Part shown: positions 1-64,000 of the stretch, piece after piece | Layout of the letters: each line of letters starts with the position of its first letter | Position numbering within the stretch: position 1 is the stretch's first letter | Assembly: GCF_000568815.1 (NCBI RefSeq) | Contig: NZ_CP007201.1 | Location: 2,799,654-2,863,653, forward strand | Source: Sulfurospirillum multivorans DSM 12446 | GTDB lineage: Bacteria > Campylobacterota > Campylobacteria > Campylobacterales > Sulfurospirillaceae | Reading direction: 5' to 3' | DNA length: 64,000 nucleotides | Notes under the pieces: generated by a model | What the model was told of the DNA's origin: nothing | Seen by the model: the letters and a program-made list of their open reading frames with translations, nothing else | Databases searched by the model: none | Position numbers and translations under genes: made by a program

Positions 1-1
1 C

Positions 2-115
2 GGTGGGATGTTTGGGAAACACGCCGCCAATCTCAAGAGTTATTTTGACGTGTTAAGCGAAGAAGAGTTGGTCACCTTGTATGACCTGTTACGAAAACTG
101 CAAAAAGCGCAATAA
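2..115 (+). CDS. MarR-family regulator, C-terminal end (partial)
   Basis: The frame is open from the window edge and ends with TAA at 113-115, leaving 37 residues that finish in LSEEELVTLYDLLRKLQKAQ. An acidic turn followed by a leucine-rich helix is how MarR-family regulators usually end. The next gene encodes a YceI protein, and MarR-YceI pairs are common in this phylum. The DNA-binding part lies outside the window, so the family assignment rests on this tail and the neighbour only. Confidence 0.5.
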   Translation, partial: GGMFGKHAANLKSYFDVLSEEELVTLYDLLRKLQKAQ

Positions 116-131
116 TTTTTTGCTCAAATAC

Positions 132-143
132 TACTAATTAGTA
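132..143. promoter_or_regulatory. Perfect palindrome TACTAATTAGTA, possible MarR operator
   Basis: A perfect 12-bp palindrome lies between the MarR-like tail and yceI, about 14 bases before the yceI start codon. MarR-type dimers bind palindromes of this kind next to the gene they control. Its role as an operator is inferred from symmetry and position; AT-rich palindromes also arise by chance. Confidence 0.4.
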
Positions 144-157
144 AAAAAGGAAACCTT

Positions 158-724
158 ATGAAAATCAAAACACTACTCGCAACATCCTTGTTGGCAGGAA
201 CTGCCCTCTTTGCTGGAAACTACAACGTTGATCCTATGCACTCAAGTGCGGATTTTAGCGTCAAACACGCGATGATCTCAACTGTAAAAGGGAATTTTTC
301 AACATTTAACGGAAGTTTTGTATACGATGAAGCGACCAAAACGCTTAAGTCTTTAAATGGAACCATTCAAGCAACTTCCATCGATACAGGTATTAAAGAC
401 AGAGACGAGCATTTACGCTCAGCTGATCTTTTTGATGTTGCAAAGTACCCAACCATCACGTTTGCATTGGATGAAATCAAAGGTGACAAAGCCTATGGAA
501 AACTCACAATGAAAGGTATTACAAAACCTGTTGTTTTAGTTTTTGAGAACGGTGGAGCCGCGACAGATCTTTATGGCAACAAACGTGTTGGACTGGGACT
601 AACAGGCAAGATCAACCGCTCAGACTTTGGCATCACATGGAACAAAGCCCTTGAAACAGGTGGTGTGATCGTGGGTGAAGAGGTTAAAATCGACGTAGCC
701 CTTGAGGGAATTTTACAAAAATAA
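158..724 (+). CDS. YceI-family periplasmic protein
   Basis: The 188-residue protein starts with a signal peptide (MKIKT, a hydrophobic stretch, and a likely cut after LFA at residue 19). The mature part follows the YceI lipocalin-like pattern: YNVDPMHSSADFSVKHAMIS near the start, an IDTGIKDRDEHLRSADLFDV segment in the middle, and GLTGKINRSDFGI near the end. YceI proteins bind isoprenoid lipids such as polyprenyl chains or quinones in the periplasm, and their physiological role is often linked to stress. A ribosome binding site (AAGGAAA) precedes the ATG. It follows a MarR-like gene after about 40 bases and is probably controlled by it. Confidence 0.93.
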   Translation: MKIKTLLATSLLAGTALFAGNYNVDPMHSSADFSVKHAMISTVKGNFSTFNGSFVYDEATKTLKSLNGTIQATSIDTGIKDRDEHLRSADLFDVAKYPTITFALDEIKGDKAYGKLTMKGITKPVVLVFENGGAATDLYGNKRVGLGLTGKINRSDFGITWNKALETGGVIVGEEVKIDVALEGILQK

Positions 725-726
725 TA

Positions 727-887
727 GACTTTTTTCATAGCCCTTGAAAAGAGTAAGAGCTTGTCAAGAGTGCGTTAATTTTCAAAACTCAAAATTGAGT
801 CATAGCCGTAGCTATGGCGATGTTTTTAGTTTTTAAAAGTGATGTGCTATGGACAAACTCTTTTTTCAATGGGTTGTGAAAGAAGTC
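727..887. repeat. Long imperfect inverted repeat (hairpin element) between yceI and pirin gene
   Basis: Almost the whole intergenic stretch folds back on itself. The left end GACTTTTTTCATAGCCCTTG pairs with the right end, whose reverse complement begins GACTTCTTTCACAACCCATTG. Similarity continues inward through GTTTGTC and a CATAGC segment to a perfect centre CATAGC-CGTA-GCTATG at 801-816. The arms are about 80 bases each with roughly two thirds of positions matching. No credible gene lies inside. It could be a MITE-like element or an RNA hairpin; no second copy was seen in this window. Confidence 0.7.
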
Positions 888-915
888 TCATGCTTTACAT
901 GTAAAGGAATCAATC

Positions 916-1623
916 ATGTCATTTATCATTCATAGAGCCAACCAAAGAGGCGCTGCAGAGCATGGTTGGCTTCATAGCCATTTTAGTTTTTCATTTGCCG
1001 AGTATTACAATCCTTCCCGCATGGGTTTTGGCGCACTGCGTGTCATTAATGATGACATCGTGGAGGCAGGAGAGGGTTTTGGAATGCACCCGCACCGCGA
1101 TATGGAGATCATCTCCATCGTCACTAAAGGGGTTTTGATTCACAAAGACTCGTTTGGCAATCACGGCGAAGTTCATGCCGGTGAAATTCAGTATATGAGT
1201 GCAGGCGAAGGGGTTTTACACTCCGAATTTGCCTCAAAAGATGAGTCCGCCGCGCTGTTTCAAATCTGGATACACCCAAACCAAAAAGGTGGAAAACCAC
1301 TCTACAACCAACGTGATTTTAGAGATGTCACCAAGAGCAATCAGTGGGTAACGCTCGTTTCACCTGATGGTGCAGACAACTCTATTGCAATTAAGCAAGA
1401 CGCATTCATTGCGACCACTGAGCTCGATGAGGGTAAAACCATTTCCTTAGCGCCCTCTTCCCCAAATCGTGGTAAACTCGTACTGGTTGTCGAAGGCGAA
1501 ATAAAAATCGATGGTGCCACGCTTGAAACACGCGATGAAGTGCAGATTACCGAAGAAAAAGCCTACGAGATCAAAGCGTTGAAACCCTCTTGGGTTTTGG
1601 TATTTGATGTGCCAATGCACTAA
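916..1623 (+). CDS. Pirin-family bicupin protein
   Basis: The 235-residue protein has the pirin/YhhW layout of two cupin barrels. The N-terminal barrel holds the metal ligands H58 and H60 (GMHPHRDMEI) and H102 and E104 (GVLHSEF). YhhW-type proteins can act as quercetin dioxygenases in vitro; their physiological substrate is usually unknown. A TTTACATGTAAA palindrome ends 10 bases before the ATG and runs straight into the ribosome binding site (AAAGGA). The CDGSH gene follows after 18 bases, suggesting an operon that ends at the terminator at 1869-1899. Confidence 0.92.
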   Translation: MSFIIHRANQRGAAEHGWLHSHFSFSFAEYYNPSRMGFGALRVINDDIVEAGEGFGMHPHRDMEIISIVTKGVLIHKDSFGNHGEVHAGEIQYMSAGEGVLHSEFASKDESAALFQIWIHPNQKGGKPLYNQRDFRDVTKSNQWVTLVSPDGADNSIAIKQDAFIATTELDEGKTISLAPSSPNRGKLVLVVEGEIKIDGATLETRDEVQITEEKAYEIKALKPSWVLVFDVPMH

Positions 1624-1641
1624 ACGTATAAAGGAAATACC

Positions 1642-1854
1642 ATGTCACCTGTTAAAATGTCACTTGAAGCCAATAAAGAGTACCACTTCTGTACTTGTGG
1701 TAAAAGTGCTACCTCTGTTTTATGCGATGGTAGCCATAGAGGTTCAGGTCTTGCACCTAAAACATTTTTTGTTCCTGAGAGCAAAGAGTATTACCTCTGC
1801 GCCTGTAAAAAGAGCGCCAATGCTCCTTTTTGTGATGGAAGTCACGCAAAATAA
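1642..1854 (+). CDS. Double CDGSH-type iron-sulfur protein
   Basis: The 70-residue protein has two CDGSH zinc-finger-like repeats, each with the three-Cys, one-His ligand set of a [2Fe-2S] cluster: C17, C19, C28, H32, and C53, C55, C64, H68. The second repeat reads CACKKSANAPFCDGSH. Small bacterial CDGSH proteins are redox-active cluster carriers of unclear duty. It follows the pirin gene closely in the same direction and has its own AAGGAAA ribosome binding site. A longer overlapping frame from 1604 lacks this motif and was not used. Confidence 0.93.
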   Translation: MSPVKMSLEANKEYHFCTCGKSATSVLCDGSHRGSGLAPKTFFVPESKEYYLCACKKSANAPFCDGSHAK

Positions 1855-1868
1855 CTAAAGGCCTTTAC

Positions 1869-1899
1869 AGGAGTGAAAAGACTTTCACTCCTCTTTTTC
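1869..1899 (+). terminator. Rho-independent terminator after pirin-CDGSH operon
   Basis: AGGAGTGAAA at 1869-1878 pairs perfectly with TTTCACTCCT at 1883-1892 across a four-base loop and is followed by CTTTTT. It sits 14 bases after the CDGSH stop codon. Confidence 0.88.
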
Positions 1900-1902
1900 G
1901 TG

Positions 1903-1908
1903 TATAAT
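1903..1908 (+). promoter_or_regulatory. -10 box of DUF234 gene
   Basis: TGTATAATGA contains a perfect TATAAT 29 bases before the start codon at 1938, directly after the preceding terminator. An upstream TG gives it an extended -10 character, which is typical of this phylum, where -35 boxes are weak. Confidence 0.6.
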
Positions 1909-1937
1909 GACGAAAAACAATCAAAGGCTCTTTTTTT

Positions 1938-2852
1938 ATGTCAAAACATCCTACCCTCCTTCAACAATTTCGTTCTTTTTATCTTCAAAACAAGCTGAGC
2001 GACCTTGAAATCGCCATCGAATACTTCAGTGTTTTTGGCGGCACCAGTTGGAATGTCGATACTACCAAACCTCTTTTTGATCTGATCGCACATAAGATTT
2101 TAAAAAACTACACCTACATTCATGCCGACATCACCAAACTTACCTACAGCAATAAACTTTCGCATGCACTACTCACTGCCTGTGCTACGGGCGATCGTCG
2201 TGTCTACTCTTCGTACAAAAAAGCACGTTTGAGTCGAGAAGAAGGCAATGAAGCCTTGCATGCACTGTTGCGCAGTGAGATCGTTGAGCTTGAGTATTCA
2301 TTGGAGCGCCCTGTTCGTGAAGAGGATGATAACTCCGATAAACTGAACTTCATTAGTCCGTTTATGCGCTTTTGGTTTGCCTTTGTCTCCCCTTTTTACA
2401 AAACCATCAAAGAGAATGATTTTAGCGAAGTCGAAAAAGCGTTTACCAACCGCGAACAAGGCTTTAACGATCTTATTTTTGAAAAACTCGCTCAGGAATT
2501 GTTGAAAAAAAGTTTGATCGAAGATCCGATTGTGGAGATAGGCAGTTATTGGGATAAAAACGCAGAGATTGATATTTTGGCGAAAACGAAATCGGGAAAA
2601 CTCATCGCAGGTGCGTGCAAATACACCAACACCAAAGTGAAAAAAACCGAGCTGAGTAAACTCAAAGAGCAATGTGCCAAAGCTGAATTTGAGCCTGATA
2701 TGTTCGTTCTGTTTAGCAAAAGTGGTTACAGCTCGGAACTCAAAGCGCTTAAGGGAGAGGATCTTAAACTTTTTACGCTCAAAAGTTTGAAACCGTTGGT
2801 GGAAGAGATTGGTGAAAAAGAGTTGATCCCGTGTGAGGGAAAGAAATACTAA
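1938..2852 (+). CDS. DUF234 domain-containing protein
   Basis: The 304-residue protein resembles the C-terminal DUF234 part of archaeal-type ATPases but has no ATPase domain; no Walker motif is visible. The N-terminal half looks like a winged-helix/helical segment (FSVFGGTSWNVDTTKPLFDL). The C-terminal half reads EIGSYWDKNAEIDILAKTKS followed by GKLIAGACKYT, a layout like the acidic-core strand pair of PD-(D/E)XK nuclease folds. It has its own promoter and terminator, so it is probably a single-gene unit. Function unknown; the nuclease-like reading is an inference from pattern. Confidence 0.7.
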   Translation: MSKHPTLLQQFRSFYLQNKLSDLEIAIEYFSVFGGTSWNVDTTKPLFDLIAHKILKNYTYIHADITKLTYSNKLSHALLTACATGDRRVYSSYKKARLSREEGNEALHALLRSEIVELEYSLERPVREEDDNSDKLNFISPFMRFWFAFVSPFYKTIKENDFSEVEKAFTNREQGFNDLIFEKLAQELLKKSLIEDPIVEIGSYWDKNAEIDILAKTKSGKLIAGACKYTNTKVKKTELSKLKEQCAKAEFEPDMFVLFSKSGYSSELKALKGEDLKLFTLKSLKPLVEEIGEKELIPCEGKKY

Positions 2853-2853
2853 C

Positions 2854-2881
2854 AAAAGGAGGGAGAGAAATCTCCTTTTTT
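2854..2881 (+). terminator. Rho-independent terminator after DUF234 gene
   Basis: AAAAGGAG at 2854-2861 pairs with CTCCTTTTT at 2872-2880, and the T-run belongs to the second arm. The structure lies just after the stop codon and before the end of the convergent HD-domain gene. Confidence 0.75.
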
Positions 2882-2896
2882 GATTCCACCACGCTT

Positions 2897-3871
2897 TTAC
2901 ATGTAAAGCTGATATGCCTCAATTTTTTCGCTTAATTTCGTGGCAAGATAGCGATGCGCATAGCCAAGTTCACTCAAAATCACCTTTGCTTCTTCCAAAT
3001 ATGCTCTTTTTTTCGCTTCATCCCACTGCTTAGGTGGCTCCCCAAGATTCGTAATGCGATCGGCAAGTTTGACCATTGCCACACAGTTTTGACGCTTTTT
3101 GAGTCGTTCTAAACTATCGCGCATTTGCGCCTCTTTGGACAACAAATTCTTCTCTTTCGTGAGTGCTAAAACGCCTTTGGCGATCACCTCTTTGTTACCT
3201 GCGATGGGGCTCTCTTTCGTGATCTTGGTGGTCGTGTCTTCGTTTACGTCATGCAAAAGCGCACAAGCAATGGCAACATTAACTTCATCATAACTGAGTG
3301 GCTCACACGACAAAGCATTGATGACTTCGGCGGTAACACTTAAAAGGTGCATCGAATACGGCAAGCCATGCGGTGTCTTTTGCTCACCGTGCGCCAACAG
3401 TACAAAGGCAAGGTTTTCTTTGAAAAATTCGACACTAAAAAGCTCTTTAGGCAACATTACCTCTTGTTTTGGGACTTTAGGCAGACGTGGAGTTTTGTTT
3501 TTTTCAATTTTAGCGTAGTGCGCTTCCTCTTCATTTTCACTAAAATAGAGCAAATAGATGCCCTCTTCACACACAAGCTCTAGCTCTTCGTAGTGTTCAT
3601 GCTCATTCAGTTGGGCATAAAGGTTTACATGTAAAACCTTTGAGATCGAAGAACTCAGTGTATGTGTGACTTTTGCAGGAGGCAAAGGAATGGAGTCTAG
3701 CTGAAAACACTCCAGATAACCCATCGCGCCACCTGCAACATGAAAATTGATCGTGAGACTTCGCTGTTTGCCCTCTTTAAGGTAGGCGATTTCAAGAAGA
3801 GTGTGAAGCGTATAAAGGGCCACGACGTCGCAGCCCTCAATATCGTTTAAATAAGCCCATTTTTCACGCAT
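2897..3871 (-). CDS. HD-domain hydrolase, RelA/SpoT-like
   Basis: The 324-residue protein carries a C-terminal HD phosphohydrolase domain of the type in SpoT/MESH1: H175 (PYSMHLL), H207-D208 in LLHDVNED, and D271 in KLADRITNL. No (p)ppGpp synthetase domain follows. The first 150 residues match nothing I recognise. It may hydrolyse (p)ppGpp or a related nucleotide, but the substrate is inferred from the domain only. The gene ends inside a TTTACATGTAAA copy (last codons Tyr-Met-stop), and another copy at 3880-3891 lies eight bases before the ATG. Confidence 0.78.
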   Translation of the reverse strand: MREKWAYLNDIEGCDVVALYTLHTLLEIAYLKEGKQRSLTINFHVAGGAMGYLECFQLDSIPLPPAKVTHTLSSSISKVLHVNLYAQLNEHEHYEELELVCEEGIYLLYFSENEEEAHYAKIEKNKTPRLPKVPKQEVMLPKELFSVEFFKENLAFVLLAHGEQKTPHGLPYSMHLLSVTAEVINALSCEPLSYDEVNVAIACALLHDVNEDTTTKITKESPIAGNKEVIAKGVLALTKEKNLLSKEAQMRDSLERLKKRQNCVAMVKLADRITNLGEPPKQWDEAKKRAYLEEAKVILSELGYAHRYLATKLSEKIEAYQLYM

Positions 3872-3899
3872 AATTGACCTTTACATGTAAAGAGGATAG

Positions 3900-4106
3900 C
3901 TACTTTTTACACAGCTCATCAAACCACTTCTCATTTTCAGCGGAACGGTTCGCTTTGGAGCGTAAAAGTGCGTCGCGCATTGAAACCAAATCGTCCAATT
4001 CCAAGAACTCTAACATTGAAAATGAAGAAATGGGAGCATTTGGATCAGATTCTATGAGCAGTTCTATCTCGTGTATAAGTGCCATTTTATCGGCATTCTC
4101 TAGCAT
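3900..4106 (-). CDS. Small hypothetical protein
   Basis: A 68-residue acidic, helix-forming protein (MLENADKMALIHEIELLIES at the start, KWFDELCKK at the end) lies 28 bases upstream of the HD-domain gene in the same direction, so the two are probably co-transcribed. No family is recognised and no membrane segment is visible. The start is supported by a preceding AAAGGTCA. Confidence 0.55.
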   Translation of the reverse strand: MLENADKMALIHEIELLIESDPNAPISSFSMLEFLELDDLVSMRDALLRSKANRSAENEKWFDELCKK

Positions 4107-4146
4107 TCATTGACCTTTGATTAACAAACTATGATTGGTTTTATTG

Positions 4147-4152
4147 TATAAT
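4147..4152 (+). promoter_or_regulatory. -10 box of DsbC-like gene
   Basis: TTGTATAATACC contains a perfect TATAAT with the upstream TG of an extended -10, 48 bases before the start at 4201. A ribosome binding site (TAAGGAAAATGA) precedes that start. Confidence 0.6.
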
Positions 4153-4200
4153 ACCTTACATTTCATGCAGATTAGTTTCTGCAACTTATAAGGAAAATGA

Positions 4201-4920
4201 ATGAAAAAATATCTTTTAACGCTTGTTGCACTTTTCTCAACCACTCTTTTTGCAGCAACCGACGCACAAATTGTTGAACACTTTAAATCAACCGTGCAAG
4301 TCCCCAATATTACGATTACTATCGTCTCACGCAAACCTGTTGAAGGCATTGATGGTATGGATTTCGTGACTCTGAGTCTTAGCGATGGCACACGTTCTCA
4401 AAAACTGAGCATCTTCACCAAAGATGACCTCATCTTCCCTGATGTGATTAGCATCAAGCAAGGTGGAAGCATCAAAGAGATGATGGAGATGGCAGAGCTT
4501 CAGAAAAAGCTTTCAGCGATCTACAAAAAAGAGGAGAAGAAAAATGTGATCTCTTTGGGTAACGACCCTAAAAAAGAGACCTTAGTTGTCTTCACCGATC
4601 CTGAATGTCCTTACTGCAGACAAGAGCTTGCTCAAATCGAGCAACGCCTTACCACCAACAATCTTAAGTTGATTTTCACACCGGTTCACGAGCGCAGTTC
4701 CCTTGAAAAATCTGTGATTATTTACAACGAAACATCCAAAGTCAAAACCGATGCAGATAAGATCAAAATCTTGAAAAAATACTACGATGAAAACGTCAAA
4801 TATGAGCAAAAAATCAGCGATGCAGATGTCGCGCATATTGATGCACTTAAACTAAAATACTTTGGTGCTGGCATCAAAGGAGTACCGTTTATCGTGAAAG
4901 AGAAAGAGCTTTTAAAATAA
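4201..4920 (+). CDS. DsbC/DsbG-like thiol:disulfide protein
   Basis: The 239-residue protein has a signal peptide ending near residue 18 (LFAAT), an N-terminal dimerisation-like segment, and a thioredoxin-fold domain with the active site C136-P-Y-C139 (DPECPYCRQEL). A likely cis-proline lies in GVPFIV near the C terminus. It probably shuffles or reduces disulfides in the periplasm. The CPYC dipeptide differs from the CGYC common in E. coli DsbC. It has its own promoter and is followed by a hairpin before the PAS gene. Confidence 0.87.
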   Translation: MKKYLLTLVALFSTTLFAATDAQIVEHFKSTVQVPNITITIVSRKPVEGIDGMDFVTLSLSDGTRSQKLSIFTKDDLIFPDVISIKQGGSIKEMMEMAELQKKLSAIYKKEEKKNVISLGNDPKKETLVVFTDPECPYCRQELAQIEQRLTTNNLKLIFTPVHERSSLEKSVIIYNETSKVKTDADKIKILKKYYDENVKYEQKISDADVAHIDALKLKYFGAGIKGVPFIVKEKELLK

Positions 4921-4935
4921 CGCTCCCTGCCTTTG

Positions 4936-4961
4936 TATCCCGCTTTTCATAAGGCGGGATA
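4936..4961 (+). terminator. GC-rich hairpin between DsbC-like and PAS genes
   Basis: TATCCCGC at 4936-4943 pairs with GCGGGATA at 4954-4961 around a ten-base loop. No T-run follows, so it may weaken rather than stop transcription, or act as an mRNA 3' end stabiliser. Confidence 0.5.
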
Positions 4962-4984
4962 AACTCCATTTCAAAGAGGTTGGT

Positions 4985-6121
4985 ATGTCCCAGATCGTCC
5001 TTTTTGCCATCATTGCTTTTTTAGGGGTTATCGCCTTAACCCTCTACTTTCGCCTTCAAAAACTCCAATCAAGCGCTCAAACACCCAAGCAACATCCCAT
5101 GCAAGAAGCGGAGACGTTTCAAGCCATGCCTCTGCCCATTCTTTACAAAAAAAATGCGCAATGGTTCACCAATAAAGCCTTTACACATGCTTTTGGCACG
5201 ATGAGCAAAGAGAATGCCGAGCTTTTAAGCACCCTTCCAAAAAACGGCGAACACGCGATGGAGCTTCAATTTGACAATGGCATCACCAAGCAAACGCTGA
5301 TCTACACAGCACCTCTCTTAGGCGCAACGGGTGATTTTGTTGCGATGATCGTTGACATTGCGCATTTGCATAAAAGCAAAGCCTTGTTGATGCAGCAAAA
5401 AGAGCGTTTAGAACTCGCCCTTGAGGGAAGTGATGAGGCATTGTGGGACTGGGATATGAAAAATGAGACCATCTTCTACTCTTCAAAATGGAAACAGTTG
5501 ATGGGCTATGAAACCAAAGATCACCCCTCTACCCTCTCCTCGTGGCTCAATTTAGTCCATTCCAAAGATATGGCATTGGTAAATGAACGCTTAAAAGCGC
5601 ATCTGGATGGCAAGAGCGATCTGTTTGTGGTCGATCATCGCGTACGCGGGAGTGAGCCTTTGCGCTGGGTCAATGTGCGAGGCAAGGTCATTGTGGGTAA
5701 AAACGAACAGCCTATTCGTATGGTTGGCACCATTCGCGATATCAGCAACCGTAAAGGTGAAGAGGTTCGAGAACACGCGGAACACGAACGTTTTATCGCT
5801 TTTGTGGAGCATATCCCAGCGCTTTGTTTTATTAAAAATGCGCAGGGGCATTATCTGTATATGAATCAAGCTTATCAAAAATTCTTGGGCTTCAAAACAT
5901 GGAAAGACAAAACAGCGATGAGCCTTTTCAATGAAAGAACAGCGGCAGAGATTGCTGAGACGGATCGTTTGAGCCTTTATGAAGGGATACAGGAGCACAA
6001 TATTACACTCCCCACAGCAGAAGGGTTTAACACCTATTTTCATCTGTATAAATTTGTCATTGATGAAGAAAATGAAAAATTACTCTGTGGATTTTGCATT
6101 AACAAACCGTTCAAAGAGTAG
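4985..6121 (+). CDS. Membrane-anchored PAS-domain protein without output domain
   Basis: The 378-residue protein has one N-terminal membrane helix (residues 5-22) and two PAS regions. The first, about 128-255, ends in the PAC-like WVNVRGKVIVGKNEQPIRMVG and TIRDISNRK; the second is about 270-375. No kinase, GGDEF or other output domain is visible. It lies directly before a response regulator/kinase pair (38 bases to the regulator start), so it may be an accessory sensor for that pair. That role is inferred from location only. Confidence 0.72.
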   Translation: MSQIVLFAIIAFLGVIALTLYFRLQKLQSSAQTPKQHPMQEAETFQAMPLPILYKKNAQWFTNKAFTHAFGTMSKENAELLSTLPKNGEHAMELQFDNGITKQTLIYTAPLLGATGDFVAMIVDIAHLHKSKALLMQQKERLELALEGSDEALWDWDMKNETIFYSSKWKQLMGYETKDHPSTLSSWLNLVHSKDMALVNERLKAHLDGKSDLFVVDHRVRGSEPLRWVNVRGKVIVGKNEQPIRMVGTIRDISNRKGEEVREHAEHERFIAFVEHIPALCFIKNAQGHYLYMNQAYQKFLGFKTWKDKTAMSLFNERTAAEIAETDRLSLYEGIQEHNITLPTAEGFNTYFHLYKFVIDEENEKLLCGFCINKPFKE

Positions 6122-6159
6122 GTGTATGATTGTTTAAGACCAATTTTCAGGATAAAACA

Positions 6160-6840
6160 ATGCAACCGAACCTCATAATGATCGAGGATGATGTCGAACT
6201 TGCCGAAATCTTATGCAATTTTTTAAAACGCTATAACATCACCGTCACCAACTACGACGACCCCTATCTTGGCATCAGTGCACTAAGCCTTATCAAATAT
6301 GACCTGCTCATTTTAGACCTCTCTTTGCCTGGTATGGACGGGCTAGAGATCTGCAAAGAGGTACGCGCCAAAAGCGATATTCCCATCATCATCTCCTCCG
6401 CACGAAGCGACTTGGAAGATAAAATCGTAGGCTTGGAACTTGGAGCAGACGACTACTTACCCAAACCCTATGAGCCCAAAGAGCTTTACGCGCGCATCAT
6501 CAGTGTGCTCAGACGCTACAAAAAAAGTAACTCAGTCAGTGAAGAGAGCAGTAGTTCCACGTTGATTCTCAAAGAAGAGAGTCACACCATCTTTTTTCAA
6601 GGTACACCACTCACACTCACCCCTGCGGAATACGACGTGCTCACCCATCTCATCAAAAAAAACAACTGCGTGGTCTCACGAACAGAGCTGCTTAACAGCG
6701 CACTGAGTCTCAATGAAGAGAATGAGAGCAGAAGCCTTGACGTGCTCATCAGCCGTATTCGTACCAAACTAGGCGAGAGCTCCAAAGAGCCTAAGCTGAT
6801 TCATTCCGTCAGAGGTATCGGGTATAGGCTTCAAGCATGA
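6160..6840 (+). CDS. OmpR-family response regulator (first ArsR-like)
   Basis: A receiver domain (phospho-acceptor D53 in LDLSLPGMDGL) is followed by a winged-helix DNA-binding domain ending in SVRGIGYRLQA, 226 residues in all. ATG 6160 was chosen over a TTG at 6130 because CAGGAT lies a suitable distance before it. The kinase gene overlaps its stop by four bases (ATGA). Closely resembles the regulator at 40402-41073, so the two pairs are probably paralogues of the ArsRS type of this phylum. Confidence 0.9.
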   Translation: MQPNLIMIEDDVELAEILCNFLKRYNITVTNYDDPYLGISALSLIKYDLLILDLSLPGMDGLEICKEVRAKSDIPIIISSARSDLEDKIVGLELGADDYLPKPYEPKELYARIISVLRRYKKSNSVSEESSSSTLILKEESHTIFFQGTPLTLTPAEYDVLTHLIKKNNCVVSRTELLNSALSLNEENESRSLDVLISRIRTKLGESSKEPKLIHSVRGIGYRLQA

Positions 6841-8066
6841 GGTGGTACCACTCCATCATCACGCGTATTTCGCTCATTTTTGCCCTCTCGTTGTTTGGCA
6901 TCACAGCGATCTTTGTCTCCATCGCACAGTATGAAACGGATAGAGAACTGCAAACAATGTTTGACTACTCGCGCGTTGCCTTACGCTCTTCGTTTGATCG
7001 CACCACGAAAGCTATCGACTTTGACAAGATGGAAGAGATCGGGTTTAAACTCGTTACCGATGAAGCGCTCAAACAAAAAATTCTCGAACGCCCTCGTCCT
7101 CCCAAACCGTTTCCGATGAAACGCATGGAAGAGCGGTTTCATTTTCTAATTGATTCGGTGCCGTATCGTATGCACATTTACACCATTTTGTTGGCACGCG
7201 ACGCACCGCCTATCGTCTTTGAAACGCCTTTAAAAAAAGAGATGATGCCCCGCCTCATTTTGCCACTGTTGAGCCTTGCATTTGTCATTTTTTTATACAT
7301 TGGCATTATTCGAAGCATTCTGCCGCTTAAAACACTCAGAGAGAAGATCAAACACTTTGCCAACGGGGATTATGACATTACATGTAAAAGCAGTAAAAAA
7401 GATGAAATCGCCGCCCTTGCCAATGAATTTGACAGTGCCGTTTTCAAAATCAAATCACTTCGAGACTCCAGACAGCTCTTTTTGCGCAACATCATGCACG
7501 AGCTCAAAACGCCCATTACCAAGGGAAAACTCGCCGCTGAAATGATTGAAGATGCCGCATATGCAAGGATCTTGCAAAACGTTTTCAACCGCCAAGAAGC
7601 ACTTTTGGAAGAGTTCTCGCGCATTGAAAAACTGAGTGCTGATGAGCTAAAATTGGAGATCAATCGTTATCATATTGAAGACGTGGTGGATTTTGCCCTT
7701 GACATTTTAGATGACAAACGAGAAAGCATTACATGTAAACTGGTACCGATGGAACTAGAGGTAGACTTTGAGCTGTTTGGCGTGGCGCTGAAAAACCTTT
7801 TGGACAATGGCATCAACTACTCCGACGACCACCACGTCAGCCTTCGCAATGATCTTAAAACCATCACCATTTCCAACCACGCCCCCGCGTTGGAGTTCAC
7901 CATTGAACGCTACGCTGAGCCTTATTTTCTAGAGGGCAAAAAACAAAAAAGCTCACGCGGTCTTGGCTTTGGACTGTTTATCACATGGCACGTGATTCGC
8001 CTACACGGGATGCGACTTGACTACAAACACGAAGCAGGCATGAACTGTTTTACGATTTACATGTAA
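6837..8066 (+). CDS. Sensor histidine kinase (first ArsS-like)
   Basis: The 409-residue kinase has membrane helices at about 10-30 and 139-158 flanking a periplasmic sensor region, a HAMP-like stretch, and a HisKA domain with H221 in RNIMHELKTPITKG. The ATP-binding domain reads NLLDNGINYSD then SSRGLGFGLFI. Partner of the regulator encoded just upstream. The reading frame ends in a TTTACATGTAAA copy (Tyr-Met-stop), and two more copies of the ten-base core lie within the gene. The input signal is unknown. Confidence 0.9.
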   Translation: MRWYHSIITRISLIFALSLFGITAIFVSIAQYETDRELQTMFDYSRVALRSSFDRTTKAIDFDKMEEIGFKLVTDEALKQKILERPRPPKPFPMKRMEERFHFLIDSVPYRMHIYTILLARDAPPIVFETPLKKEMMPRLILPLLSLAFVIFLYIGIIRSILPLKTLREKIKHFANGDYDITCKSSKKDEIAALANEFDSAVFKIKSLRDSRQLFLRNIMHELKTPITKGKLAAEMIEDAAYARILQNVFNRQEALLEEFSRIEKLSADELKLEINRYHIEDVVDFALDILDDKRESITCKLVPMELEVDFELFGVALKNLLDNGINYSDDHHVSLRNDLKTITISNHAPALEFTIERYAEPYFLEGKKQKSSRGLGFGLFITWHVIRLHGMRLDYKHEAGMNCFTIYM

Positions 8067-8076
8067 AGGAAAATTT

Positions 8077-8685
8077 ATGGCATATTCGGTGGGTATTTAT
8101 ATTTTTGACAAGGTGGAAGTGCTTGATTTTGCAGGTCCGTATGAAGTCTTTACAACCGCGTCACGCGTCTTTAACAAAACGGCTTCATCCCTCGCCCATC
8201 CTCCTTTTGAGGTCTTTACCATCGGCAAAACGAAACAATCCATTTACGCCAGAGCGGGGCTCAAACTGCATCCTGATTATTCGATGACGACACATCCCAC
8301 ACCCGATCTTTTGCTCATTCCTGGTGGCGTGGTCACCAAAGAGATGGAAGATGACGATGTGATCGCGTGGATCAAAAGCACCGCATCTTCCACTCCCATC
8401 ACCGCTTCCATCTGCACGGGTGCTTTTTTGCTCGCAAAAGCAGGACTATTGGAAGGCAAATCTTCGACAACCCATTGGGAAGATATTGACGATCTTCGCA
8501 CTATGTTTCCAACCTTACATGTAAAAGAAAACATGCGCTGGGTCGATGAAGGTTCCATCGTCACTTCCGCAGGCATTTCGGCTGGCATTGACATGAGTCT
8601 GCACCTTGTGGAACGCCTGATGGGGAAAGAGTTAGCCCTTAACACCGCTAAACAAATGGAGTTTGACTGGACGCAAAACGGTTAG
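8077..8685 (+). CDS. DJ-1/PfpI-family protein
   Basis: The 202-residue protein has the DJ-1/PfpI fold signature with the nucleophile-elbow cysteine C113 (ASICTGAFLLAKAGLL) and the following THWE segment typical of the GlxA/isonitrile-hydratase-like branch. No AraC DNA-binding domain is attached. It starts ten bases after the kinase and may be its co-transcribed partner; the palindrome TTTACATGTAAA at 8056-8067 bridges the two genes and leads into the ribosome binding site AAAGGAAAA. Enzymatic activity is not predictable from the sequence. Confidence 0.85.
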   Translation: MAYSVGIYIFDKVEVLDFAGPYEVFTTASRVFNKTASSLAHPPFEVFTIGKTKQSIYARAGLKLHPDYSMTTHPTPDLLLIPGGVVTKEMEDDDVIAWIKSTASSTPITASICTGAFLLAKAGLLEGKSSTTHWEDIDDLRTMFPTLHVKENMRWVDEGSIVTSAGISAGIDMSLHLVERLMGKELALNTAKQMEFDWTQNG

Positions 8686-8814
8686 GCTTTTTGATCTTAA
8701 GTAAGGTTATTTTATATTTTTTGTGTCTAAAATTCTTTACATGTAAAGATAAACGATGAAATGAGAATAAATAAAAAAACCCGTTCCCCATTTTTATGTC
8801 ATAAGTAGGCTAAT

Positions 8815-9291
8815 ATGGATCAAGCAATAATGGTAAGAGAAAAATCTGTTTACATATTCATGTATGATGATGGCAAACGTGTTCTTAGTGCACTCGCATT
8901 TCTAACAATGATCATATTAGGGTTAGGATGTATGTGTTTAAATCAATGGGTTACTTTAATCTTTGGTGGATTAGTAGTTGTTGCAGGGATATGTAAATTC
9001 GTAGATGCTTGCTTTTTCAAACGTATAATAATAAGTAAAACTCATATTACAAAAGAATGGTTTTACCTTGGCAAACGAAGTATCAAGCTTTCCAATCTGC
9101 AAGCTGGCGTTGTAAAAGGATTGTGGAGTGGCACAATTTTTTTTCAGCAAAAAGACCACATTGGGTTGAATCGAATTCCTATGCAACTTGAAATATTTCC
9201 AATTGGAAACACAGGGTTTAATCTCATTAGAAAGATACTCATTCAAAAAAGAATAATTAACGGCGATGAGCTCTCATGGAACAATTCATAG
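8815..9291 (+). CDS. Hypothetical membrane protein
   Basis: The 158-residue protein has two adjacent membrane helices (about 23-42 and 45-62) and a C-terminal cytoplasmic domain that reads like a small bacterial PH-type beta barrel (ISKTHITKEWFYLGKRSIKL). The gene is more AT-rich than its neighbours and stands alone after a 129-base gap that holds a TTTACATGTAAA copy at 8736-8747, which hints at separate acquisition. The ATG lacks a strong ribosome binding site; a second ATG follows three codons later. Function unknown. Confidence 0.5.
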   Translation: MDQAIMVREKSVYIFMYDDGKRVLSALAFLTMIILGLGCMCLNQWVTLIFGGLVVVAGICKFVDACFFKRIIISKTHITKEWFYLGKRSIKLSNLQAGVVKGLWSGTIFFQQKDHIGLNRIPMQLEIFPIGNTGFNLIRKILIQKRIINGDELSWNNS

Positions 9292-9362
9292 GAAATAAAG
9301 CGGGCAAGCTACTTTTATCGCTCTTTTGGCTCCATATTTTGTTCGTTATCACCCTCTTTTGA
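9276..9362 (+). CDS. Possible 28-residue membrane peptide
   Basis: An ATG inside the end of the previous gene opens a frame of MEQFIGNKAGKLLLSLFWLH followed by ILFVITLF and a stop. It consists of one hydrophobic helix and overlaps the end of the convergent methyltransferase gene. It could be a real small protein, the truncated start of a lost membrane protein, or chance. There is no convincing ribosome binding site. Confidence 0.2.
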   Translation: MEQFIGNKAGKLLLSLFWLHILFVITLF

Positions 9363-10419
9363 TCTGAATAATACTCTGACAAACCCCTAAATGATCACTT
9401 ATTGCTTCGACTTTTAGCCCCGCCATTTCGACTAACTTGATAAAATCTTTGGAATGGTACATTTTACTGCATCCGTTTGCCATTGCGGTGAAATAAGGCG
9501 AGGTGTTGATGATGCAAAACGCCGATGTTTCAAAGCGTTGCCTGTCCCAAAAGGGCTCCATAATGCACAGCCTGCTTGTATCGCTCATCGCTTCTTTGGC
9601 TTTGCTCAAAATGGAGACGATGTCGTCTTCGCTAAAGCAGTCTAAAAATTGACTCATCCAGATGATGTCAAACCCTTTTGGAAACGTATGCGAAGCCTCC
9701 AAAACATTGGCAGGCAAAAGAGAAATCTGCTCACTCAATCCCTCCTTTTCGATGTTTTCGCGCGCCAATGCAAGCTGTTCTGGCAAATCCATAATGCTTA
9801 CATGTAAAGCAGTATCGCGCTTTGCGATGAGCATTGAAAACTTGCCCGTATTGCCTCCTACATCGAGAATTTTAGTAGGTTTGAGGCTCAAAAGGTGTTC
9901 AACTGCCTCAGGAAAGGCGCTGTCGGAATAGAAATGATCAAAGGTAAACCAACTCTGTTTCGCCTTTTCAGGCAAGATGGAGAGTGCGGGGTAGATGGTC
10001 TCCCACTCGCCAAAAACTTTCAGCCCTGTTGGCTTGCCACTTTTGATCGCCTCGTCGAGCGAAAAAAGCCCTTGGTAATTGACATGATGATTGTAGTCCA
10101 TATTGGCAATGCTCATCGGGTCGTTGAGTAAAAAGTAGCCCGTTTTCGTGATGAAATAAAGTTCTCCCTTTTGCTTGACAATGTCTGCACTCAGGCTCGT
10201 TTCGATGAGTGTCGTTATGCCATACTCGCTTAAATTCGTCTCTTTTGCCAGCGCTTCGATGCTCATGCCCTCTTTATGTTCATAGAGTGCTTTTAAAACA
10301 CCAAGATCGCGCATAGAGCGTGCGACTTGAAACACAATCGGCGCAAAAGCGATGCGTTGGGCATTGTACTGCGCCTCTAAGGCAGAGACACTGTCGTTAT
10401 CTTCAAAAAACGGATTCAT
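9349..10419 (-). CDS. SAM-dependent O-methyltransferase of the pigment cluster
   Basis: The 356-residue protein has an N-terminal winged-helix dimerisation part and a class I methyltransferase domain with the SAM loop ILDVGGNTGKFSM. This is the layout of the O-methyltransferase family that acts on small aromatic or polyketide substrates. It is transcribed divergently from the pigment operon starting at 10543 and probably methylates the aryl head group, as methyltransferases do in aryl polyene clusters. The substrate is inferred from context. Confidence 0.78.
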   Translation of the reverse strand: MNPFFEDNDSVSALEAQYNAQRIAFAPIVFQVARSMRDLGVLKALYEHKEGMSIEALAKETNLSEYGITTLIETSLSADIVKQKGELYFITKTGYFLLNDPMSIANMDYNHHVNYQGLFSLDEAIKSGKPTGLKVFGEWETIYPALSILPEKAKQSWFTFDHFYSDSAFPEAVEHLLSLKPTKILDVGGNTGKFSMLIAKRDTALHVSIMDLPEQLALARENIEKEGLSEQISLLPANVLEASHTFPKGFDIIWMSQFLDCFSEDDIVSILSKAKEAMSDTSRLCIMEPFWDRQRFETSAFCIINTSPYFTAMANGCSKMYHSKDFIKLVEMAGLKVEAISDHLGVCQSIIQIKRG

Positions 10420-10501
10420 TCAAATGTTCCTTATTTTCTAAAAAAGTAAACGAAACCTTAACAGAAAAAGCAATTTTAAGCTCTTATTTTAGCTAGATTT
10501 A

Positions 10502-10507
10502 TATAAT
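10502..10507 (+). promoter_or_regulatory. -10 box of the pigment operon
   Basis: TATAAT within TTTATATAATACACC lies 36 bases before the start at 10543, in the divergent region shared with the methyltransferase. About 40 bases further upstream is GTAAAC-N6-TTAACA (10447-10464), which resembles the GTAAAC-N5-GTAACA site described near 41.1 and 42.15 kb but with one extra base. Confidence 0.55.
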
Positions 10508-10542
10508 ACACCTGTTTATTTAAGAATTTTTGTAAGGATTGT

Positions 10543-10857
10543 ATGATTTTAAATGATTTTTATACGCTTATATATAAAGAGGAAACGCGCTTTTGTGTTA
10601 GGCTAAGTGACGCAACCCATCCTATTTTTCAAGCGCATTTTCCGACAAATCCTATTGTTGCTGGGTTTGTTTTACTGGATATGAGTGCTGAGATTTTAGG
10701 TATCGAGATAGTAAAGATCACAAAAGCAAAATTCTTGAAACATATCGCCCCTTTGAGTGTACTGTGGTTTGATCTCCAAACGACGGGCAACACACTCAAA
10801 ATCCGTGTCAGTCAAAATGAGCAGAAAGTAGCAGAACTCACCTATGAAAAAAGATGA
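10543..10857 (+). CDS. Hotdog-fold 3-hydroxyacyl-ACP dehydratase (ApeI-like)
   Basis: The 104-residue protein carries the FabA/FabZ-type active-site pattern around H32 (FQAHFPTNPIVAGFVLLDM). In aryl polyene clusters a protein of this type dehydrates the growing polyene with a partner dehydratase; the candidate partner here is encoded at 19039-19395. First gene of the plus-strand operon; the glycosyltransferase start overlaps its end by 14 bases. Shorter than FabZ (about 150 residues) but normal for this subgroup. Confidence 0.8.
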   Translation: MILNDFYTLIYKEETRFCVRLSDATHPIFQAHFPTNPIVAGFVLLDMSAEILGIEIVKITKAKFLKHIAPLSVLWFDLQTTGNTLKIRVSQNEQKVAELTYEKR

Positions 10858-11551
10858 AATGATCGTTGTCGTTCCGACCTATAACAATCCACTTACGATT
10901 CATGCAGTTGCCAATGATGTCTTGAGTCATGGGTACAGGCTGATTATCGTCGATGATGGCTCTGACACGCCTGTAGCGGATATTATCCCAGCACAAAGTG
11001 AAAACCTTACCATTCTAAGGCACACGGTCAATCAAGGCAAAGGCGAAGCGATCATCACGGGTGCTAAAGAAGTGCAAAGACTGGGCTTTTCCTATTTTAT
11101 CAGCCTTGATGGTGATGGACAGCATCTGGCTTCTCAAATTGAAACAATCACTAACGCCTGTGATGGAGCCGATCAAATCATTATCGGTGCGCGCAATTTT
11201 GACATTAACAACGTTCCCAATGGTTCCAAATTTGGACGCTGGTTTAGCAACTTTTGGGCCTGTTGGGACACAGAGCAAACCATCACCGATTCACTCTCTG
11301 GCTTTAGACTGTATCCTACTTCCATACTCGACCTTATCATCAAAACCAAACGCTTTGACTGGGAGATGGAAGTGCTTGTTAAACACGCGTGGAAAGGTCG
11401 ACTCATTAAAGAAGTGAGTATCGAATGCTACTACCCAACCCCCGAAGAGCGCGTCAGTCACTTTAAAAAATTTTGGGATACCGCCGCCATCGTTATGGTA
11501 CATGTCAAGCTCCTACCGTGGAAATTTTTTCTCAAAAAAAGGTACCAATGA
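10844..11551 (+). CDS. Family 2 glycosyltransferase of the pigment cluster
   Basis: The 235-residue protein has a GT-A fold with VVVPTYNNP, IIVDDGSD and the metal-binding DGD at 89-91 (SLDGDGQH). A C-terminal amphipathic region follows but no clear membrane anchor. Glycosyltransferases of this kind are routine in aryl polyene and flexirubin clusters, where they may attach the polyene to a sugar or lipid anchor. It overlaps the acyltransferase gene by four bases (ATGA at 11548). Confidence 0.85.
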   Translation: MKKDEMIVVVPTYNNPLTIHAVANDVLSHGYRLIIVDDGSDTPVADIIPAQSENLTILRHTVNQGKGEAIITGAKEVQRLGFSYFISLDGDGQHLASQIETITNACDGADQIIIGARNFDINNVPNGSKFGRWFSNFWACWDTEQTITDSLSGFRLYPTSILDLIIKTKRFDWEMEVLVKHAWKGRLIKEVSIECYYPTPEERVSHFKKFWDTAAIVMVHVKLLPWKFFLKKRYQ

Positions 11552-12408
11552 GCACGAAACAGCGGGGCAGCGGTTGGAGCATCAAACTCGTTTACACCTT
11601 TTACACGCTCTTTGGCTATACCTTTATCTACTACCTGATGTATCCCGTGACCTTTTTCTATTTTTTAGTCGCAGGCAATGTCAAAGAAGCCCTACGTGAT
11701 TACTACGCCCATATCAACAAACCGTTTAACAACTGGGTCTATTATGAGCATTTGCGACACTTCGCAATCACGATGTGCGACCGTTTTGTCTCCAAAGTCA
11801 GCCCTAAAGATTATACGTTTGAGATCAAAAACGAAGCAGAACTTATGCGTTATCTTCACAGTGGTGGCATCTTGCTTTTATCACATTTTGGGGGCTGGGC
11901 GAGTGCTGGAAACTGTTTTAGCGATCTTAAAATCAACATTGTGATGCAAGAATCTCTCATCGCGCCCATTAAATGTATCGAAGAGAACATTGAAACAAAA
12001 AATCAGCATTTATCCATCATCGATCTTTCCAAAGGCGGTGTTGATGTCACAATGAAAATCGCCTCAGCACTTCTTAACAACGAGATTGTAGCGATGATGG
12101 CAGACCGCGCTACTGAAGCTAAACACAAAGAAATTGTAACCTTTTTTGGCAAAGAGGTAGAGTTTAATAAGAACCCTTTTAGCATTGCGTATAAAACCGA
12201 AAAACCACTTATGGGAATTGCTTTTATCTATCAAAAGCCCCAGCATTACCGCATTGAATTTACCGAAATTACGATGGATAAAAACAACCACGCTCGTGAA
12301 GAGATCCACAAAGCGATGCAAAATTACGCTGATTTTTTTGCAACGCATGTCGCTTCGCATCCTGAACAATGGTTCAATTTATACCCTTTTTGGAAAGAAA
12401 AAGCATGA
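11548..12408 (+). CDS. LpxL/HtrB-like acyltransferase
   Basis: The 286-residue protein has an N-terminal membrane helix and an acyltransferase signature (LLLSHFGGWASAGNCF) with the catalytic His of the lipid A acyltransferase family, followed by MADRATEAKHKE. In aryl polyene clusters such enzymes are thought to move the polyene acyl chain to its membrane anchor. ATG 11548 was chosen because it overlaps the upstream stop as ATGA; a longer frame from 11473 would overlap the glycosyltransferase by 79 bases. Confidence 0.82.
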   Translation: MSTKQRGSGWSIKLVYTFYTLFGYTFIYYLMYPVTFFYFLVAGNVKEALRDYYAHINKPFNNWVYYEHLRHFAITMCDRFVSKVSPKDYTFEIKNEAELMRYLHSGGILLLSHFGGWASAGNCFSDLKINIVMQESLIAPIKCIEENIETKNQHLSIIDLSKGGVDVTMKIASALLNNEIVAMMADRATEAKHKEIVTFFGKEVEFNKNPFSIAYKTEKPLMGIAFIYQKPQHYRIEFTEITMDKNNHAREEIHKAMQNYADFFATHVASHPEQWFNLYPFWKEKA

Positions 12409-13925
12409 AATTAACGATAGATGACCGCTACATCCGCCTAGAAGAGATATGCAACGCCAGCACTGTTCAGGTCTCAAACGATGCTCACTTTGAAGCGAAT
12501 TTTTTGCTTGGTCACACCTTTTTGATGAATGAAATCAAAAAAGGCAAACCCATTTACGGCGTCACCACCGGTTATGGCGCAAGTGGCAAGAATTACCTCA
12601 CGTACGAGCAAAGTGCCATTTTGCAACAAAATCTTTACCGATTTCATGGCTGTGGAGTAGGCGAACCACTCAGTTCTAAAACATCGCGTTACGCGCTGAT
12701 TTGCAGACTGATTTCACTTTCCAAAGGCAAATCGGGCATCTCGTATGCACTTTTGCAACGACTTGAACTCTTGCTTGAAAAAGAGATCATTCCTGTTATT
12801 CCCTCCTTAGGTTCTGTAGGAGCCAGTGGCGATTTGACACCGCTTTCATACATTGCCGCGGTCATCGCGGGAGAGAGAGAAGTGTGGTATGAAGGCGCTA
12901 TTGTGCCAACCAGCGAAGTGTATGCCAAACTGGGTATTGCGCCGTATGTGTTTAAGCCTAAAGAGGCGCTTGCCATCATGAATGGTACGACCATTATGAG
13001 TGCGATTGCTCTTTCTTCTTTGGAAAGCTTTGAAGTCATACTCTCAAGCATGGAATCCTTTGTAGCTGGCATGTTTGAAGTGCTTTTGGGTGACACCACA
13101 CCTTTAGATTCGTTTGTGCATGAGGCGAAACCTTTTACAGGACAAATTCAAAGTGCTTTCAACATCAAAGCTAAAATCGAAGGCTCCAAACTCACCCATG
13201 GACGCGATGACCGCTATGATAAGTTCTTTGCAGACAATGATCTGAACATTCAAGACACCTACTCAATGCGTTGCGCGCCCCAAGTTTTAGGCGTGATTCG
13301 CGATAATTTAGAAATTTCTAAAAAATGGGTCGAACAAGAGATCAATTCGGTCAATGACAATCCGCTCATTGATGGCAAAAACCAAAAAATCTACACCTCA
13401 GGCAATTTTTACGGTGGTTACGTCGCTCACGCAATGGACACACTGAAAATCTGTGCGGCAAACCTTGCTGACTTGCTCGATAAAGAGTTTGCCCTTCTGG
13501 TCGATCACAAATTTAACCGAGGGCTTGGCGAAAACCTCAAGCTCAGCCGCGAGCACTATTTCCACGGCTTTAAAGCGATGCAAATCACACTCAGTTCCCT
13601 GAGTGCTGATGTCATTAAAAACACCACCGCCGCGTCCATTCACTCTCGCCCCACCGAATCGCTCAATCAAGACAAAGTGAGCATGGGAACGACCGCGGCA
13701 CTGGACTTTAAAAAGATGATGGAACCCCTTGAACTGATGCTGAGCATCGCATTTATGGGCATGGCTCAAGCCGTGGACATCAGGGGCAAAGAGAGCGTTT
13801 CTCCAACACTTCTTAACTATTATGAGGCTATCAGAGAACACGCCAAACCACTGTTGGAAGACAGACGCATGGACATCGACATTAAAGAAATACATAAAAT
13901 TATACGCAAAGGAGCTCTTGCATGA
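12405..13925 (+). CDS. Aromatic amino acid ammonia-lyase (HAL/PAL/TAL family)
   Basis: The 506-residue enzyme contains the A140-S141-G142 triad that cyclises to the MIO cofactor (GSVGASGDLTPLSY), the catalytic Tyr loop YGVTTGYG at 51-58, and full family length. The selectivity position reads F80-H81 (RFHGCGVG), which allows either histidine- or tyrosine-lyase activity. Within this cluster, deamination of tyrosine to 4-coumarate, the starter of flexirubin-type pigments, is the likely role. Four-base ATGA overlaps join it to both neighbours. Confidence 0.9.
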   Translation: MKLTIDDRYIRLEEICNASTVQVSNDAHFEANFLLGHTFLMNEIKKGKPIYGVTTGYGASGKNYLTYEQSAILQQNLYRFHGCGVGEPLSSKTSRYALICRLISLSKGKSGISYALLQRLELLLEKEIIPVIPSLGSVGASGDLTPLSYIAAVIAGEREVWYEGAIVPTSEVYAKLGIAPYVFKPKEALAIMNGTTIMSAIALSSLESFEVILSSMESFVAGMFEVLLGDTTPLDSFVHEAKPFTGQIQSAFNIKAKIEGSKLTHGRDDRYDKFFADNDLNIQDTYSMRCAPQVLGVIRDNLEISKKWVEQEINSVNDNPLIDGKNQKIYTSGNFYGGYVAHAMDTLKICAANLADLLDKEFALLVDHKFNRGLGENLKLSREHYFHGFKAMQITLSSLSADVIKNTTAASIHSRPTESLNQDKVSMGTTAALDFKKMMEPLELMLSIAFMGMAQAVDIRGKESVSPTLLNYYEAIREHAKPLLEDRRMDIDIKEIHKIIRKGALA

Positions 13926-14611
13926 AAAAAGTGCTGGTCACGGGAGCGACGGGGAGCATTGGAGAGGCGATTGTGCGCTACTTTGCCAAAGAGGGCTACT
14001 TTGTGTATATCCACTACAAAAGACAAAAAGACAAAGCGTTAGCACTTTTGGAAGAGATTCAACAAGGCGAGATGATTCAGTGTGATTTGACCCAAAAAGA
14101 AGAGGTGAAAAAAGCATTTGAATCTTTACATGTAAACGTTTTAGTCAACAATGCGGGCATCACCAAAGACAAACTTTTTTTCTTTATGGAAGAGGAAGAG
14201 TGGAGTGATGTGATGGACGCTAACCTTAACAGCCTTTTTTATGTCACCAAGCAAATCCTTCCAAATATGATCAAAGAAAAAGCAGGCTCCATCGTGAATG
14301 TCTCCTCCATCTCAGGACTTGTGGGCAATGGTGGGCAAGTCAACTACTCAACGACCAAAGGCGGTATCATCGCTTTTACAAAAGCACTTTGTGTGGAAGT
14401 AGCACGCTATAATATCAGAGTCAATGCGGTAGCCCCCGGTGTCATTGAGTCAGAGATGATCCATAATGTGGATAAAAATATCACCAACATGATTCCATGT
14501 AAACGTCTTGGCCGTCCCGAAGAGGTCGCTGAAGTTGTCTTCTTTTTAGGCGACAAAGCAACCTACGTGAACGGTGAAGTGATCAATATTAGTGGTGGAA
14601 TGGTAAGATAA
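13922..14611 (+). CDS. FabG-like 3-oxoacyl-ACP reductase (ApeQ-like)
   Basis: A 229-residue short-chain dehydrogenase with the nucleotide loop TGATGSIG at 7-14, NNAG at 76-79 and the catalytic S129, Y142 and K146. It should reduce 3-oxoacyl-ACP intermediates during polyene assembly. It overlaps the ammonia-lyase by four bases and shares one base (TAATG) with the next gene. A generic FabG role is possible, but the position inside the operon argues for pathway use. Confidence 0.9.
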   Translation: MKKVLVTGATGSIGEAIVRYFAKEGYFVYIHYKRQKDKALALLEEIQQGEMIQCDLTQKEEVKKAFESLHVNVLVNNAGITKDKLFFFMEEEEWSDVMDANLNSLFYVTKQILPNMIKEKAGSIVNVSSISGLVGNGGQVNYSTTKGGIIAFTKALCVEVARYNIRVNAVAPGVIESEMIHNVDKNITNMIPCKRLGRPEEVAEVVFFLGDKATYVNGEVINISGGMVR

Positions 14612-15144
14612 TGCACATACTTTTTTCGTTTTTATACGCACCCGTTGTTGTGGTGTTACTCAGCTATTTTGACATTAAAACCGTCTCAATGGGGCTTTTT
14701 ATCTTTGGACTACTGTGGAGTTTGAGTTTGAAAAAAAGAGAGATAAAAACCACACTCTTCCCTCTTTTTTACATCGTAGTCGCTATCAGCGCTTTTGTTT
14801 TAGATGACTTTTTAGTGCTCAAATTTTTACCACTTTTGATCTCTTTGGCATTTATCTTTTTCTTGATGGCGAGCTATTTTGACAACGACTCCATCATTGT
14901 GCACTTTGCACGTAAAATCCATAAACGACCTCTCTTAGAAAAAGAAGAGATGTACATCAACCGTTCCACCCTCTTTTGGATAGCACTTGCGTGCGTCAAC
15001 ATTCTTTTACATGTAACCGTTTTACTGCTCAAAAATGACCACTATTGGATTATTTACTCTTCGTTTGGCTGGTATTTGGTCTTTATCTTCGGTGGAGTGA
15101 TGCAGTTTTTGCACCGTCGCTTTATCTTCTTAAAACGGATGTAA
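14611..15144 (+). CDS. COG4648-like membrane protein of the pigment cluster
   Basis: The 177-residue protein is mostly membrane helices (about five or six), with a cytoplasmic loop HFARKIHKRPLLEKEEMYI in the middle. Small membrane proteins of this class are regularly found beside the LolA-like and MMPL genes of aryl polyene clusters and may take part in delivery to the outer membrane. The function is not established. A TTACATGTAA copy inside the gene encodes LHVT. Confidence 0.68.
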   Translation: MHILFSFLYAPVVVVLLSYFDIKTVSMGLFIFGLLWSLSLKKREIKTTLFPLFYIVVAISAFVLDDFLVLKFLPLLISLAFIFFLMASYFDNDSIIVHFARKIHKRPLLEKEEMYINRSTLFWIALACVNILLHVTVLLLKNDHYWIIYSSFGWYLVFIFGGVMQFLHRRFIFLKRM

Positions 15145-15147
15145 CAT

Positions 15148-15630
15148 ATGAAAGTTATCGTTTTGTGTTTGGTTTTTATGCTCTCTCTTTTTGCCAACGA
15201 TGCTTCCACCTTTAAAGAGACGCGCTACCTCTACGCGCTTGATAAAAACATCACATTAGAGGGATTCATCACGTTTGGAGAGCAAAACATCGTCATCGAA
15301 TATGTCAAACCCGAATCCAAAGTTTTGACCTATTTTGAAGAAAAACTCACCATTCAAGACCAAAATGGCTATAAAGTCATCGATGCGCAAAGTATGCCTT
15401 CCATGAACTATTTTTTTCTGATTATCAAAGCGGTGCATGATGAAAACAGTGTCTTGTTGGACTCTTTTTTTGAGACAACCACCAAGGGCGATGAGACACT
15501 GCTAAGCCCCAAAGGTGTGGCGGCGGAAGTGCTTGAGGAAGTGCGTATCTCACGGCAAGGAAAGAAGCTAAAATCTTTACATGTAAAGATTAAAAACGGC
15601 GATAGGATCACCATTGAAATTTTGGACTAA
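15148..15630 (+). CDS. LolA-like outer-membrane lipoprotein carrier homologue
   Basis: The 160-residue protein starts with a signal peptide (VIVLCLVFMLSLFAND) and continues with the beta-rich layout of LolA-like carriers. Aryl polyene clusters carry a dedicated LolA-like protein believed to carry the lipidated pigment across the periplasm. It overlaps the exporter gene by 17 bases. A TTTACATGTAAA copy at 15576-15587 encodes LHVK close to its C terminus. Confidence 0.72.
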   Translation: MKVIVLCLVFMLSLFANDASTFKETRYLYALDKNITLEGFITFGEQNIVIEYVKPESKVLTYFEEKLTIQDQNGYKVIDAQSMPSMNYFFLIIKAVHDENSVLLDSFFETTTKGDETLLSPKGVAAEVLEEVRISRQGKKLKSLHVKIKNGDRITIEILD

Positions 15631-17731
15631 ATCCCTCAATATCGTTCTTTTTTCCCTTGTCGGCACCCTCTTTTTCGTCTACCAAAACTCCGTGCATGTC
15701 TCCACCAACCTGCTCTCTTTTTTGCCTGAGGGAAAGAGCAAAGAGGCGTTTGAGATCTATTCACAGTTCAAAAATTCCAAAGAAGTGCTTATCGCTACCG
15801 AAGGGTTTGATAAAGCCTCTCTTGCTAAAATCAAAACCATCGAAAACAAACTGCTTTCTTCCGATCTTTTAACGTTGGAAAGTAACATAACACCCAATGC
15901 AAAGCTGATCGAATACACCAAAAACAACGCTTTTTATCTGAAAAACCTCAATAAAAATGACTCAGTTGGCATCCCTGAAAAGTTAAAATCGCTTTATGAA
16001 ACAATGACACAGAATCCCTACTATACGACCATAGACGCCTCTGATCCGCTGGGTTACTTTAGCCCTAAAGAGCAAAAAATTCCTATTAACATTCGAGATG
16101 GTCACTTAGCACTAGGCGATTTTGGTTACCTCTCTGTTTTGAGCATCAAAGGCACTTCTAATACCATTGAGAGTTATGAAACCATCTATAATCTGGTGCA
16201 TCAAGAGCTTCAGGACATGCAAAATGTCCGCGTCTTTAGCCCGACATTTTACTTTGTGGAAAACGCGCAAAAGATTCAAGATGATGTCACCTTTTTGATT
16301 GTCCTCTCGACCATTTTGTTACTTGTGCTTTATATTTTTATTATCAAAAATATCTACCTTCTTATCAACACCATTGCCACACTTGCCACCTCTGCTCTGC
16401 TTTCATTTTTGCTGATTGGCATGATTTGGAGTGAAGTCTCCGTCTTTGTATTGGCTTTTGGAAATGCCATAGGAACGTTGGCGATTGACTACATGTTTCA
16501 TTACTACTTTTACGGGCATTATGAGAATAAAAAGAAGTTTAATACCTCTGTATTTTACGGCTTTCTCACCACCTTTGGCGGCTTTTTGATCTTCGCTTGG
16601 GTTGATTTCCCCCTCATCCAACAAGTGTGTGTCTTTGCGATGATCTCGCTCGTGCTCTCGTACCTCCAATTCGTTTTCCTCTTCCCGCTCATCGGGTTCA
16701 AAAAAGCACAACCTTATACCAAATTTTACATCTGCATCCCGTTACCCTACCGTGCCATCGCCCTCCTTTCGTTGTTAGCCATTGTTCTAAGTGTGCCTTT
16801 TTTAAAGCTTGATACCAATATCAAAAACCTTGACTACCAGAATGTCTCCTTAATGAAAGAGGAAAAATTCTTCAAAGATGCGATTAAAAAAGAGGGTTAT
16901 ATGCCTCTTTTACTCGAAGCAGACTCCATTGATGGGCTTATAGGACACAGCAATACCATCCAAAAGAACTTTAAAAATGCCACGGCTCCGCTCTCCTACT
17001 TTTTTGACAAAGCATTTTACGAGCAAAGAAAACAAGAGATTGAGTCTTTACATGTAAACGAGAAAAAAGCACTCATCGAAGAAGAAGCAACCAAGCTGGG
17101 CTTTCGTGAAGGGTTCTTTAAAAACGCCTACAACGAAGCACTTTTACACCCAAGCTATCAAGAACTCTCTTTAGACACGCTGCGCGAGATGGGCTTTGAT
17201 GTTGTCTTGCATGAGGGGAAATATTACACCTACGCTTTGGTGAAAAACAGTGACCGAAACTTAGTGTCAAATTTTACATTTGCCTCTTGCATCGATGCTA
17301 AAGAGATGTTCTTTACTGCGTTAGAAAAAATTGCACATCAACTTCTCCTTGGCGGCATTGTAGCGATGGCGTTTATCTTTTTTATGCTTTGGATGGTGTG
17401 TCGCAAAACCATCGCACTCAGTTCTAGTTTTGTCCTGTTGCCAACCGCGCTTATTTTACTCTTTGCACTGATGGGGACATTTACCATTGCGCATATTTTT
17501 ATGCTGTTTATCATGATGCTTTTTGGCATCGACTATGGCATCTATATGAGCAGTGAGGAGAGCTTCAAGGATGGAACCAGAAGTGCGATTTTCTTCTCCA
17601 TCATTGACACGTTTGCGGGCTTTGGGGTGCTCATTTTCAGCGACATTGGTGCCCTTCATGCGATGGGTCTGGTTTCATGCGTTGCCACGGCGGCTATTTT
17701 AGTTTTATTGATGGGAAGGAAGCCACAATGA
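15614..17731 (+). CDS. MMPL/RND-family exporter of the pigment cluster
   Basis: The 705-residue protein has the RND/MMPL pattern: one membrane helix, a large periplasmic loop, a five- to six-helix bundle (about 225-365), a second periplasmic loop and a second bundle (about 570-700). The helix MLFGIDYGIYMSSEE matches the conserved helix 4/10 region. It probably exports the polyene lipid. It starts with TTG at 15614 inside the LolA-like gene, with AGGAT about ten bases upstream. The ligase gene overlaps its stop by four bases. Confidence 0.82.
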   Translation: MKFWTKSLNIVLFSLVGTLFFVYQNSVHVSTNLLSFLPEGKSKEAFEIYSQFKNSKEVLIATEGFDKASLAKIKTIENKLLSSDLLTLESNITPNAKLIEYTKNNAFYLKNLNKNDSVGIPEKLKSLYETMTQNPYYTTIDASDPLGYFSPKEQKIPINIRDGHLALGDFGYLSVLSIKGTSNTIESYETIYNLVHQELQDMQNVRVFSPTFYFVENAQKIQDDVTFLIVLSTILLLVLYIFIIKNIYLLINTIATLATSALLSFLLIGMIWSEVSVFVLAFGNAIGTLAIDYMFHYYFYGHYENKKKFNTSVFYGFLTTFGGFLIFAWVDFPLIQQVCVFAMISLVLSYLQFVFLFPLIGFKKAQPYTKFYICIPLPYRAIALLSLLAIVLSVPFLKLDTNIKNLDYQNVSLMKEEKFFKDAIKKEGYMPLLLEADSIDGLIGHSNTIQKNFKNATAPLSYFFDKAFYEQRKQEIESLHVNEKKALIEEEATKLGFREGFFKNAYNEALLHPSYQELSLDTLREMGFDVVLHEGKYYTYALVKNSDRNLVSNFTFASCIDAKEMFFTALEKIAHQLLLGGIVAMAFIFFMLWMVCRKTIALSSSFVLLPTALILLFALMGTFTIAHIFMLFIMMLFGIDYGIYMSSEESFKDGTRSAIFFSIIDTFAGFGVLIFSDIGALHAMGLVSCVATAAILVLLMGRKPQ

Positions 17732-18909
17732 GAGTTATGATACAAAACGATGATGGCAGTGAAAACGTTTACGAAAGTAAGAGCCTCGTCGATACAACAC
17801 TCAAAAACCGCGTCATTCTTATTCCCTCAAAAACCAAAGAAGAGAATGCCATTGAGATTTTACGAGCCTATCTTTCAAGCGCAAAACCCATTTTATACGA
17901 TCAAGAGAACCTCTCTTTAAAAGCAAAAATTGAATCACTGGGCGCCGAAACCTTTAACGACATTGACTTTGCTGCCATGTTTTTTACCTCGGGAAGTACA
18001 GGCTTTCCAACGGGTGCCTTTAAAAGCAGAGAAAACATCGAAACCGATATGGAAGCCCTGCTGTTAGAATTTGGCAATTTTCAGATCGAGAAAGTCGTTG
18101 CAACTGTTCCATTCATCCATATCTACGGCTTTTTAGCCGCACTTTTACTACCACTCAAATTGGATGTTGATTTACTCTTTAAAGAGCATTTTTTACCCCA
18201 CGATCTGCTGGAATCTGCGAAGCCTCATCACCTTGTCGTCACCACGCCGCTTTACATCAAGTCACTTTTGAGGTTGGATGAAGTAAAAGACCTGAGTCAA
18301 ACGATTTTTATCAGCTCCACAGGTCCTTTGCCTGTCGAAACTGCCAAAGAATTTACCGACACATTTAACACGACACTCATTCAACTCTTTGGCTCGACCG
18401 AGTGTGGAAGTATCGCCTTTAAAAAACAAGATGATACTTTTTTGACACCGTTTCATAGCGTGGAAGCCTCACTGAATACCGAAGGACTTTTACATGTAAA
18501 GTCACCCTTTATCTCGCAAACCTTGTGGCAAGAGGGTTTGGTGCAAACAAATGGAGCAATTCAGAGTTTTGATTATGCTTTGATAGAAAATGGGAAATTT
18601 CAACTTATAGGACGAAGCAGTAATATCGTGAAAATCGCAGGTAAACGCTACGCTACGGCGCAAATCGAAGAGATACTTGAAGCGATGGAGGGCATCGAAA
18701 AAGCGCTCGTGCATGTCAAACACAACAATGCCGAGCTAAAAGACGAAGTCTTGCAAATTTTTCTCGAAGCCACGCGCCCCATCACCGTAAAAGAGATCAA
18801 AAGTGCCATCAAACACACATTGGGGAAAATCAATCTACCGATTGAGCTCAAAGTGGTCGATAAAATCTCCACCACTTTGATGGGTAAAAAGTGTATGCCT
18901 ATAAATTAA
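17728..18909 (+). CDS. AMP-dependent acyl-ACP/CoA ligase (ApeH-like)
   Basis: The 393-residue adenylate-forming enzyme has the phosphate loop TSGSTGFPTGAFKS at 87-100, a QLFGSTECG motif, and a C-terminal lysine region (LMGKKCMPIN). In aryl polyene pathways it activates the aryl acid, for example 4-coumarate, onto the carrier protein. It is shorter than typical ligases (about 500 residues), as expected for this cluster type. ATG 17728 was chosen for its ATGA overlap rather than an earlier in-frame ATG at 17677. Confidence 0.85.
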   Translation: MRVMIQNDDGSENVYESKSLVDTTLKNRVILIPSKTKEENAIEILRAYLSSAKPILYDQENLSLKAKIESLGAETFNDIDFAAMFFTSGSTGFPTGAFKSRENIETDMEALLLEFGNFQIEKVVATVPFIHIYGFLAALLLPLKLDVDLLFKEHFLPHDLLESAKPHHLVVTTPLYIKSLLRLDEVKDLSQTIFISSTGPLPVETAKEFTDTFNTTLIQLFGSTECGSIAFKKQDDTFLTPFHSVEASLNTEGLLHVKSPFISQTLWQEGLVQTNGAIQSFDYALIENGKFQLIGRSSNIVKIAGKRYATAQIEEILEAMEGIEKALVHVKHNNAELKDEVLQIFLEATRPITVKEIKSAIKHTLGKINLPIELKVVDKISTTLMGKKCMPIN

Positions 18910-19027
18910 CAGTATTTAGTTGAACTTGAATAGCTCTATTTAAATTTTGAATCCACCCATTGTAATTACTATGAATCGTATCTGGACCAGGTTTATAGTT
19001 AAGATTATTGCTATTAACAAAAAAATA
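18899..19027 (-). pseudogene. Possible remnant of a lost gene's 3' end
   Basis: Between the two convergent pigment arms the minus strand stays open for 42 residues up to a TAG overlapping the ligase end. It reads like protein (NYKPGPDTIHSNYNGWIQNL and then NRAIQVQ) but has no ATG and is preceded by a stop. The segment is more AT-rich than the flanks. It could be the tail of a gene removed at the junction or chance; I do not recognise the family. Confidence 0.3.
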
Positions 19028-19038
19028 TTATGATATTG

Positions 19039-19395
19039 CTATATCGCTTCAAGCACGATCATCACCGTTCCACTCGCATACATCACGCCACCTTCTTTTT
19101 CAAACACTTCAAAGTAAAACTCTGAGGAGTTTCCAAGCGATAAACGCGCTTCAATCACAACGTTACATGTAAGACTTTTTGGCTTTACATGTAAAGAGAC
19201 ATCTTTGATCAAAACCAAAAAACCATTTCGATGTGTGTCGGACTTTGCAAAGGCTGACGAGGCTTGAGCCGCCGCTTCTGTGAGCATCGGAAGGGTTGGT
19301 AAACTTGGAAATTCACACAGCACGGAAGAGCGTTTATCGTTACATGTAAGCATTTCTTTGGCAAAACGAATCGGTGGAAGATGCGGTAAATTCAT
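19039..19395 (-). CDS. Hotdog-fold dehydratase-like protein (ApeP-like)
   Basis: The 118-residue protein reads as a hotdog-fold thioester enzyme (LPTLPMLTEAAAQASSAFAK forms the central helix; VVIEARLSLGNSSEF a strand pair). The match to the second small dehydratase of aryl polyene clusters is by size, position and pattern. Last gene of the minus arm; its start overlaps the chain-length-factor stop by four bases. Three TTACATGTAA-like copies lie in or next to this short gene (19163, 19184, 19340). Confidence 0.68.
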   Translation of the reverse strand: MNLPHLPPIRFAKEMLTCNDKRSSVLCEFPSLPTLPMLTEAAAQASSAFAKSDTHRNGFLVLIKDVSLHVKPKSLTCNVVIEARLSLGNSSEFYFEVFEKEGGVMYASGTVMIVLEAI

Positions 19396-20036
19396 AGGTT
19401 CACTTCGACAATCGCATGCTCTAACGTGGGTGCATTCTGCGCTACATGTAACATCTCGCTGATCGAGTTTGGAACACCTGCAAGCTCACTTTTTTGAAGA
19501 CTTAACGTCGCTTCTTCTTCGGTAACTCTTACCACCAACGCCACACCACTTTCAAGATAATCAATGCAGTGATTGACCTGCTCAATGTTTGGGATATCCA
19601 ATGTTTCAAAACACAAAAGAAGCAGTATATCGCCATCCAACGCTTTAAGTGCTCCTGCTTTAAGAACACTTCGCGCCGTTTTGTCGCCACACGAGAGCGT
19701 TAAAATCTCATTGTGATTGTGGTACAAAATAGAGAGGTACGAAACAGCGGTGTTGTAAACCGAATTTTGAAAATCGGTGGGGCTTAAAGGTTGTTCATCG
19801 TGAATCGCATTCAAGATATTCGCCGTCGTTTCAAGCTCACCAAAAGCGCTCCCACAAAGGATGCGTCCACCTTTAAAATGCTCGACACGGCTCAGAAGCT
19901 CTACGCAAATTTTAGCCGCTTTGGTCAGCCTTCGACGCACCATCATTTGAGGCACGAGTTCTTTGATACGAGGCAACTCCAAACTTTTCTCGCCCAATAA
20001 ATAAGCACTGCTTAAAATCTCTAAATTGACCTTCAT
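19392..20036 (-). CDS. Ketosynthase-like chain length factor (ApeC-like)
   Basis: The 214-residue protein resembles the N-terminal part of a ketosynthase but lacks the catalytic Cys-His-His set; SCGDKTARSVLKAGALKAL aligns with the nucleophile region without the thiol in the right place. Such inactive partners pair with the active ketosynthase to set polyene length. The gene overlaps both neighbours by four bases, consistent with a tight operon and an obligate complex. Confidence 0.75.
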   Translation of the reverse strand: MKVNLEILSSAYLLGEKSLELPRIKELVPQMMVRRRLTKAAKICVELLSRVEHFKGGRILCGSAFGELETTANILNAIHDEQPLSPTDFQNSVYNTAVSYLSILYHNHNEILTLSCGDKTARSVLKAGALKALDGDILLLLCFETLDIPNIEQVNHCIDYLESGVALVVRVTEEEATLSLQKSELAGVPNSISEMLHVAQNAPTLEHAIVEVNL

Positions 20037-21142
20037 TGGGGCAGTCCAAAAAGAAGTGCGGTGTTATTTCCACCAAACGCGAGTGAATTGCTCAGCGCGT
20101 AACGAAAAGATTGCGCCTTAGCTTCATTGACGAAACGCAGTGTTTTATTTTCGGGTTCAACGAGATTCGTATTAGGCGGAATGATCTGCTTTTGAAGCGC
20201 CATAACACAGATGATCGCTTCAAGCGCTCCTGCGACGCCCAACATATGTCCCGTAATCGATTTGGTCGAACTAACAAGCACAGCGTCTCCAAAAAGTGCC
20301 TCAATCGCACTGGCTTCACTTGCATCATTGGCGGTTGTTCCCGTACCGTGTGCGTTGACGTACCCTACTTCTGAGGGCTGAACATTGGCACATTTCAGTG
20401 CTTTTTGCATCGCGCAAAGCGCACCTGCTCCATCGGGACTTGGATGCGCCATCTGATATGCGTCGGAACTGTAACCAACGCCTAAAAGTTCAATGCTCTT
20501 TTCATGAGGCTTGTGTTGAAGCAACAAAACGGCGATGCCCTCTGCGACATTCATACCATCGCGATTCACGTCAAACGGCTGGCACGGACGCGAACTCAGC
20601 ACACCAAGCGCATCAAAACCTCGTATAGTCGTCAGCGACAAGGTATCAAATCCGACTACCAAAACGTTTTCATACACGCCTTTAGCGATCATCTCATACG
20701 CATAGCCTAGAGCATTCGCACTGGACGTACAGGCGGTTGAAAAGGAGATGTCATCTTTAAATGTAAAATGGTGAGAAAGTGTGTGTGCGATGGCGTCAAT
20801 CGCATGCAGTTTAGGGTCAATATTGGCGTAGTGATGGTCTCTTAAAAAAATTGCTTCGGTTGTTTGCATTCCACCCACGGAAGAGCCGACTACAAGGAGC
20901 GTGTTGTCGAAATTTTCAAGAGAGCTTTTGGCTAAAACCTTTTTACATGTAAGCTCTAAAATCTCATCAATGGAAAAAGATGGTGCGATTTTTCCTAAAG
21001 CGATCTGCTTGTTAGGAATGAATTCACTGAACGTTTTAATGCCACTTTGATGCGCACAAATTGCGTCAAATAGCACTTCGCTCGTATCGCCCGCACAACA
21101 CACCGACTCAAAAGCGTTGATAAAAACACTATTTTTGGGCAT
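20033..21142 (-). CDS. Beta-ketoacyl-ACP synthase of the pigment cluster
   Basis: The 369-residue FabF-like enzyme has the full catalytic set: C138 (STACTSSANALG), H265 (NAHGTGTT), K294 and H299 (STKSITGHMLG). It should perform the decarboxylative extension steps of the polyene with the chain length factor encoded next. It overlaps the carrier protein gene by 14 bases. It is the only active ketosynthase in the cluster; characterised aryl polyene clusters usually have more than one. Confidence 0.9.
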   Translation of the reverse strand: MPKNSVFINAFESVCCAGDTSEVLFDAICAHQSGIKTFSEFIPNKQIALGKIAPSFSIDEILELTCKKVLAKSSLENFDNTLLVVGSSVGGMQTTEAIFLRDHHYANIDPKLHAIDAIAHTLSHHFTFKDDISFSTACTSSANALGYAYEMIAKGVYENVLVVGFDTLSLTTIRGFDALGVLSSRPCQPFDVNRDGMNVAEGIAVLLLQHKPHEKSIELLGVGYSSDAYQMAHPSPDGAGALCAMQKALKCANVQPSEVGYVNAHGTGTTANDASEASAIEALFGDAVLVSSTKSITGHMLGVAGALEAIICVMALQKQIIPPNTNLVEPENKTLRFVNEAKAQSFRYALSNSLAFGGNNTALLFGLPQ

Positions 21143-21380
21143 TGATAAAGTCTAATAAACTTTGAACCGTAGCAAATATTTTTTCGTACTCTTTAGAATC
21201 TGTTATCTTCACGCCAAACTCTTTATCGACTGTCAATACAAGCTCGATCGAATCGACCGAATCAAGCCCCAAGCCATTCTCGCCAAAAAGAGGCATGGTG
21301 TCGTCTATATCTTCAGGGGTCATATCTTCTAGCTTCAAATTTTTAATCAAGATCTCTTTTAATGTTTGCATCTGCACCAT
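21129..21380 (-). CDS. Acyl carrier protein of the pigment cluster
   Basis: The 83-residue carrier protein has the phosphopantetheine site S41 in GLGLDSVDSIELV. First gene of the minus arm and the only carrier protein in the cluster. An in-frame ATG three codons later (21371) is an alternative start. Confidence 0.92.
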   Translation of the reverse strand: MVQMQTLKEILIKNLKLEDMTPEDIDDTMPLFGENGLGLDSVDSIELVLTVDKEFGVKITDSKEYEKIFATVQSLLDFINAQK

Positions 21381-21759
21381 AACACTCTAGCCTTTGCCCG
21401 TATGATTTTATTTTATGTTTTAGTGTACTTTAACCTATCTTGGACTTTTATAAAAAAGGGTGAAATAGCCCGTTTTTAGGTAGATTTTCACGCAAATACT
21501 TTACATGTAAACACCAAACCACTTTCAAACCTTAATATTGTTTTAAACTAATTACACTATAATGACCACAATTTCAGAGCTTCATTAAAAAAGAACTTCA
21601 CCTAAAACCTACCAGATTTGAGAAATCCTCAGTGAGTATGTAGGTTTTTGCATACGATATTGACGGGTTTATTCCCCATTAAAATTTTTATGTACATGAG
21701 TTTTGTGCCATTGCCGCACGTTAGTATTGTTTTGGAAAAATCAAAAACATGGAAAATAC
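21381..21759 (+). promoter_or_regulatory. 379-base gene-free region: divergent promoters and long helicase leader
   Basis: No credible gene is seen here. A TTTACATGTAAA copy lies at 21500-21511. TATAAT at 21558-21563 is the likely -10 box of the DEAD-box gene, giving a leader of about 190 bases. Within it, AAAACCTAC at 21604-21612 pairs with GTAGGTTTT at 21640-21648 as a hairpin. Long structured leaders are common on cold-induced helicase mRNAs; cold control is an inference. Confidence 0.5.
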
Positions 21760-23595
21760 ATGGAAAACAACACACCCGCAACACCCTCTACCGTCACATT
21801 TGAGTCATTTGGCTTACACGCAGACATCCTTAAAGCCGTCGTAGATGCTGGCTTTACAGAGCCAAGTCCCGTCCAAGCAGAATCAATCCCGTTAGTCTTA
21901 GCAGGTAACGACATCGTTGCACAAGCACAAACAGGTACAGGTAAAACAGCTGCATTTGGTCTTTCTACTATGAGTATGCTTGACCCACATCTTAATAAAG
22001 TTCAACTTTTAGTCATCACACCAACACGTGAGCTTGCAACACAAGTCAGCGATGAGCTTTACTCACTCGGACGTTTTCGTGGTGTTAAAACCGTAACGAT
22101 TTACGGTGGTAGCTCTTACTCACGTCAAATTGGTTTGATCGAAAAAGGTGCAAGCGTTATCGTAGCAACTCCAGGTCGTATGTTAGACCTTCTCAAAAAC
22201 GGTAGACTCCCAGGCTTTTCACCTAAAATGGTTGTTTTGGATGAAGCGGATGAGATGCTTGATATGGGCTTCTTAGAGGACATCGAAGAGATCTTTACCT
22301 ACCTTCCAAAAGAGCGTCAAACACTACTTTTTTCTGCAACAATGCCTGATCCTATCAAACGTCTTGCGAGCAAAATTTTAAATGACCCAAAATTTGTCAG
22401 TGTCACACCAAAAGATCACACAACCAACGAAGATATCGAACAACTTTACTACGTCATTAACGAGTACGAGAGAGACGATGCGATGATTCGTCTTTTAGAT
22501 GCTCTTGAGCCTGAGAAATCCATCGTCTTCTGCCGTACTAAAAAAGAGGTTGATAGACTTTCTACTCAATTGATGGCAGTCGGACACGCGGCAAAAGGTT
22601 TGCATGGCGATATGGAGCAAAATCAACGTGAGAGCGTTATTAAAGCATTCCGTAGTTCACAAATCGAAATCCTTGTAGCAACCGATGTTGCGGCGCGTGG
22701 TCTTAACGTTGCTGACATCAGCCACGTATTTAACTACCATATGCCATTTGATCCAGAGAGTTATGTTCACCGTATCGGTAGAACCGGACGTGCAGGTAAA
22801 AAAGGTACAGCGATTACATTGGTAACGCCTATTGAGTTTCACTCAATGCAGAGAATTGGTAAAAAAGTAGGCTCTAAAATCGAGCACAGAATTGTTCCAA
22901 GTTTACGAGACGTCAAAGAGAACAAACTGATCAAAATTGCAGAAGATATTAAAAATGCAGAACTCAATGAAAATGCTGTCAAACTTCTTGCTATTTTGGA
23001 AGAAGAGATGGATATGTCGCAAATCGCGCTTAAACTTCTCTCAAACCTTCTCAAAGAGAACACACCAATAGGTCCAGATAAAATCGGTCTAGATAAAAAG
23101 ACCTTAGAGTCTGTGGTTAAAAACATCGAAGAGCGTGATGGTGGTCGTGGCGGCAGAAGTGGCGGTTACAGAGGAAACTCTGGCGGTGGCTACAGAGGCA
23201 ATTCAGGCGGATCACGTGATGGTGGCGGCTATAGAGGAAACTCTGGCGGATCACGCGAAGGTGGCGGTTACAGAGGCACATCATCCACAGGTTCACGTGA
23301 TGGTGGTGGATACAAAGGTTCAAACCCACGTAGTGATAGCGGAAGCAGAGATGCAGCTCGTCCTCCAAGAGGCGATGGCGTTCCTAGAAGTGATAGCAGA
23401 GGCGAGAGCCGTAACCCATTTGCAAAAGAGGGAAGCAGTTCAGCTCCACGCGAAGGCGGCGGATACAAAGGCACACGTGATAGCAGCGATAGCAGACCAC
23501 CACGCGCGCCAAGAGCCGATAGACCAGCCGCACCACGCAGTGACGCAGGTCGCGCTCCAAAAGCCGCTCCTCGTAACGCTTACAAAAAAGACTAA
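21760..23595 (+). CDS. DEAD-box RNA helicase with Gly/Arg/Ser-rich tail
   Basis: The 611-residue helicase has the Q motif region, AQTGTGKT, PTRELA, DEAD, SAT and HRIGRTGRAG motifs of the DeaD/CsdA group, followed by about 150 residues of repeated GGYRGNSGG and SRDGGGYRG units and a basic end. Such tails bind RNA nonspecifically and help 5' loading. ATG 21760 (MENNTPATPS) was chosen; the longer frame from 21703 adds a cysteine-rich segment without family support. It probably helps ribosome assembly or RNA turnover in the cold. Confidence 0.93.
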   Translation: MENNTPATPSTVTFESFGLHADILKAVVDAGFTEPSPVQAESIPLVLAGNDIVAQAQTGTGKTAAFGLSTMSMLDPHLNKVQLLVITPTRELATQVSDELYSLGRFRGVKTVTIYGGSSYSRQIGLIEKGASVIVATPGRMLDLLKNGRLPGFSPKMVVLDEADEMLDMGFLEDIEEIFTYLPKERQTLLFSATMPDPIKRLASKILNDPKFVSVTPKDHTTNEDIEQLYYVINEYERDDAMIRLLDALEPEKSIVFCRTKKEVDRLSTQLMAVGHAAKGLHGDMEQNQRESVIKAFRSSQIEILVATDVAARGLNVADISHVFNYHMPFDPESYVHRIGRTGRAGKKGTAITLVTPIEFHSMQRIGKKVGSKIEHRIVPSLRDVKENKLIKIAEDIKNAELNENAVKLLAILEEEMDMSQIALKLLSNLLKENTPIGPDKIGLDKKTLESVVKNIEERDGGRGGRSGGYRGNSGGGYRGNSGGSRDGGGYRGNSGGSREGGGYRGTSSTGSRDGGGYKGSNPRSDSGSRDAARPPRGDGVPRSDSRGESRNPFAKEGSSSAPREGGGYKGTRDSSDSRPPRAPRADRPAAPRSDAGRAPKAAPRNAYKKD

Positions 23596-23603
23596 TTTTC
23601 AAT

Positions 23604-23632
23604 AAGATGGCGTGAAGTAATCACGCCATCTT
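23604..23632. terminator. Bidirectional terminator between convergent genes
   Basis: AAGATGGCGTGA at 23604-23615 pairs perfectly with TCACGCCATCTT at 23621-23632, with T-rich sequence after it on the plus strand and A-rich sequence before it. It can serve the helicase gene and the convergent gene ending at 23633. Confidence 0.88.
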
Positions 23633-24160
23633 TTACCTCTCTATAATTGCCTTCAGCGCTTCAACACTTTCCACATACTCCACTTTTTCCACGCGTTTAT
23701 TTGCCAATGTCACCACCGTAATGCCATCGACTTTTGCCCCTTTTTTCAAAGACGTAGCGATTGCTTCATCCAAAATGAGATTGACACTGTAGGGTTGTGT
23801 TTTAAGATCAGGAAGAGCAAACGTATTGCGTATTACCACTGGCATAGGACTGATGTCCGCTACAAATGCCACATGATGAACACTCAGATAATCCGCACTT
23901 TGCGTTCCCAAATACGCCTTAACCGTATGACCCGTATCTTTCGCAAAAACCAAAATGAGCGTATGAATCGAATCATCCAGCGTGTGCAATTTTCCAAATT
24001 GATCCGGAAGCGTATAGGTGATCATTGAACCAACATTAAGCCCATCGCTCAGCGACGCAGAGGAGATATTGCTCTCATACGTATCTTTACCTTTCAAAAA
24101 AAACAGCACTCCCGCCGCAGCAACCAGAATAACCAGTAAGCCCAGTAATATCTTCTTCAT
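23633..24160 (-). CDS. Exported thioredoxin-like hypothetical protein
   Basis: The 175-residue protein has an N-terminal membrane helix or signal (LLGLLVILVAAAGVLFFL) and an exported domain that reads like a thioredoxin-fold protein without CXXC (YTLPDQFGKLHTLDD, then LILVFAKDTGHTVK). The DQFGK segment resembles AhpC/peroxiredoxin-like starts, but the catalytic cysteine is missing. Function unknown; single-gene unit opposite the helicase. Confidence 0.6.
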   Translation of the reverse strand: MKKILLGLLVILVAAAGVLFFLKGKDTYESNISSASLSDGLNVGSMITYTLPDQFGKLHTLDDSIHTLILVFAKDTGHTVKAYLGTQSADYLSVHHVAFVADISPMPVVIRNTFALPDLKTQPYSVNLILDEAIATSLKKGAKVDGITVVTLANKRVEKVEYVESVEALKAIIER

Positions 24161-24207
24161 ATAAAGCCTTGTATGGTAAATTTACGGAGTATTGTACCGT
24201 AACCTAC

Positions 24208-24834
24208 CTACGCCCTATCCAACGCTAACTTAAGACCTAAAGCGCCTAGTACACTTCCTGCAATTCTGTCGATGTACTTTTTAGAACGCAAATAAACCTT
24301 TTGTGCTTTTTGCATTGATAAAAGTCCTACAACGCACGAGTACCATGAAACATCGATGATAAACGCGATGAGACAGACAAAAAGCGTTCCAAAAGGAGGT
24401 ATCTCTTGGGGAAGCAAAGCGGCAAAAATACTTCCGATGATGATGGCGGTTTTGGGGTTGCTCATCTGTGTTGCAAACCCAAATAAAATGGCTTTGAAAA
24501 AACTCTTTGGTTTTTGCTCCAAACTGAGCTTGGTCTCTAAAGGTGTATCGGCATATTTCCACATTTTATAGGCTAAATAGACAAGGTACATGCCTCCTAC
24601 GATTTTTAAAGCGCCATACAAAAAAGGTACCGTTTTCAAAATAGCATAGAGCCCAAAGATGGCTAAAAGCGAAAAGACAACAGCCCCCATTCCTAAACCA
24701 ATCGCCACACCAAACCCCTCTTTGCGAGACTTTGAAACAGCCGTTTTGGCGATTAAGATAAAACTAGGTCCCGGACTCATCGTCCCCAATATAAACACCG
24801 TTGCGATCGCTAAAAGAAAAGAGTATTCACCCAT
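24208..24834 (-). CDS. LysE/RhtB-family exporter
   Basis: The 208-residue protein has six membrane helices and the LysE/RhtB signature near its start (GTMSPGPSFILIAKTAVSKS). These proteins export amino acids or homoserine lactones; the substrate cannot be told from sequence. A TTTACATGTAAA copy at 24843-24854 runs into its ribosome binding site, eight bases before the ATG. Confidence 0.9.
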   Translation of the reverse strand: MGEYSFLLAIATVFILGTMSPGPSFILIAKTAVSKSRKEGFGVAIGLGMGAVVFSLLAIFGLYAILKTVPFLYGALKIVGGMYLVYLAYKMWKYADTPLETKLSLEQKPKSFFKAILFGFATQMSNPKTAIIIGSIFAALLPQEIPPFGTLFVCLIAFIIDVSWYSCVVGLLSMQKAQKVYLRSKKYIDRIAGSVLGALGLKLALDRA

Positions 24835-24975
24835 GATTTGCCTTTACATGTAAAGATTTTTACCAGTACACTTGATTACTTTTGGATAATGTAAGTTTAG
24901 CATGCAAACGTGAACAGTCACCTAAGAGAGGTTGTTTAAATGGTTTTTTTGATAGGATTTCTTTGGAAAATATTT

Positions 24976-25002
24976 ACATGTAAAAAAAGGGAAAAGCCCC
25001 TT
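24976..25002 (-). terminator. Rho-independent terminator of the GIY-YIG gene
   Basis: On the minus strand AAGGGG, a short loop and CCCTT are followed by a run of seven T, 30 bases after the GIY-YIG stop codon. The T-run leads directly into a TTTACATGTAAA copy at 24973-24984. The rest of the 197-base gap holds nothing else recognisable. Confidence 0.75.
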
Positions 25003-25031
25003 AACTACTTTACAATAGATTCTTTAGCTTT

Positions 25032-25679
25032 CTAAACAATATGAGGGTTGTACTTCTGATTAACTTCGTTACAACCATCTTCATGAAATAAATCTGTTGT
25101 CATAATTATTGAATAAGGATCAAAATTGTAGACAAATTTTTCTGCATTAATCAAAATATCATCTTCAGGTGAAAAAAATTTCTTATCTTCTTGTCCAGCA
25201 ATAAATCCAAGATCTGTTCTTGTAATGGTTTGATCAACTAGATAGCCAGCTACTGCTTTTTCTTGTGTAATTTCAAGCCAAACCCGTTCTTTAGGCTGCA
25301 CTATACGAATAGCAACAATATCAGATTTAAGCCAATTTAAGTACTTAGCCCTCAATTTTTCCGTTATATCAATAGCTGAATATAAATCTTCTTTTGATAC
25401 TTCGCTATTTTTCTGTAGTAAAGATATAGCTTTATCAATAGGAAATTTGAAAAACTCTCGATTATTATTTACTCTAAAATCAGCCAGTTTTTCATGAATT
25501 TTTTTCTCAACCAATTCATAATCATCACAAAAAATCTCAAATGCAACTTGAAAAGGTGTTGGTATTCCAGTACTATACAGTTCACGAGCACGACTTCTAC
25601 TATCCCGTTTTGTTTTACCAACTTTAATTAACCCTGGCATAGATTGATTAATAAGAATATAGACATATCCTGAGTCCAA
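25032..25679 (-). CDS. GIY-YIG nuclease-domain protein
   Basis: The 215-residue protein begins with the GIY-YIG fold in its T5orf172/Mug113 form: YVYILINQSMPGLIKVGKTK, an Arg in the RSRARELYS helix and a distal EFFKF strand with the conserved Glu. The second half is unrecognised. The gene is clearly more AT-rich than its neighbours and has its own terminator, suggesting recent transfer, possibly as a defence or phage-related gene. The activity is inferred from the domain only. Confidence 0.75.
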   Translation of the reverse strand: MDSGYVYILINQSMPGLIKVGKTKRDSRSRARELYSTGIPTPFQVAFEIFCDDYELVEKKIHEKLADFRVNNNREFFKFPIDKAISLLQKNSEVSKEDLYSAIDITEKLRAKYLNWLKSDIVAIRIVQPKERVWLEITQEKAVAGYLVDQTITRTDLGFIAGQEDKKFFSPEDDILINAEKFVYNFDPYSIIMTTDLFHEDGCNEVNQKYNPHIV

Positions 25680-25773
25680 TTATTGTTTCCTTTATACTTA
25701 ACTATTTAGTGAAAAATTATATATTGAAAACTCTTAAATAAAAAAGTATAGCAAGGGACAAGCTATTTTTAAT

Positions 25774-26049
25774 TTACTCTTTCAAATACTTACGAGACAC
25801 AACCACACCCTCATACCCCGTCGTTTTTACCGCTTCTAAAAACGTCTTATCTTCAACGCCATCTTTGGCAATGACTACTGCCAATTTTGTCTCTAACGTC
25901 ACTTTAGAGGACTCAACTCCCTCGACACTTTTGAGTGCTTTTTTAACTGCGGTTGTGCACAAAGGACAGTGCATTTCAGCCACTTTTATGACCACTTCTT
26001 CTTTGGCAGAGAGCATCAACGGTAAAAGGAGTATCAACCACTTTTTCAT
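25774..26049 (-). CDS. MerP-like periplasmic heavy-metal-binding protein
   Basis: The 91-residue protein has a signal peptide and one HMA domain with the metal site MHCPLC (residues 23-28). It overlaps the MerT-like gene by four bases. MerP passes metal ions to MerT; no merA or merR is nearby, so the metal may be copper or another cation rather than mercury. Confidence 0.82.
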   Translation of the reverse strand: MKKWLILLLPLMLSAKEEVVIKVAEMHCPLCTTAVKKALKSVEGVESSKVTLETKLAVVIAKDGVEDKTFLEAVKTTGYEGVVVSRKYLKE

Positions 26050-26378
26050 TCTGCATCCTCAATAAAAAGATTTGCCCATTCGGGATAGAGCAATATCACG
26101 ACAATCAACCCTAAAACAATCATATAAAACCACACATAACGCTTTCTCTTTTGAGGATTACATGTAAAGGTATGATGCGCGTAAGAGCGCCATGAAAGCC
26201 ACAAAACAAAGAGCGATAAAAGGGAGAGTGGTATGCGAAACGGGGTGAGGACTTCTAAGAAGCTTAAAAATCCAAAAGAGATTCCAAAGAGTAAAAACAG
26301 CAGTGGAGGCAGACAGCATGCCGTTGCGGCAAAGGCTGAAAGCAGTGCTGTAAGTAAACTTAGAATCTCTTTTTTCAT
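26046..26378 (-). CDS. MerT-like small membrane transporter
   Basis: The 110-residue protein has three membrane helices, with a Cys-Cys pair at 21-22 in the first (FAATACCLPPLLFLLFGIS), the metal site of MerT-type importers. A further Cys lies in the FTCNPQKRK loop, encoded by a TTACATGTAA copy. It sits between the transglutaminase-like gene (three-base gap) and the MerP-like gene, all in one direction. Confidence 0.78.
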   Translation of the reverse strand: MKKEILSLLTALLSAFAATACCLPPLLFLLFGISFGFLSFLEVLTPFRIPLSLLSLFVLWLSWRSYAHHTFTCNPQKRKRYVWFYMIVLGLIVVILLYPEWANLFIEDAE

Positions 26379-26381
26379 ACG

Positions 26382-27470
26382 TTAGAGTTTTTCTTGTGAG
26401 TTAAAGCTATACGCAAACGCCGCTGGAGCGTAGTAGTCTAAGACTTCATCTTCGACTTCGCCGTATGGGTAACCGAACATATTAAGTGGTTTTTGCGCTG
26501 GCATTGGCGTTAAGACAAAATCACGCGCTGTGTTGTAGCCCATCCAGTTCATCTCCCAGTTTCCAAAGAAATACTCACGTACTTCTTTCACAAGTGGATC
26601 GTTCAACGTCATTTTTTCGGTCAAGATAACTTTAGCCACATCGGCAGGATCGCAAGGAATCCAACCTGCGCCATCTAGGTAAAATTCCGCTCTACAATGC
26701 TCGCCTCCCGTGATTTTTGCCAACCCTTTTTCATCACTGCTTCCACACGCTTTGGAGTAACGAGAACTACCTAAACGAATACCAAAGATCTCACGTGCAG
26801 GCACGCCAACACTTCTAAGAAGCGCTACAAAAACAGAACTAATGTCGGTGCATTTTCCACCCATGATGTTTTGCTCAATCGCCTTGCCTGCATCACCCAA
26901 TCCACAACCGACGACGGCATTGTCGCGGTACATATTTTCAGTGACCCACGCGTAAATTGCTTTGGCTTTATCAAGCGGTGTTGTGCTGTTCGCTGTGATT
27001 TTAAGCGCCAACTCTTTGACTTTTCCACTGGTGGGGATGTGTGCCGTTGGTTTGAGATAGTGTGCAACATCTTTGGGATATTTGGTTGAAGCGGTTGCTT
27101 TGCTAAGATCAGAATTTCGCTCATACGTCGTAATCGTATAGGTCACTTCGAGGAGTTTTTCGCCACCATTTTTCCACTCAGCATAGAGTGTTCTGGCTTT
27201 GTAACTGTTTTTGTCGGTCACATACGCGTTGGTTGCATTGGAGCTAAATTTAAAATCGCTCACCTTTTGGAAGAGAGTTTCTTGTGGAAGAGGAACCCAC
27301 AGTTTGGTCAAGCCATTTTTGTTTTCATGTTTGAGGTTGTAACTGTTTGTGACGAAAAAAATACGTGTTTTACTCTTTGGCTCACTCGCCTCCAAAATCG
27401 AAACCTGAGGAAGAATAACCGAACTTGCACCAAGGGCTAAACACCCTTTCATAAACGCTCTTCTTTGCAT
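26382..27470 (-). CDS. Exported transglutaminase-like protein
   Basis: The 362-residue protein begins with a twin-arginine-type leader (MQRRAFMKGCLALGASSVIL) and contains a transglutaminase core with the Cys-His-Asp set in GGKCTDISSVFVALLRSVGV, GEHCRAEFY and IPCDPADV. Bacterial members are usually proteases or peptide-bond enzymes rather than crosslinkers. First gene of a three-gene unit with the MerT/MerP-like pair. A TTACATGTAA copy at 27479-27488 provides its ribosome binding site context. Confidence 0.85.
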   Translation of the reverse strand: MQRRAFMKGCLALGASSVILPQVSILEASEPKSKTRIFFVTNSYNLKHENKNGLTKLWVPLPQETLFQKVSDFKFSSNATNAYVTDKNSYKARTLYAEWKNGGEKLLEVTYTITTYERNSDLSKATASTKYPKDVAHYLKPTAHIPTSGKVKELALKITANSTTPLDKAKAIYAWVTENMYRDNAVVGCGLGDAGKAIEQNIMGGKCTDISSVFVALLRSVGVPAREIFGIRLGSSRYSKACGSSDEKGLAKITGGEHCRAEFYLDGAGWIPCDPADVAKVILTEKMTLNDPLVKEVREYFFGNWEMNWMGYNTARDFVLTPMPAQKPLNMFGYPYGEVEDEVLDYYAPAAFAYSFNSQEKL

Positions 27471-27549
27471 AAAAATCCTTACATGTAAAGTGGCACGAAG
27501 AGGAGAAAAAACATAAAAGCAGTCAAAAAAGGAGGTTACAATTATGTTT

Positions 27550-27564
27550 GTCTAAGCCTTAGAC
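27550..27564. promoter_or_regulatory. Palindrome GTCTAA-GCC-TTAGAC
   Basis: A perfect six-plus-six palindrome with a three-base centre lies about 80 bases upstream of the transglutaminase-like gene. It could be an operator for that unit. The regulator is unknown. Confidence 0.3.
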
Positions 27565-27608
27565 GTCGTGCATTAGGGAGATTGTACCGTGAGTTTGCTT
27601 AAGAAAGT

Positions 27609-27643
27609 CTCTAAAAACCCTTATAATATAGGGGCTTTTAGAG
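27609..27643 (-). terminator. Terminator of the Ala/Lys-rich protein gene
   Basis: CTCTAAAA plus CCC pairs with GGG plus TTTTAGAG across an AT loop, just after the stop codon of the minus-strand gene at 27656. The symmetry allows function on either strand. Confidence 0.65.
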
Positions 27644-27655
27644 CTTTTAATCTCG

Positions 27656-27958
27656 CTAGGCGATGGTCGTACTTTTAGTGCTTTTTTTACCTTTTTTCTT
27701 TGCCGCTTCTGCCGCTGCTTTTGAAGGTTTTGCGGCTATTTTTTGGGTAGCTGATGCCTTTTTAGAGGCTACTTTTGTAGATGTAGTCGCTGCATTTTTG
27801 ACGTTTTTTTGTGCCGTTGTATTGGCTTTTGCTTTAAACGCTTGATCCGTATGTTTTTTCTTTGTTTGAACCGTATCACTCGTGACACTACTGCTTGCAA
27901 ACACACTTGAATTCAGCAGTATAAGACCTGCTGAAACCATTAAGAAACGTTTGAACAT
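27656..27958 (-). CDS. Exported Ala/Lys/Thr-rich low-complexity protein
   Basis: After a signal peptide (MFKRFLMVSAGLILLNSSVF) the 100-residue protein is almost entirely Ala, Lys, Thr and Ser (KKASATQKIAAKPSKAAAEA), like a histone-H1-type tail. ATG 27958 was chosen because AAGGAGA precedes it; an upstream in-frame ATG at 27985 has no ribosome binding site. It may be a periplasmic polycation of unknown use. Confidence 0.6.
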   Translation of the reverse strand: MFKRFLMVSAGLILLNSSVFASSSVTSDTVQTKKKHTDQAFKAKANTTAQKNVKNAATTSTKVASKKASATQKIAAKPSKAAAEAAKKKGKKSTKSTTIA

Positions 27959-28012
27959 CTCTTCTCCTTGAAAAATAAAACGCATTGTAGCTTGATTTGA
28001 TAAATGAAGTTT

Positions 28013-28996
28013 CTAAAACTTTTCAAGAATATAAAGATATTCGCTTAACGCTTTTTTATTTTCCTGATTGCGATACCCTTTAAAGCGTTGATGGGGCATC
28101 TGAAACGACGCGCACGTGCCATAGCGTTCCAACATGCTGGATAACACTGCAAGGTCGATAATTCCCTCATCATTATAGCTAAGAACGATCCATGGAAAAT
28201 TGGCCTTTTGGATAATATCTTCCAGTGCCAAAAGCGCTGTGCCACTTTTGCAGTACGCCGAACTTTCATATGCCCTCACTCCCGTTTTGCCCTTTGGCGT
28301 AAACGCATCGTACCGCGCTATCGTGTTTAAGATGTGGTAATTCGCCCCGTATTGACGACGATTGTACGGAGGATCGAGGTAGAGAATATCGCCTTTAAGC
28401 GTGGAGATAAGCACATTGGCATCTTCACAAAAAACCTGATGGTGCGCAGACGTTGACAGCGAGGGAAAAGCATGCAGATGCAGTTTTTCGCACGCCAAAG
28501 GCTTGAGATGTTTGAGATACGCACTGTAAATGGAAGCCGTGTTGGCAACCTTGTCAGCGCTGTGCAGCAGTGAGGCTAGGAGGTAAATATAAAGCGGCTC
28601 ATCACGCTTATACGCTTCAATGCCTTGGCGCACCGCATCGATTTTTTGCGCATTTTCATCGCTAAAATAGTTCCGCCCACTGCCACTTTCCAAGCAGTAG
28701 TGCTCATACATCAGCCCTTTGCGTAAAGGGAGTGCATTTAAGGAGGTGATGATGGCATCCATGGCGGATAATGTAGGGGTTTTTAGCATGGCGCGGTTGA
28801 GCACATAGCTGTAAAATTCAAGGTCATTGCTGAGGAGGATGCACCCTTTTTGGGCAAAATAGCTCCCGACCGAACCACTTCCAGCAAAAAGATCGCAAAA
28901 AATTTTCGGCGGAACGTTTTCTTTCAAAAGAGACGACGTGTGTGCATCGATAAAAGAGAGAAGTTTTACTTTCGAGCCGATGTAGTTCACCTGCAT
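28013..28996 (-). CDS. D12-class DNA adenine-N6 methyltransferase
   Basis: The 327-residue enzyme has the SAM motif FCDLFAGSGSVG, the catalytic DPPYN (LYLDPPYNRRQYG) and an N-terminal YIGSKVKLL, the pattern of Dam-like, D12-class adenine methyltransferases. No restriction endonuclease gene is adjacent, so it is probably solitary or part of a distant system. The target sequence cannot be read from the protein. Confidence 0.85.
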   Translation of the reverse strand: MQVNYIGSKVKLLSFIDAHTSSLLKENVPPKIFCDLFAGSGSVGSYFAQKGCILLSNDLEFYSYVLNRAMLKTPTLSAMDAIITSLNALPLRKGLMYEHYCLESGSGRNYFSDENAQKIDAVRQGIEAYKRDEPLYIYLLASLLHSADKVANTASIYSAYLKHLKPLACEKLHLHAFPSLSTSAHHQVFCEDANVLISTLKGDILYLDPPYNRRQYGANYHILNTIARYDAFTPKGKTGVRAYESSAYCKSGTALLALEDIIQKANFPWIVLSYNDEGIIDLAVLSSMLERYGTCASFQMPHQRFKGYRNQENKKALSEYLYILEKF

Positions 28997-29012
28997 TCCC
29001 CAAAATTTTCAA

Positions 29013-29018
29013 TATAAT
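29013..29018 (+). promoter_or_regulatory. -10 box of the CheY-like gene
   Basis: A perfect TATAAT in CAATATAATATC lies 59 bases before the cheY-like start codon, in the short divergent gap with the methyltransferase gene. The start has a plausible AAAAGGACG ribosome binding site. Confidence 0.5.
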
Positions 29019-29076
29019 ATCAAAACAAGAACACTTTTTGCTTAAGCATTAGATACGAATTTTAAAAGGACGAGAC

Positions 29077-29436
29077 ATGCATTTTTTAGTTGTTGACGAT
29101 AGCTCAACAATGCGCAGAATTCTGTGCAACACCATCAACAGTATAGGCTACACAACCACGGCAGCCGAAGACGGGTTAGATGCACTTGAAAAGATCAAAG
29201 AACAAAAGTTTGACGTGATTATGACGGACTGGAATATGCCACGAATGGACGGACTGCATTTGGTAAGAGCGCTTCGCGCGATGGAAGCGTATAAAAAAAC
29301 ACCCATTATTATGGTCACAACCGAGGGTGGCAAACAAGAGGTGATTACGGCGATTAAAGAGGGGGTCACCAACTACATCGTCAAGCCTTTTACCGCGTTT
29401 CTTTTACGAGAAAAACTCAAAGAGATCGTTAGCTAA
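29077..29436 (+). CDS. cheY: CheY-like single-domain response regulator
   Basis: A 119-residue stand-alone receiver domain with the acidic pair D7-D8, phospho-acceptor D51 (MTDWNMPRMDGL), a conserved Thr in MVTTEGG and Lys in IVKPFT. Length and sequence fit chemotaxis CheY, which binds the flagellar motor switch. No other chemotaxis gene is nearby, so another single-receiver role is possible. Confidence 0.85.
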   Translation: MHFLVVDDSSTMRRILCNTINSIGYTTTAAEDGLDALEKIKEQKFDVIMTDWNMPRMDGLHLVRALRAMEAYKKTPIIMVTTEGGKQEVITAIKEGVTNYIVKPFTAFLLREKLKEIVS

Positions 29437-29441
29437 CATTC

Positions 29442-29473
29442 GTTCTCTTTTGCCCCTAAAAGCAAAAGAGAAC
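29442..29473. terminator. Strong hairpin between convergent genes
   Basis: GTTCTCTTTTGC at 29442-29453 pairs perfectly with GCAAAAGAGAAC at 29462-29473 around CCCTAAAA. It separates cheY from the convergent guanidine operon end and can work for both strands, although the T-runs lie inside the stem. Confidence 0.7.
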
Positions 29474-29481
29474 TCTCACTA

Positions 29482-29877
29482 TCAATCTTTACATGTAAGA
29501 TAGTTTCGCCATCCACCAAGCTCACTGATCTCCTTCGCACCTTTCAGCGCATCACCTTCACACAAAAAGCCATACACCAAACTTCCATCTTCTAACACAA
29601 CCGTTCCAATGCACAGAGGTGAAGCAATCTGCACCATAAACGCTCCAAAATTCTCCAACGGCATCTGCCACACTTCAAGCTCCAACGCATAAGGACTCGA
29701 AGCGTCTTTGAGCATCCCTGGGCGTGGAGGATTTTTTTCAGGAACATTAAACAGACGATACCCCACAGCAGTTTTGCACGCTTTGAGAAACGTCGCCTCT
29801 AAGTTGACGAGCTGATGATTCAGCGGTAAGCCTTGCATGTGCGCTCCGCAGACGCCAATTTCGATCATTTTTGACAT
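29482..29877 (-). CDS. Allophanate hydrolase C-terminal domain as a separate protein
   Basis: The 131-residue protein matches the C-terminal domain of allophanate hydrolase (IGVCGAHMQGLPLNHQLVNL at the start). In AtzF-type enzymes this domain lies at the end of one chain of about 600 residues; here it has its own ATG and a good ribosome binding site (AAGGAG, six bases before ATG). It overlaps the amidase gene by 13 bases in another frame. In the fused enzymes this domain processes the amidase product to release CO2 and ammonia. Confidence 0.85.
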   Translation of the reverse strand: MSKMIEIGVCGAHMQGLPLNHQLVNLEATFLKACKTAVGYRLFNVPEKNPPRPGMLKDASSPYALELEVWQMPLENFGAFMVQIASPLCIGTVVLEDGSLVYGFLCEGDALKGAKEISELGGWRNYLTCKD

Positions 29878-31202
29878 GCTAACTCCTTTATGTAAATTTC
29901 TCCCATCGCAAGGAGTTTTTCATCTTCAAACGCATCGGCAAAGATCGTTATGCCAAAGGGAAGCCCATTGTTGCGCGTCCCTGCTGGCAGTGCAAGGGCG
30001 GAAAGATCAAGTAGGTTCATAAAATTGGTGTAGTAGCCAAGATTGGTATTGAGTTCAATCGGATTGGCTTCCACTTCGGCAATCGTATAAATTGTCCCCG
30101 TAGTCGGTGTCAGCATAAAATCTACCCATTTTAAACACTGTTCGGCTTCTCGCCTGTACGCTTTTAAGGCATACTCCGCTTCAAAGTAGTCACTCGCACT
30201 TTTATGTTTACCTTGCGCGATGATGGTGCGTGTCACATCTAAGAAACTCTCAGGTGATTTTTGAAGAAGCGCCTTCGTTGCCACGTAACGCTCTGCCACC
30301 CAAGGGCCACTGTAAAGAAGATTGGCAGCGTTTAAAAAAGGGGTAAAATCAATCTCTTCAACAACCGCACCCAAGGCAACAAACCGTGCTACCGCCGCTT
30401 CAAAAAGCGTTTGCGCCTCAGCATCGCCAAAAAATTGAAGATCGCTTTTTCGTGGAATCCCAATTCTAAGAGGCTTTTCTAACGTTTTGGTCTGTGTCGG
30501 CATCGTTCTTGCATACACATCTTCACTATCGTAAGACGCCATAATGGCAAAGAGCGTTTGCGCATCCGCACACGTTTGGGTAAAGAGCGACACACAGTCC
30601 AAACTACGGCACGCAGGCACAACACCAGAGGTGCTAAAAACCCCTTTGGTGGGTTTGACACCGATGAGATTATTAAACGCCGCCGGAACTCTGCCAGAAC
30701 CTGCTGTATCCGTTCCGAGGGAAAACGTAACAAGCTCCAAAGCAACACTCACCGCACTTCCTGCACTCGAACCTCCCGAAATGTACTCAGGATGGATGCT
30801 ATTTTGGCAGATGCCATAAGGGGAACGCGTTCCCACAAGACCTGTAGCAAATTGATCGAGATTGGTCTTGCCCATGGGAATTGCTCCTGCTTCGATTAAG
30901 CGCTCCACCACATACGCTGAACGCTCTGGCAGATAGCGAAAATCAGGGCACGCCGCCGTGGTGGGAACGCCTGCAAGATCGATGTTATCTTTAATCGCAA
31001 AAGGAATGCCATAAAGCGGTAACTCCTCGATTTTAGCCCCTTCAAGCCGTTTCAAATAAGGCTCTAGCTCCGCATCATTGAGTGTGTAAATCCAAATGGG
31101 ATTGTTTACATGTAAAGCCATTTTAGCTTTAAGCTCTGCCACAAGAGCACGAGGGGTGAGTGTTCCCTTTTGGTACGCTTGGCGTAAGGTTTGAATGTTC
31201 AT
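29865..31202 (-). CDS. atzF: Allophanate hydrolase, amidase domain
   Basis: The 445-residue amidase-signature enzyme has the Lys-Ser-Ser triad regions (FAIKDNID, then GGSSAGSAVSVAL and GTDTAGSGRVPAA). It should hydrolyse allophanate in the last step of guanidine or urea breakdown. It starts three bases after the carboxylase stop. The usual C-terminal domain is encoded separately just downstream. Confidence 0.9.
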   Translation of the reverse strand: MNIQTLRQAYQKGTLTPRALVAELKAKMALHVNNPIWIYTLNDAELEPYLKRLEGAKIEELPLYGIPFAIKDNIDLAGVPTTAACPDFRYLPERSAYVVERLIEAGAIPMGKTNLDQFATGLVGTRSPYGICQNSIHPEYISGGSSAGSAVSVALELVTFSLGTDTAGSGRVPAAFNNLIGVKPTKGVFSTSGVVPACRSLDCVSLFTQTCADAQTLFAIMASYDSEDVYARTMPTQTKTLEKPLRIGIPRKSDLQFFGDAEAQTLFEAAVARFVALGAVVEEIDFTPFLNAANLLYSGPWVAERYVATKALLQKSPESFLDVTRTIIAQGKHKSASDYFEAEYALKAYRREAEQCLKWVDFMLTPTTGTIYTIAEVEANPIELNTNLGYYTNFMNLLDLSALALPAGTRNNGLPFGITIFADAFEDEKLLAMGEIYIKELACQK

Positions 31203-31204
31203 CG

Positions 31205-34200
31205 TTACTCCTTTATCGTAATGGCAAATAGCAGTTTGCCTGCATAAATATTCTCACCTTCATGGCAGAGCACTTTTGAAATCACACCACTTTCAGGTGC
31301 TTCGATGCAGACTTCCATCTTCATCGACTCCGCGATGGCAAGCACATCGCCCTCTTTCACGGTATCGCCCTCGTTGACCAGCACTTTCCAAAGATTGCCC
31401 TGAACGGGCGCATCGACTGCTTCGGCACCTTCAATATCCACGCGCTCCTCTTCATCGCTCTCTTCACTGTTGGAGCTAGAGTTAAAATTCGCCAACCCCG
31501 TGCGCTCCCACATCAAACGCTCCTCTTCAAAAGCGCTTCGTTGCGTGGTGGTGAAACGATCAATACTCTCTTGATTTTCGGCTAAAAACTCCTTGTAGGC
31601 TTTGAGACTAAACGTCGTCTCTTCAACCTTGAGTTTGAGTTTGCCTTTGGGGAAATCTTCGCGCATCTGCGTGAGTTCTTCATGGCTCACTTCGTAAAAG
31701 CGAATCTGGTCGAAAAAGCGCAACAACCACGGTTTTCCCTCACAAAAATCCTCGCTTTGGCGGTATTTATTCCACATCTGTACCGTTCGCCCCACGAATT
31801 GATAGCCCCCCGGCCCTTCCATGCCATACACACACATATACGCCCCACCGATGCCGACGGCATTTTCAGGCGTCCATGTCCGCGCCGGGTTGTATTTGGT
31901 CGTAACTAAGCGGTGCCTTGGATCAAGCGGTGTCGCTACAGGAGCGCCCAAATAAACGTCACCCAGTCCCATCACAAGGTAGCTTGCATCAAAGACGATT
32001 TTTTTCACCGCTTCGATGGACTCAAGACCATTGATACGACGGATAAACTCGATATTGCTCGGACACCACGGCGCGTCGGGTCGGACGATTTTCATGTATT
32101 TTTCGATTGCCACCCGAGTCTGTTCATCGTCCCACGAAAGCGGTAAATGCACGATGCGCGCAGGCACCTCAATGTCATCAATCAAAGGCAATGTCAGCTC
32201 AATCCTTTTGATCTGCTCCATCAACACCTCACGCTTACAGACGCGAGGATCAAAATGCAGCTGCAACGAACGAATCCCCGGTGTTACATCGATCATCCCT
32301 GCAATCGCCGCCTTTTTAATCGCTTCCATAAGCACATGTACCCGAAAACGAAGCGCGATGTCCAGTTGCATGATGCCGTATTCGATGAGAAGATAGCTAT
32401 CGCCTGATTGGCGAAACGTGATGCTTGGAAGATCATTTTTGCCCTCATCGTGGTACAAAATCGCTTCACCTAACACCTCTTTGGTTTCTAAATAATGACG
32501 CTCATCAAAAGGCTCTAATGAAGCGATAGCGCTCTCTTGTGCTTCAAGCATTTGCATCGCACGTTCATGACTCAGTGGCACAAAACGAACCCGATCACCC
32601 GCTTTAAGTTGCCCTACTTTCCACAACTCACTGCTCACAATCGTAACAGGGCAGACAAACCCGCCAAGACTCGGGCCATCGGGGCCTAGGATGACGGGCA
32701 TATCGCCCGTAAAGTCAATCGCACCGATGGCATACGCGTTGTCGTGAATGTTGGAAGGATGCAATCCTGCCTCACCGCCATCCGTGCGCGCCCACTCAGG
32801 CTTAGGGCCAATGAGTCGCACGCCCGTTCGATTGGAGTTGTAGTGCACTTCCCACGACGCTTCCATAAACGTCTTGATGTCCTCTGGCGTAAAAAATTCA
32901 GGCGCACCATGAGGGCCATAGAGTACACCAATGTGCCACTCATGGCTTGGAAATGCTTTAGGAGTAAATGCTTTGGAAGGCACGGTGTTGTCGCACATTT
33001 GGCTTACATGTAAAACATCGCCACTGATCAGCATACGCCCTGCATGTCCTCCAAACTTCCCCAATGTAAAGGTTGAACGACTCCCCAAATACTCTGGCAC
33101 ATCAAGCCCTCCACGCACCGCCAAGTAGGTGCGAAAACCCTCGTGATGCACTTTTTTGAGTTTTAAGATGCTGCCTGCTGGAATCGTAACAGCTTCATTC
33201 ATCGCAACTTTTTTACCATCTAAAAATGCTTCGATGCTCGCACCACACAGCGCAATCACACTCTCTTGATTAAATTTCAGCGTTGGCCCTGTAATGGCGA
33301 TTTCCAACCCTGAAGCACGGCTATCATTTCCGACCAACGCATTGGCGTAGCGAAAACTGAGGCTATCAAACGGCCCACTCGGAGGCACGCCCACATCCCA
33401 ATACCCAACACGTCCAGGGTAATCTTGAATGCTCGTCTGCGTTCCAGGTCGAAGCACATCGATACTTTGGGGCACAAAGGAGAAACGGGAGAGTGATTTG
33501 GTCGTATGCGTCGCATTTTTGAAAAAATCGCTTTTGACAATCGCGCCCAAATAGCGCAGATTGGTCTCGATGCCATCAATGCGTGTCTTCTCAATCGCCT
33601 CGTCCATCTTGATGAGCGCTTCTTCTCTTGAGTCTGCTTTGACAATCAATTTAGCGATCATCGGATCATAAAACGAAGAGACATGAAGCCCGGTTTCGAT
33701 AAAACTATCCACACGAATGTTGGGTGCAAAACGGACATGATGCAACACGCCAGAGCTGGGTTGAAAGTTTTTAAGCGGATCTTCGGCATACACACGCACT
33801 TGCATCGCATGCCCTTTTGGAGAATGTTTGTAGTCGTAAAGTGCTTCATGACTCCCATACGCTTGGCGAATCATCCACTCCACCAAATCCACGCCACTGA
33901 CCTCTTCGGTCACGCCATGCTCTACTTGCAAACGGGTATTCACCTCTAAGAAATAAAACGCATCGCTCATCGTGTCATAGACAAACTCCACCGTTCCTGC
34001 GGAGAGATAGTTCACACATGAAGCGAGTTTTTTGGAAGCCTCAAACAGTGCTTCTCGTGTGCTGTCACTCAAATGCGCTGCGGGCGTCTCTTCGATCACT
34101 TTTTGGTTACGGCGCTGAATGGAGCAGTCACGCTCGCCAAGTGTCGCCACATACCCTTTACCATCGCCAAAAATCTGCACTTCAATGTGACGCGCATGTT

Positions 34201-34807
34201 CAACGTATTTTTCTAAAAAGAGTCCACTGTTGGAGAAGTTGTTTTCGCTCAAACGTTTCACCGAAGCGTACGCTCCCTCAAGAGAGTGCGCATCATAGCA
34301 GAGTTGCATCCCGATGCCGCCACCTCCTGCCGTACTTTTCAGCATCACAGGATACCCGATGCTCTGCACTTTTTCCAACGCCTCTTCCAAACTTGCCAAT
34401 AATCCCGAGCCGGGAAGCAGAGGCACGTGGTTAACTTCTGCCAAAGCGCGCGCCGTGTGTTTGAGACCAAAAGCCTCGATATGCTCAGCCCTAGGCCCTA
34501 TAAACACAATGCCTTTGGTCTCACACGCCCTCGCGAACGCGGCATTTTCGCTTAAAAATCCATATCCTGGATGGATCGCTTCGGCTTTACATGTAAACGC
34601 GATTTCCAAAATTTTCGCTGCATCCAAATAGCTCTCACTCGCCACACCTTCGCCTATCCAATACGCCTCATCGGCAAGGCTTACATGTAAAGAATCTCTA
34701 TCTGCTGTTGTGTAAAGTGCCACAGAGCGGATGCCCATTTTTGTGAGGGTTTTGATGATGCGACATGCGATTTCGCCACGATTGGCGATCAAAATTTTCA
34801 TAAACAT
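31205..34807 (-). CDS. Guanidine/urea carboxylase
   Basis: The 1200-residue biotin enzyme has the urea carboxylase order: an N-terminal biotin carboxylase domain ([13 protein letters not shown]), a KipA/AHS2-like domain ([20 protein letters not shown]), a KipI/AHS1-like domain and a C-terminal biotinyl domain with AESMKMEVC. The guanidine riboswitch and DUF1989 neighbours argue that guanidine is the true substrate. ATG 34807 was chosen because GAAGGAAG precedes it; an earlier in-frame ATG at 34846 adds an unsupported leader. TTTACATGTAAA-type copies lie at 33004, 34586 and 34681. Confidence 0.9.
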
Positions 34808-34888
34808 AAGGCTTCCTTCATCCGAATAATCTGTGGGCCGTCCCACATGCGATACTCTTTAAAGTCGTCTCTAAAGAGGCAAAATACG

Positions 34889-35503
34889 CTAATTATCCCA
34901 GATAAGAATCTGAATCGGTGTGGGGTTAAACCCATTGCACGGATTGTTGAGTTGCGGACAGTTTGAGATGAGTACCAGTGTGTCCATATGCGCTTTCATC
35001 TGCACAAAATCGCCCTCATGCGAGATGCCATCCACGATCGCCAAATGCCCATCTTCTTCCACCGGAACGTTCATAAAAAAGTTGATGTTGTTGGTCAAAT
35101 CCCTTGGGCTCATTTCCAACTCACCGACCGCGTAGAGATAGTTGTCACGGCAACTGTGCATGTACTTTTTATCGTGCCCAAAACGAACGGTGTTACTCTC
35201 AGCGCTGCAGTGACCGCCAAGGGTGTCGTGATTGCCGCAGGTATCGTGTGTCACTTCAAGCATGACGTTATCATCACTCGAAAGTAGTTTCGTTCCCGTT
35301 GTAATGAATATACTGCCTTGTTCGCGAATCGTATCGCTCGCACTGTAACGCTCTTCGTGGTTGTCGGCGTTGTAAAAAAGGGTATCGACCGCTTGGCATC
35401 CTTTTAAATCCACGATGCGAATACTTTGCCCTTTTTTGACCACATGGTACCACGGTACACCCGCACTGACACGCTCATTGTAAATTGCTGTTGTCTCTTC
35501 CAT
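34889..35503 (-). CDS. DUF1989 protein, carboxyguanidine deiminase subunit candidate
   Basis: The 204-residue protein belongs to the urea carboxylase-associated family (DUF1989), with cysteine- and histidine-containing segments such as HDTCGNHDTLGGHCSAES. Paired DUF1989 proteins next to guanidine carboxylases form the deiminase that turns carboxyguanidine into allophanate. ATG 35503 follows AAGGAGAAGAAG and begins MEETTAIYNE; a longer frame would overlap the neighbouring paralogue. An 81-base gap separates it from the carboxylase. Confidence 0.85.
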   Translation of the reverse strand: MEETTAIYNERVSAGVPWYHVVKKGQSIRIVDLKGCQAVDTLFYNADNHEERYSASDTIREQGSIFITTGTKLLSSDDNVMLEVTHDTCGNHDTLGGHCSAESNTVRFGHDKKYMHSCRDNYLYAVGELEMSPRDLTNNINFFMNVPVEEDGHLAIVDGISHEGDFVQMKAHMDTLVLISNCPQLNNPCNGFNPTPIQILIWDN

Positions 35504-35513
35504 CTTCTTCTCC

Positions 35514-36218
35514 TTAGGCAAAATAACGCGCGTTGTTTTCAAAACCGCGCTTGGCTTCTTCGCTAAACGCGACATCCTCATTCGCTGAACGCTCAAAAAT
35601 TGTGACCTCAACATCGCTTGGGTTATACTCCCCTTTTTCCATCACATGCGGTGTATTGGAAAGTATGAGAAGAATGTTCATCTCCGCTCGAAGCTCGATA
35701 AAATCGCCTTTTTTGGGTCGTTTCTCACTCAAAAGCAGTTTGCTTCCTTCCGCCACATCGACTTTACGAAAAAGATTGAGGCACTGCACGATGTCACGTT
35801 TTCCCATGCCGTATTTGCCAAGTTCCACCAAAAAGTTTTCACGATCACTTTTAAAGTAACGGTTGCGAATCTGCTCGTAACTGCCACTACCAAAGTTTTG
35901 CTCGACGATGCGAGGATTGCTCATACCTGCAAGCGTATCGATGAGCCCATCTGTGGTATCTTCCGTAATGGAAAACAGAATATGCCCCAGCTCGGAGAAG
36001 AGCACTTTACCTTTGCCTAAAAAGGCGTTCCATTGAATTTTGACCGTATCGGCGGAGTTGTAACGCTCTGCGGTGTTGTCGGCATTGTAAAACAGAGCGC
36101 TTAGGCTTGCTTTACTGTCCAGTGCGCTCAGGCGAATGGTTTGCCCTCGTTTGATGAGCTTTGAGTATTTACCGCCACCTGTTATCACTTCATTCAGTAC
36201 CATCGTTTCGTGTATCAT
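35514..36218 (-). CDS. DUF1989 protein, second carboxyguanidine deiminase subunit candidate
   Basis: The 234-residue paralogue of the next gene shares the RGQTIRLSALDSKASLSALF and FYNADNTAERYNSADTVK segments but lacks the Cys/His-rich DTCGNHD block, having DTTDGLIDTLAG in its place. It is therefore probably the non-catalytic partner. It overlaps the ATPase gene by four bases and precedes its partner by ten. Confidence 0.83.
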   Translation of the reverse strand: MIHETMVLNEVITGGGKYSKLIKRGQTIRLSALDSKASLSALFYNADNTAERYNSADTVKIQWNAFLGKGKVLFSELGHILFSITEDTTDGLIDTLAGMSNPRIVEQNFGSGSYEQIRNRYFKSDRENFLVELGKYGMGKRDIVQCLNLFRKVDVAEGSKLLLSEKRPKKGDFIELRAEMNILLILSNTPHVMEKGEYNPSDVEVTIFERSANEDVAFSEEAKRGFENNARYFA

Positions 36219-36955
36219 TCTTCATCCTTTACTTTCTCACGTATTAACGGAATATCATACGTGATCTTTGCCCCAAACGCATTGGGCGCTTGTGGGTCAT
36301 TGCGAACTTTATCAAACACCAATAATCTGGTGCCGAGGTAAAATCCCTCGTGCAAATCATGTGTCACCATCACAACGGTGAGGTTGTTTTTCTTCCACAA
36401 ATCTAAAATAAGCGCGTGCATATCGGCACGAATGCCTGGATCGAGCGCGCCAAAAGGCTCATCTAAAAGCAGTAGTTTTGGTTTTTTCACCAACGACTGC
36501 GCGATGGAGAGACGTTGTTGCATCCCTCCCGATAACGCTGAGGGGTAATGGTGCAACACATCGCCCAAGCCCACAGCTTCAAGCATAGCAATGGCTTCTT
36601 CCTTGGCTCGTTTTTGAGCGCTTCCAAACAATTTGCCTAAAAAGCGCGATTCGCCGAGTTCTATGCCCAGCATCACATTGTCCAACACCGTGAGGTGTGA
36701 AAAAAGCGAATAGCGTTGAAACACGATGCCTCTCTCAACGCTTGGCTCTTTGGGAAAGGGTTTGCCTTCAAATAAAAAGACCCCTTTGCTTGGGCTCTCT
36801 TCGCCCAGTAACATGCGCAAAAAGGTACTTTTGCCACAACCAGAAGGTCCTACCAACGTGCAAAATTCACCCGCTTCGATGCTGAGGGAAAGGTTTTCAA
36901 GCACCACATTAGCACCGTAAGTTTTCCAGAGGTGTTTAATCTCAATCAAACTCAT
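36215..36955 (-). CDS. ABC transporter ATP-binding protein (guanidine uptake)
   Basis: The 246-residue ATPase has Walker A GPSGCGKST, the signature ALSGGMQQRLSIAQ, Walker B LLLLDEPFGALD and the H-loop MVTHD. It belongs to the NitT/TauT/SsuB group. Position between the permease and DUF1989 genes under the guanidine riboswitch suggests guanidine or a guanidinium compound as substrate. Four-base overlaps with both neighbours. Confidence 0.92.
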   Translation of the reverse strand: MSLIEIKHLWKTYGANVVLENLSLSIEAGEFCTLVGPSGCGKSTFLRMLLGEESPSKGVFLFEGKPFPKEPSVERGIVFQRYSLFSHLTVLDNVMLGIELGESRFLGKLFGSAQKRAKEEAIAMLEAVGLGDVLHHYPSALSGGMQQRLSIAQSLVKKPKLLLLDEPFGALDPGIRADMHALILDLWKKNNLTVVMVTHDLHEGFYLGTRLLVFDKVRNDPQAPNAFGAKITYDIPLIREKVKDEE

Positions 36956-37773
36956 GCTCTCTCCTTTGTTTCATACCACGGAAAGAGTTTACATGTAAAC
37001 TTTTTGAGCAAGAAATCTGCCAAAAAAGCAAGCAAGGTTATCCAAACCACATAAGGCAAAATAAGATCCATCGCCAAATAACGGCGTACCAAAAAGATGC
37101 GATACCCCAACCCTTCGGTTGCGGCAATCGCTTCGGCGGAGATGAGAAAAATCCACGCAGTTCCCAGTGTCAATCGCACAGAGTCAAGAAGCCTTGGTAA
37201 CATCTGAGGCAATATGATGCGAATCACCAACGTCCACGTACTCGCTCCCAATGTTTGGGCTTTGATGAGCTGTTCGCGTGAAAACTCCTCAACTCTCTGT
37301 TGCAAATCACGCACGATCAAGGGCGTAACACCAATGACAATGAGCGCCACTTTTGCCACTTCGCCCATACCAAAGACGATAAAGAGTATGGGCAAAATAG
37401 CGATGGGTGGCACCATCGAAAAGGCGGCAACAAACGGTGAAAGCCCTGAGCGAACCAAGGGAATCAAGCCAAGCGGTATGCCAAGCGCAAGCCCTAAAAG
37501 CGCACTGATAAGCACACCAAGCCCCAAACGACTCAGCGAGGCGAGCGTATCTTGGATAAAGAGTATCTCTCCTGAGCGTTTACTAGGAGTGAGTGCCGAT
37601 TTTTCCATCGTTTGAACGATCTGCGTAAACGATGGTAAAAGTTTATCATCAGGATTTTCCGCTAGCCTCGCATGAGAGGCAAACAGGTACACAATCCCGA
37701 TCAGTATAAAAGGAAGCACTCCCATCCAAAGCGCATTCGCTCGTGAGGGTCGGTGGTTTATCAATCGCTTCAT
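36952..37773 (-). CDS. ABC transporter permease (guanidine uptake)
   Basis: The 273-residue permease has about six membrane helices and the EAA loop (EQLIKAQTLGASTWTLVIRIILPQ), shown here in two parts: EQLIKAQTLGAS and TWTLVIRIILPQ. It belongs to the NitT/TauT permease group. It lies 15 bases after the binding-protein gene and overlaps the ATPase gene. Confidence 0.9.
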   Translation of the reverse strand: MKRLINHRPSRANALWMGVLPFILIGIVYLFASHARLAENPDDKLLPSFTQIVQTMEKSALTPSKRSGEILFIQDTLASLSRLGLGVLISALLGLALGIPLGLIPLVRSGLSPFVAAFSMVPPIAILPILFIVFGMGEVAKVALIVIGVTPLIVRDLQQRVEEFSREQLIKAQTLGASTWTLVIRIILPQMLPRLLDSVRLTLGTAWIFLISAEAIAATEGLGYRIFLVRRYLAMDLILPYVVWITLLAFLADFLLKKFTCKLFPWYETKERA

Positions 37774-37788
37774 AGTATCCTCTTTGTT

Positions 37789-38856
37789 TTACAATGTACC
37801 GTCACTTGCCATTTTCATGTACGTATCGATAAAGCGTAATTTGACATTGCTTTGATTGCCGTAGGTTTTGCCGTTTGGAAACTGCATACCTACATAGGCT
37901 GCATTTTTAGCGCTATCGCCTAAGATGCCATGATCAAATGAAAATTGACTCACTTTTTGCATTGTTTTTGGAAGTGCGTCACTGGTGGTAAATTTCACCG
38001 CTTCGCTTGCATCGTGGAAAAGCATCGTTGTTTTGAGTTGTGCGTTAAACCCTGCGAGGTCTGTTCCAGAAGCTGTTGCCATTGCTTTAAGTGCGCTTTC
38101 GTCGCCTTTTTTCATCAATGCCATTACTTCATACCACGCCCCTGTGAGCGCTTTTGCTAGTTTAGGGTTCTCTTCAATCGTTTTGGTGTTCATGACCAAC
38201 ATATCGATGATTTCACCGGGGATTTTGCTAGAGTCAAAGACCAACGAGGCATTTTTCATCCCTGCAATTTCGCTGAGTTGTGGGTTCCATGTGACAAGAG
38301 ACGTCACGTCTTTAGAACTAAAAGCAGCGACAATGTCTGCATCAGACGTGTTAATGACTTTGATGTCTTTTTCTTTAAGCCCTACACTTTCAAGTCCACG
38401 CGCCAAAAGGTAGTGAGAGACGGAGAGTTCGACAAGGTTGACACTTTGTCCTTTGATGTCGGAGAGTTTTTTCTTATTTTTGAGGATGATGCCATCATTT
38501 CCGTTGGAAAAGTCACCCACGATGAGTGCGGTTGAGTCCACACCACCTGCTGCGGGAATGGTAAGCGCGTCCATGTTGGTCATCACACAGCCATCAAATT
38601 TACCTGCGGTGTATTGGTTGATGGACTCAACATAGTCATTGACTTGAACCATCTCGATTTGGATGCCGTATTTTTTGGCCCATTTGTCGATGATACCTGT
38701 TTGCTGCGCATAATCCCAAGGCATCCAGCCGACATAAATCGTCCATGCCACTTGAAACTTCTCTTTGGTATCCGCCAATAAAGAGGTCGCCATGACAGTA
38801 GAAGCCAGCGTAGTGGCAACAAAAAGCTTGAGGGTTGAGTGTAAAAAAGACTTCAT
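37789..38856 (-). CDS. ABC transporter substrate-binding protein (guanidine uptake)
   Basis: The 355-residue periplasmic protein has a signal peptide ending near LLADTKE and the NitT/TauT-type binding fold (WTIYVGWMPWDYAQQTGIID). Homologues beside urea/guanidine carboxylases are labelled urea-carboxylase-associated binding proteins. ATG 38856 was chosen because CAGGAG precedes it; an ATG ten codons earlier lies between riboswitch and ribosome binding site. First gene of the guanidine operon. Confidence 0.88.
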   Translation of the reverse strand: MKSFLHSTLKLFVATTLASTVMATSLLADTKEKFQVAWTIYVGWMPWDYAQQTGIIDKWAKKYGIQIEMVQVNDYVESINQYTAGKFDGCVMTNMDALTIPAAGGVDSTALIVGDFSNGNDGIILKNKKKLSDIKGQSVNLVELSVSHYLLARGLESVGLKEKDIKVINTSDADIVAAFSSKDVTSLVTWNPQLSEIAGMKNASLVFDSSKIPGEIIDMLVMNTKTIEENPKLAKALTGAWYEVMALMKKGDESALKAMATASGTDLAGFNAQLKTTMLFHDASEAVKFTTSDALPKTMQKVSQFSFDHGILGDSAKNAAYVGMQFPNGKTYGNQSNVKLRFIDTYMKMASDGTL

Positions 38857-38900
38857 GGAAGACTCCTGAGTAGATGGGATAAACATGCCAGGAGGTGAAA

Positions 38901-38994
38901 ACCTCCCGGGCTTTTATCCCTCCGTGAACCTCTACTCAAGAGGCGATAGCTCTCGGACCAGTCACAGAATCAATCTGTCGGAACCCTAGCTATC
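38901..38994 (-). ncRNA. Guanidine-I (ykkC) riboswitch
   Basis: Read on the minus strand, the stretch has every hallmark of the guanidine-I aptamer: the pairing GATAGCT/AGCTATC, CTAGGGTTCCG, ACTGGTCCGAGAG, then a hairpin (CCTCTTGAGTAGAGG) followed by CACGGAGGGATAAAAGCCCG and GGAGG. It ends about 45 bases before the binding-protein start. A second hairpin, GGGAGGTTTTCACCTCC, joins the aptamer end to the expression platform; it lacks a T-run, so control may act on translation or by an unusual terminator. Confidence 0.95.
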
Positions 38995-39046
38995 TTTGTT
39001 GTTTTTTGCGTCGAGGCTTTCGCCCCATGACATGTTTTCTAGCATA

Positions 39047-39052
39047 AGTATA
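39047..39052 (-). promoter_or_regulatory. -10 box upstream of the guanidine riboswitch
   Basis: On the minus strand TTGGTTATACTTATG contains TATACT about 50 bases before the riboswitch. It is the best promoter candidate for the guanidine operon. The remainder of the gap to the kinase gene holds nothing recognisable. Confidence 0.4.
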
Positions 39053-39116
39053 ACCAAGCCAGCATAAAAGAGAAGAGAAGAAATGATTAAAAAATAAGCA
39101 ATATGCTGAGTCTATT

Positions 39117-40409
39117 TTAGTTTACATGTAAAGCATGGGAAGAGAAATGAATCGTAAAGTAGTTTTGTTCTTCTACATGTAAATAACTCAAACGAAAGCC
39201 GTGCTTCTCGACAATGGCATTAGCGATGTAAAGTCCGAGCCCTAAACCACTGCTTGAACCCTCTACCGTTCGGTTAAAGGCACGTGAAAAGTCGAGTCGT
39301 TCTTGGGGGATTTTATCGCCAAAACTACTAATGCTGATGCTGTCACTGCACATATCGACTTCAACCCCATCGGCGGAGTGTTTCAGCGCATTGTCTAGCA
39401 CGTTTTTAAGGGCGGTGGCAAACAGTTCAAAATCGACAATCACCAGTGGCGCCATCTCTTGAGGAGCGATGTGAATGCGTTTGGTATCGCCTAAAAGGAG
39501 CAGATCCATCGCATGATCTAGTACATCGACGAGGCGGTACTCTTTGGCTTCGAGTATCCACTCGTTGGAGCTCAGTTTTTCGACTTTGACCATCTCGCCG
39601 AGTAAGGTTTCAAGGCGCTCAAAAATGCGCTCTAATTGAGGTTGTTGTTTGGCATTTTCAAGAGAATTGGAGAGGATTTTTCCTTTCATAATTGGCGTTT
39701 TAAGCTCATGCAAAATGTTGCGCAAAAAGAGCGTTCGAGCCTCTTTAAGCAGGTGAATCTTCTGCATCGCCACGTTAAACTCTGAAGCGATTTCTCCCAG
39801 TTCATCTTCGCTATCTACCTCGATCACTTGAAATTTTTTGGTCTCGCCGAAGGTTCGAATCGCGCTTTTGAGGCTACGAAGCCGCAACAGTTTACGAAGG
39901 ACTATGCCAAAAAAAAGCAGTAAAAGCACGTTAATGACGCCACCTAAAATCCAAAGGCGATACAGAGAAGTCTCTTCACTGTTTTCTAAAACCGTAGGTA
40001 ACTCTCCCATTGCACCATTATAAAAAGGTGGTGGAAAACGCTCCTCGCCACCCATCATCATCGGCGGTATCAGCATAGATGGAGGTGGAGGGGATTCTCT
40101 ATGAACAAAATAGAGTTTATCGTGATAGAGAATCATATCAGAGAAAGGATCTTCAAGAAGTTTTTCACCCTCTTTGAGCAGTGTCTCTTTGTCTTGATTG
40201 CTGATGCGAATACCCAGTTTTAAAAATGTTGCTTCTTGGTCGGCGTCGTTATGCAGCATCATTTTTGTCGCCATGATAAAACGCTGAAACGTAAAAAAGT
40301 GTAGATCACTAACTTGTCTTTTATATTCAAAGGCAAACGCAATATTAATCACCACCAACGTGAAGGCAAAAAAGATGGAAACCAGTGTAACGATCGATGT
40401 TTTACGCAT
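39117..40409 (-). CDS. Sensor histidine kinase (second ArsS-like)
   Basis: The 430-residue kinase has two membrane helices (about 7-28 and 152-171) around a periplasmic sensor with a striking Pro/Met-rich stretch at 106-134 (ESPPPPSMLIPPMMMGG then ERFPPPFYNG). The HisKA motif is RNILHELKTPIMKG. ATG 40409 was chosen, overlapping the regulator stop by eight bases; the longer frame would overlap it by 71. Paralogue of the kinase at 6837. The Met-rich loop could bind a soft metal such as copper, an inference only. Confidence 0.9.
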   Translation of the reverse strand: MRKTSIVTLVSIFFAFTLVVINIAFAFEYKRQVSDLHFFTFQRFIMATKMMLHNDADQEATFLKLGIRISNQDKETLLKEGEKLLEDPFSDMILYHDKLYFVHRESPPPPSMLIPPMMMGGEERFPPPFYNGAMGELPTVLENSEETSLYRLWILGGVINVLLLLFFGIVLRKLLRLRSLKSAIRTFGETKKFQVIEVDSEDELGEIASEFNVAMQKIHLLKEARTLFLRNILHELKTPIMKGKILSNSLENAKQQPQLERIFERLETLLGEMVKVEKLSSNEWILEAKEYRLVDVLDHAMDLLLLGDTKRIHIAPQEMAPLVIVDFELFATALKNVLDNALKHSADGVEVDMCSDSISISSFGDKIPQERLDFSRAFNRTVEGSSSGLGLGLYIANAIVEKHGFRLSYLHVEEQNYFTIHFSSHALHVN

Positions 40410-41073
40410 TAACAAATTTATACCCAACCCCTCGCACTGAGAGAATAAACCGAGGCTTTTTAGGATCATCACTGATTTTTTGGCGAATGCGTCCCATAAT
40501 CACATCGATACTTTTAAGACTGCTTTCGTACTTGATAGAGCCGATATTCATCAAAAGCTCTTCGCGTGAGATCACAAAACCCTCTTTTTTCAGCATATAC
40601 GAGACGATGTCATACTCTGCCATCGTAAGTCTCAGTTCATTTTTACCACGCTTGATGATGTGTCGCTCTTCATCAATGCTAAACGTAAAAGCAGTGGGTT
40701 CATTGATTGTATTGCCACGTCTTAAAATCGCCCGAAGCCTGTAAGCAAGTTCTCTTGGATCATAAGGTTTGGGTAAAAAATCATCCGCACCACGCTCAAA
40801 TCCCATCACTTTATCGCCCATGTCAGAACGTGCGGAGGAGATAATAATCGGAAGGGTTGGAATGGAAGCATGCACAATGCGGCAAATCTCTAAGCCGTCA
40901 ATTTGAGGCAAGGAGAGATCTAAAACAAGGGCATCAAAGGTGTCATGTTGGAGTGCTGTTAAGCCGTCCAAAGGGGTAAACGCCAATGTGGTTTCAATGT
41001 TCTCGTTTAAAAGAGATTCTTGAAGCAGTTGCGCGAGTTCAACGTCATCTTCGATCATTAAAATTTTAATCAT
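40402..41073 (-). CDS. OmpR-family response regulator (second ArsR-like)
   Basis: A 223-residue receiver plus winged-helix regulator with phospho-acceptor D52 (LVLDLSLPQIDGL) and the C-terminal SVRGVGYKFVNA. First gene of a two-gene unit with the kinase. Its promoter carries a GTAAAC-N5-GTAACA site that recurs at the EF-hand gene, suggesting autoregulation and a shared regulon. Confidence 0.92.
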   Translation of the reverse strand: MIKILMIEDDVELAQLLQESLLNENIETTLAFTPLDGLTALQHDTFDALVLDLSLPQIDGLEICRIVHASIPTLPIIISSARSDMGDKVMGFERGADDFLPKPYDPRELAYRLRAILRRGNTINEPTAFTFSIDEERHIIKRGKNELRLTMAEYDIVSYMLKKEGFVISREELLMNIGSIKYESSLKSIDVIMGRIRQKISDDPKKPRFILSVRGVGYKFVNA

Positions 41074-41079
41074 GGTTTG

Positions 41080-41113
41080 ATTATAACGAAGATAAAGTAA
41101 ACGGAAAGTAACA
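41080..41113 (-). promoter_or_regulatory. Promoter and direct-repeat site of the second ArsRS-like operon
   Basis: On the minus strand TGTTAC-N5-GTTTAC (plus strand GTAAAC at 41097-41102 and GTAACA at 41108-41113) is followed after 11 bases by TATAAT at 41085-41080. Direct half-sites 11 bases apart are the usual form of an OmpR-type site. The -10 box is only seven bases from the start codon, so the transcript would be nearly leaderless. Confidence 0.55.
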
Positions 41114-41115
41114 TA

Positions 41116-41143
41116 AAACCACGCCTTGCTTAGAGCGTGGTTT
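41116..41143 (-). terminator. Terminator of the EF-hand gene
   Basis: AAACCACGC at 41116-41124 pairs with GCGTGGTTT at 41135-41143; on the minus strand the second arm ends in GGTTTTATG. It lies just after the EF-hand stop codon and separates that gene from the two-component operon downstream. Confidence 0.72.
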
Positions 41144-41148
41144 GAGGC

Positions 41149-42099
41149 TTAGGCACTAAAGCTGACAGAGGTTCCAGCAAGAGTATTTTGAGAAGCATAG
41201 TTTGCGATGATTTGCGCTAAAAGCGTTTGCATCAACTCTTCACTACTGGTTGTACTCTCTTCTGTTGTATCCGTTGTTGTACCAGAACTTTCTGCTTGCG
41301 CAGAGTCCTGGTAGGCTCGTGCTTCAGTGGCGCTTACTGTACCATCTTCGTTGGTATCAGCGGCATCAAAATTCTCAGCCAATGCTTCATAGAGCGATGA
41401 AAGGGCACTATCCGTTGATGAAGTCTCACTCGCCATAGCGGTAAGCTCATCCACAGTGTAACCCGTATCGTCCTCATCCTCATCTGTTGAAGAAGAAGAT
41501 GATGGCGGTGGTGGCGGGGGCGTGCCTCCAGCCGCAGATACTGTACTCATCTCTGTTGCATCGGTTGTCTCTAATGATGATTGTTGATAAGCCATTGCTT
41601 CAGCTGAAGTCACTTTACCATCACCATCGGTATCAGCTGCCTCGAAATTCTCCGAAATAGCTGAAAGTAAAGTCGAAAGGTTCGTATCGGTTGAAGCACT
41701 CTCTTCCGCCATAGCGGTAAGTTCTTCAGCGGTATAACCCGTATCTTCTTCACTGGATGATGATGTAGGTGGCGGAGGTGGGGGCATACCTGACGCTACC
41801 GTCTCAGATTCTTCAGTCGTAAACAATGAACTTAGTTCATCCTCACTGATCGTTCCATCTCCATCACTGTCTAACGATGAAAAAGCACTACTAATAGTAC
41901 TTTCGTCACTGTTTGACAATGCTAAAGCTGCACTGCTAAACTCAGCACTGTCAATAGCACCACTCGAATCAGAATCCATAGATGTAAGCAACGCATCTAC
42001 GAAATCTGAAGTACTCGAACTGGTACTACTGCTGGTACTGCTGCCATACGAACCGTACAAAGACGTTTCGTAGAGAGAATTTGAACTTATCGTCATCAT
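41149..42099 (-). CDS. Four-EF-hand Ser/Asp-rich protein with duplicated modules
   Basis: The 316-residue protein has four EF-hand loops with canonical positions 1, 3, 5, 9 and 12: 42-53 (DSDSSGAIDSAE), 77-88 (DSDGDGTISEDE), 156-167 (DTDGDGKVTSAE) and 248-259 (DTNEDGTVSATE). Residues 105-180 and 194-265 are near-copies, each a poly-Pro run, Ser/Glu/Asp linker, DTGYT(A/V)(E/D)ELTAMA helix and one EF hand. No signal peptide or membrane helix is visible. Probably a calcium-binding or calcium-buffering protein; where it acts is unknown. Confidence 0.85.
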   Translation of the reverse strand: MMTISSNSLYETSLYGSYGSSTSSSTSSSTSDFVDALLTSMDSDSSGAIDSAEFSSAALALSNSDESTISSAFSSLDSDGDGTISEDELSSLFTTEESETVASGMPPPPPPTSSSSEEDTGYTAEELTAMAEESASTDTNLSTLLSAISENFEAADTDGDGKVTSAEAMAYQQSSLETTDATEMSTVSAAGGTPPPPPPSSSSSTDEDEDDTGYTVDELTAMASETSSTDSALSSLYEALAENFDAADTNEDGTVSATEARAYQDSAQAESSGTTTDTTEESTTSSEELMQTLLAQIIANYASQNTLAGTSVSFSA

Positions 42100-42135
42100 C
42101 TCCTCCTTTGTTGGCTTGGGAATTTCCCAGTAGCA

Positions 42136-42169
42136 ATCCTATCACCCATGTGGTAAACAGTGGGTAACA
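42136..42169 (-). promoter_or_regulatory. Promoter and direct-repeat site of the EF-hand gene
   Basis: The plus strand has GTAAAC at 42153-42158 and GTAACA at 42164-42169, the same pair as upstream of the second ArsRS-like operon. On the minus strand it is followed after 11 bases by TAGGAT (42141-42136), a weaker -10 box. The GTGG flanks extend the repeat. A TTTACATGTAAA copy lies at 42181-42192. Confidence 0.5.
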
Positions 42170-42262
42170 ATGAAAAAAGTTTTACATGTAAAGAGGCAAC
42201 CTATTCGTAATCGTCTGGAAACTCTTTCGTTATAAGATTTTCCAAAACAAAAAAGGGTTCTC

Positions 42263-43078
42263 ATGAAAACAGGAATTCAAGGTGTTATTTGCGATTGGGC
42301 AGGGACAATGGTCGATTTTGGTTCGCTCTCTCCGGTCACTGCATTTAGTGAAGCGTTTGAACGTTTTGGGTTTAGCGTGAGTTTTGATGAAATTCGAACG
42401 TTTATGGGAATGCTCAAATATGACCATGCCAAAGCCATTTTAAATCTAACCAAAGAGCGCTTTTTGGAGCAATTTGGGCGCTACCCAACCGAAGAGGACG
42501 TGCAGACAATTTACTGCTCTTTTGAACCTGCTCTTTTTGATGTATTGGCACACCATAGCATTCCTATCGAAGGGGCAGTTGCTTTTGCTGAAGCACTCAA
42601 AGCGCGTTCCATAAAACTGGGCTCCACGACGGGTTATACCGCTTCCATGATGGAAGTTGTTACGCGTGAAGCGGCAAAACAGGGCTACAAACCTGAGTGC
42701 TACATCACACCCTCAGCATTTTTACCCGGGCGACCGCACCCTTTTATGATCTACAAAAATGCCATCGAATTGGAAATCTATCCGCTCAGTGCTATCGTTA
42801 AAATTGGCGATACGATCAGCGATATTCATGAAGGGCTAAATGCAGGATGTTGGAGTATTGGCGTCGCCCTTAGCGGTAATGAGCTAGGTCTCTCTTACGA
42901 TTCTTATAAAGAACTCCCCGCCTCTCTTTTAGAAGAAAAACGCCTTCATGCCCATCAAAAACTAGGAGCCGCAGGAGCACATTGCGTGATTGATGGCATT
43001 TGGGACGCTTTACCTCTTCTTGACATTATTCATGAAAAAATAAAAAATGGGGAAAAACCATGCCACATTCATCTCTAA
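42263..43078 (+). CDS. phnX: Phosphonoacetaldehyde hydrolase
   Basis: The 271-residue HAD-fold enzyme has the nucleophile D11 in [11 protein letters not shown] (the D-W-A-G-T form typical of PhnX), the Schiff-base lysine candidate K52 in MGMLKYDHA, and [14 protein letters not shown]. It splits phosphonoacetaldehyde to acetaldehyde and phosphate. It overlaps phnW by 19 bases. A ribosome binding site (AAAAGGGTT) precedes the start. Confidence 0.95.
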
Positions 43079-44196
43079 ACACCCTAGATCTAACCCATAT
43101 TCCACAAAATGCCTACCTCCTGTTAACACCAGGTCCGCTAAGTACCAGTAAGCGCGTTCGTGCTGGGTTATTAAAAGATTGGTGTACGTGGGATAAAGAG
43201 TATAACGACATGGTACAAGAGATTCGCTCTCGCCTGGTTGCCTTAGCGTCTAAAAGCGATGCGTATACCGCTGTACTGATGCAAGGAAGTGGTACCTTTT
43301 GTGTCGAATCGGCGATCACCACACTCTTGCCCAAAGAAGGAGCCAAACTGCTCGTTTTAACCAACGGCGCTTATGGCGAACGTATCGCGGAGATTGCTGC
43401 GTACGCTTCCATTCCTTGCGTTACATGTAACGTCGAAGAGACAACAACATTTTCTTTAGAAGCCGTCGAATACCTTTTGCAAAATGATCCGTCTATTACC
43501 GCTATTGCTGTGGTGCATTGTGAAACGACGACGGGTATTTTAAACCCTATCTTTGAAGTGGCTAAGCTTTCAAAAGCGTATCATAAACTCTTGATCGTTG
43601 ATGCTATGAGCAGTTTTGGAGGTATTCCAATCGACCTTGACGCACTGGATGCTGACGTGCTGATCTCCAGTGCCAATAAGTGTATTCAAGGTGTTCCAGG
43701 CTTTGGCTTTATGCTCTTTAAAAAAAAGATTTTAAAGCGTTGTTTCGGCAATGCGCGTTCCTTAAGCCTTGATGCGTATGCCCAATATAAAACCATGGAA
43801 GAAGGTGGTGGTAAATGGCGTTTTACCTCACCAACGCATGTTGTGCACGCCTTTATCGAAGCCTTGTATGAACTGGAAGAAGAAGGTGGCGTAGAGGCAC
43901 GTTATACGCGTTATTGTACCAATCAGCGTTTGTTAATTGAAGGCATGGAAGCTTTGAATTTTGAATGCGTCATCGACCAAACCTTGCAAAGTCCTATCAT
44001 CACGAGTTTTTATAGTCCAAACCATACTTCGTACGATTTTAAAGAATTTTATTTACGCCTCAAACACAAAGGGTTTGTCATCTACCCTGGTAAAGTTTCC
44101 AATATCGAGAGCTTTCGCATCGGTACGATCGGGCATGTTTTTCCTGAGGATATTGCCCGCTTACTCAAAGCCGTGCAAGAGGCAATTTTTTGGTAA
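43060..44196 (+). CDS. phnW: 2-aminoethylphosphonate-pyruvate transaminase
   Basis: The 378-residue class V aminotransferase has [14 protein letters not shown] near the start and the PLP lysine K207 in [15 protein letters not shown]. It converts 2-aminoethylphosphonate and pyruvate to phosphonoacetaldehyde and alanine, the step before PhnX. ATG 43060 lies inside phnX after GGGGAAAAACC. The next gene starts within its last codons. Confidence 0.95.
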
Positions 44197-44720
44197 TACC
44201 TTACGCTTTAGAGATCGGCTTTTCGTTAGTCTCTCTGGCTTATGTTGCACAACTGTATAAAATCTTTCGCACCAAACGAAGCGATGGGATAGCCTTAAAC
44301 GGTTATCTTGTCACGTTTATCACACTTTTGAGCTATATCTTTTGGAGTAAAGGCACGATCGGCACAGCAAAAATTTTAGAGCTCATTTTGCATACGTTGA
44401 CCTTTGCGTACATTTATAAACACGCTACCAAAGCCACCTTTTCCAAAAAAGATTTGGGTATTTTTATCGTAGCGTTAATAGGCTCGTTCAATCTCATCGG
44501 CGGTATTGCCCAAGCGTATAAAAGTTACCGAGACGTAGCCCCTGAGGATGTGAGTTTTTTACACTATACCCTCATTTTTATCGCCAATCTTTTTTTCTTA
44601 CATGTAGCGTTTCTAGAGCATGAACGTCTTTTGGTTTTTAGTGGATTGATCGTTACAAACATCGTTTACAGCTACATTCTTTTTAAAACGGGCATGCGAA
44701 TTACAAAATGGTTACCGTAA
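44190..44720 (+). CDS. PQ-loop/SWEET-like membrane protein in the phosphonate operon
   Basis: The 176-residue protein has six or seven membrane helices and a PQ-loop-like start ([20 protein letters not shown]) with a second repeat-like segment [12 protein letters not shown]. It starts with TTG at 44190 and overlaps phnW by seven bases, so it is translationally coupled to it. SemiSWEET/PQ-loop proteins transport small solutes. Its place inside this operon suggests a role in handling aminoethylphosphonate or its products, which is an inference. A TTACATGTAG variant lies at 44598. Confidence 0.65.
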
Positions 44721-44781
44721 CCAAATTGTGGTGATCTCGCGTTAGCATATCGTTTATCTAATTCATCATTAAGGAGCAATT

Positions 44782-45801
44782 ATGGTACTAAAAAAAAGCA
44801 TCTGTGCACTTGCAGGTTTACTACTTGCAAGCCATGTCTTAGCGGCTAAAGAGAGCATCACGGTTTACACCGCGCTGGAGTCTGATCAAGTGAAGCCTTA
44901 TTTGGAGTCTTTCAAAAAAGCACAACCTGACATTGAAGTCAAAATCGTGCGTGATTCTACAGGCATCATTACCGCAAAATTACTTGCTGAAAAAGAGAAT
45001 CCTCAAGCAGATGTCGTGTGGGGAACGGCTGCAACCAGTTTGGTACTTTTAGAGCAAAATGGTATGTTAGAACCTTACGCACCTGCTTCCATCAAACACA
45101 TCGAAGCCAAATTCAAAGATACCAAAAATCCTCCAACATGGGTTGGAAACGATGTGTGGGGCAGTGCCATCTGTTTTAATGAAATCGAAGCTAAAAAACA
45201 AAATATTCCTTTGCCAACCAGTTGGGAAGATTTGACTAAACCGATCTACAAAGGCAAAATCGTTATGCCAAACCCTGCAAGTTCAGGTACGGGCTTTTTG
45301 GACGTGACCGCATGGCTTAAAATCTTCGGCGAACAAAAAGGGTGGGAGTACATGGATAAGCTTCATGAAAACATCGGACAATACACCCATTCTGGCTCCA
45401 AACCATGCAAAATGGCAGCTGCGGGTGAATTTCCAATCGGTATCAGCTTTGAGTACCGTGCCGCTAAGTCTAAAAAAGAGGGTGCACCCATCGCTATCGT
45501 TTTTCCTAAAGAGGGCTTAGGTTGGGATTTAGAAGCAACTGCGATCATGAAAGGAACTAAAAACCTTAAAACTGCTAAAACCTTTGTCGACTGGGCAACG
45601 GGAGAAGAAGCCAACAAACTCTACGCTGAAAATTTTGCCGTCGTTGCGTACAAAGGACTCTCTAAACCTATTGAACATATTCCTTCAAACTACGCTTCTA
45701 TGCTCATTGAAAACGACTTTGCATGGTCAGCAAAAAACAGAGAAAGAATCCTAAAAGAGTGGTCTAAACGCTACGAATCCAAGTCTGAAGCTAAAAAATA
45801 A
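44782..45801 (+). CDS. 2-aminoethylphosphonate ABC transporter binding protein
   Basis: The 339-residue protein has a signal peptide (ending near VLAAKES) and the ferric-iron/PhnS-type binding fold (ITVYTALESDQVKPYLESF, VVWGTAATSLVLLEQ). Its place after phnXW and before an ABC ATPase and permease identifies aminoethylphosphonate as the likely ligand. AAGGAG precedes the ATG. A hairpin follows the stop codon, as often found after binding-protein genes. Confidence 0.88.
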   Translation: MVLKKSICALAGLLLASHVLAAKESITVYTALESDQVKPYLESFKKAQPDIEVKIVRDSTGIITAKLLAEKENPQADVVWGTAATSLVLLEQNGMLEPYAPASIKHIEAKFKDTKNPPTWVGNDVWGSAICFNEIEAKKQNIPLPTSWEDLTKPIYKGKIVMPNPASSGTGFLDVTAWLKIFGEQKGWEYMDKLHENIGQYTHSGSKPCKMAAAGEFPIGISFEYRAAKSKKEGAPIAIVFPKEGLGWDLEATAIMKGTKNLKTAKTFVDWATGEEANKLYAENFAVVAYKGLSKPIEHIPSNYASMLIENDFAWSAKNRERILKEWSKRYESKSEAKK

Positions 45802-45809
45802 CTCACTGA

Positions 45810-45828
45810 CGAGGAGATCTTCTCCTCG
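45810..45828 (+). terminator. Short hairpin after the binding-protein gene
   Basis: CGAGGAGA at 45810-45817 pairs perfectly with TCTCCTCG at 45821-45828 around a three-base loop. Without a T-run it probably protects the binding-protein mRNA and lowers downstream expression rather than ending transcription. Confidence 0.6.
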
Positions 45829-45843
45829 CCTCCAAGGAAAAAT

Positions 45844-46932
45844 GTGTCCGATACAACGGCGATTGCCATTTGCAATGTTTCAAAACGCTTTGAGGATTTT
45901 ACAGCACTAAAGTCCATTAATCTTGAGGTCAAAAAAGGGGAATTGGTCTGTTTCTTAGGGCCTTCAGGATGCGGTAAAACCACGCTTCTTCGCATTATCG
46001 CTGGGCTTGAAAGCTGTGATGAAGGCGAGATCGTACAATATGGCAAAACCATTACCCACCTTCCTCCTTCCAAGCGTGATTACGGCATTGTGTTTCAAAG
46101 CTACGCCCTCTTCCCCAATCTGACGGTCGCTAAAAATATCGGTTACGGGTTAAAAGAGAAAGGCTTTGAAAAAAAAGAGGCAAAAAAGCGTGTCAAAGAG
46201 CTTTTGGCATTGGTTGGACTCAGTGGGAGTGAAGGAAAATACCCAAGTGAACTGAGCGGTGGACAACAACAACGCGTCGCATTTGCCAGAGCCATCGCCA
46301 CCAAACCCTCTTTACTACTGCTTGATGAGCCACTTTCTGCTTTAGATGCAAGGGTGCGCGAGCACTTACGCCAAGAGATTCGCGAGCTTCAAAAGAGCCT
46401 TGGTATCACGACAATTATGGTCACACATGACCAAGAAGAAGCGTTAAGCATCGCCGATAAAATTGTCGTTATGAACCACGGGGTCATCGAACAGGTCGGA
46501 ACGCCTTTGGAGATTTACCGCCATCCTAAAAGCCTTTTTGTCGCTGATTTTATTGGGAAAATCAATCTACTAGAAGCACTCTATCAAGGCAAAAATCTTT
46601 TTAGTGTCGGTATGCTTTCGCTGAATGTTTGGATTGAAGAAGCGGACATGCCCAGTGAATACCAAAGCGCAAAACTGCTGATTCGTCCTGAGGATATTAA
46701 ACTCTACGATGCTGAAGCTGAAAATATCATCGAAGGCACTGTTTTAAAAATGACGTTTCTAGGAAGCTTCTGTCGACTTTTGGTTGCGATCAACGGCTTG
46801 TTAGACGATACGTTATTGCTTGATTTACCGCATAAACTCCTGATGCGTGACACCATTGATGAGGGAAGTTTGATTAAATTAGCGATTGCACCTAAAGATA
46901 TTCGTTATTTTTTAGGCGAAACGCATGCCTAG
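45844..46932 (+). CDS. Aminoethylphosphonate ABC transporter ATP-binding protein
   Basis: The 362-residue ATPase has Walker A GPSGCGKTT, signature LSGGQQQRVAFARA, Walker B LLLLDEPLSALD, MVTHDQEEAL, and a C-terminal TOBE-like domain with LIRPEDIKLYD. It starts with GTG at 45844 after AAGGAAAA. PotA/FbpC-type ATPases with this layout serve PhnT-like transporters. It overlaps the permease gene by eight bases. Confidence 0.9.
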   Translation: MSDTTAIAICNVSKRFEDFTALKSINLEVKKGELVCFLGPSGCGKTTLLRIIAGLESCDEGEIVQYGKTITHLPPSKRDYGIVFQSYALFPNLTVAKNIGYGLKEKGFEKKEAKKRVKELLALVGLSGSEGKYPSELSGGQQQRVAFARAIATKPSLLLLDEPLSALDARVREHLRQEIRELQKSLGITTIMVTHDQEEALSIADKIVVMNHGVIEQVGTPLEIYRHPKSLFVADFIGKINLLEALYQGKNLFSVGMLSLNVWIEEADMPSEYQSAKLLIRPEDIKLYDAEAENIIEGTVLKMTFLGSFCRLLVAINGLLDDTLLLDLPHKLLMRDTIDEGSLIKLAIAPKDIRYFLGETHA

Positions 46933-48598
46933 CTTCTGGCAAGACTCCAATCGCCTCGTTTTAGGCACGATCACCCTTTTATTAGTCCTCTTGCTGAGTA
47001 CGATCATTTTAGTGCCACTGTTTCAAATCTTACGCCAAAGTTTTTTCGATACGGCGCATCACTTTATCTTTCTTCATAATTTCATTGATTACCTAAGCCA
47101 AACAAAATCGTTACGCTTGATTCAAAATTCTCTTTTTGTCTCGATTGTCAGCACGCTGATCGTCGTACCGATAGCATTTTGGTTTGCTTACGCGCTGATG
47201 CGTTCATGTATGCCCCTAAAACCGCTCTTTCGTTATGCCTCGTTTATGCCCTTACTTGCCCCTTCCCTGCTTCCAGCCATCTCGTTTGTCTATCTTTTTG
47301 GGCATCAAGGTTTTTTAAAACCGTGGATGGGAGGCAGTACGATTTATGGAGCATGGGGCATTATTTTTGGCGAATGCTTTTACGTTTTCCCGCATATTTT
47401 GATGATTTTTTTAAGTGCGCTGTCGCTCTCCGATGCAAGGCTTTACGAAGCGGCACAAAGCATGGGCGCCAACAGTGTGCGAAAATTTTTTACGATCACG
47501 CTTCCTACCCTCAAATACGCGCTCGTTTCGGCGATTTTAGTCAGTTTTACTCTCGTCATTACCGACTTTGGCGTCCCTAAAGTCATCGGTGGCGATTTTC
47601 CCGTTTTAGCAACGGAGATTTACAAACATGTCATTGGTCAGCAAAATTTCTCTCTTGGCGCGACAGTAGGTGTTTTACTCTTGATCCCTTCGGTGATCAC
47701 GTTTCTTGTCGACAGTCTTGTACAACGAAAACAAAAAGCGGTTTTAGGCTCGAAATTTGTCCTCTATACCTCCAAAAAAGCTCCGATTTTCGATGCCATG
47801 ATGTTTGCGTTTGCCCTCTTCGTTGCAACCCTTTTACTGATCATTTTAGGCGTCTCTTTTTTTGCCTCATTTGTCAAATTTTGGCCCTACGATTTAAGCC
47901 TTGTGCTCAAACATTATGATTTTGATAGCATGGACGGCGGAGGCTGGAACTCTTACTTCAATAGCCTGACCTTAGCCTTTTGGAGTGCTTTGTTGGGAAC
48001 GATCTTGGTGTTTATAACCGCCTATGTCGTGGAACGTGGGAAAATCTTTTCATTCTTACGCTCTTTTCTCAAACTCTTAGCCCTGCTTCCGATGGCGGTT
48101 CCGGGTCTTGTTTTAGGGCTTGGATACATCTTCTTTTTCAACCATCCTAGCAACCCTCTTAATGGGATCTATCAAACAATGGGTATTTTGGTCGTCTGTA
48201 CGGTCGCGCACTTTTTTACGACCAGTTACATTACGGCAACCACCACGATCAAACAGATTGACGACGAGTTTGAAGATGTCGCCGAGTCTATGGGCGTTGC
48301 GTGCTATGCGACCTTTTTCAAAGTCATCGTACCCATTGCAACCCCTTCTATTTTACAAATCGCGCGTTACTTTTTTGTGAATGCCATGACCACCGTCTCC
48401 GCTGTTGTCTTTCTCTACTCGCCTTCCACAACACTCGCATCCGTAGCCGTTTTAAATATGGACGATGCAGGAGACATCAGCGCTGCAGCCGCGATGGCAA
48501 CGCTCATTGTCGTAACTTCCCTTAGTGTGACACTTCTGTTTAACGCACTCTCTCACTTCATCTTCAAACAAAGCCAACAGTGGCGAAAATCGCGCTAG
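46925..48598 (+). CDS. Aminoethylphosphonate ABC transporter permease (two fused domains)
   Basis: The 557-residue protein has about twelve membrane helices in two homologous halves, each with an EAA loop (AAQSMGANSVRKFFTITLP and AESMGVACYATFFKVIVP). It thus supplies both permease halves in one chain, as in FbpB-type transporters. It ends five bases before the convergent kdpE gene without a visible terminator. Confidence 0.9.
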   Translation: MPSFWQDSNRLVLGTITLLLVLLLSTIILVPLFQILRQSFFDTAHHFIFLHNFIDYLSQTKSLRLIQNSLFVSIVSTLIVVPIAFWFAYALMRSCMPLKPLFRYASFMPLLAPSLLPAISFVYLFGHQGFLKPWMGGSTIYGAWGIIFGECFYVFPHILMIFLSALSLSDARLYEAAQSMGANSVRKFFTITLPTLKYALVSAILVSFTLVITDFGVPKVIGGDFPVLATEIYKHVIGQQNFSLGATVGVLLLIPSVITFLVDSLVQRKQKAVLGSKFVLYTSKKAPIFDAMMFAFALFVATLLLIILGVSFFASFVKFWPYDLSLVLKHYDFDSMDGGGWNSYFNSLTLAFWSALLGTILVFITAYVVERGKIFSFLRSFLKLLALLPMAVPGLVLGLGYIFFFNHPSNPLNGIYQTMGILVVCTVAHFFTTSYITATTTIKQIDDEFEDVAESMGVACYATFFKVIVPIATPSILQIARYFFVNAMTTVSAVVFLYSPSTTLASVAVLNMDDAGDISAAAAMATLIVVTSLSVTLLFNALSHFIFKQSQQWRKSR

Positions 48599-48603
48599 CG
48601 TTA

Positions 48604-49287
48604 TTATCCAAATCGATACCCAACACCCGAAATAGTAATGAGCAATGTGGGTCGATTGGGGTCGATTTCGATCTTTTTACGCAGTTGATTGACAAACACA
48701 CGCAGTATTTTGGTATCGTTTTGGTAGCCAACACCCCAGACATTTTTGAGGATTTGCGCATGGGTTAGAGCCTTCCCACTGTTTTGCATGAAAAATTTTA
48801 AAAGGCTAAACTCTAACGGGGTGAGATGCAATGCAACATCATCTTGTTTAAATTCTCGTTTTTCAAGGTCAAGTTCTAATGTACCAACTTTAAATACGGG
48901 AGTGCTCTCTTTTTTGAGCGCATGCCTAAGTGCGGAGTTGATGCGAGCAACGAGCTCTCCTGTAAAAAAGGGTTTCACCACATAATCATCCGCTCCAAGA
49001 TTGAGTGAATCCACGATCTCTTGTTCGCTATTTCGTGCCGAAACAATAATAATGGGAATGTTGCTAAACTCACGAATTTTCCCTACAAAAAGCTTTCCAT
49101 CACCATCGGGAAGCCCTAAATCTAACAAAATCAGATCAGGATTAAACGCAATCATATGCGACATGCCCTCTTTTTGACTGCCACACACTTTGAGTAAAAA
49201 AGCGTGCTCTTCAAGACTCACTTCAAGAAGCTTTTGGATCTGTTTATCATCTTCAATGATTAAAATTTTATATTTAGGCTGAGACAA
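48604..49287 (-). CDS. kdpE: KdpE response regulator
   Basis: A 227-residue receiver plus winged-helix regulator with phospho-acceptor D56 (LILLDLGLPDGDG) and C-terminal ISGVGYRFG. Last gene of kdpABCDE, two bases after kdpD. It should activate kdp transcription when potassium is short. Confidence 0.95.
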   Translation of the reverse strand: MSQPKYKILIIEDDKQIQKLLEVSLEEHAFLLKVCGSQKEGMSHMIAFNPDLILLDLGLPDGDGKLFVGKIREFSNIPIIIVSARNSEQEIVDSLNLGADDYVVKPFFTGELVARINSALRHALKKESTPVFKVGTLELDLEKREFKQDDVALHLTPLEFSLLKFFMQNSGKALTHAQILKNVWGVGYQNDTKILRVFVNQLRKKIEIDPNRPTLLITISGVGYRFG

Positions 49288-49289
49288 CT

Positions 49290-51980
49290 TTACTCCTCTA
49301 TGGGAATGTTAAACTCAAAAATGACACTGTTTTCCACATTTCTCGCCCAAATCGTTCCCTCATGCGCTTCAACGATTTTTTTGCAGATAAAAAGCCCTAA
49401 ACCACTGCCATTGATGTCATCGCTAATGCCTTTGATTCGGAAAAACTTTTCAAATACCATTTTGAGGTCTTCTTCACTGATGTGACTGTCTTCATTTAAA
49501 ACAAAGATGTTACACCTTGCACCCTCTTTTTGAAACCCTAAGGTGATGGCACTTCCGTGTTGCGAATATTTAATCGCATTTTCCAGAAGATTGACGACCA
49601 CGCGTTCTATCAAAACACAATCGGCTTTAAAAATACCCGACTCTTCTTCAATTTTGATACTGAAATTGCGCTCTTTTAAAATATCTTCAAACTCCCTCGC
49701 CGCTTGCGAGAAGATGTCTGCAATATCGCACCAATCTTTTTTAAGAACCACTTGATGGCTTTCAAACCGTGCAGAATCGAGCAGATTATTCATCAGACGT
49801 TCCATCTTTTTCGCGCTAAAAATAACTTGGGAGATGATAACGCGTTTTTTCTCATCCAGCCACGTCTCATCCGTCTTAAGCATCGAAACCATCCCCAAGA
49901 TGGAAGCAAGCGGTGTTCGTAAATCATGCGAGATGGAACCATACAGCGCATTTTTAAGCTCTTCACGTGCTAGAGTAATCGCATTTTTACTGTTTTTCTC
50001 AGAAAGTGAAATACGCTCAAAAGAGACCGCCATGACACTGGTGACAGAGTCTAAAAACATCTTAAACTCTGTGCTCATCTCATCTTGTTTGATTTTAAGC
50101 CCAAGTGCCCCATAAACGACCTCGCGGCTTTTAATCGGAATGTAGAGCATATCCGAAGCCAAAAAGGTGTCCGTGCCAGCCCCTGCTATTTTGCCATTGT
50201 CCAAACACCAATCAAGGACGGCTTTTTCACTTGAAGAGATAAAAATAGCCTCTAATTTTTCAAACATCGCATCGTATTTTTTACTCGAAAGTGGACTTTT
50301 AGGATCATAATGCGCATAGAGTTTTGGCATCTCATCCACATGCTTACGTAGGAAAAAGAAGGTCTCTTTGCCGAGCGATTCAGCGATTAAGGGCATGGCT
50401 ATTTTAATCACCTGCTTTATCTCAGAAACAGCCGTCACCCGACGGCTTAGTTTATACAGTCGTCTCACCCTCTTCTCTCGTTCGCGTATCGCTTCGCCAA
50501 TGAGTTTGAGCTTTTTCGCTTGCGATGAGATCAGATAAGCAACGATGAAAAAGATGAAAAAGCTCCACAGATGCGAGATGTCACTCACGACAAAGGTATA
50601 AACAGGAGGCACAAAAAAGTAGTTAAAAAGTCCGACACCAACAAAGGTAATCACCATCGAGGTTTTCATATCACCTCTGGAAGCAACGATCAGCACAGGA
50701 ATGAGAATAAGCAGTGCGACATTCAAAAGTTCTAAATGATTTCTAAAAACGATACACCCAAAGGTAATCACACCCAGCAAGCCCAGTCCAAAGAGAGAGT
50801 GCCACAAAGGAGCTTCCTCTTTTGTCTCTTCATCAAGGGTGTACGCTTCTAATTTTTGCTCTTGGGTTTTGTTAATGTACGAAATAATGCAAAATTCATT
50901 GCCCGCATTAAGGAGCTCATCGGCAATATCCATACGCCAAAACTTGCCTATAAAATTCTTTTTGCGTTTCGCCACAACGATGTGCGTTACAAACCGCGCC
51001 CTCGCATGTTTTAAAATCTCTTCGCCTACATCTTGCCCTGAGACGGTGTTGACCTCAGCGCCTAATTCCTCCGCTAAGCGGATATTTTTAGCCAGTTTTT
51101 CACGATTATTCGTTGAAAAATCATCAACATAAAGCGCGATCCACTCTGCATTCATCTGCGAAGAGAGCCGTTTGGCATAGCGGATCAAATTGGCGGAAAA
51201 TTCACTGCCATCGATGCACACCATCACCTTTTCAACCGCTTCCCAACGCTCCAGTCTGTTCTCTTTATACAGATCGTAAACGTCTTTGCTCACGCGCCCT
51301 GCGGCTTGTTTTAGCGCAATTTCTCTCAGAGCATTGATGTTGCCAAGCTTGAAAAAGTTCATGAGTGCTTTTTCAACGCTTTGGAGTTTGTAGATTTTCC
51401 CTTCTTTAAGCCGCTCAACCAATTTTTCAGGAGGGATGTCGATGATTTGGATTTTATCGACGCGTTCTAAAATGCTATCAGGAACGGTTTCAGTGACCTT
51501 CACACCCGTAATTTGCAATACCAAATCGTTAAGGCTCTCAAGGTGTTGGACATTCATCGTGCTGTAAACATCAATGCCATTGTCTAAGATCTCTAAAACA
51601 TCTTGATACCGTTTTTGATGCCTTGAAGTAGGAGCATTACTGTGGGCTAACTCATCAATGAGCACGACATCGGGTTTAGCTTCCAAAATGGCATCGATAT
51701 CGAGTTCATAAAGCATACTTCCACGGTACACGATCTTTTTAGGTGCAATGGAAGGGATACCTTGGGTTAAACGCTCTGTTTCAGCCCTGCCGTGCATCTC
51801 AACATAACCGATGCAAACGTGTGTACCACTTTTAAGCAATTCTTTGGCGTTGCGAAGCATGGTGTAGGTTTTACCCACACCTGCAAGGGCTCCAAAGAAG
51901 AGCGTTAGCTCACCCGTTTCGCGTTTGTTTTTGATCTCTTGAAGAACCAGATCACTCGTTTCTAAGACATCTTCATTCAT
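49290..51980 (-). CDS. kdpD: KdpD potassium-sensing histidine kinase
   Basis: The full-length 896-residue protein has the N-terminal KdpD domain with its own nucleotide loop (GALAGVGKTYTML), a universal-stress-protein domain (about 248-370), four membrane helices (about 400-500), a GAF-like region, HisKA (GSISHDLRTPLASILGM) and an ATPase domain (NLLENAIKYSQ, GSGLGLFICKK). The complete architecture suggests normal function with KdpE. It starts one base after the kdpC stop. Confidence 0.96.
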   Translation of the reverse strand: MNEDVLETSDLVLQEIKNKRETGELTLFFGALAGVGKTYTMLRNAKELLKSGTHVCIGYVEMHGRAETERLTQGIPSIAPKKIVYRGSMLYELDIDAILEAKPDVVLIDELAHSNAPTSRHQKRYQDVLEILDNGIDVYSTMNVQHLESLNDLVLQITGVKVTETVPDSILERVDKIQIIDIPPEKLVERLKEGKIYKLQSVEKALMNFFKLGNINALREIALKQAAGRVSKDVYDLYKENRLERWEAVEKVMVCIDGSEFSANLIRYAKRLSSQMNAEWIALYVDDFSTNNREKLAKNIRLAEELGAEVNTVSGQDVGEEILKHARARFVTHIVVAKRKKNFIGKFWRMDIADELLNAGNEFCIISYINKTQEQKLEAYTLDEETKEEAPLWHSLFGLGLLGVITFGCIVFRNHLELLNVALLILIPVLIVASRGDMKTSMVITFVGVGLFNYFFVPPVYTFVVSDISHLWSFFIFFIVAYLISSQAKKLKLIGEAIREREKRVRRLYKLSRRVTAVSEIKQVIKIAMPLIAESLGKETFFFLRKHVDEMPKLYAHYDPKSPLSSKKYDAMFEKLEAIFISSSEKAVLDWCLDNGKIAGAGTDTFLASDMLYIPIKSREVVYGALGLKIKQDEMSTEFKMFLDSVTSVMAVSFERISLSEKNSKNAITLAREELKNALYGSISHDLRTPLASILGMVSMLKTDETWLDEKKRVIISQVIFSAKKMERLMNNLLDSARFESHQVVLKKDWCDIADIFSQAAREFEDILKERNFSIKIEEESGIFKADCVLIERVVVNLLENAIKYSQHGSAITLGFQKEGARCNIFVLNEDSHISEEDLKMVFEKFFRIKGISDDINGSGLGLFICKKIVEAHEGTIWARNVENSVIFEFNIPIEE

Positions 51981-51981
51981 G

Positions 51982-52560
51982 TTAAGGATTTAAAACTCCA
52001 AAGTTTTTATCTAACGCACGATTTAAAAGAAGGACATTGACCCTCTCCTCGCCTATAAAACCCAAAAATTTTCGCTCAATATACTGATTCACAAGTTCTA
52101 GCATCTGAACTTCATCCACTTGGCGCTCTTTGGCGATAGCCTGAACTTGATAGAGTGCTGCTAATTTAGAGATATGCGGATCAAGTCCACTACCCGATGT
52201 CATGACCAAATCGCTTGGAATGACACCATCGCCAAATCTTACATGTAAAGCTTCTTTACTGGCATCTATTCTATCCAACAAAAGCTTGTTTGTCGGTGCT
52301 AAATTGCTCCCGCTTGAGGAGAGTGCATCGTAGCCATCTTCCCCTGCACTCGAGGGTCGAGCGATAAAATAGCCCGCTTTTGAAAAATTTTGCCCGATGT
52401 TTTGAGCGCCTATAACCGTTCCGTTAACTTCCAGTAAAAGTCCTGAACTCTGGGAGGGAAAAACCCACGCGCCGAGATTGGTAATCACAAGAGGATAGAC
52501 ACCTCCGAGTAAAAATGTCATGACTAAAAGTAATTTAATCGATTGAAGTAGTGTTTTCAT
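51982..52560 (-). CDS. kdpC: KdpC, potassium-transporting ATPase subunit C
   Basis: The 192-residue protein has one N-terminal membrane helix and the KdpC periplasmic domain (GQNFSKAGYFIARPSSAGED, SSGSNLAPTN, SGLDPHISKLAALYQ). ATG 52560 (MKTLLQSIK) follows AAAGGAAGC; an earlier in-frame ATG at 52605 lies inside kdpB. It stabilises the KdpFABC complex. A TTACATGTAA copy inside encodes LHVR. Confidence 0.95.
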   Translation of the reverse strand: MKTLLQSIKLLLVMTFLLGGVYPLVITNLGAWVFPSQSSGLLLEVNGTVIGAQNIGQNFSKAGYFIARPSSAGEDGYDALSSSGSNLAPTNKLLLDRIDASKEALHVRFGDGVIPSDLVMTSGSGLDPHISKLAALYQVQAIAKERQVDEVQMLELVNQYIERKFLGFIGEERVNVLLLNRALDKNFGVLNP

Positions 52561-52570
52561 ACGCTTCCTT

Positions 52571-54607
52571 TTACAAAAGATGCAATGTTGCAAGCAACAT
52601 ATCAAGCAGTTTTATACCCGCAAACGGCACGATAATACCGCCAAGTCCATAGATGACCAAGTTTTTTCCTAGCACCACATCTGCACTCAAAGCTTTATAC
52701 CCAACGCCAGAAATGGCCAGAGGAATCAGTGCGATGATGATCAATGCGTTAAAAATAACCGCCGATAAAATGGCACTCTCGGGCGATGAAAGGTGCATGA
52801 TGTTGAGCACTTCCATCTGAGGAAACGCCACAACAAAGAGTGCAGGAATGATCGCAAAGTATTTGGCAATGTCATTGGCTAAACTAAAGGTTGTCAGCGC
52901 ACCTCTCGTCATCAAAAGCTCTTTACCCGTCTCAACCACTTCAATGAGTTTGGTAGGAGAACTGTCCATATCCACCATATTAGCGGCTTCTTTCGCCGCT
53001 TGGGTTCCGCTATTCATTGCAAGACCCACATCGGCTTGTGCAAGGGCAGGGGCATCGTTGGTGCCATCCCCCGTCATCGCAACAGTAAAGCCCTCTTTTT
53101 GGTAGTTGCGAATAAGCGCTATTTTGGTATCAGGTGTTGCTTCGGCGACAAAATCATCCACGCCTGCTTCTGCGGCAATAGCAGCAGCCGTGATAGGATT
53201 GTCACCCGTAATCATCACCGTTTTAATACCCATACCTCTAAACTCAGCAAATTTCTCTTTGATGGAAGGCTTGATGATGTCTTTGAGATGAATCACGCCC
53301 AACACTTTACTGCCCTCGCATACAACCAAAGGCGTGCCACCTTTTTTACCGATTTGCATACAAATATCGTGTGCCTCTTTGGGGAATTTTCCACCCGACG
53401 CGGTGACAAATTTTTCAATGGCATCCACCGCCCCTTTGCGATACTCCTTACCATCAAGATCAAGCCCACTCATTCTTGTATAGGCACTAAAAGGGATAAA
53501 CTGGGCACTTTGCAGATTGGCTGGCTCTTTTACGCCATAGGTATTTTGCGCAAACGTAACGGTACTTTTCCCCTCAGGTGTGTCATCGGAAAGTGATGTT
53601 AACAATGCAGCATACGCCAAGTTATCAAGTTCTTTGATGTCAAGAGGCGTAAAAACACTTGCCATACGGTTACCAAAGGTGATCGTGCCTGTTTTATCGA
53701 GCAATAACACATTAACATCACCCGCAGCTTCTATCGCTTTACCGCTCATTGCAAGCACATTCTTTTTGAGCAGTCTGTCCATCCCCGCAATACCGATGGC
53801 ACTTAAAAGCCCGCCAATCGTCGTAGGAATCAAACACACCAGAAGCGCAATCAGCGAGACAACGGAGATATCTGCATTTACATGTAAAGCCATCGGTTTG
53901 AGTGTCAACGTCACGACAAGAAAAATTGCAGTCAAGCCCATCAGCAAAATAGAGAGCGCAATTTCATTCGGACTTTTTTGCCTTTTAGCCCCTTCAATGA
54001 GGCTAATCATACGATCCAAAAAGGTCTCGCCCGGATTTTTCGTGATCTTAATCGTAATTTCATCACTTAAGACAAGCGTACCTCCCGTAACGGAGTTGCG
54101 ATCTCCTCCTGATTCACGAATGACGGGAGCTGACTCGCCTGTAATGGCACTCTCATCGATGCTTGCAATGCCTTTGATGACCTCACCGTCGCTTGGAATC
54201 ACCTCACCTGCAACCACTACGACGACATCGCCTACTCTAAGGCTCTCTGAGCTGACCTTTCTTAGGCTGCCATCTTCACTTAACTTATTGGCACTACTGC
54301 TTTTTTTACCGGAACGTAACGCACTCGCTTGGGCTTTTCCTCTGCCTTCGGCTAATGCTTCTGCAAAATTGGCAAAAAGGACTGTAAAAAAGAGCCAGAC
54401 AAAGACCCAAAATTCAAATCCAAAAAGAGGAATAGTGCCACGACTGCTCTCATAAAGCCATATAAAGCCGGTAATAAAGGTACCCAAATAGACCACAAAA
54501 ATGATCGGATTTTTAAGCTGCTCTCTCGGGGTTAATTTGCCAATACACCCTTTGAGTGCATCTTGGATAATCGCTTGGTTATAGCTAGAATTATTTTGTT
54601 TTTTCAT
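52571..54607 (-). CDS. kdpB: KdpB, potassium-transporting P-type ATPase catalytic subunit
   Basis: The 678-residue P-type ATPase has the phosphorylation motif [20 protein letters not shown], and [21 protein letters not shown] 54607 is preferred because AAGGA lies seven bases before it; an ATG two codons earlier (54613) has the same site almost touching it. It powers the KdpA channel. A TTTACATGTAAA copy at 53877-53888 lies in the gene. Confidence 0.96.
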
Positions 54608-54616
54608 ACTCATTCC

Positions 54617-56314
54617 TTAAAAAGAGATGCGTTCAAGCATCATCAAATGCTCAATCACAGGGCTAAGTGCCAGCGAAGGGAAAAACGTAAGCGCCCCTGT
54701 TAACACAATGGTTGCTACCAAAAGGGTGATAAAAAGCGCGCTTTGGGTATTGAGGGTACCTTTGCCAAAAGGAACGACTTTCTTTCGTGCCAAGCTTCCC
54801 GCAATGGCAAGCATGGGAATAATCACACCAAAACGTCCCACAAACATACAGATAGCCAGCGCATAGTTGTAATAAAGCGTATTGCCACTGAGTCCCGCAA
54901 AAGCACTGCCATTGTTCGCACTGGCTGAGCTAAAAGCATAAAGAACTTGAGAAAGACCATGCGGTCCAGGGTTGGAGATGGAGCTAGTGGCATCTGGGAT
55001 TAAAAGTGATAAACCCGTAAAAAGAAGGATGCACAGACCCGGAAGCAACACGGCTATGACAGTATAGGTCATCTCCTTGGCTTCAATCTTTTTGCCCATA
55101 TATTCAGGTGTACGACCTATCATCAAACCTGCGATAAAAACACTCAAAATGACATACGCCATCATGCCGTAAAACCCTGCTCCCACACCGCCAATGACAA
55201 TCTCACCGAGCATCATCTGCACCAAGTTGACCATACCTGCAAGCGGCGTAAGACTGTCGTGCATACCATTGACCGCACCACACGATGCCGCCGTTGTGGC
55301 TACCGAAAAAAGAGAGGTTGAAGCGATGCCAAAGCGCACCTCTTTGCCTTCCATCGCACTCTCACCTACAATACCCGAAATTTCAGGATTGCCAAATTTT
55401 TCTGAGACATAATGCGAGCCTAACATCAGCACAAAAAGAACGACCATCGCGATTAAGATGGAACGACCCTCACCGCTTTTTTGGCTCATTTTTCCATAGA
55501 CGAAAAGCAGTGAAATGGGCAAGAAGAGGATGGAAAAGACCTGCACAAAGTTAGAAAGTGGGGTCGGATTTTCAAAAGGATGCGCGGAGTTGGCATTGAA
55601 AAAACCTCCACCATTGGTTCCTAACATCTTAATCGCCTCTTGCGAAGCCACAGGACCCATCGGAATGCTCTGATTTGCCCCTTCGAGGCTCACGGCACTG
55701 ATATAAGGAGCAAAGTTTTGAATGACACCTTGAGAAATCAAAAAGAGCGCATACACCAAAGAAAGCGGAAGCAAAACATACAGCGTTATACGAACCATAT
55801 CTGCCCAGAAATTGCCGATGGACTCGCTCTCTTTATAAACGATACCTCGCATAAAAGCCACTGCTACGGCAATGCCTGTTGAAGCAGAGAGAAAGTTTTG
55901 CACACTGAGCACAAACATCTGAGAAAAATAACTCATCGTACTCTCACCACTGTAATTTTGCCAATTGGTATTGGTCACAAAACTCACCGCCGTATTGAAC
56001 GCTAGCTCAAAGGGAAGTGCGGGTAAACCTTGCGGATTGAGAGGCAAAAGATGTTGGCTCAAAAGTACGGCTAACACCAGCACAATTCCCGCACCGTTAA
56101 AGAGCATCAGTGCTAAAGCGTATTTTTTCCAATTCATTTCCAGTTGTGGGTTAATGCCACACAAACGATAAAGACTCTTTTCTACCGGTGAAAGAAGTGG
56201 TGTTAAAACGTTTTTCTCACCCACCAATACTTTGGTAAAAAACCCACTGTATGCTTTTGCTGCTCCTATGAGCAAGATCAAAAAGCTGATAAAAAGGGTT
56301 ATATCTGCAACCAT
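54617..56314 (-). CDS. kdpA: KdpA, potassium-binding and channel subunit
   Basis: The 565-residue membrane protein has the four selectivity-filter-like repeats of the KtrB/Trk superfamily (for example VSFVTNTNWQNYSGE, GTNGGGFFNANSAHPFENP, GAVNGMHDS and SANNGSAFAGL). First gene of kdpABCDE. No kdpF-like short frame with a ribosome binding site was seen before it. Confidence 0.96.
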   Translation of the reverse strand: MVADITLFISFLILLIGAAKAYSGFFTKVLVGEKNVLTPLLSPVEKSLYRLCGINPQLEMNWKKYALALMLFNGAGIVLVLAVLLSQHLLPLNPQGLPALPFELAFNTAVSFVTNTNWQNYSGESTMSYFSQMFVLSVQNFLSASTGIAVAVAFMRGIVYKESESIGNFWADMVRITLYVLLPLSLVYALFLISQGVIQNFAPYISAVSLEGANQSIPMGPVASQEAIKMLGTNGGGFFNANSAHPFENPTPLSNFVQVFSILFLPISLLFVYGKMSQKSGEGRSILIAMVVLFVLMLGSHYVSEKFGNPEISGIVGESAMEGKEVRFGIASTSLFSVATTAASCGAVNGMHDSLTPLAGMVNLVQMMLGEIVIGGVGAGFYGMMAYVILSVFIAGLMIGRTPEYMGKKIEAKEMTYTVIAVLLPGLCILLFTGLSLLIPDATSSISNPGPHGLSQVLYAFSSASANNGSAFAGLSGNTLYYNYALAICMFVGRFGVIIPMLAIAGSLARKKVVPFGKGTLNTQSALFITLLVATIVLTGALTFFPSLALSPVIEHLMMLERISF

Positions 56315-56341
56315 TGTTTTCCTTTTTCGTAATTTAGGAAA

Positions 56342-56347
56342 ATTATA
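56342..56347 (-). promoter_or_regulatory. -10 box of the kdp operon
   Basis: The minus strand reads TCCTATAATTTTCC, a perfect TATAAT 28 bases before the kdpA start, followed by the ribosome binding site AAAAAGGAAAACA. A KdpE site would be expected just upstream, within the 136-base gap; none was identified with confidence. Confidence 0.55.
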
Positions 56348-56450
56348 GGACAGATAGAAGTGGGAAAATATCTTAATTTGGGGTTAAAAGATAAGGATTT
56401 TGTTAGGATCAAGCTACCAAAGAGCTTGCATCCTTGCACGTAGCCTTATT

Positions 56451-58250
56451 TTAGTACGGTGAAGAGAGGTAGCATTTATCCAAATCTTTTCCAATATAAA
56501 CCAAAAATGTTTCATGTCTTTGTTCACGTTGCTGTTCAACAAACTCATAGTGTCCACGCACATACTGTACAACATATTGAGAAAGTTCGTTTTCAAAACC
56601 AACGATGCCTTTAAGGCGATAAATATTCTGAGGGAGAGTATCCAAATAAATTTCAAACTGCTCTTTGTTAAGCGCTTTTGGAAGTGCAACTTTTATACTT
56701 GAGAGATGATCATGTGTATGCGTATACTTTACCTCATCCTCTTCGGCAATCAAAGAAGCAATTTGAGCCGTACTCGCATTTAAAGAGAGCCTTAACGCAT
56801 TAGGATGTATATCACATTGCACCGTTTGGATTACTTTAGCGCAACGGTTGTTTTCATACAAAAATTGCTCTACTTTTTCTATTTCTGTTGCACTCATAAG
56901 ATCTGTTTTATTGAGCAAGATAATATCAGCAGAACGGATTTGATCAATAAAAATACGATATTCCTTCGCTAAAAAAAGTGCATTTGTCCCATCGACAACG
57001 GTGACAATCGCTTCTAAATCTACCAAATCCTCTAATTCATGCAATTCACTTAGAAGATTAAAAGGATTTGCAACCCCTGTAGTTTCAAGTAAAATTGTAT
57101 CGGGAGTGGTTTTTTTCATAAGCGTATTAACGCCCATACGTAATTGCCCCGAAAGCGAGCAACAAACACACCCCTCATCAATTTCGACCAATGAATAATC
57201 ATAATCTACGAGCTTCCCATCTAAACCTGTTTTGCCTATCTCGTTTTGAATAATGCCGATAAAATGATTTTTTTCAGTCTCGTATTCGATATAATTTTGT
57301 AAAAAATTGGTTTTCCCAGAACCTAAAAACCCAGTGACAACGACTAAGGTTGGTTTTATCTTGCGTTGCGATATGGAGGGCTTAAGAAATGCCATGCTTT
57401 CATTTTGATCATACCATGGTGCTTTTTGTAAAAAACTATTTAAACTCATATGCGCAAGAATAACCTGTGCTTCTGCCTTCTCTACAATAGGCTTTATCAA
57501 CGCATCACTCACACCATCTCCATACCCTAAAGCTATGAAAAGCTTTGTTGCAGGAGAATCTAACATCTTTTCACATCTGCCTTGCGCATTATATGCCACA
57601 GTGTAATCACGTGCTTTAAAAAGTTGAAAATAAGAAGGTGCGTTACATGTAAGCCTTGTAATAGCGGTATTGAAGAAATTCATAAAAGGCAATACCAAAC
57701 GAAATGAAGGCAAATCTTTATCCAATCCACCCGCCTCGATAATACATTCATCCTTCTTCCAAGGAGAAAAAACACCCTCTTTAGCGTAAACTCTTTGGCG
57801 TAAACACGTCTCATAACAAAGGAACATTGTTTGTGATTCAATGTTTACATGTAAACGCAAACTTCCAATATAAAACTGCGTCGAAAGCTCCGAGTCTGAT
57901 GCAAATGAACGCACTTTGTCAATAAAATTTTCCTCTTGAGCTAAGAGTCCTTCCAAAACCGAAAACCGCTCTATTAGATTCTCATTAGGAGAGGGAAAAT
58001 AATAAAGCGCAAAAGTGCCAAATCCATCATAAATTTCTGAAAACACAACACCAAATATACCTTCAAATTGATCAAATTTAAGCGTCCAACACTCTTTTGG
58101 ATGCTGGCATACATACATTCCTTTATAGCCTGTCATCTTTTTTAACACGCTGTCATAAGAACCTTTAATCAAAATAGAACGCATAAAAGCTGTGTAATTC
58201 TCAGCCGTACCATCAAATGTTGCAGGATAAAGTGCTTGAATATTCATCAT
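56451..58250 (-). CDS. CobW/COG0523-type GTPase with an unrecognised N-terminal domain
   Basis: The 599-residue protein joins about 290 residues of unknown type to a complete COG0523 metallochaperone GTPase: Walker A GFLGSGKT at 307-314, the metal-binding GCVCCSL (Cys 361, 363, 364), LLETTGVANP, LLNKTDLM and a CobW C-terminal domain, with a His-rich THTHDH before it. COG0523 GTPases insert metals such as Zn or Co into client proteins. The N-terminal half contains several Cys (48, 54, 145, 149) and could be the client- or metal-binding part. Last gene of the operon that begins at 60868. Confidence 0.82.
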   Translation of the reverse strand: MMNIQALYPATFDGTAENYTAFMRSILIKGSYDSVLKKMTGYKGMYVCQHPKECWTLKFDQFEGIFGVVFSEIYDGFGTFALYYFPSPNENLIERFSVLEGLLAQEENFIDKVRSFASDSELSTQFYIGSLRLHVNIESQTMFLCYETCLRQRVYAKEGVFSPWKKDECIIEAGGLDKDLPSFRLVLPFMNFFNTAITRLTCNAPSYFQLFKARDYTVAYNAQGRCEKMLDSPATKLFIALGYGDGVSDALIKPIVEKAEAQVILAHMSLNSFLQKAPWYDQNESMAFLKPSISQRKIKPTLVVVTGFLGSGKTNFLQNYIEYETEKNHFIGIIQNEIGKTGLDGKLVDYDYSLVEIDEGCVCCSLSGQLRMGVNTLMKKTTPDTILLETTGVANPFNLLSELHELEDLVDLEAIVTVVDGTNALFLAKEYRIFIDQIRSADIILLNKTDLMSATEIEKVEQFLYENNRCAKVIQTVQCDIHPNALRLSLNASTAQIASLIAEEDEVKYTHTHDHLSSIKVALPKALNKEQFEIYLDTLPQNIYRLKGIVGFENELSQYVVQYVRGHYEFVEQQREQRHETFLVYIGKDLDKCYLSSPY

Positions 58251-58263
58251 GAACCCTTTTTTA

Positions 58264-58289
58264 AAAGCCGAAGGTTTCCCATCGGCTTT
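58264..58289 (-). terminator. Hairpin between MBL-fold and CobW genes
   Basis: AAAGCCGA pairs with TCGGCTTT, and on the minus strand the second arm runs into TTTTAAAAAAGG. It may partly end transcription after the MBL-fold gene and thus lower expression of the CobW-type gene, which starts 14 bases later. Confidence 0.55.
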
Positions 58290-58300
58290 AGATAGACATA

Positions 58301-59467
58301 CTAACCAAACACCATTGTGTCGCCATTACCCAGATACACCTTACTTTTAGAGCGATGCTGCGCTGTTCCTTGAACGACGGGATAACCTGCCGCTACAAAT
58401 TTTCGAGCCGTCAACAACCCCGTACAATGGTTACAGCCAATGGCTTTAAAATCCCATTTTGCAAGCCCAATAACCAAGTCATCATACTTTGGATCCCAAT
58501 CATCAAAAGGCGAAATGTGCAAACCTCCGTATATACCGTACATTTGGTCATTATCGTACTTTAACTCTTTTTTAGCCATTGAGATAAACTGGATAATCCC
58601 TTGATGACAACACCCAGAAATGCTCACCAACCCTTTACCTTGAACATTGGCAAAGATAGATTGCTCACCAAAAACTCTATTGATAATAGGCACATCAAAC
58701 ACAATCGCACATAATCCTGGTTCAATATCATTGATACCTGTTTTATGCACCATTAATTCACCTTTGTGTCCAGAGTCTTTGATATACTGAAATCCTTCTG
58801 GGTAAAATCCCTCAGGAACGATAATCTTAATATTAGGCGCATACTTCATCGTAACAGGCAATCCCCAAAAATGGTCCCAATGCTCATGCGAAATAATCAA
58901 CGCCTCAATTTCTCCATTGGCGAGCATCTTATCAATGCCCTCTCTCTTAAACGATTCATCCATCCACGCATACGACCATCCCGTATCAAGAAGGTATTTC
59001 TTTTTGACGCCATCAAGTCGCTCTATCTCAATCAAGGCAGCAAAGCCTCCTGCATTTTGAGGATTAACACTGTTTTCTTCAGCAATTTTCCATGCTTCTT
59101 CCAGCTTATTGGGCAAAAGATGTTTAATTTTAGCTATCCCTTTTTCGTAACTCCCTTTGGCAAGGCCTGTACCATCGCCAAAAGGTGGCCAGTTAAAAAG
59201 GTATTGATTGACAAGCAATCCACCCGCTCCTTTAATATCGCCCATCAAGGTGGCATTGTCAAACCAACTTGTCTCCGAAATATTGGTAATTTTGATACTT
59301 TTACACGCACCAAAATCTTTCATTTTTCGCACCATTTGAGGCAAGAAAAATTCACGCATTGGCGAATAGGAAAAAATGCCCATTGTTGCAAATGTCCCTA
59401 ATCCAAGCCCTGTTAAAGCGCCTTTGAGAAAATCTCGCCTTTTTGTATCTTCATTTTGTACTGACAT
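58301..59467 (-). CDS. Tat-exported metallo-beta-lactamase-fold hydrolase (COG1237-like)
   Basis: The 388-residue protein starts with a twin-arginine signal (KRRDFLKGALTGLGLGTFA). The metal site HEHWDH is at 194-199, with further ligands H288 (SISGCCHQGII), H317 (YGGLHISP) and H347 (GCNHCTG). The last three motifs are characteristic of COG1237 hydrolases, a group with few known substrates. Middle gene of the operon, 15 bases after the membrane protein. It probably binds Zn or Fe in the cytoplasm before export, which fits the CobW-type neighbour. Confidence 0.83.
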   Translation of the reverse strand: MSVQNEDTKRRDFLKGALTGLGLGTFATMGIFSYSPMREFFLPQMVRKMKDFGACKSIKITNISETSWFDNATLMGDIKGAGGLLVNQYLFNWPPFGDGTGLAKGSYEKGIAKIKHLLPNKLEEAWKIAEENSVNPQNAGGFAALIEIERLDGVKKKYLLDTGWSYAWMDESFKREGIDKMLANGEIEALIISHEHWDHFWGLPVTMKYAPNIKIIVPEGFYPEGFQYIKDSGHKGELMVHKTGINDIEPGLCAIVFDVPIINRVFGEQSIFANVQGKGLVSISGCCHQGIIQFISMAKKELKYDNDQMYGIYGGLHISPFDDWDPKYDDLVIGLAKWDFKAIGCNHCTGLLTARKFVAAGYPVVQGTAQHRSKSKVYLGNGDTMVFG

Positions 59468-59482
59468 CGTTTCCTCCTCTGG

Positions 59483-60868
59483 TTAAAAAATTGTTAATGC
59501 TTTGCCCATATAAGGCAAAAGATAAATGATGGCAAAGTAAACGGCTACACCACCAACGATTCCACCGACAGCTCCTTTGTAAAAAGAGGCAGTTAGGACA
59601 CCATTTTCTTCCACTGAACGCACTTTGATCACTTCACCCACCTTTGCCAAACGCCATCCTGGCCAGCCATCCATAAACCAATAATTGATCAGCATGACAT
59701 TAATAAACCAGATGAGAGGTATCATGGGGAATTGTTGAGGATGTGAAAATCCTTTTTGTGTTCCTAAAAAAAGATGCGCTGTTTTATAATAAACATAGTA
59801 AAGCGCAATTGCGGCTAAAACTGTTGCAATCGTACGTAGAAAAATATTAACAACTTTGCTATAACCATTGAATCCATTTTTAAGATAAAAATGCATATAT
59901 AAAGTAGGAAGTAGCCAAAAGATTGCCATCTCGCCTACATGTAACCATCTCCAATCAGGTGCGGCATCTCTTCTTGTTCCCCTAATCGCCTCACCCCAAA
60001 TCAGCTCTTGTGCATAATACAGAAAGAAACTAAGCGCCACGGCGATGGCGATAATGCCAAAAAATGAGGCTGTACGGCGAATCCAAGGTGTTTGAATCAT
60101 TGAAAAAGGATAACGCTCCCAAATCGTTTCATGCATCCAAACAATGACGGTACAGCACATAACCCAAGCGATATTAAAGTTACCATGAACCGTTCCTGCA
60201 AAATCCTCCCACCACGGTGGCGTAACCGCCGCAAATTTTTGCCAAGGATCAAACAAAATACCCATATTTGAATGATAAACCACAAAATAAACGATAAAAC
60301 TAAGCAGAAAAGTGACTATAAAGATAGAAAAACCTTTGATAGGTTGTTTAAGATTTCCCCACGGTGCGCCCTCAGCCGCAACAACCCAAGCAGGACTTAA
60401 CCATGAAGCGATGGCAGCAAACATCAAAATAGCTTGTGCTGAATACTCCAAAGCATAAAATTCGACAAGCCCCTCTTTTGTCAATCGTTCAGGACTAAAA
60501 TAGGTAATCGCATACTCGCCTAAAAGAGTCTCAAAAAACAGTTTAAGCATAACCGCAAAGATAACCGCAGTCAGTGTCGTTAAAATAACACCTTTTAAGA
60601 CAGGATGTGTGTTATTGAGCCATGACCTACTAAAAGGCCAAAAGTCGAAAATATAGGCGATCCAAATCATAACAACCAATAACCATCGACACCACATGTA
60701 CCCGACAAATGGCGTATACATACGCATAATACCCCTTGGGTCTTGAAATATCCACCAACTTACATAAAACAACACCATAATAAAAAGGGTGTTGAGTAAA
60801 ATGGATAAAGGACTACTAAATCGTTTCACCAAACTTCTCTCTTCGAGATAAAGGGGTGTTTCCATCAT
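59483..60868 (-). CDS. Polytopic membrane protein of unknown family
   Basis: The 461-residue protein has roughly ten to eleven membrane helices and is rich in Trp, His and Tyr within and between them (TPPWWEDFAGTVHGNFN, WMHETIWERYPF, WRWLHVGEMAIFW, MDGWPGWR). I do not recognise the family. It is the first gene of a three-gene operon with a Tat-exported hydrolase and a CobW-type GTPase. The Trp/His pattern would suit haem, quinone or metal binding, which is speculative. A CTACATGTAA variant lies at 59936. Confidence 0.7.
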   Translation of the reverse strand: MMETPLYLEERSLVKRFSSPLSILLNTLFIMVLFYVSWWIFQDPRGIMRMYTPFVGYMWCRWLLVVMIWIAYIFDFWPFSRSWLNNTHPVLKGVILTTLTAVIFAVMLKLFFETLLGEYAITYFSPERLTKEGLVEFYALEYSAQAILMFAAIASWLSPAWVVAAEGAPWGNLKQPIKGFSIFIVTFLLSFIVYFVVYHSNMGILFDPWQKFAAVTPPWWEDFAGTVHGNFNIAWVMCCTVIVWMHETIWERYPFSMIQTPWIRRTASFFGIIAIAVALSFFLYYAQELIWGEAIRGTRRDAAPDWRWLHVGEMAIFWLLPTLYMHFYLKNGFNGYSKVVNIFLRTIATVLAAIALYYVYYKTAHLFLGTQKGFSHPQQFPMIPLIWFINVMLINYWFMDGWPGWRLAKVGEVIKVRSVEENGVLTASFYKGAVGGIVGGVAVYFAIIYLLPYMGKALTIF

Positions 60869-60904
60869 AAACCTCCTTGCACTAAATTTTAAAATGCTAG
60901 TGTC

Positions 60905-60979
60905 ATTATAGGAGGAGAGTGTCTGGGGATTGTCTCAGAAAAAAAAAGAGGGAAAGAAGAGTGTCTCGCAAATGTCTCA
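60905..60979 (-). promoter_or_regulatory. Promoter with two 21-bp direct-repeat sites 42 bp apart
   Basis: The plus strand has GAGTGTCT-N6-TGTCTCA at 60917-60937 and again at 60959-60979. Each copy contains two half-sites (on the minus strand GAGACA and AGACA) 11 bases apart, and the two copies are 42 bp apart, four helical turns. On the minus strand the nearer copy lies seven bases upstream of TATAAT (60910-60905), which is 37 bases before the start at 60868. The farther copy covers the kinase stop codon. This is the form of a tandem OmpR-type activator site. Confidence 0.75.
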
Positions 60980-62527
60980 TTTGGGTAAAGCAATGGTAAA
61001 AACGGCACCTCCTGCTTCATTGTGAACGCTTAATGTGCCTTTACAGTGCTCTTCAACGATGGTTTTAGACATACACAAACCTACACCCGTACCATCTTTA
61101 TTAAATTTGGTCGAAAAATACGGCTCAAAAATCTTCTCAAACAAAGCCTCATCTATGCCACCAGCATTATCTTTGATCTCCAAATAAAGCATACGGACAT
61201 CATCATATGTTCGAATCCAAATCGTCGGCTCACGAACCGCATTGTCTAAAAGGGCATCTTCGGCATTTTTGATAATATTTAAAATCACTTGCGCTAGTTC
61301 ATTGCTGTAGGTTTCAATTTTTTGCTTACATGTAAAGTCTGTGATGACCGTAATATTTTTAGTCACCAAAAGCGGTTTGACGATGTTAAGTGTTTTTTCC
61401 ACGACCACATCAAGGCTCACCCGTTCTTGTTGTTTGACCGCTTTAAAAAAGCTTCTAAAGTCATCTATCGTTTTGGAAAGATGCGAAACATAGGTTTCAA
61501 TACGCCCAATTTCTTCTTCAAATTCTTCTTTATTGACCTCTTCAAGCATCAATTTTGCCGATAAAAAACTAGTCGTTGCCGCAATCGCCGCCAAAGGTTG
61601 ACGCCACTGATGGGCTATCATGCTGAGCATCTCGCCCATTTGAATCAGGCGGGATTGGTATTGAAGCTGTTTATCTTTTTCACGCAATTTTTCCAGTTGT
61701 AACTGCACTTCCAAATGGAGCGTCTCGTTGAGTTGTTGAATTTTGCGTTCATTTTCCTTTTGATTAGTAACATCCAGCGATGTCCCTACCAATCGAAGCG
61801 GAAAACCATTATCATCATAAATGGCTTTGCGATGGGTATTGATAAACGCTTTTCGCCTATCTTTACGGTAAATCACATAATCAAGCTCCTCATTCATCCC
61901 ACTCATTAACGCTTTTTGGTTGACCTCTTTGACTCTTTGCGCATCCACTGCACTCAAATACCGATTGAATCGCTCTATTGTGGGGGTAAATTCGTGGGGC
62001 TCTTCTCCATAAATGAGGTACATCTCTTTCGACCACTTCATGCTTCGCTGCTCATCCATCACAATTTCCCAACTACCAAAATGGGCTATCTCCTCAGCAT
62101 TTTGCAGTAACGCTTCACTCTCTTTGAGCTTCTCTTGTGCCTCTATACGACTGGTAATATCCGTAATCGTCCACAACACCTCTTCATTGGAGGGAATCGA
62201 ATCCCCCGCAATCCTAAGCCAAAGGGTTGTTCCATCTTTGTGCTTAAAGGGATACTCAAGATTGAGGGCCTCATCTAACCTTACTTTGTTAAACGCAATC
62301 TCCGCAAAATTGACATACGTGGCATACGAAAGATGCATCACAAAAGCGGATTGCCCCACTAATTGGTCATAACTAAATCCAAAAATTTTGCAACACGCCT
62401 CATTGGCTTCAATGATAAGGCGGTCTTTATCCACAATAAAAATCCCCACGCCACTGTTGTTGAACAGTTGTTCAAAACGCTCTGCTTTTTGTTTGAGCGT
62501 TGAAGTTTGCTTTAGTGGTATTGCCAT
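60977..62527 (-). CDS. Cytoplasmic PAS-PAS sensor histidine kinase
   Basis: The 516-residue kinase has no membrane helix. Two PAS regions (about 15-125 and 140-258, the second ending in RLVGTSLDVTNQ) and a coiled coil precede HisKA with H306 (MIAHQWRQPLAAIAATTSF) and an ATPase domain (NIIKNAEDALLD, GTGVGLCMSKTIVEEH). It is partner of the response regulator encoded just upstream, overlapping it by 16 bases. It senses something inside the cell, such as redox state or a small molecule. Confidence 0.92.
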   Translation of the reverse strand: MAIPLKQTSTLKQKAERFEQLFNNSGVGIFIVDKDRLIIEANEACCKIFGFSYDQLVGQSAFVMHLSYATYVNFAEIAFNKVRLDEALNLEYPFKHKDGTTLWLRIAGDSIPSNEEVLWTITDITSRIEAQEKLKESEALLQNAEEIAHFGSWEIVMDEQRSMKWSKEMYLIYGEEPHEFTPTIERFNRYLSAVDAQRVKEVNQKALMSGMNEELDYVIYRKDRRKAFINTHRKAIYDDNGFPLRLVGTSLDVTNQKENERKIQQLNETLHLEVQLQLEKLREKDKQLQYQSRLIQMGEMLSMIAHQWRQPLAAIAATTSFLSAKLMLEEVNKEEFEEEIGRIETYVSHLSKTIDDFRSFFKAVKQQERVSLDVVVEKTLNIVKPLLVTKNITVITDFTCKQKIETYSNELAQVILNIIKNAEDALLDNAVREPTIWIRTYDDVRMLYLEIKDNAGGIDEALFEKIFEPYFSTKFNKDGTGVGLCMSKTIVEEHCKGTLSVHNEAGGAVFTIALPK

Positions 62528-63225
62528 TTTAATTTATATCCTTGTGCGTAAACGCTTTGAACAAGATCACACCCTACTTTATGGCGCAAACGCGAAAGTA
62601 AATTACGCACACGTTTGTTATTGCTAATATCATCATCAAATACAGTATTTTCAATCTCTTCACTGCAAAAAATACGCTGTTTTGATGACGTCAAAAGCTC
62701 AAACAACGCTATCTCATGTTTGCTGAGCTTGACAACGGATTGATGATGGCACAATGTTTGCGTTTTTGTATCCCAATAAAATCCATCGATTAAAGCGTTT
62801 TTATGAACAGCGTGTGCACTAAAGTGTGTTTGCATAATCTTTTGAAGAATTTCAATAATATCATTAAAAACAAATGGCTTTAAAATATACCCAGAGACAC
62901 CTTGTTGAATTGTTTTGAGAAAATACTCCGTATTATCATAAGCAGAAAAAATAACAATAGGAATTGTTGGATTAATTTTACGTATCTTTTGAATCATGAT
63001 AAGCCCATCCATCTTTGGCATATTAATGTCCGTAAAAATCAAATCAAAAGGCTCATGCTCAAAACGAAAAAAACCATCTAACCCATTCTCAACAACGACG
63101 ATTTCTTTAAAATAGAGTTCAAGCATTTTACAGGTTTGCATACGTACATCCATGTCATCTTCAGCATAGAGTATTTTTTTATTTTGACAAATCTCAATCA
63201 AGGATGAAAGTGCTTGTGCATCCAT
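62512..63225 (-). CDS. Response regulator with winged-helix output
   Basis: The 237-residue protein has a receiver domain with phospho-acceptor D66 (LIFTDINMPKMDGL) and a C-terminal winged-helix domain (LSKHEIALFELLTSSKQRIF, RVRNLLSRLRHKV). It probably binds the paired direct repeats upstream of the membrane/MBL/CobW operon. A TTTACATGTAAA copy at 63235-63246 lies nine bases before its ATG and runs into the ribosome binding site. Confidence 0.92.
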   Translation of the reverse strand: MDAQALSSLIEICQNKKILYAEDDMDVRMQTCKMLELYFKEIVVVENGLDGFFRFEHEPFDLIFTDINMPKMDGLIMIQKIRKINPTIPIVIFSAYDNTEYFLKTIQQGVSGYILKPFVFNDIIEILQKIMQTHFSAHAVHKNALIDGFYWDTKTQTLCHHQSVVKLSKHEIALFELLTSSKQRIFCSEEIENTVFDDDISNNKRVRNLLSRLRHKVGCDLVQSVYAQGYKLKWQYH

Positions 63226-63361
63226 CTTTTACCTTTTACATGTAAAGATTTAGTGTGACTTTTAGTAGTTTATAACTTAAATTCTTAAAGTATTATCCTA
63301 AAGTTATACATTAAGTATTCATGATAACTATTTGAAAAGAGATGTTGGCACGAAAGAAGAG

Positions 63362-63394
63362 TCTCTAGCGCTTGCGAAATGCAACCGCTAGAGA
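63362..63394 (-). terminator. Long hairpin after the YjiG-like gene
   Basis: TCTCTAGCG pairs with CGCTAGAGA and, inside one mismatch, TTGC pairs with GCAA around GAAAT, thirteen pairs in all. It lies 22 bases after the YjiG-like stop codon. No strong T-run follows on the minus strand. Confidence 0.6.
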
Positions 63395-63415
63395 GATGTT
63401 TTGAAGGTTGATTTC

Positions 63416-63886
63416 TTAAACGAAAAAGCGCATAGCCACCATAGCGATACAGCTATTGATAATACTGATAAGCATCAACAACGGCCAGTATTTTTTAGGA
63501 ACATCCGCAACGCCAAGGAGTCGTCCCATGTATTGTAACTGCGACGCCATCAAAAAGAGTGCTGGCATCAGAATTGTGATATGGGTGGTATCGAGCATGC
63601 CTTTGGCAAACAGACTAATCGCAATACCCACACCCGCAGAACACGATAACCACGTGGTAAGAAGCACCGTGATCGCTTCACCAGGTAGTCCAAACAGTCC
63701 CATTGCAGGAGCAAAAAACGCGCCAATGGCTTGCATAGCACCCGTGATATTTAAAATTTCAGCCATAACATACGCCATCAAAACATTGGGCATCAAGTTA
63801 TTAATAGCGATATGAAACCCTTTACGCGCACCAATGACAAAAATATCAAACGGGTTATTGCTTGTTGGAGTTGTGTTATTGTTCAT
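63416..63886 (-). CDS. YjiG/SpmB-like membrane protein (nucleoside-recognition domain)
   Basis: The 156-residue protein has four or five membrane helices and the Gate/nucleoside-recognition pattern (PNVLMAYVMAEILNITGA, LTTWLSCSAGVGIA). In E. coli yjiG sits beside yjiH and iadA; function is not established. ATG 63886 was chosen because AGGAAGG lies nine bases before it; a TTG two codons earlier is too close. It overlaps the upstream gene by 11 bases. Confidence 0.82.
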   Translation of the reverse strand: MNNNTTPTSNNPFDIFVIGARKGFHIAINNLMPNVLMAYVMAEILNITGAMQAIGAFFAPAMGLFGLPGEAITVLLTTWLSCSAGVGIAISLFAKGMLDTTHITILMPALFLMASQLQYMGRLLGVADVPKKYWPLLMLISIINSCIAMVAMRFFV

Positions 63887-64000
63887 TGGCAAAATCCTTC
63901 CTATAGAGCGTATTTAACGTAAAGCGTGCGATCATTGCACCCACAAATTTCAAGACAAACATCAAAACCAATGGCACTAAAACGGGTGCCGTTAACGAAG
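63876..64000 (-). CDS. YjiH-like membrane protein, C-terminal end (partial)
   Basis: The minus strand is open from the window edge to TAA at 63876-63878, giving LVPLVLMFVLKFVGAMIAR and a short basic tail (TLNTLYRKDFANEQ). A last membrane helix directly before a YjiG-like gene is what YjiH provides. Most of the gene is outside the window. Confidence 0.6.
   Translation of the reverse strand, partial: SLTAPVLVPLVLMFVLKFVGAMIARFTLNTLYRKDFANEQ

Follow-up and report, generated by a model that had tools for sequence, protein, structure and literature searches.

Results

An EF-hand gene and a two-component system at one locus

We analyse a locus within a 64,000-nucleotide stretch of DNA (hereafter the window), from a host genome that consists of a single contig of 3,175,729 bp. 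Three genes are transcribed here on the minus strand, in the order EF-hand gene, OmpR-type response regulator and ArsS-family sensor kinase. The features that concern us are, in the direction of transcription:

42153-42169, minus strand: EF-hand promoter site TGTTAC-N5-GTTTAC, read in the sequence and conserved in all 37 distinct EF-hand promoters for which upstream DNA is available
42136-42141, minus strand: -10 box of the EF-hand gene, TAGGAT, 11 bp from the site
42117-42129, minus strand: stem-loop TGGGAAATTCCCA, predicted by folding, where the EF-hand mRNA would begin
41149-42099, minus strand: EF-hand protein gene, 316 aa, by its EF-hand_1 match
41116-41143, minus strand: terminator-like hairpin in the interval between the EF-hand gene and the regulator site, read in the sequence
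41097-41113, minus strand: regulator promoter site TGTTAC-N5-GTTTAC, present in 37 of 38 loci compared (12 of them selected by pattern)
41080-41085, minus strand: regulator -10 box, TATAAT, 6 nt 5' of the ATG
40402-41073, minus strand: OmpR-type response regulator, 223 aa, by domain matches
39117-40472, minus strand: ArsS-family sensor histidine kinase, an ORF of 451 aa with a proline-rich sensor region, by its NF038389 match

A hairpin-like inverted repeat stands at the same spot as the terminator-like hairpin in the relatives compared, and in relatives from the other family the stem extends into the regulator site. With this hairpin between them, the EF-hand gene and the regulator-kinase pair are predicted to form two transcription units. 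The genes that flank the cassette vary from genome to genome.

The original prediction had called the two downstream genes an ArsRS-like two-component system, and profile searches bear this out: the kinase matches NF038389 (ArsS family) at 349.9 bits against a cut-off of 250, and the regulator carries Response_reg at 78.7 bits (cut-off 30.2) and Trans_reg_C at 67.7 bits (cut-off 26.2). With a receiver and a winged helix both over curated cut-offs, the regulator is by sequence of the OmpR/PhoB type. Among the Pfam domains of the kinase, HATPase_c lies over its cut-off and HisKA, at 20.7, below its 26.9; an alignment of 21 orthologues places the true start of the kinase probably further inside the 451-aa ORF. 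Of 21 linked kinases, 18 have a run of at least four prolines in their sensor part, against 1 of 10 unlinked ArsS-type kinases examined, while the total number of prolines separates the two groups imperfectly, as two unlinked kinases of the host genome have 10 and 12.

The EF-hand_1 profile matches the 316-aa protein at 62.6 bits (cut-off 25.4) with four loop matches; its canonical loops, over the cut-off, place it among the EF-hand proteins, with Ca2+ binding putative. Membership of the XopAW family (NF041410; 69.9 bits, below the cut-off of 120) and of the Lanmodulin family (NF053806; 27.7 bits, below the cut-off of 135) is rejected. The protein has polyproline linkers and Ser-rich, conserved ends, its homologues begin at the second Met, and no signal peptide is apparent to the eye in its sequence. 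A structure model suggests three helical lobes with disordered linkers, at a mean pLDDT of 61.6 and a pTM of 0.25. All 38 distinct EF-hand proteins encoded next to the regulator contain polyproline, as against 0 of 7 distinct ones encoded elsewhere.

The same direct repeat precedes the EF-hand gene and the regulator

Read along the genes, the element at the two promoters is TGTTAC-N5-GTTTAC (GTAAAC-N5-GTAACA on the plus strand), in which (G/T)TTAC is repeated directly with a period of 11 bp, over 17 bp in all. It had been claimed that an identical repeat pair stands at the two promoters, 11 bases from the -10 box at each. Both points hold: the copies at 41097-41113 and 42153-42169 are exact, and the distance is exactly 11 bp to TATAAT at the regulator and to TAGGAT at the EF-hand gene. 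The accompanying argument, that identical spacing is unlikely by chance, is strengthened by the whole genome, in which the exact site occurs twice in 3.18 Mb and both copies are the promoters named. Once mismatches are allowed, the counts are at chance level, both in the window (8 matches at up to two mismatches against 4.9 expected, with 12 of 100 shuffles reaching 8) and in the genome (15 matches at up to one mismatch, the 2 exact ones among them, against 26 for the reversed control), and we therefore read no meaning into such matches.

Quantitative comparison of 37 distinct EF-hand promoters gives a half-site gap of 6 in all 37 and a gap to TANNNT of 11 in all 37. Alternative half-site gaps (3-9) occur in none of them, alternative -10 gaps (7-15) yield nothing except two additional matches at 14, and shuffled upstream regions contain the site in 0 of 14,800 cases. 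Invariant across the set are TGTTAC, the TTAC of the second half-site, and the TA in the -10 box, while most of the upstream DNA and much of the spacer vary. Conservation of this kind is, at the level of sequence, the decisive evidence that the site is real.

We also tried two published or neighbouring DNA words against the element. The DccR box, WTTCAC-N6-TTCACW, has the 11-bp period and the position of the site found here; the letters here are GTTAC-N6-TTTAC, and the period alone agrees. The palindrome TTTACATGTAAA is likewise rejected as a component of the site, being a genome-wide repeat that is not found beside some of the site-bearing EF-hand promoters (L015, L018, L023, L027, L031).

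The EF-hand promoters have poor -10 boxes, with TATAAT in 0 of the 37 linked ones. At the regulator, TATAAT is found in 37 of 38 loci compared, 12 of which had been pattern-selected for it, and the box ends 5-7 nt 5' of the ATG over the loci compared. Because no room is left for a ribosome-binding site between the -10 box and the ATG, the regulator mRNA is predicted to be leaderless. The optimal fold contains the predicted stem-loop for 36 of the 37 EF-hand leaders, L068 being the exception, and the stem letters differ between the two families; leader by leader, the signal is weak, only moderately above that of shuffles (mean z of -1.9; in 15 of 37 leaders, no more than 10 of 200 shuffles do as well).

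Conservation among relatives

Loci were collected in two ways. In the first set they were found by similarity to the EF-hand protein alone, with no use made of the site. Such a search is positive in 20 of 24 genus genomes (best E-values at most 1.4e-32), and all 20, counting one whose EF-hand gene is split over contigs (G012), carry the site in front of the EF-hand gene; all 20 also have it before the regulator, G020 by way of locus L085 and G022 by way of L118. Across 298 genomes of the class, a profile of the EF-hand family gives 19 matches, which comprise 18 genomes with the cassette and one (G299) with an unlinked EF-hand gene only. Six cassettes lie outside the genus, one in the same family (G083) and five in another (G137, G153, G182, G204, G218); the site precedes the EF-hand gene in 6 of 6 and the regulator in 5 of 6, the exception being G083. 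In total, of the 26 genomes whose loci were found by similarity, all 26 have the site at the EF-hand promoter and 25 have it at the regulator. The original prediction had named lack of conservation in relatives as grounds for giving it up; the sites are retained across two or more families of the order, and it survives this check.

In the second set, the pattern TGTTAC-N6-TTTAC-N11-TATAAT-N5/6-ATG was scanned over a collection described as representing 84,980 species by a single genome each. Of 29 loci returned, 26 have an ATG that opens a regulator of the linked type, and an EF-hand ORF is visible upstream in 25 of these 26. The EF-hand frame is broken in L085, the contig of L084 begins too near for an upstream view, and in L066 the first regulator residues can be read before the frame is lost near the contig end. 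Where DNA 5' of the EF-hand gene is available (21 pattern-scan loci), the EF-hand site is present in 21 of 21, with AATTAC as the second half-site at the EF-hand promoter in L061, L066, L068 and L086. The two tallies overlap, at least nine pattern loci sharing their EF-hand protein with a genome already counted. Record titles in the scan name Sulfurospirillum, Sulfuricurvum, Sulfurimonas, Sulfurovum (for two exceptions only) or coarser groups. The two Sulfurovum loci, L071 and L079, have the full pattern before ORFs of 30-32 aa and lack a linked-type regulator; a comparison with Rfam gave no family. One more match, in L087 (labelled Patescibacteria), lies before a 442-aa ORF resembling a tRNA synthetase, and we take it as chance. 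Over all loci compared, the site stands at the regulator promoter in 37 of 38 (L045 is without it), a count in which 12 loci entered solely through a pattern that demands both the site and TATAAT.

The regulator and the EF-hand gene also come and go together. Genus genomes with the EF-hand gene have a regulator of 78-100% identity, and the four members without it (G013, G018, G019, G021, of which G018 and G019 are less than 90% complete) have none above 53%. Among the 298 class genomes, a regulator of at least 64% identity is found in 18, the same 18 that carry the cassette. In a third family, five genomes have a regulator at 56-62% identity and no EF-hand match.

Other candidate targets

Five genus genomes carry another EF-hand gene, a small one coding for about 154 aa, located 149-155 kb away on the same contig in four of them and on another contig in the fifth. 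In 5 of 5 of these Sulfurospirillum genomes its promoter reads TGTTAC-N5-AGTTAC-N11-TANAAT, which makes this unlinked gene a candidate independent target in five relatives. Outside the genus, the site was found before 0 of 4 second EF-hand genes (L047, L051, L054, L055). The gene 3' of the second EF-hand gene was read in three genomes, and the one tested matches ApbE at 172.9 bits (cut-off 25.6); ApbE is a flavin transferase family.

A cytochrome c gene with a one-mismatch site was considered as a regulon member and rejected, as the site is present in only 3 of 24 best-match loci of genus genomes (the host, G004 and G011), absent in 17 and unread in 4, and is missing even before an identical protein in G010; it may still have a role in the three genomes. 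For the other ArsRS-like system of the window (6130-8066), no site is found in the stretch read upstream of its regulator, nor among the window matches at up to two mismatches.

A model for the regulation of the cassette

Drawing these observations together, we find that the switch very probably controls the EF-hand protein and itself. The explanation that we consider likely is that the linked regulator binds the 17-bp element, activates the EF-hand gene and autoregulates. The element would be the putative binding site of the regulator encoded at 40402-41073, its two (G/T)TTAC copies lying 11 bp, or one helical turn, apart as OmpR-family dimers bind. Located at about -40 to -24, a bound regulator would contact RNA polymerase; class II activation is the reading for an activator that contacts polymerase from such a position, and activation complexes of the type in PDB 8jo2 use direct repeats at -35, next to the -10 box. 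At the EF-hand gene, with its poor -10 box, the bound regulator would turn the gene on, giving an mRNA that would start with a small stem-loop. At the regulator promoter, with its perfect TATAAT, it would give autoregulation of regulator and kinase, of which the sign may be negative or positive.

We infer from sequence both that the regulator is the binder of the site and that activation is the sign of control at the EF-hand gene: since the -10 boxes there are poor and none is TATAAT, this promoter should need an activator. The earlier suggestion of OmpR-type activation in place of a -35 box fares well in one part, the geometry and the poor EF-hand -10 box both fitting it. Its other part, the missing -35 box, carries little weight, as Campylobacter RpoD promoters have no clear -35, which makes its lack weak evidence in this phylum. 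Running counter to the model are the G083 cassette with no site at the regulator, the two Sulfurovum loci with the full pattern and no linked-type regulator, the second EF-hand genes outside the genus with no site (0 of 4), and the similar word used before other genes by a paralogous regulator of the host and by relatives in another family, which another regulator could bind too.

The same regulator could instead bind the site as a repressor, blocking RNA polymerase at one or both promoters so that release gives expression. The excerpted account of H. pylori ArsRS gives its autoregulation as negative (PMC9449129), and the perfect TATAAT at the regulator promoter would suit such control. The poor -10 boxes in 37 of 37 EF-hand promoters argue against it, as does the fixed 11-bp distance (37 of 37), which is expected of polymerase contact rather than of blocking, and we regard repression as unlikely.

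A second alternative is that the main reader of the site is a different OmpR-type regulator from the same clade. The host genome has a paralogue, 71% identical and with its own kinase, at 2.92 Mb, whose recognition region is nearly identical to that of the linked regulator. A similar word, TGTTACC-N4-5-TTTAC, precedes the paralogue's divergent neighbour, a small gene scoring just under the cut-off for a transposase helix-turn-helix family (22.5 against 24.1 bits); the sequence there is TGTTACCAACCATTTAC, 22 bp from a -10-like TAAGAT. A layout with 22 bp and TATGAT recurs before other genes in G017 and in third-family relatives. The DNA word thus seems to be common to the regulator clade, and cross-talk is therefore conceivable. 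The paralogue's word, however, lies 22 bp and not 11 bp from the -10 box. The linked regulator is always present in genomes with sites, whereas among the matches listed a paralogue of at least 70% identity appears only for G000, G006 and G017; and genomes that lack the EF-hand gene lack the linked regulator as well. We judge this alternative improbable.

A chance match, or one arising as a side effect of TTTACATGTAAA, which contains TTTAC, adjoins the EF-hand site and occurs 730 times in the host genome, is hardly credible despite the chance-level counts with mismatches, given that the spacing is fixed in 37 of 37 promoters and that the sites are kept in G009, with 14 palindromes, and, at the EF-hand gene, in G083, with none.

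Discussion

How does the proposed regulation by the linked regulator compare with known systems? The nearest in host is RR2/PceP, the two-component system of PCE respiration in Sulfurospirillum, an OmpR-family regulator for which binding has been shown; it likewise uses 5-bp direct repeats with 6-nt gaps that overlap the -35 region, at several linked promoters (PMC7755780, as excerpted). It differs in its CTATA/CTATW half-sites and in having three repeats of which the outer two, 17 bp apart, are used, and its targets are reductive dehalogenation genes (same excerpts), whereas here the target is an EF-hand gene and binding is predicted. A PceP-type cis element (CTATW 17 bp apart) is accordingly not what we see, the half-sites being (G/T)TTAC with a 6-bp gap.

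ArsRS of H. pylori shares the NF038389 kinase family and an autoregulated OmpR-type regulator co-transcribed with its kinase; it is known to target genes for acid acclimation, adhesins and biofilms, and the excerpted account mentions no EF-hand target (PMC9449129). DccRS of Campylobacter jejuni is similarly an OmpR-type system with few targets, which the same excerpts describe, unlike here, as putative periplasmic and membrane proteins (PMC9449129). PmrA/BasR (PDB 8jo2) and M. tuberculosis PhoP (9ji3) have the same fold by sequence at a distance (E-values of 1.5e-26 and 4e-25) but their half-sites and regulons are different. EfhP of Pseudomonas aeruginosa and calsymin of Rhizobium etli are likewise bacterial EF-hand proteins; going by partial descriptions of them, the protein studied here is set apart by its Ser-rich ends, its polyproline linkers and its own adjoining two-component system. 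In the open-licence literature we found no published account of the cassette or of an EF-hand target of such a system. Taken together, the sequence comparisons support a clearly delimited two-component module that belongs to a known kind and has an unusual target.

The occurrence of polyproline in regulator-linked EF-hand proteins and of proline runs in linked kinases, a pairing that is a correlation only, hints at a closed sensing loop. The EF-hand protein would exit the cytoplasm with no Sec signal, take up Ca2+ or another metal outside and act as an accessory ligand of the kinase through the proline-rich sensor region. We hold this to be quite doubtful; if true, the system would measure a free ion through its own product.

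What the locus offers is a sharply predicted regulon, with regulator, site, spacing and target, in free-living Campylobacterota. A condition that induces the EF-hand promoter would point to the role of a bacterial EF-hand protein.

Genes and RNA elements around the EF-hand promoter

The EF-hand promoter is divergent from two genes of phosphonate metabolism, both scoring above their cut-offs, with 94 bp between their starts and the site. Also in the window, urea-type ABC transporter genes are preceded by a guanidine-I riboswitch, and a guanidine-II candidate is borderline.

Window 42263-44196, plus strand: phosphonoacetaldehyde hydrolase and 2-aminoethylphosphonate transaminase genes
Window 38901-39000, minus strand: guanidine-I riboswitch (91.6 bits, cut-off 63)
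Window 34833-34876, minus strand: guanidine-II riboswitch, borderline (33.1 bits, cut-off 32)

An iterated palindrome

The window holds 22 exact copies of a 12-bp palindrome, TTTACATGTAAA (for example at 894-905, 21500-21511, 39121-39132 and 42181-42192), 12 of them within ORFs picked by hand, and 39 of its 49 ACATGT words extend to TTACATGTAA. Genome-wide we count 730 copies, against 0 for the reversed control. Across 24 genomes of the genus the number per genome runs from 14 to 792, and most of 200 genomes of the class have 0-3, with higher counts in G184 (283), G149 (86), G193 (37), G213 (27) and G137 (21). By analogy, the palindrome would recall HIP1 or an uptake sequence; a literature search for the exact string returned matches in three papers only, all unrelated.

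Genes and sites at other loci

The small EF-hand gene is followed directly by an ApbE-type gene at four loci: L035, where the family assignment was tested, L034, L038 and, outside the genus, L051, where the pair was identified by reading and stands without the site. In two Sulfurovum records (L071, L079) the ORF after the full site and TATAAT encodes just 30-32 aa; the region has no match in Rfam, and the downstream product is perhaps a small RNA.

L035 1444-2765: small EF-hand gene, then ApbE-family flavin transferase gene
L071 3858-3899, plus strand: full site and TATAAT
L079 2992-3033, minus strand: full site and TATAAT

Three genomes retain a transposase-like helix-turn-helix gene next to a paralogous ArsRS-like system; in each of them the distance between a TGTTACC-TTTAC word and the -10 is 22 bp.

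L127 2010-2495, minus strand: small transposase-like helix-turn-helix gene
L128 2134-2619, minus strand: same
L129 2258-2717, minus strand: same

This gene is possibly domesticated and controlled by the paralogous system.

Follow-up and report, generated by a model that had tools for sequence, protein, structure and literature searches.

The locus analysed here raises the question of which protein a presumed metal-delivering GTPase serves when it is encoded in an operon of its own. Most COG0523 GTPases are without a known client, which has been called an open problem (PMC9164220), and in this genome the gene order itself names candidates, one membrane protein and one hydrolase predicted to be exported. 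The window, i.e. the whole stretch of 64,000 nucleotides that was analysed, corresponds to positions 2,799,654-2,863,653 of a single chromosome of 3,175,729 bases (a 3.18-Mb genome), and a literature search found no paper on the genes concerned. These genes are the following:

56451..58250, minus strand: fusion of an adaptor domain with a COG0523 GTPase (CobW fusion), 599 aa
58301..59467, minus strand: predicted Tat-exported COG1237-like MBL hydrolase, 388 aa (Lactamase_B in Pfam)
59483..60868, minus strand: polytopic membrane protein, 461 aa, about 11 helices
60977..62527, minus strand: histidine kinase with two PAS domains, HisKA and HATPase_c, in a conserved position
62512..63225, minus strand: response regulator of the OmpR/PhoB type, 237 aa (Response_reg and Trans_reg_C), first gene of the cassette in Campylobacterota

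The tight packing of the first three genes claimed by the initial annotation was confirmed together with their positions, the gaps being 15 bp between the membrane protein and MBL genes and 50 bp between the MBL and CobW genes. The same annotation considered these three genes to be the operon; the trio stands, but its extent was underestimated, as the response regulator and kinase genes directly upstream (60977-63225) had been missed. They belong to the same conserved unit in Campylobacterota, where the operon is larger than three genes.

Of 397 Campylobacterota genomes, nine encode the membrane protein, and the identical nine encode the hydrolase; in all of them the order response regulator, kinase, membrane protein, MBL hydrolase and CobW fusion is constant, and the flanking genes differ. 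A wider scan, restricted to a single genome for each species, yielded 109 relatives, and 80 loci were retained from it, the nearest named relative being a Sulfurospirillaceae MAG (89% identity). The 80 type I loci span about eight phyla, and their hosts belong to Campylobacterota, Thermodesulfobacteriota, Alpha- and Betaproteobacteria, Deferribacterota, Bacteroidota, Spirochaetota, SAR324 and MAGs labelled as Myxococcota, with gut hosts that include Sutterella/Parasutterella and relatives of Bilophila. The initial annotation had staked its proposal on the co-occurrence of the three genes, and this co-occurrence is near-constant: the membrane protein and MBL genes are adjacent in 79 of the 80 loci (median gap 29 bp; the sole exception lies at a contig end), a recurrence of gene order that far exceeds chance, and the CobW fusion comes next in 72, the eight misses being four contig ends and four loci of Rhodospira/Roseospira. 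The system is nevertheless rare, with about 11 near full-length matches among 297 genomes in the phylum of a Pseudodesulfovibrio and two in 399 Pseudomonadota. Transfer of the cassette as a whole is probable, because its gene trees mix bacterial classes; in the tree of the membrane protein Sutterellaceae stand next to gut Desulfovibrionaceae, Alphaproteobacteria appear in more than one place, and a Deferribacteres MAG, a kind of label that can be wrong, adjoins the Campylobacterota. The distances in the trees of the membrane protein, MBL and CobW genes correlate at 0.82-0.87, for part of which shared ancestry accounts, and the overall pattern fits cassette-wise transfer. The viral contigs and plasmids searched were without relatives.

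The 599-aa protein is composed of two parts, which were delimited as follows:

57366..58250, minus strand: N-terminal adaptor-like domain, residues 1-295, encoded separately in Rhodospira/Roseospira and in type II operons
56829..57344, minus strand: COG0523 G domain, residues 303-474 (Pfam cobW, E 1.3e-40)
57159..57170, minus strand: CxCC putative metal-binding motif, residues 361-364 within GCVCC, read from the sequence and present in all 66 fused relatives
56475..56702, minus strand: CobW_C domain, residues 517-592 (Pfam CobW_C, E 2.9e-11)

A COG0523 GTPase with an unfamiliar N-terminus, as proposed before, is what was found, in that Pfam recognises both cobW and CobW_C and has no match for residues 1-300. 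The window's GTPase carries GFLGSGKT, GCVCC and NKTD, and the P-loop is kept in 64 and NKxD in 53 of the 66 fused relatives. The best structural match for this half is YjiA, and the fusion protein scores far under the NCBIfam equivalog cut-offs (121.8 of 332.1 bits for TIGR02475, CobW; 81.4 of 600 for ZigA). According to published work (PMC9164220), COG0523 proteins are metallochaperones that carry a CxCC site, usually begin with the G domain and vary C-terminally. The P-loop, GCxCC, NKxD and CobW_C are common to the fusion and to G3E GTPases such as YjiA, ZigA/ZagA, CobW and Nha3; unlike the usual COG0523 protein, however, the fusion has a domain of 290 aa ahead of its G domain, and that domain also occurs alone.

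The structure of the N-terminal domain was predicted with high confidence. Among the 50 matches listed by Foldseek for the CobW model all fell on the GTPase half and none on the N-domain, and no invariant catalytic residue emerged from the family comparison; judged from such comparisons and from the model, the domain appears to behave like a recognition module. In type II operons (L108-L112), whose MBL hydrolase shares 43-50% identity with that of the window and whose membrane protein shares 25-28%, a separate protein of about 330 aa matches the N-part of the fusion only (profile positions 16-291). Rhodospira and Roseospira have no fusion either, and a stand-alone N-domain gene lies directly upstream of their membrane gene. 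Eight of the nine stand-alone proteins terminate in a Cys-X-Cys tail, often His-rich, which sits where others carry the GTPase (e.g. CACCSGDHDVTAPHGHHGHHHHHGHHSH, CGCEHC, CPCGCNHD and HFHHGDRYVCSCFHDH); four of these eight tails come from one family, that of Rhodospira/Roseospira, and the independent cases number about four or five. For comparison, CxC occurs in the last 60 residues of ten of 718 neighbouring ORFs, and ahead of the P-loop in two of 66 fused copies. Because the stand-alone proteins mostly end in CxC tails and the fused ones in a CxCC GTPase, one domain is combined, in the same position, with one or the other of two putative metal modules. The invariant partner of the membrane protein and the MBL hydrolase is thus the N-domain, and the GTPase is optional. 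The N-terminal domain that the initial annotation called new turns out to be a core component in its own right, the third of the set, and is also encoded alone. The suggestion that the GTPase loads metal is supported, as a metallochaperone idea, by the exchange of GTPase and CxC tail, with the N-domain as a likely client adaptor. The GTPase is not universal, however, and as a minority of systems do without it, loading driven by GTP is dispensable for the core function. The CxC/His tails may alternatively store or buffer metal.

The hydrolase shows two features that bear on export and metal binding:

59420..59440, minus strand: twin-arginine motif RRDFLKG, residues 10-16, read from the sequence
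58871..58888, minus strand: metal-binding motif HEHWDH, residues 194-199, followed by GCCHQG, GGLH and GCNHCTG

Its N-terminus fits the Tat motif RRxF[LVI]K, and RR stands within the first 25 residues in 77 of 79 relatives, in agreement with the signal proposed by the initial annotation; Tat library models match weakly (E 0.06-0.09). The assignment to COG1237 was likewise upheld, as profile alignment to 7dck, 2p4z and 3h3e puts HxHxDH, GCCHQG, GGLH and HCTG on known motifs. In common with these proteins the hydrolase has HxHxDH, GC-x-H-x-G, GG-x-H and HC[TS]G, but it adds the Tat signal and an ETSWF segment, reads GCCH for GC[SA]H and, in type I, contains an extra insert of about 40 residues. 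Both type I and type II hydrolases keep ETSWF, HxHxDH, GCCH, GGLH, WDPK and NHCTG.

The membrane protein defines a new family, for which the PDB offers no relative by fold. It is without match in Pfam, NCBIfam or PDB sequences, and its AlphaFold model (mean pLDDT 82, pTM 0.86) gave no Foldseek match at E<=0.001 against the PDB, the one fold database searched; against these resources the initial annotation's claim of an undescribed system stands. About 11 helices are predicted by the model, rather than the ten or so counted earlier. The family-mean number of K+R on alternating TM loops is 16.7 versus 8.9, which argues for an N-in topology, and in that topology two conserved elements would be periplasmic:

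59939..59941, minus strand: codon of His310, invariant in types I, II and III, at the presumably periplasmic end of helix 8
59726..59764, minus strand: loop of residues 369-381, GTQKGFSHPQQFP, the most conserved loop of the family (mean conservation 0.98), likely periplasmic

Type I proteins have invariant His199, His310, His365 and His376 and many Trp, and only His310 among these His is invariant through types I-III. Type III is very distant (about 23% identity) and comprises eight loci with no adjacent MBL gene. An arrangement of five two-helix internal repeats, prompted by the QPxxG/WPF motifs of type III, was rejected, as hhalign supports one stretch of 22 residues only (85%) and none in type I.

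With regard to expression, the kinase has no evident membrane segment and its gene shares 16 bp with that of the response regulator, which lies upstream of the kinase in every Campylobacterota locus where the contig extends far enough. The gap between the kinase and membrane genes holds two tandem GAGACA-N5-RAGACA direct repeats, and then a TATAAT box:

60962..60978, minus strand: distal putative operator pair GAGACATTTGCGAGACA, with an 11-bp spacing of the hexamers, matched exactly nowhere else in the 3.18-Mb genome
60920..60936, minus strand: proximal putative operator pair GAGACAATCCCCAGACA, 42 bp from the distal pair
60905..60910, minus strand: -10 box TATAAT, conserved in an alignment of 13 intergenic regions

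An exact GAGACA pair occupies this position in the window and in seven of 12 named Campylobacterota loci, and the other five have degenerate AGACA repeats; the sequence of the putative operator is conserved. PhoB/OmpR-type activators usually have their sites laid out as direct repeats 11 bp apart, directly ahead of the -10 box, and the system also shares with them a receiver joined to a winged-helix regulator. It differs from them in the GAGACA box, in the layout of two pairs and in a regulon that is apparently limited to one operon, as suggested by the single exact match and by one-mismatch sites that do not exceed the control (17 GAGACA sites with at most one mismatch genome-wide, versus 19 for the reversed pattern).

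Taken together, the operon might encode a periplasmic enzyme system that is inducible and comes with a dedicated metallochaperone, which matures an exported hydrolase that acts with the membrane protein, a reading to which we give an even chance. The 599-aa protein would be a two-part chaperone, in which the N-domain recognises the client and the COG0523 GTPase holds metal at CxCC until GTP hydrolysis sets it free. The MBL hydrolase is the likely client, and its folding with its metal(s) in the cytoplasm would have to precede Tat export. Once exported, the hydrolase may dock onto the 11-helix membrane protein from the periplasmic side, near the conserved His310 and His376, and the two proteins would act on one substrate, which the initial annotation supposed to be membrane-linked, or hand the product inward. 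In Campylobacterota the soluble PAS-PAS kinase and the response regulator would activate the operon via the tandem GAGACA repeats that precede the membrane gene. The membrane protein could equally be the metal client, and could itself be a transporter or an enzyme. MBL enzymes often take up zinc without a chaperone.

Other accounts of the same genes have to be weighed against this one, and they differ mainly in the role given to the membrane protein. If it is a transporter of small organic acids, for which there is some small chance, the periplasmic hydrolase would free the acid from a lactone, ester or amide, and CobW would only supply metal. FCD domains typically sense small carboxylates, and regulation outside Campylobacterota includes a GntR-type regulator in 41 of the 80 type I loci (with an FCD domain in the one scanned) and a PAS-domain protein in 36, which mostly accompanies the GntR/FCD regulator. 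Neighbours of the type III genes point in the same direction, an acyl-CoA synthetase adjoining three of the eight loci (L113, L122 and L123) and a methylmalonyl-CoA mutase with a MeaB-like gene lying near two others (L115 and L119), all named by eye from the sequence. This link, however, depends on eight loci of very distant homology, no catabolic enzyme is conserved in type I or II operons, and the structure search of the membrane protein gave no transporter fold in the PDB.

The COG0523 GTPase and the His-rich tails also fit metal traffic in general, and ExbB-ExbD-TonB-like genes, which would form an envelope motor driven by the PMF, lie downstream in 20 of the 80 loci. Accordingly, the membrane protein has been considered as an importer of metal or of a metal complex, with the hydrolase freeing the metal from its carrier, as in metallophore processing, and CobW receiving it inside. 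This is improbable in view of the absence of motor genes from most loci, the window's included, the short length of the TonB-like proteins (about 175 aa), and a non-systematic look at the operon in which no TonB-dependent receptor was identified; moreover, the regulators are GntR or a PAS kinase rather than Zur, Fur or NikR, and the membrane protein has no metal-transporter match. Very improbable, in turn, is a membrane redox enzyme that binds haem or quinone via the conserved His and Trp and exchanges electrons with the exported MBL hydrolase. The four invariant His and many Trp of type I, the soluble PAS kinase sensor and hosts that are mostly anaerobic respirers (as judged from the taxa of the scan and general knowledge) would suit such an enzyme, but neither Pfam nor the PDB folds gave a cytochrome or quinone-protein match, the hydrolase has HxHxDH rather than the HxExDH of flavodiiron proteins, and His310 alone is invariant through types I-III.

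The system as a whole is undescribed in the sources searched, and the favoured mechanism, a dedicated G3E metallochaperone with its client, is of a known kind. As in nitrile hydratase/Nha3 and in HypB/UreG maturation, a G3E GTPase is encoded beside a presumed metalloenzyme client, by analogy. In contrast to these cases, the candidate client is predicted to be exported and is paired with a new membrane protein, and the adaptor can swap its GTPase for a Cys-X-Cys tail. It may be proposed, tentatively and with rather more doubt than confidence, that the membrane protein founds a new family (types I-III) with no relative of known fold, that its joint reaction with the MBL hydrolase at the periplasmic face, served by a modular metallochaperone, is unlike any known system, and that an adaptor with either a GTPase or a Cys-X-Cys/His tail is a new metallochaperone design. 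As the N-domain keeps its place when a Cys-X-Cys tail replaces the GTPase, client recognition becomes directly testable. The operon also offers a candidate case of metal loading ahead of Tat export, and a membrane protein family without known fold that is spread over about eight phyla and reaches gut Sutterella/Parasutterella and relatives of Bilophila.

Some smaller observations concern individual loci. In 35 of the 80 loci there is a gene for a small protein whose N-terminus carries an RR motif; this protein was not found in this genome, a weak negative, as the query is short. An in-frame TGA in one MBL gene (L017) stands at a conserved Trp (DDWDPKYD) and indicates a damaged gene or a sequencing error, not a selenoprotein. 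The apparent in-frame TGA in the membrane gene of Rhodospira is a real ORF end, the eleventh and last helix being encoded by a separate small gene.

The following features were noted in or near the cassette of membrane protein, MBL hydrolase and CobW fusion genes, or at loci of distant membrane-protein relatives.

L017:1501-2646 (genome G262), MBL hydrolase gene with an in-frame TGA
L043:14473-16033 and L045:14471-16028, ExbB-ExbD and short TonB-like genes immediately 3' of the CobW fusion
L092:11270-11407, also in L068, separate ORF for helix 11 of the membrane protein
L045:9698-9922, L047:9640-9897, L108:7796-8056 and others, small RR-motif protein genes
L113, L115, L116, L118, L119 and L121-L123, type III (distant) membrane proteins
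Window 49290-56314, minus strand, kdpABC-D-like block of four ORFs (565, 680, 207 and 896 aa)

ExbB-ExbD-TonB-like genes are present in 20 of the 80 loci; the TonB-like protein that follows the CobW fusion in L043 and L045 has only about 175 aa, which seems shorter than a typical periplasm-spanning TonB would need to be. In L017, the TGA replaces the codon for a conserved Trp while the rest of the cassette is intact, and it is a sequencing error or marks a damaged copy. In Rhodospira (L092, L068), helix 11 forms its own ORF of about 39 aa.

Membrane proteins of type III have a length of about 430 aa, are rich in His and Trp and share about 23% identity with that of the window. They have no MBL gene beside them; at some of these loci the neighbouring gene encodes an acyl-CoA synthetase or a methylmalonyl-CoA mutase. 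The three scanned gave no Pfam or NCBIfam match above cut-off.

The block adjoining the window cassette on its lower-coordinate side, at a spacing of about 136 bp, looks like a kdpABC-D potassium-transport operon with no relation to the cassette. The small RR-motif proteins (about 75–90 aa), conserved in the vicinity of both type I (window-like) and type II (divergent) operons, carry an RRxFF-like motif at the N-terminus, with no obvious hydrophobic signal.
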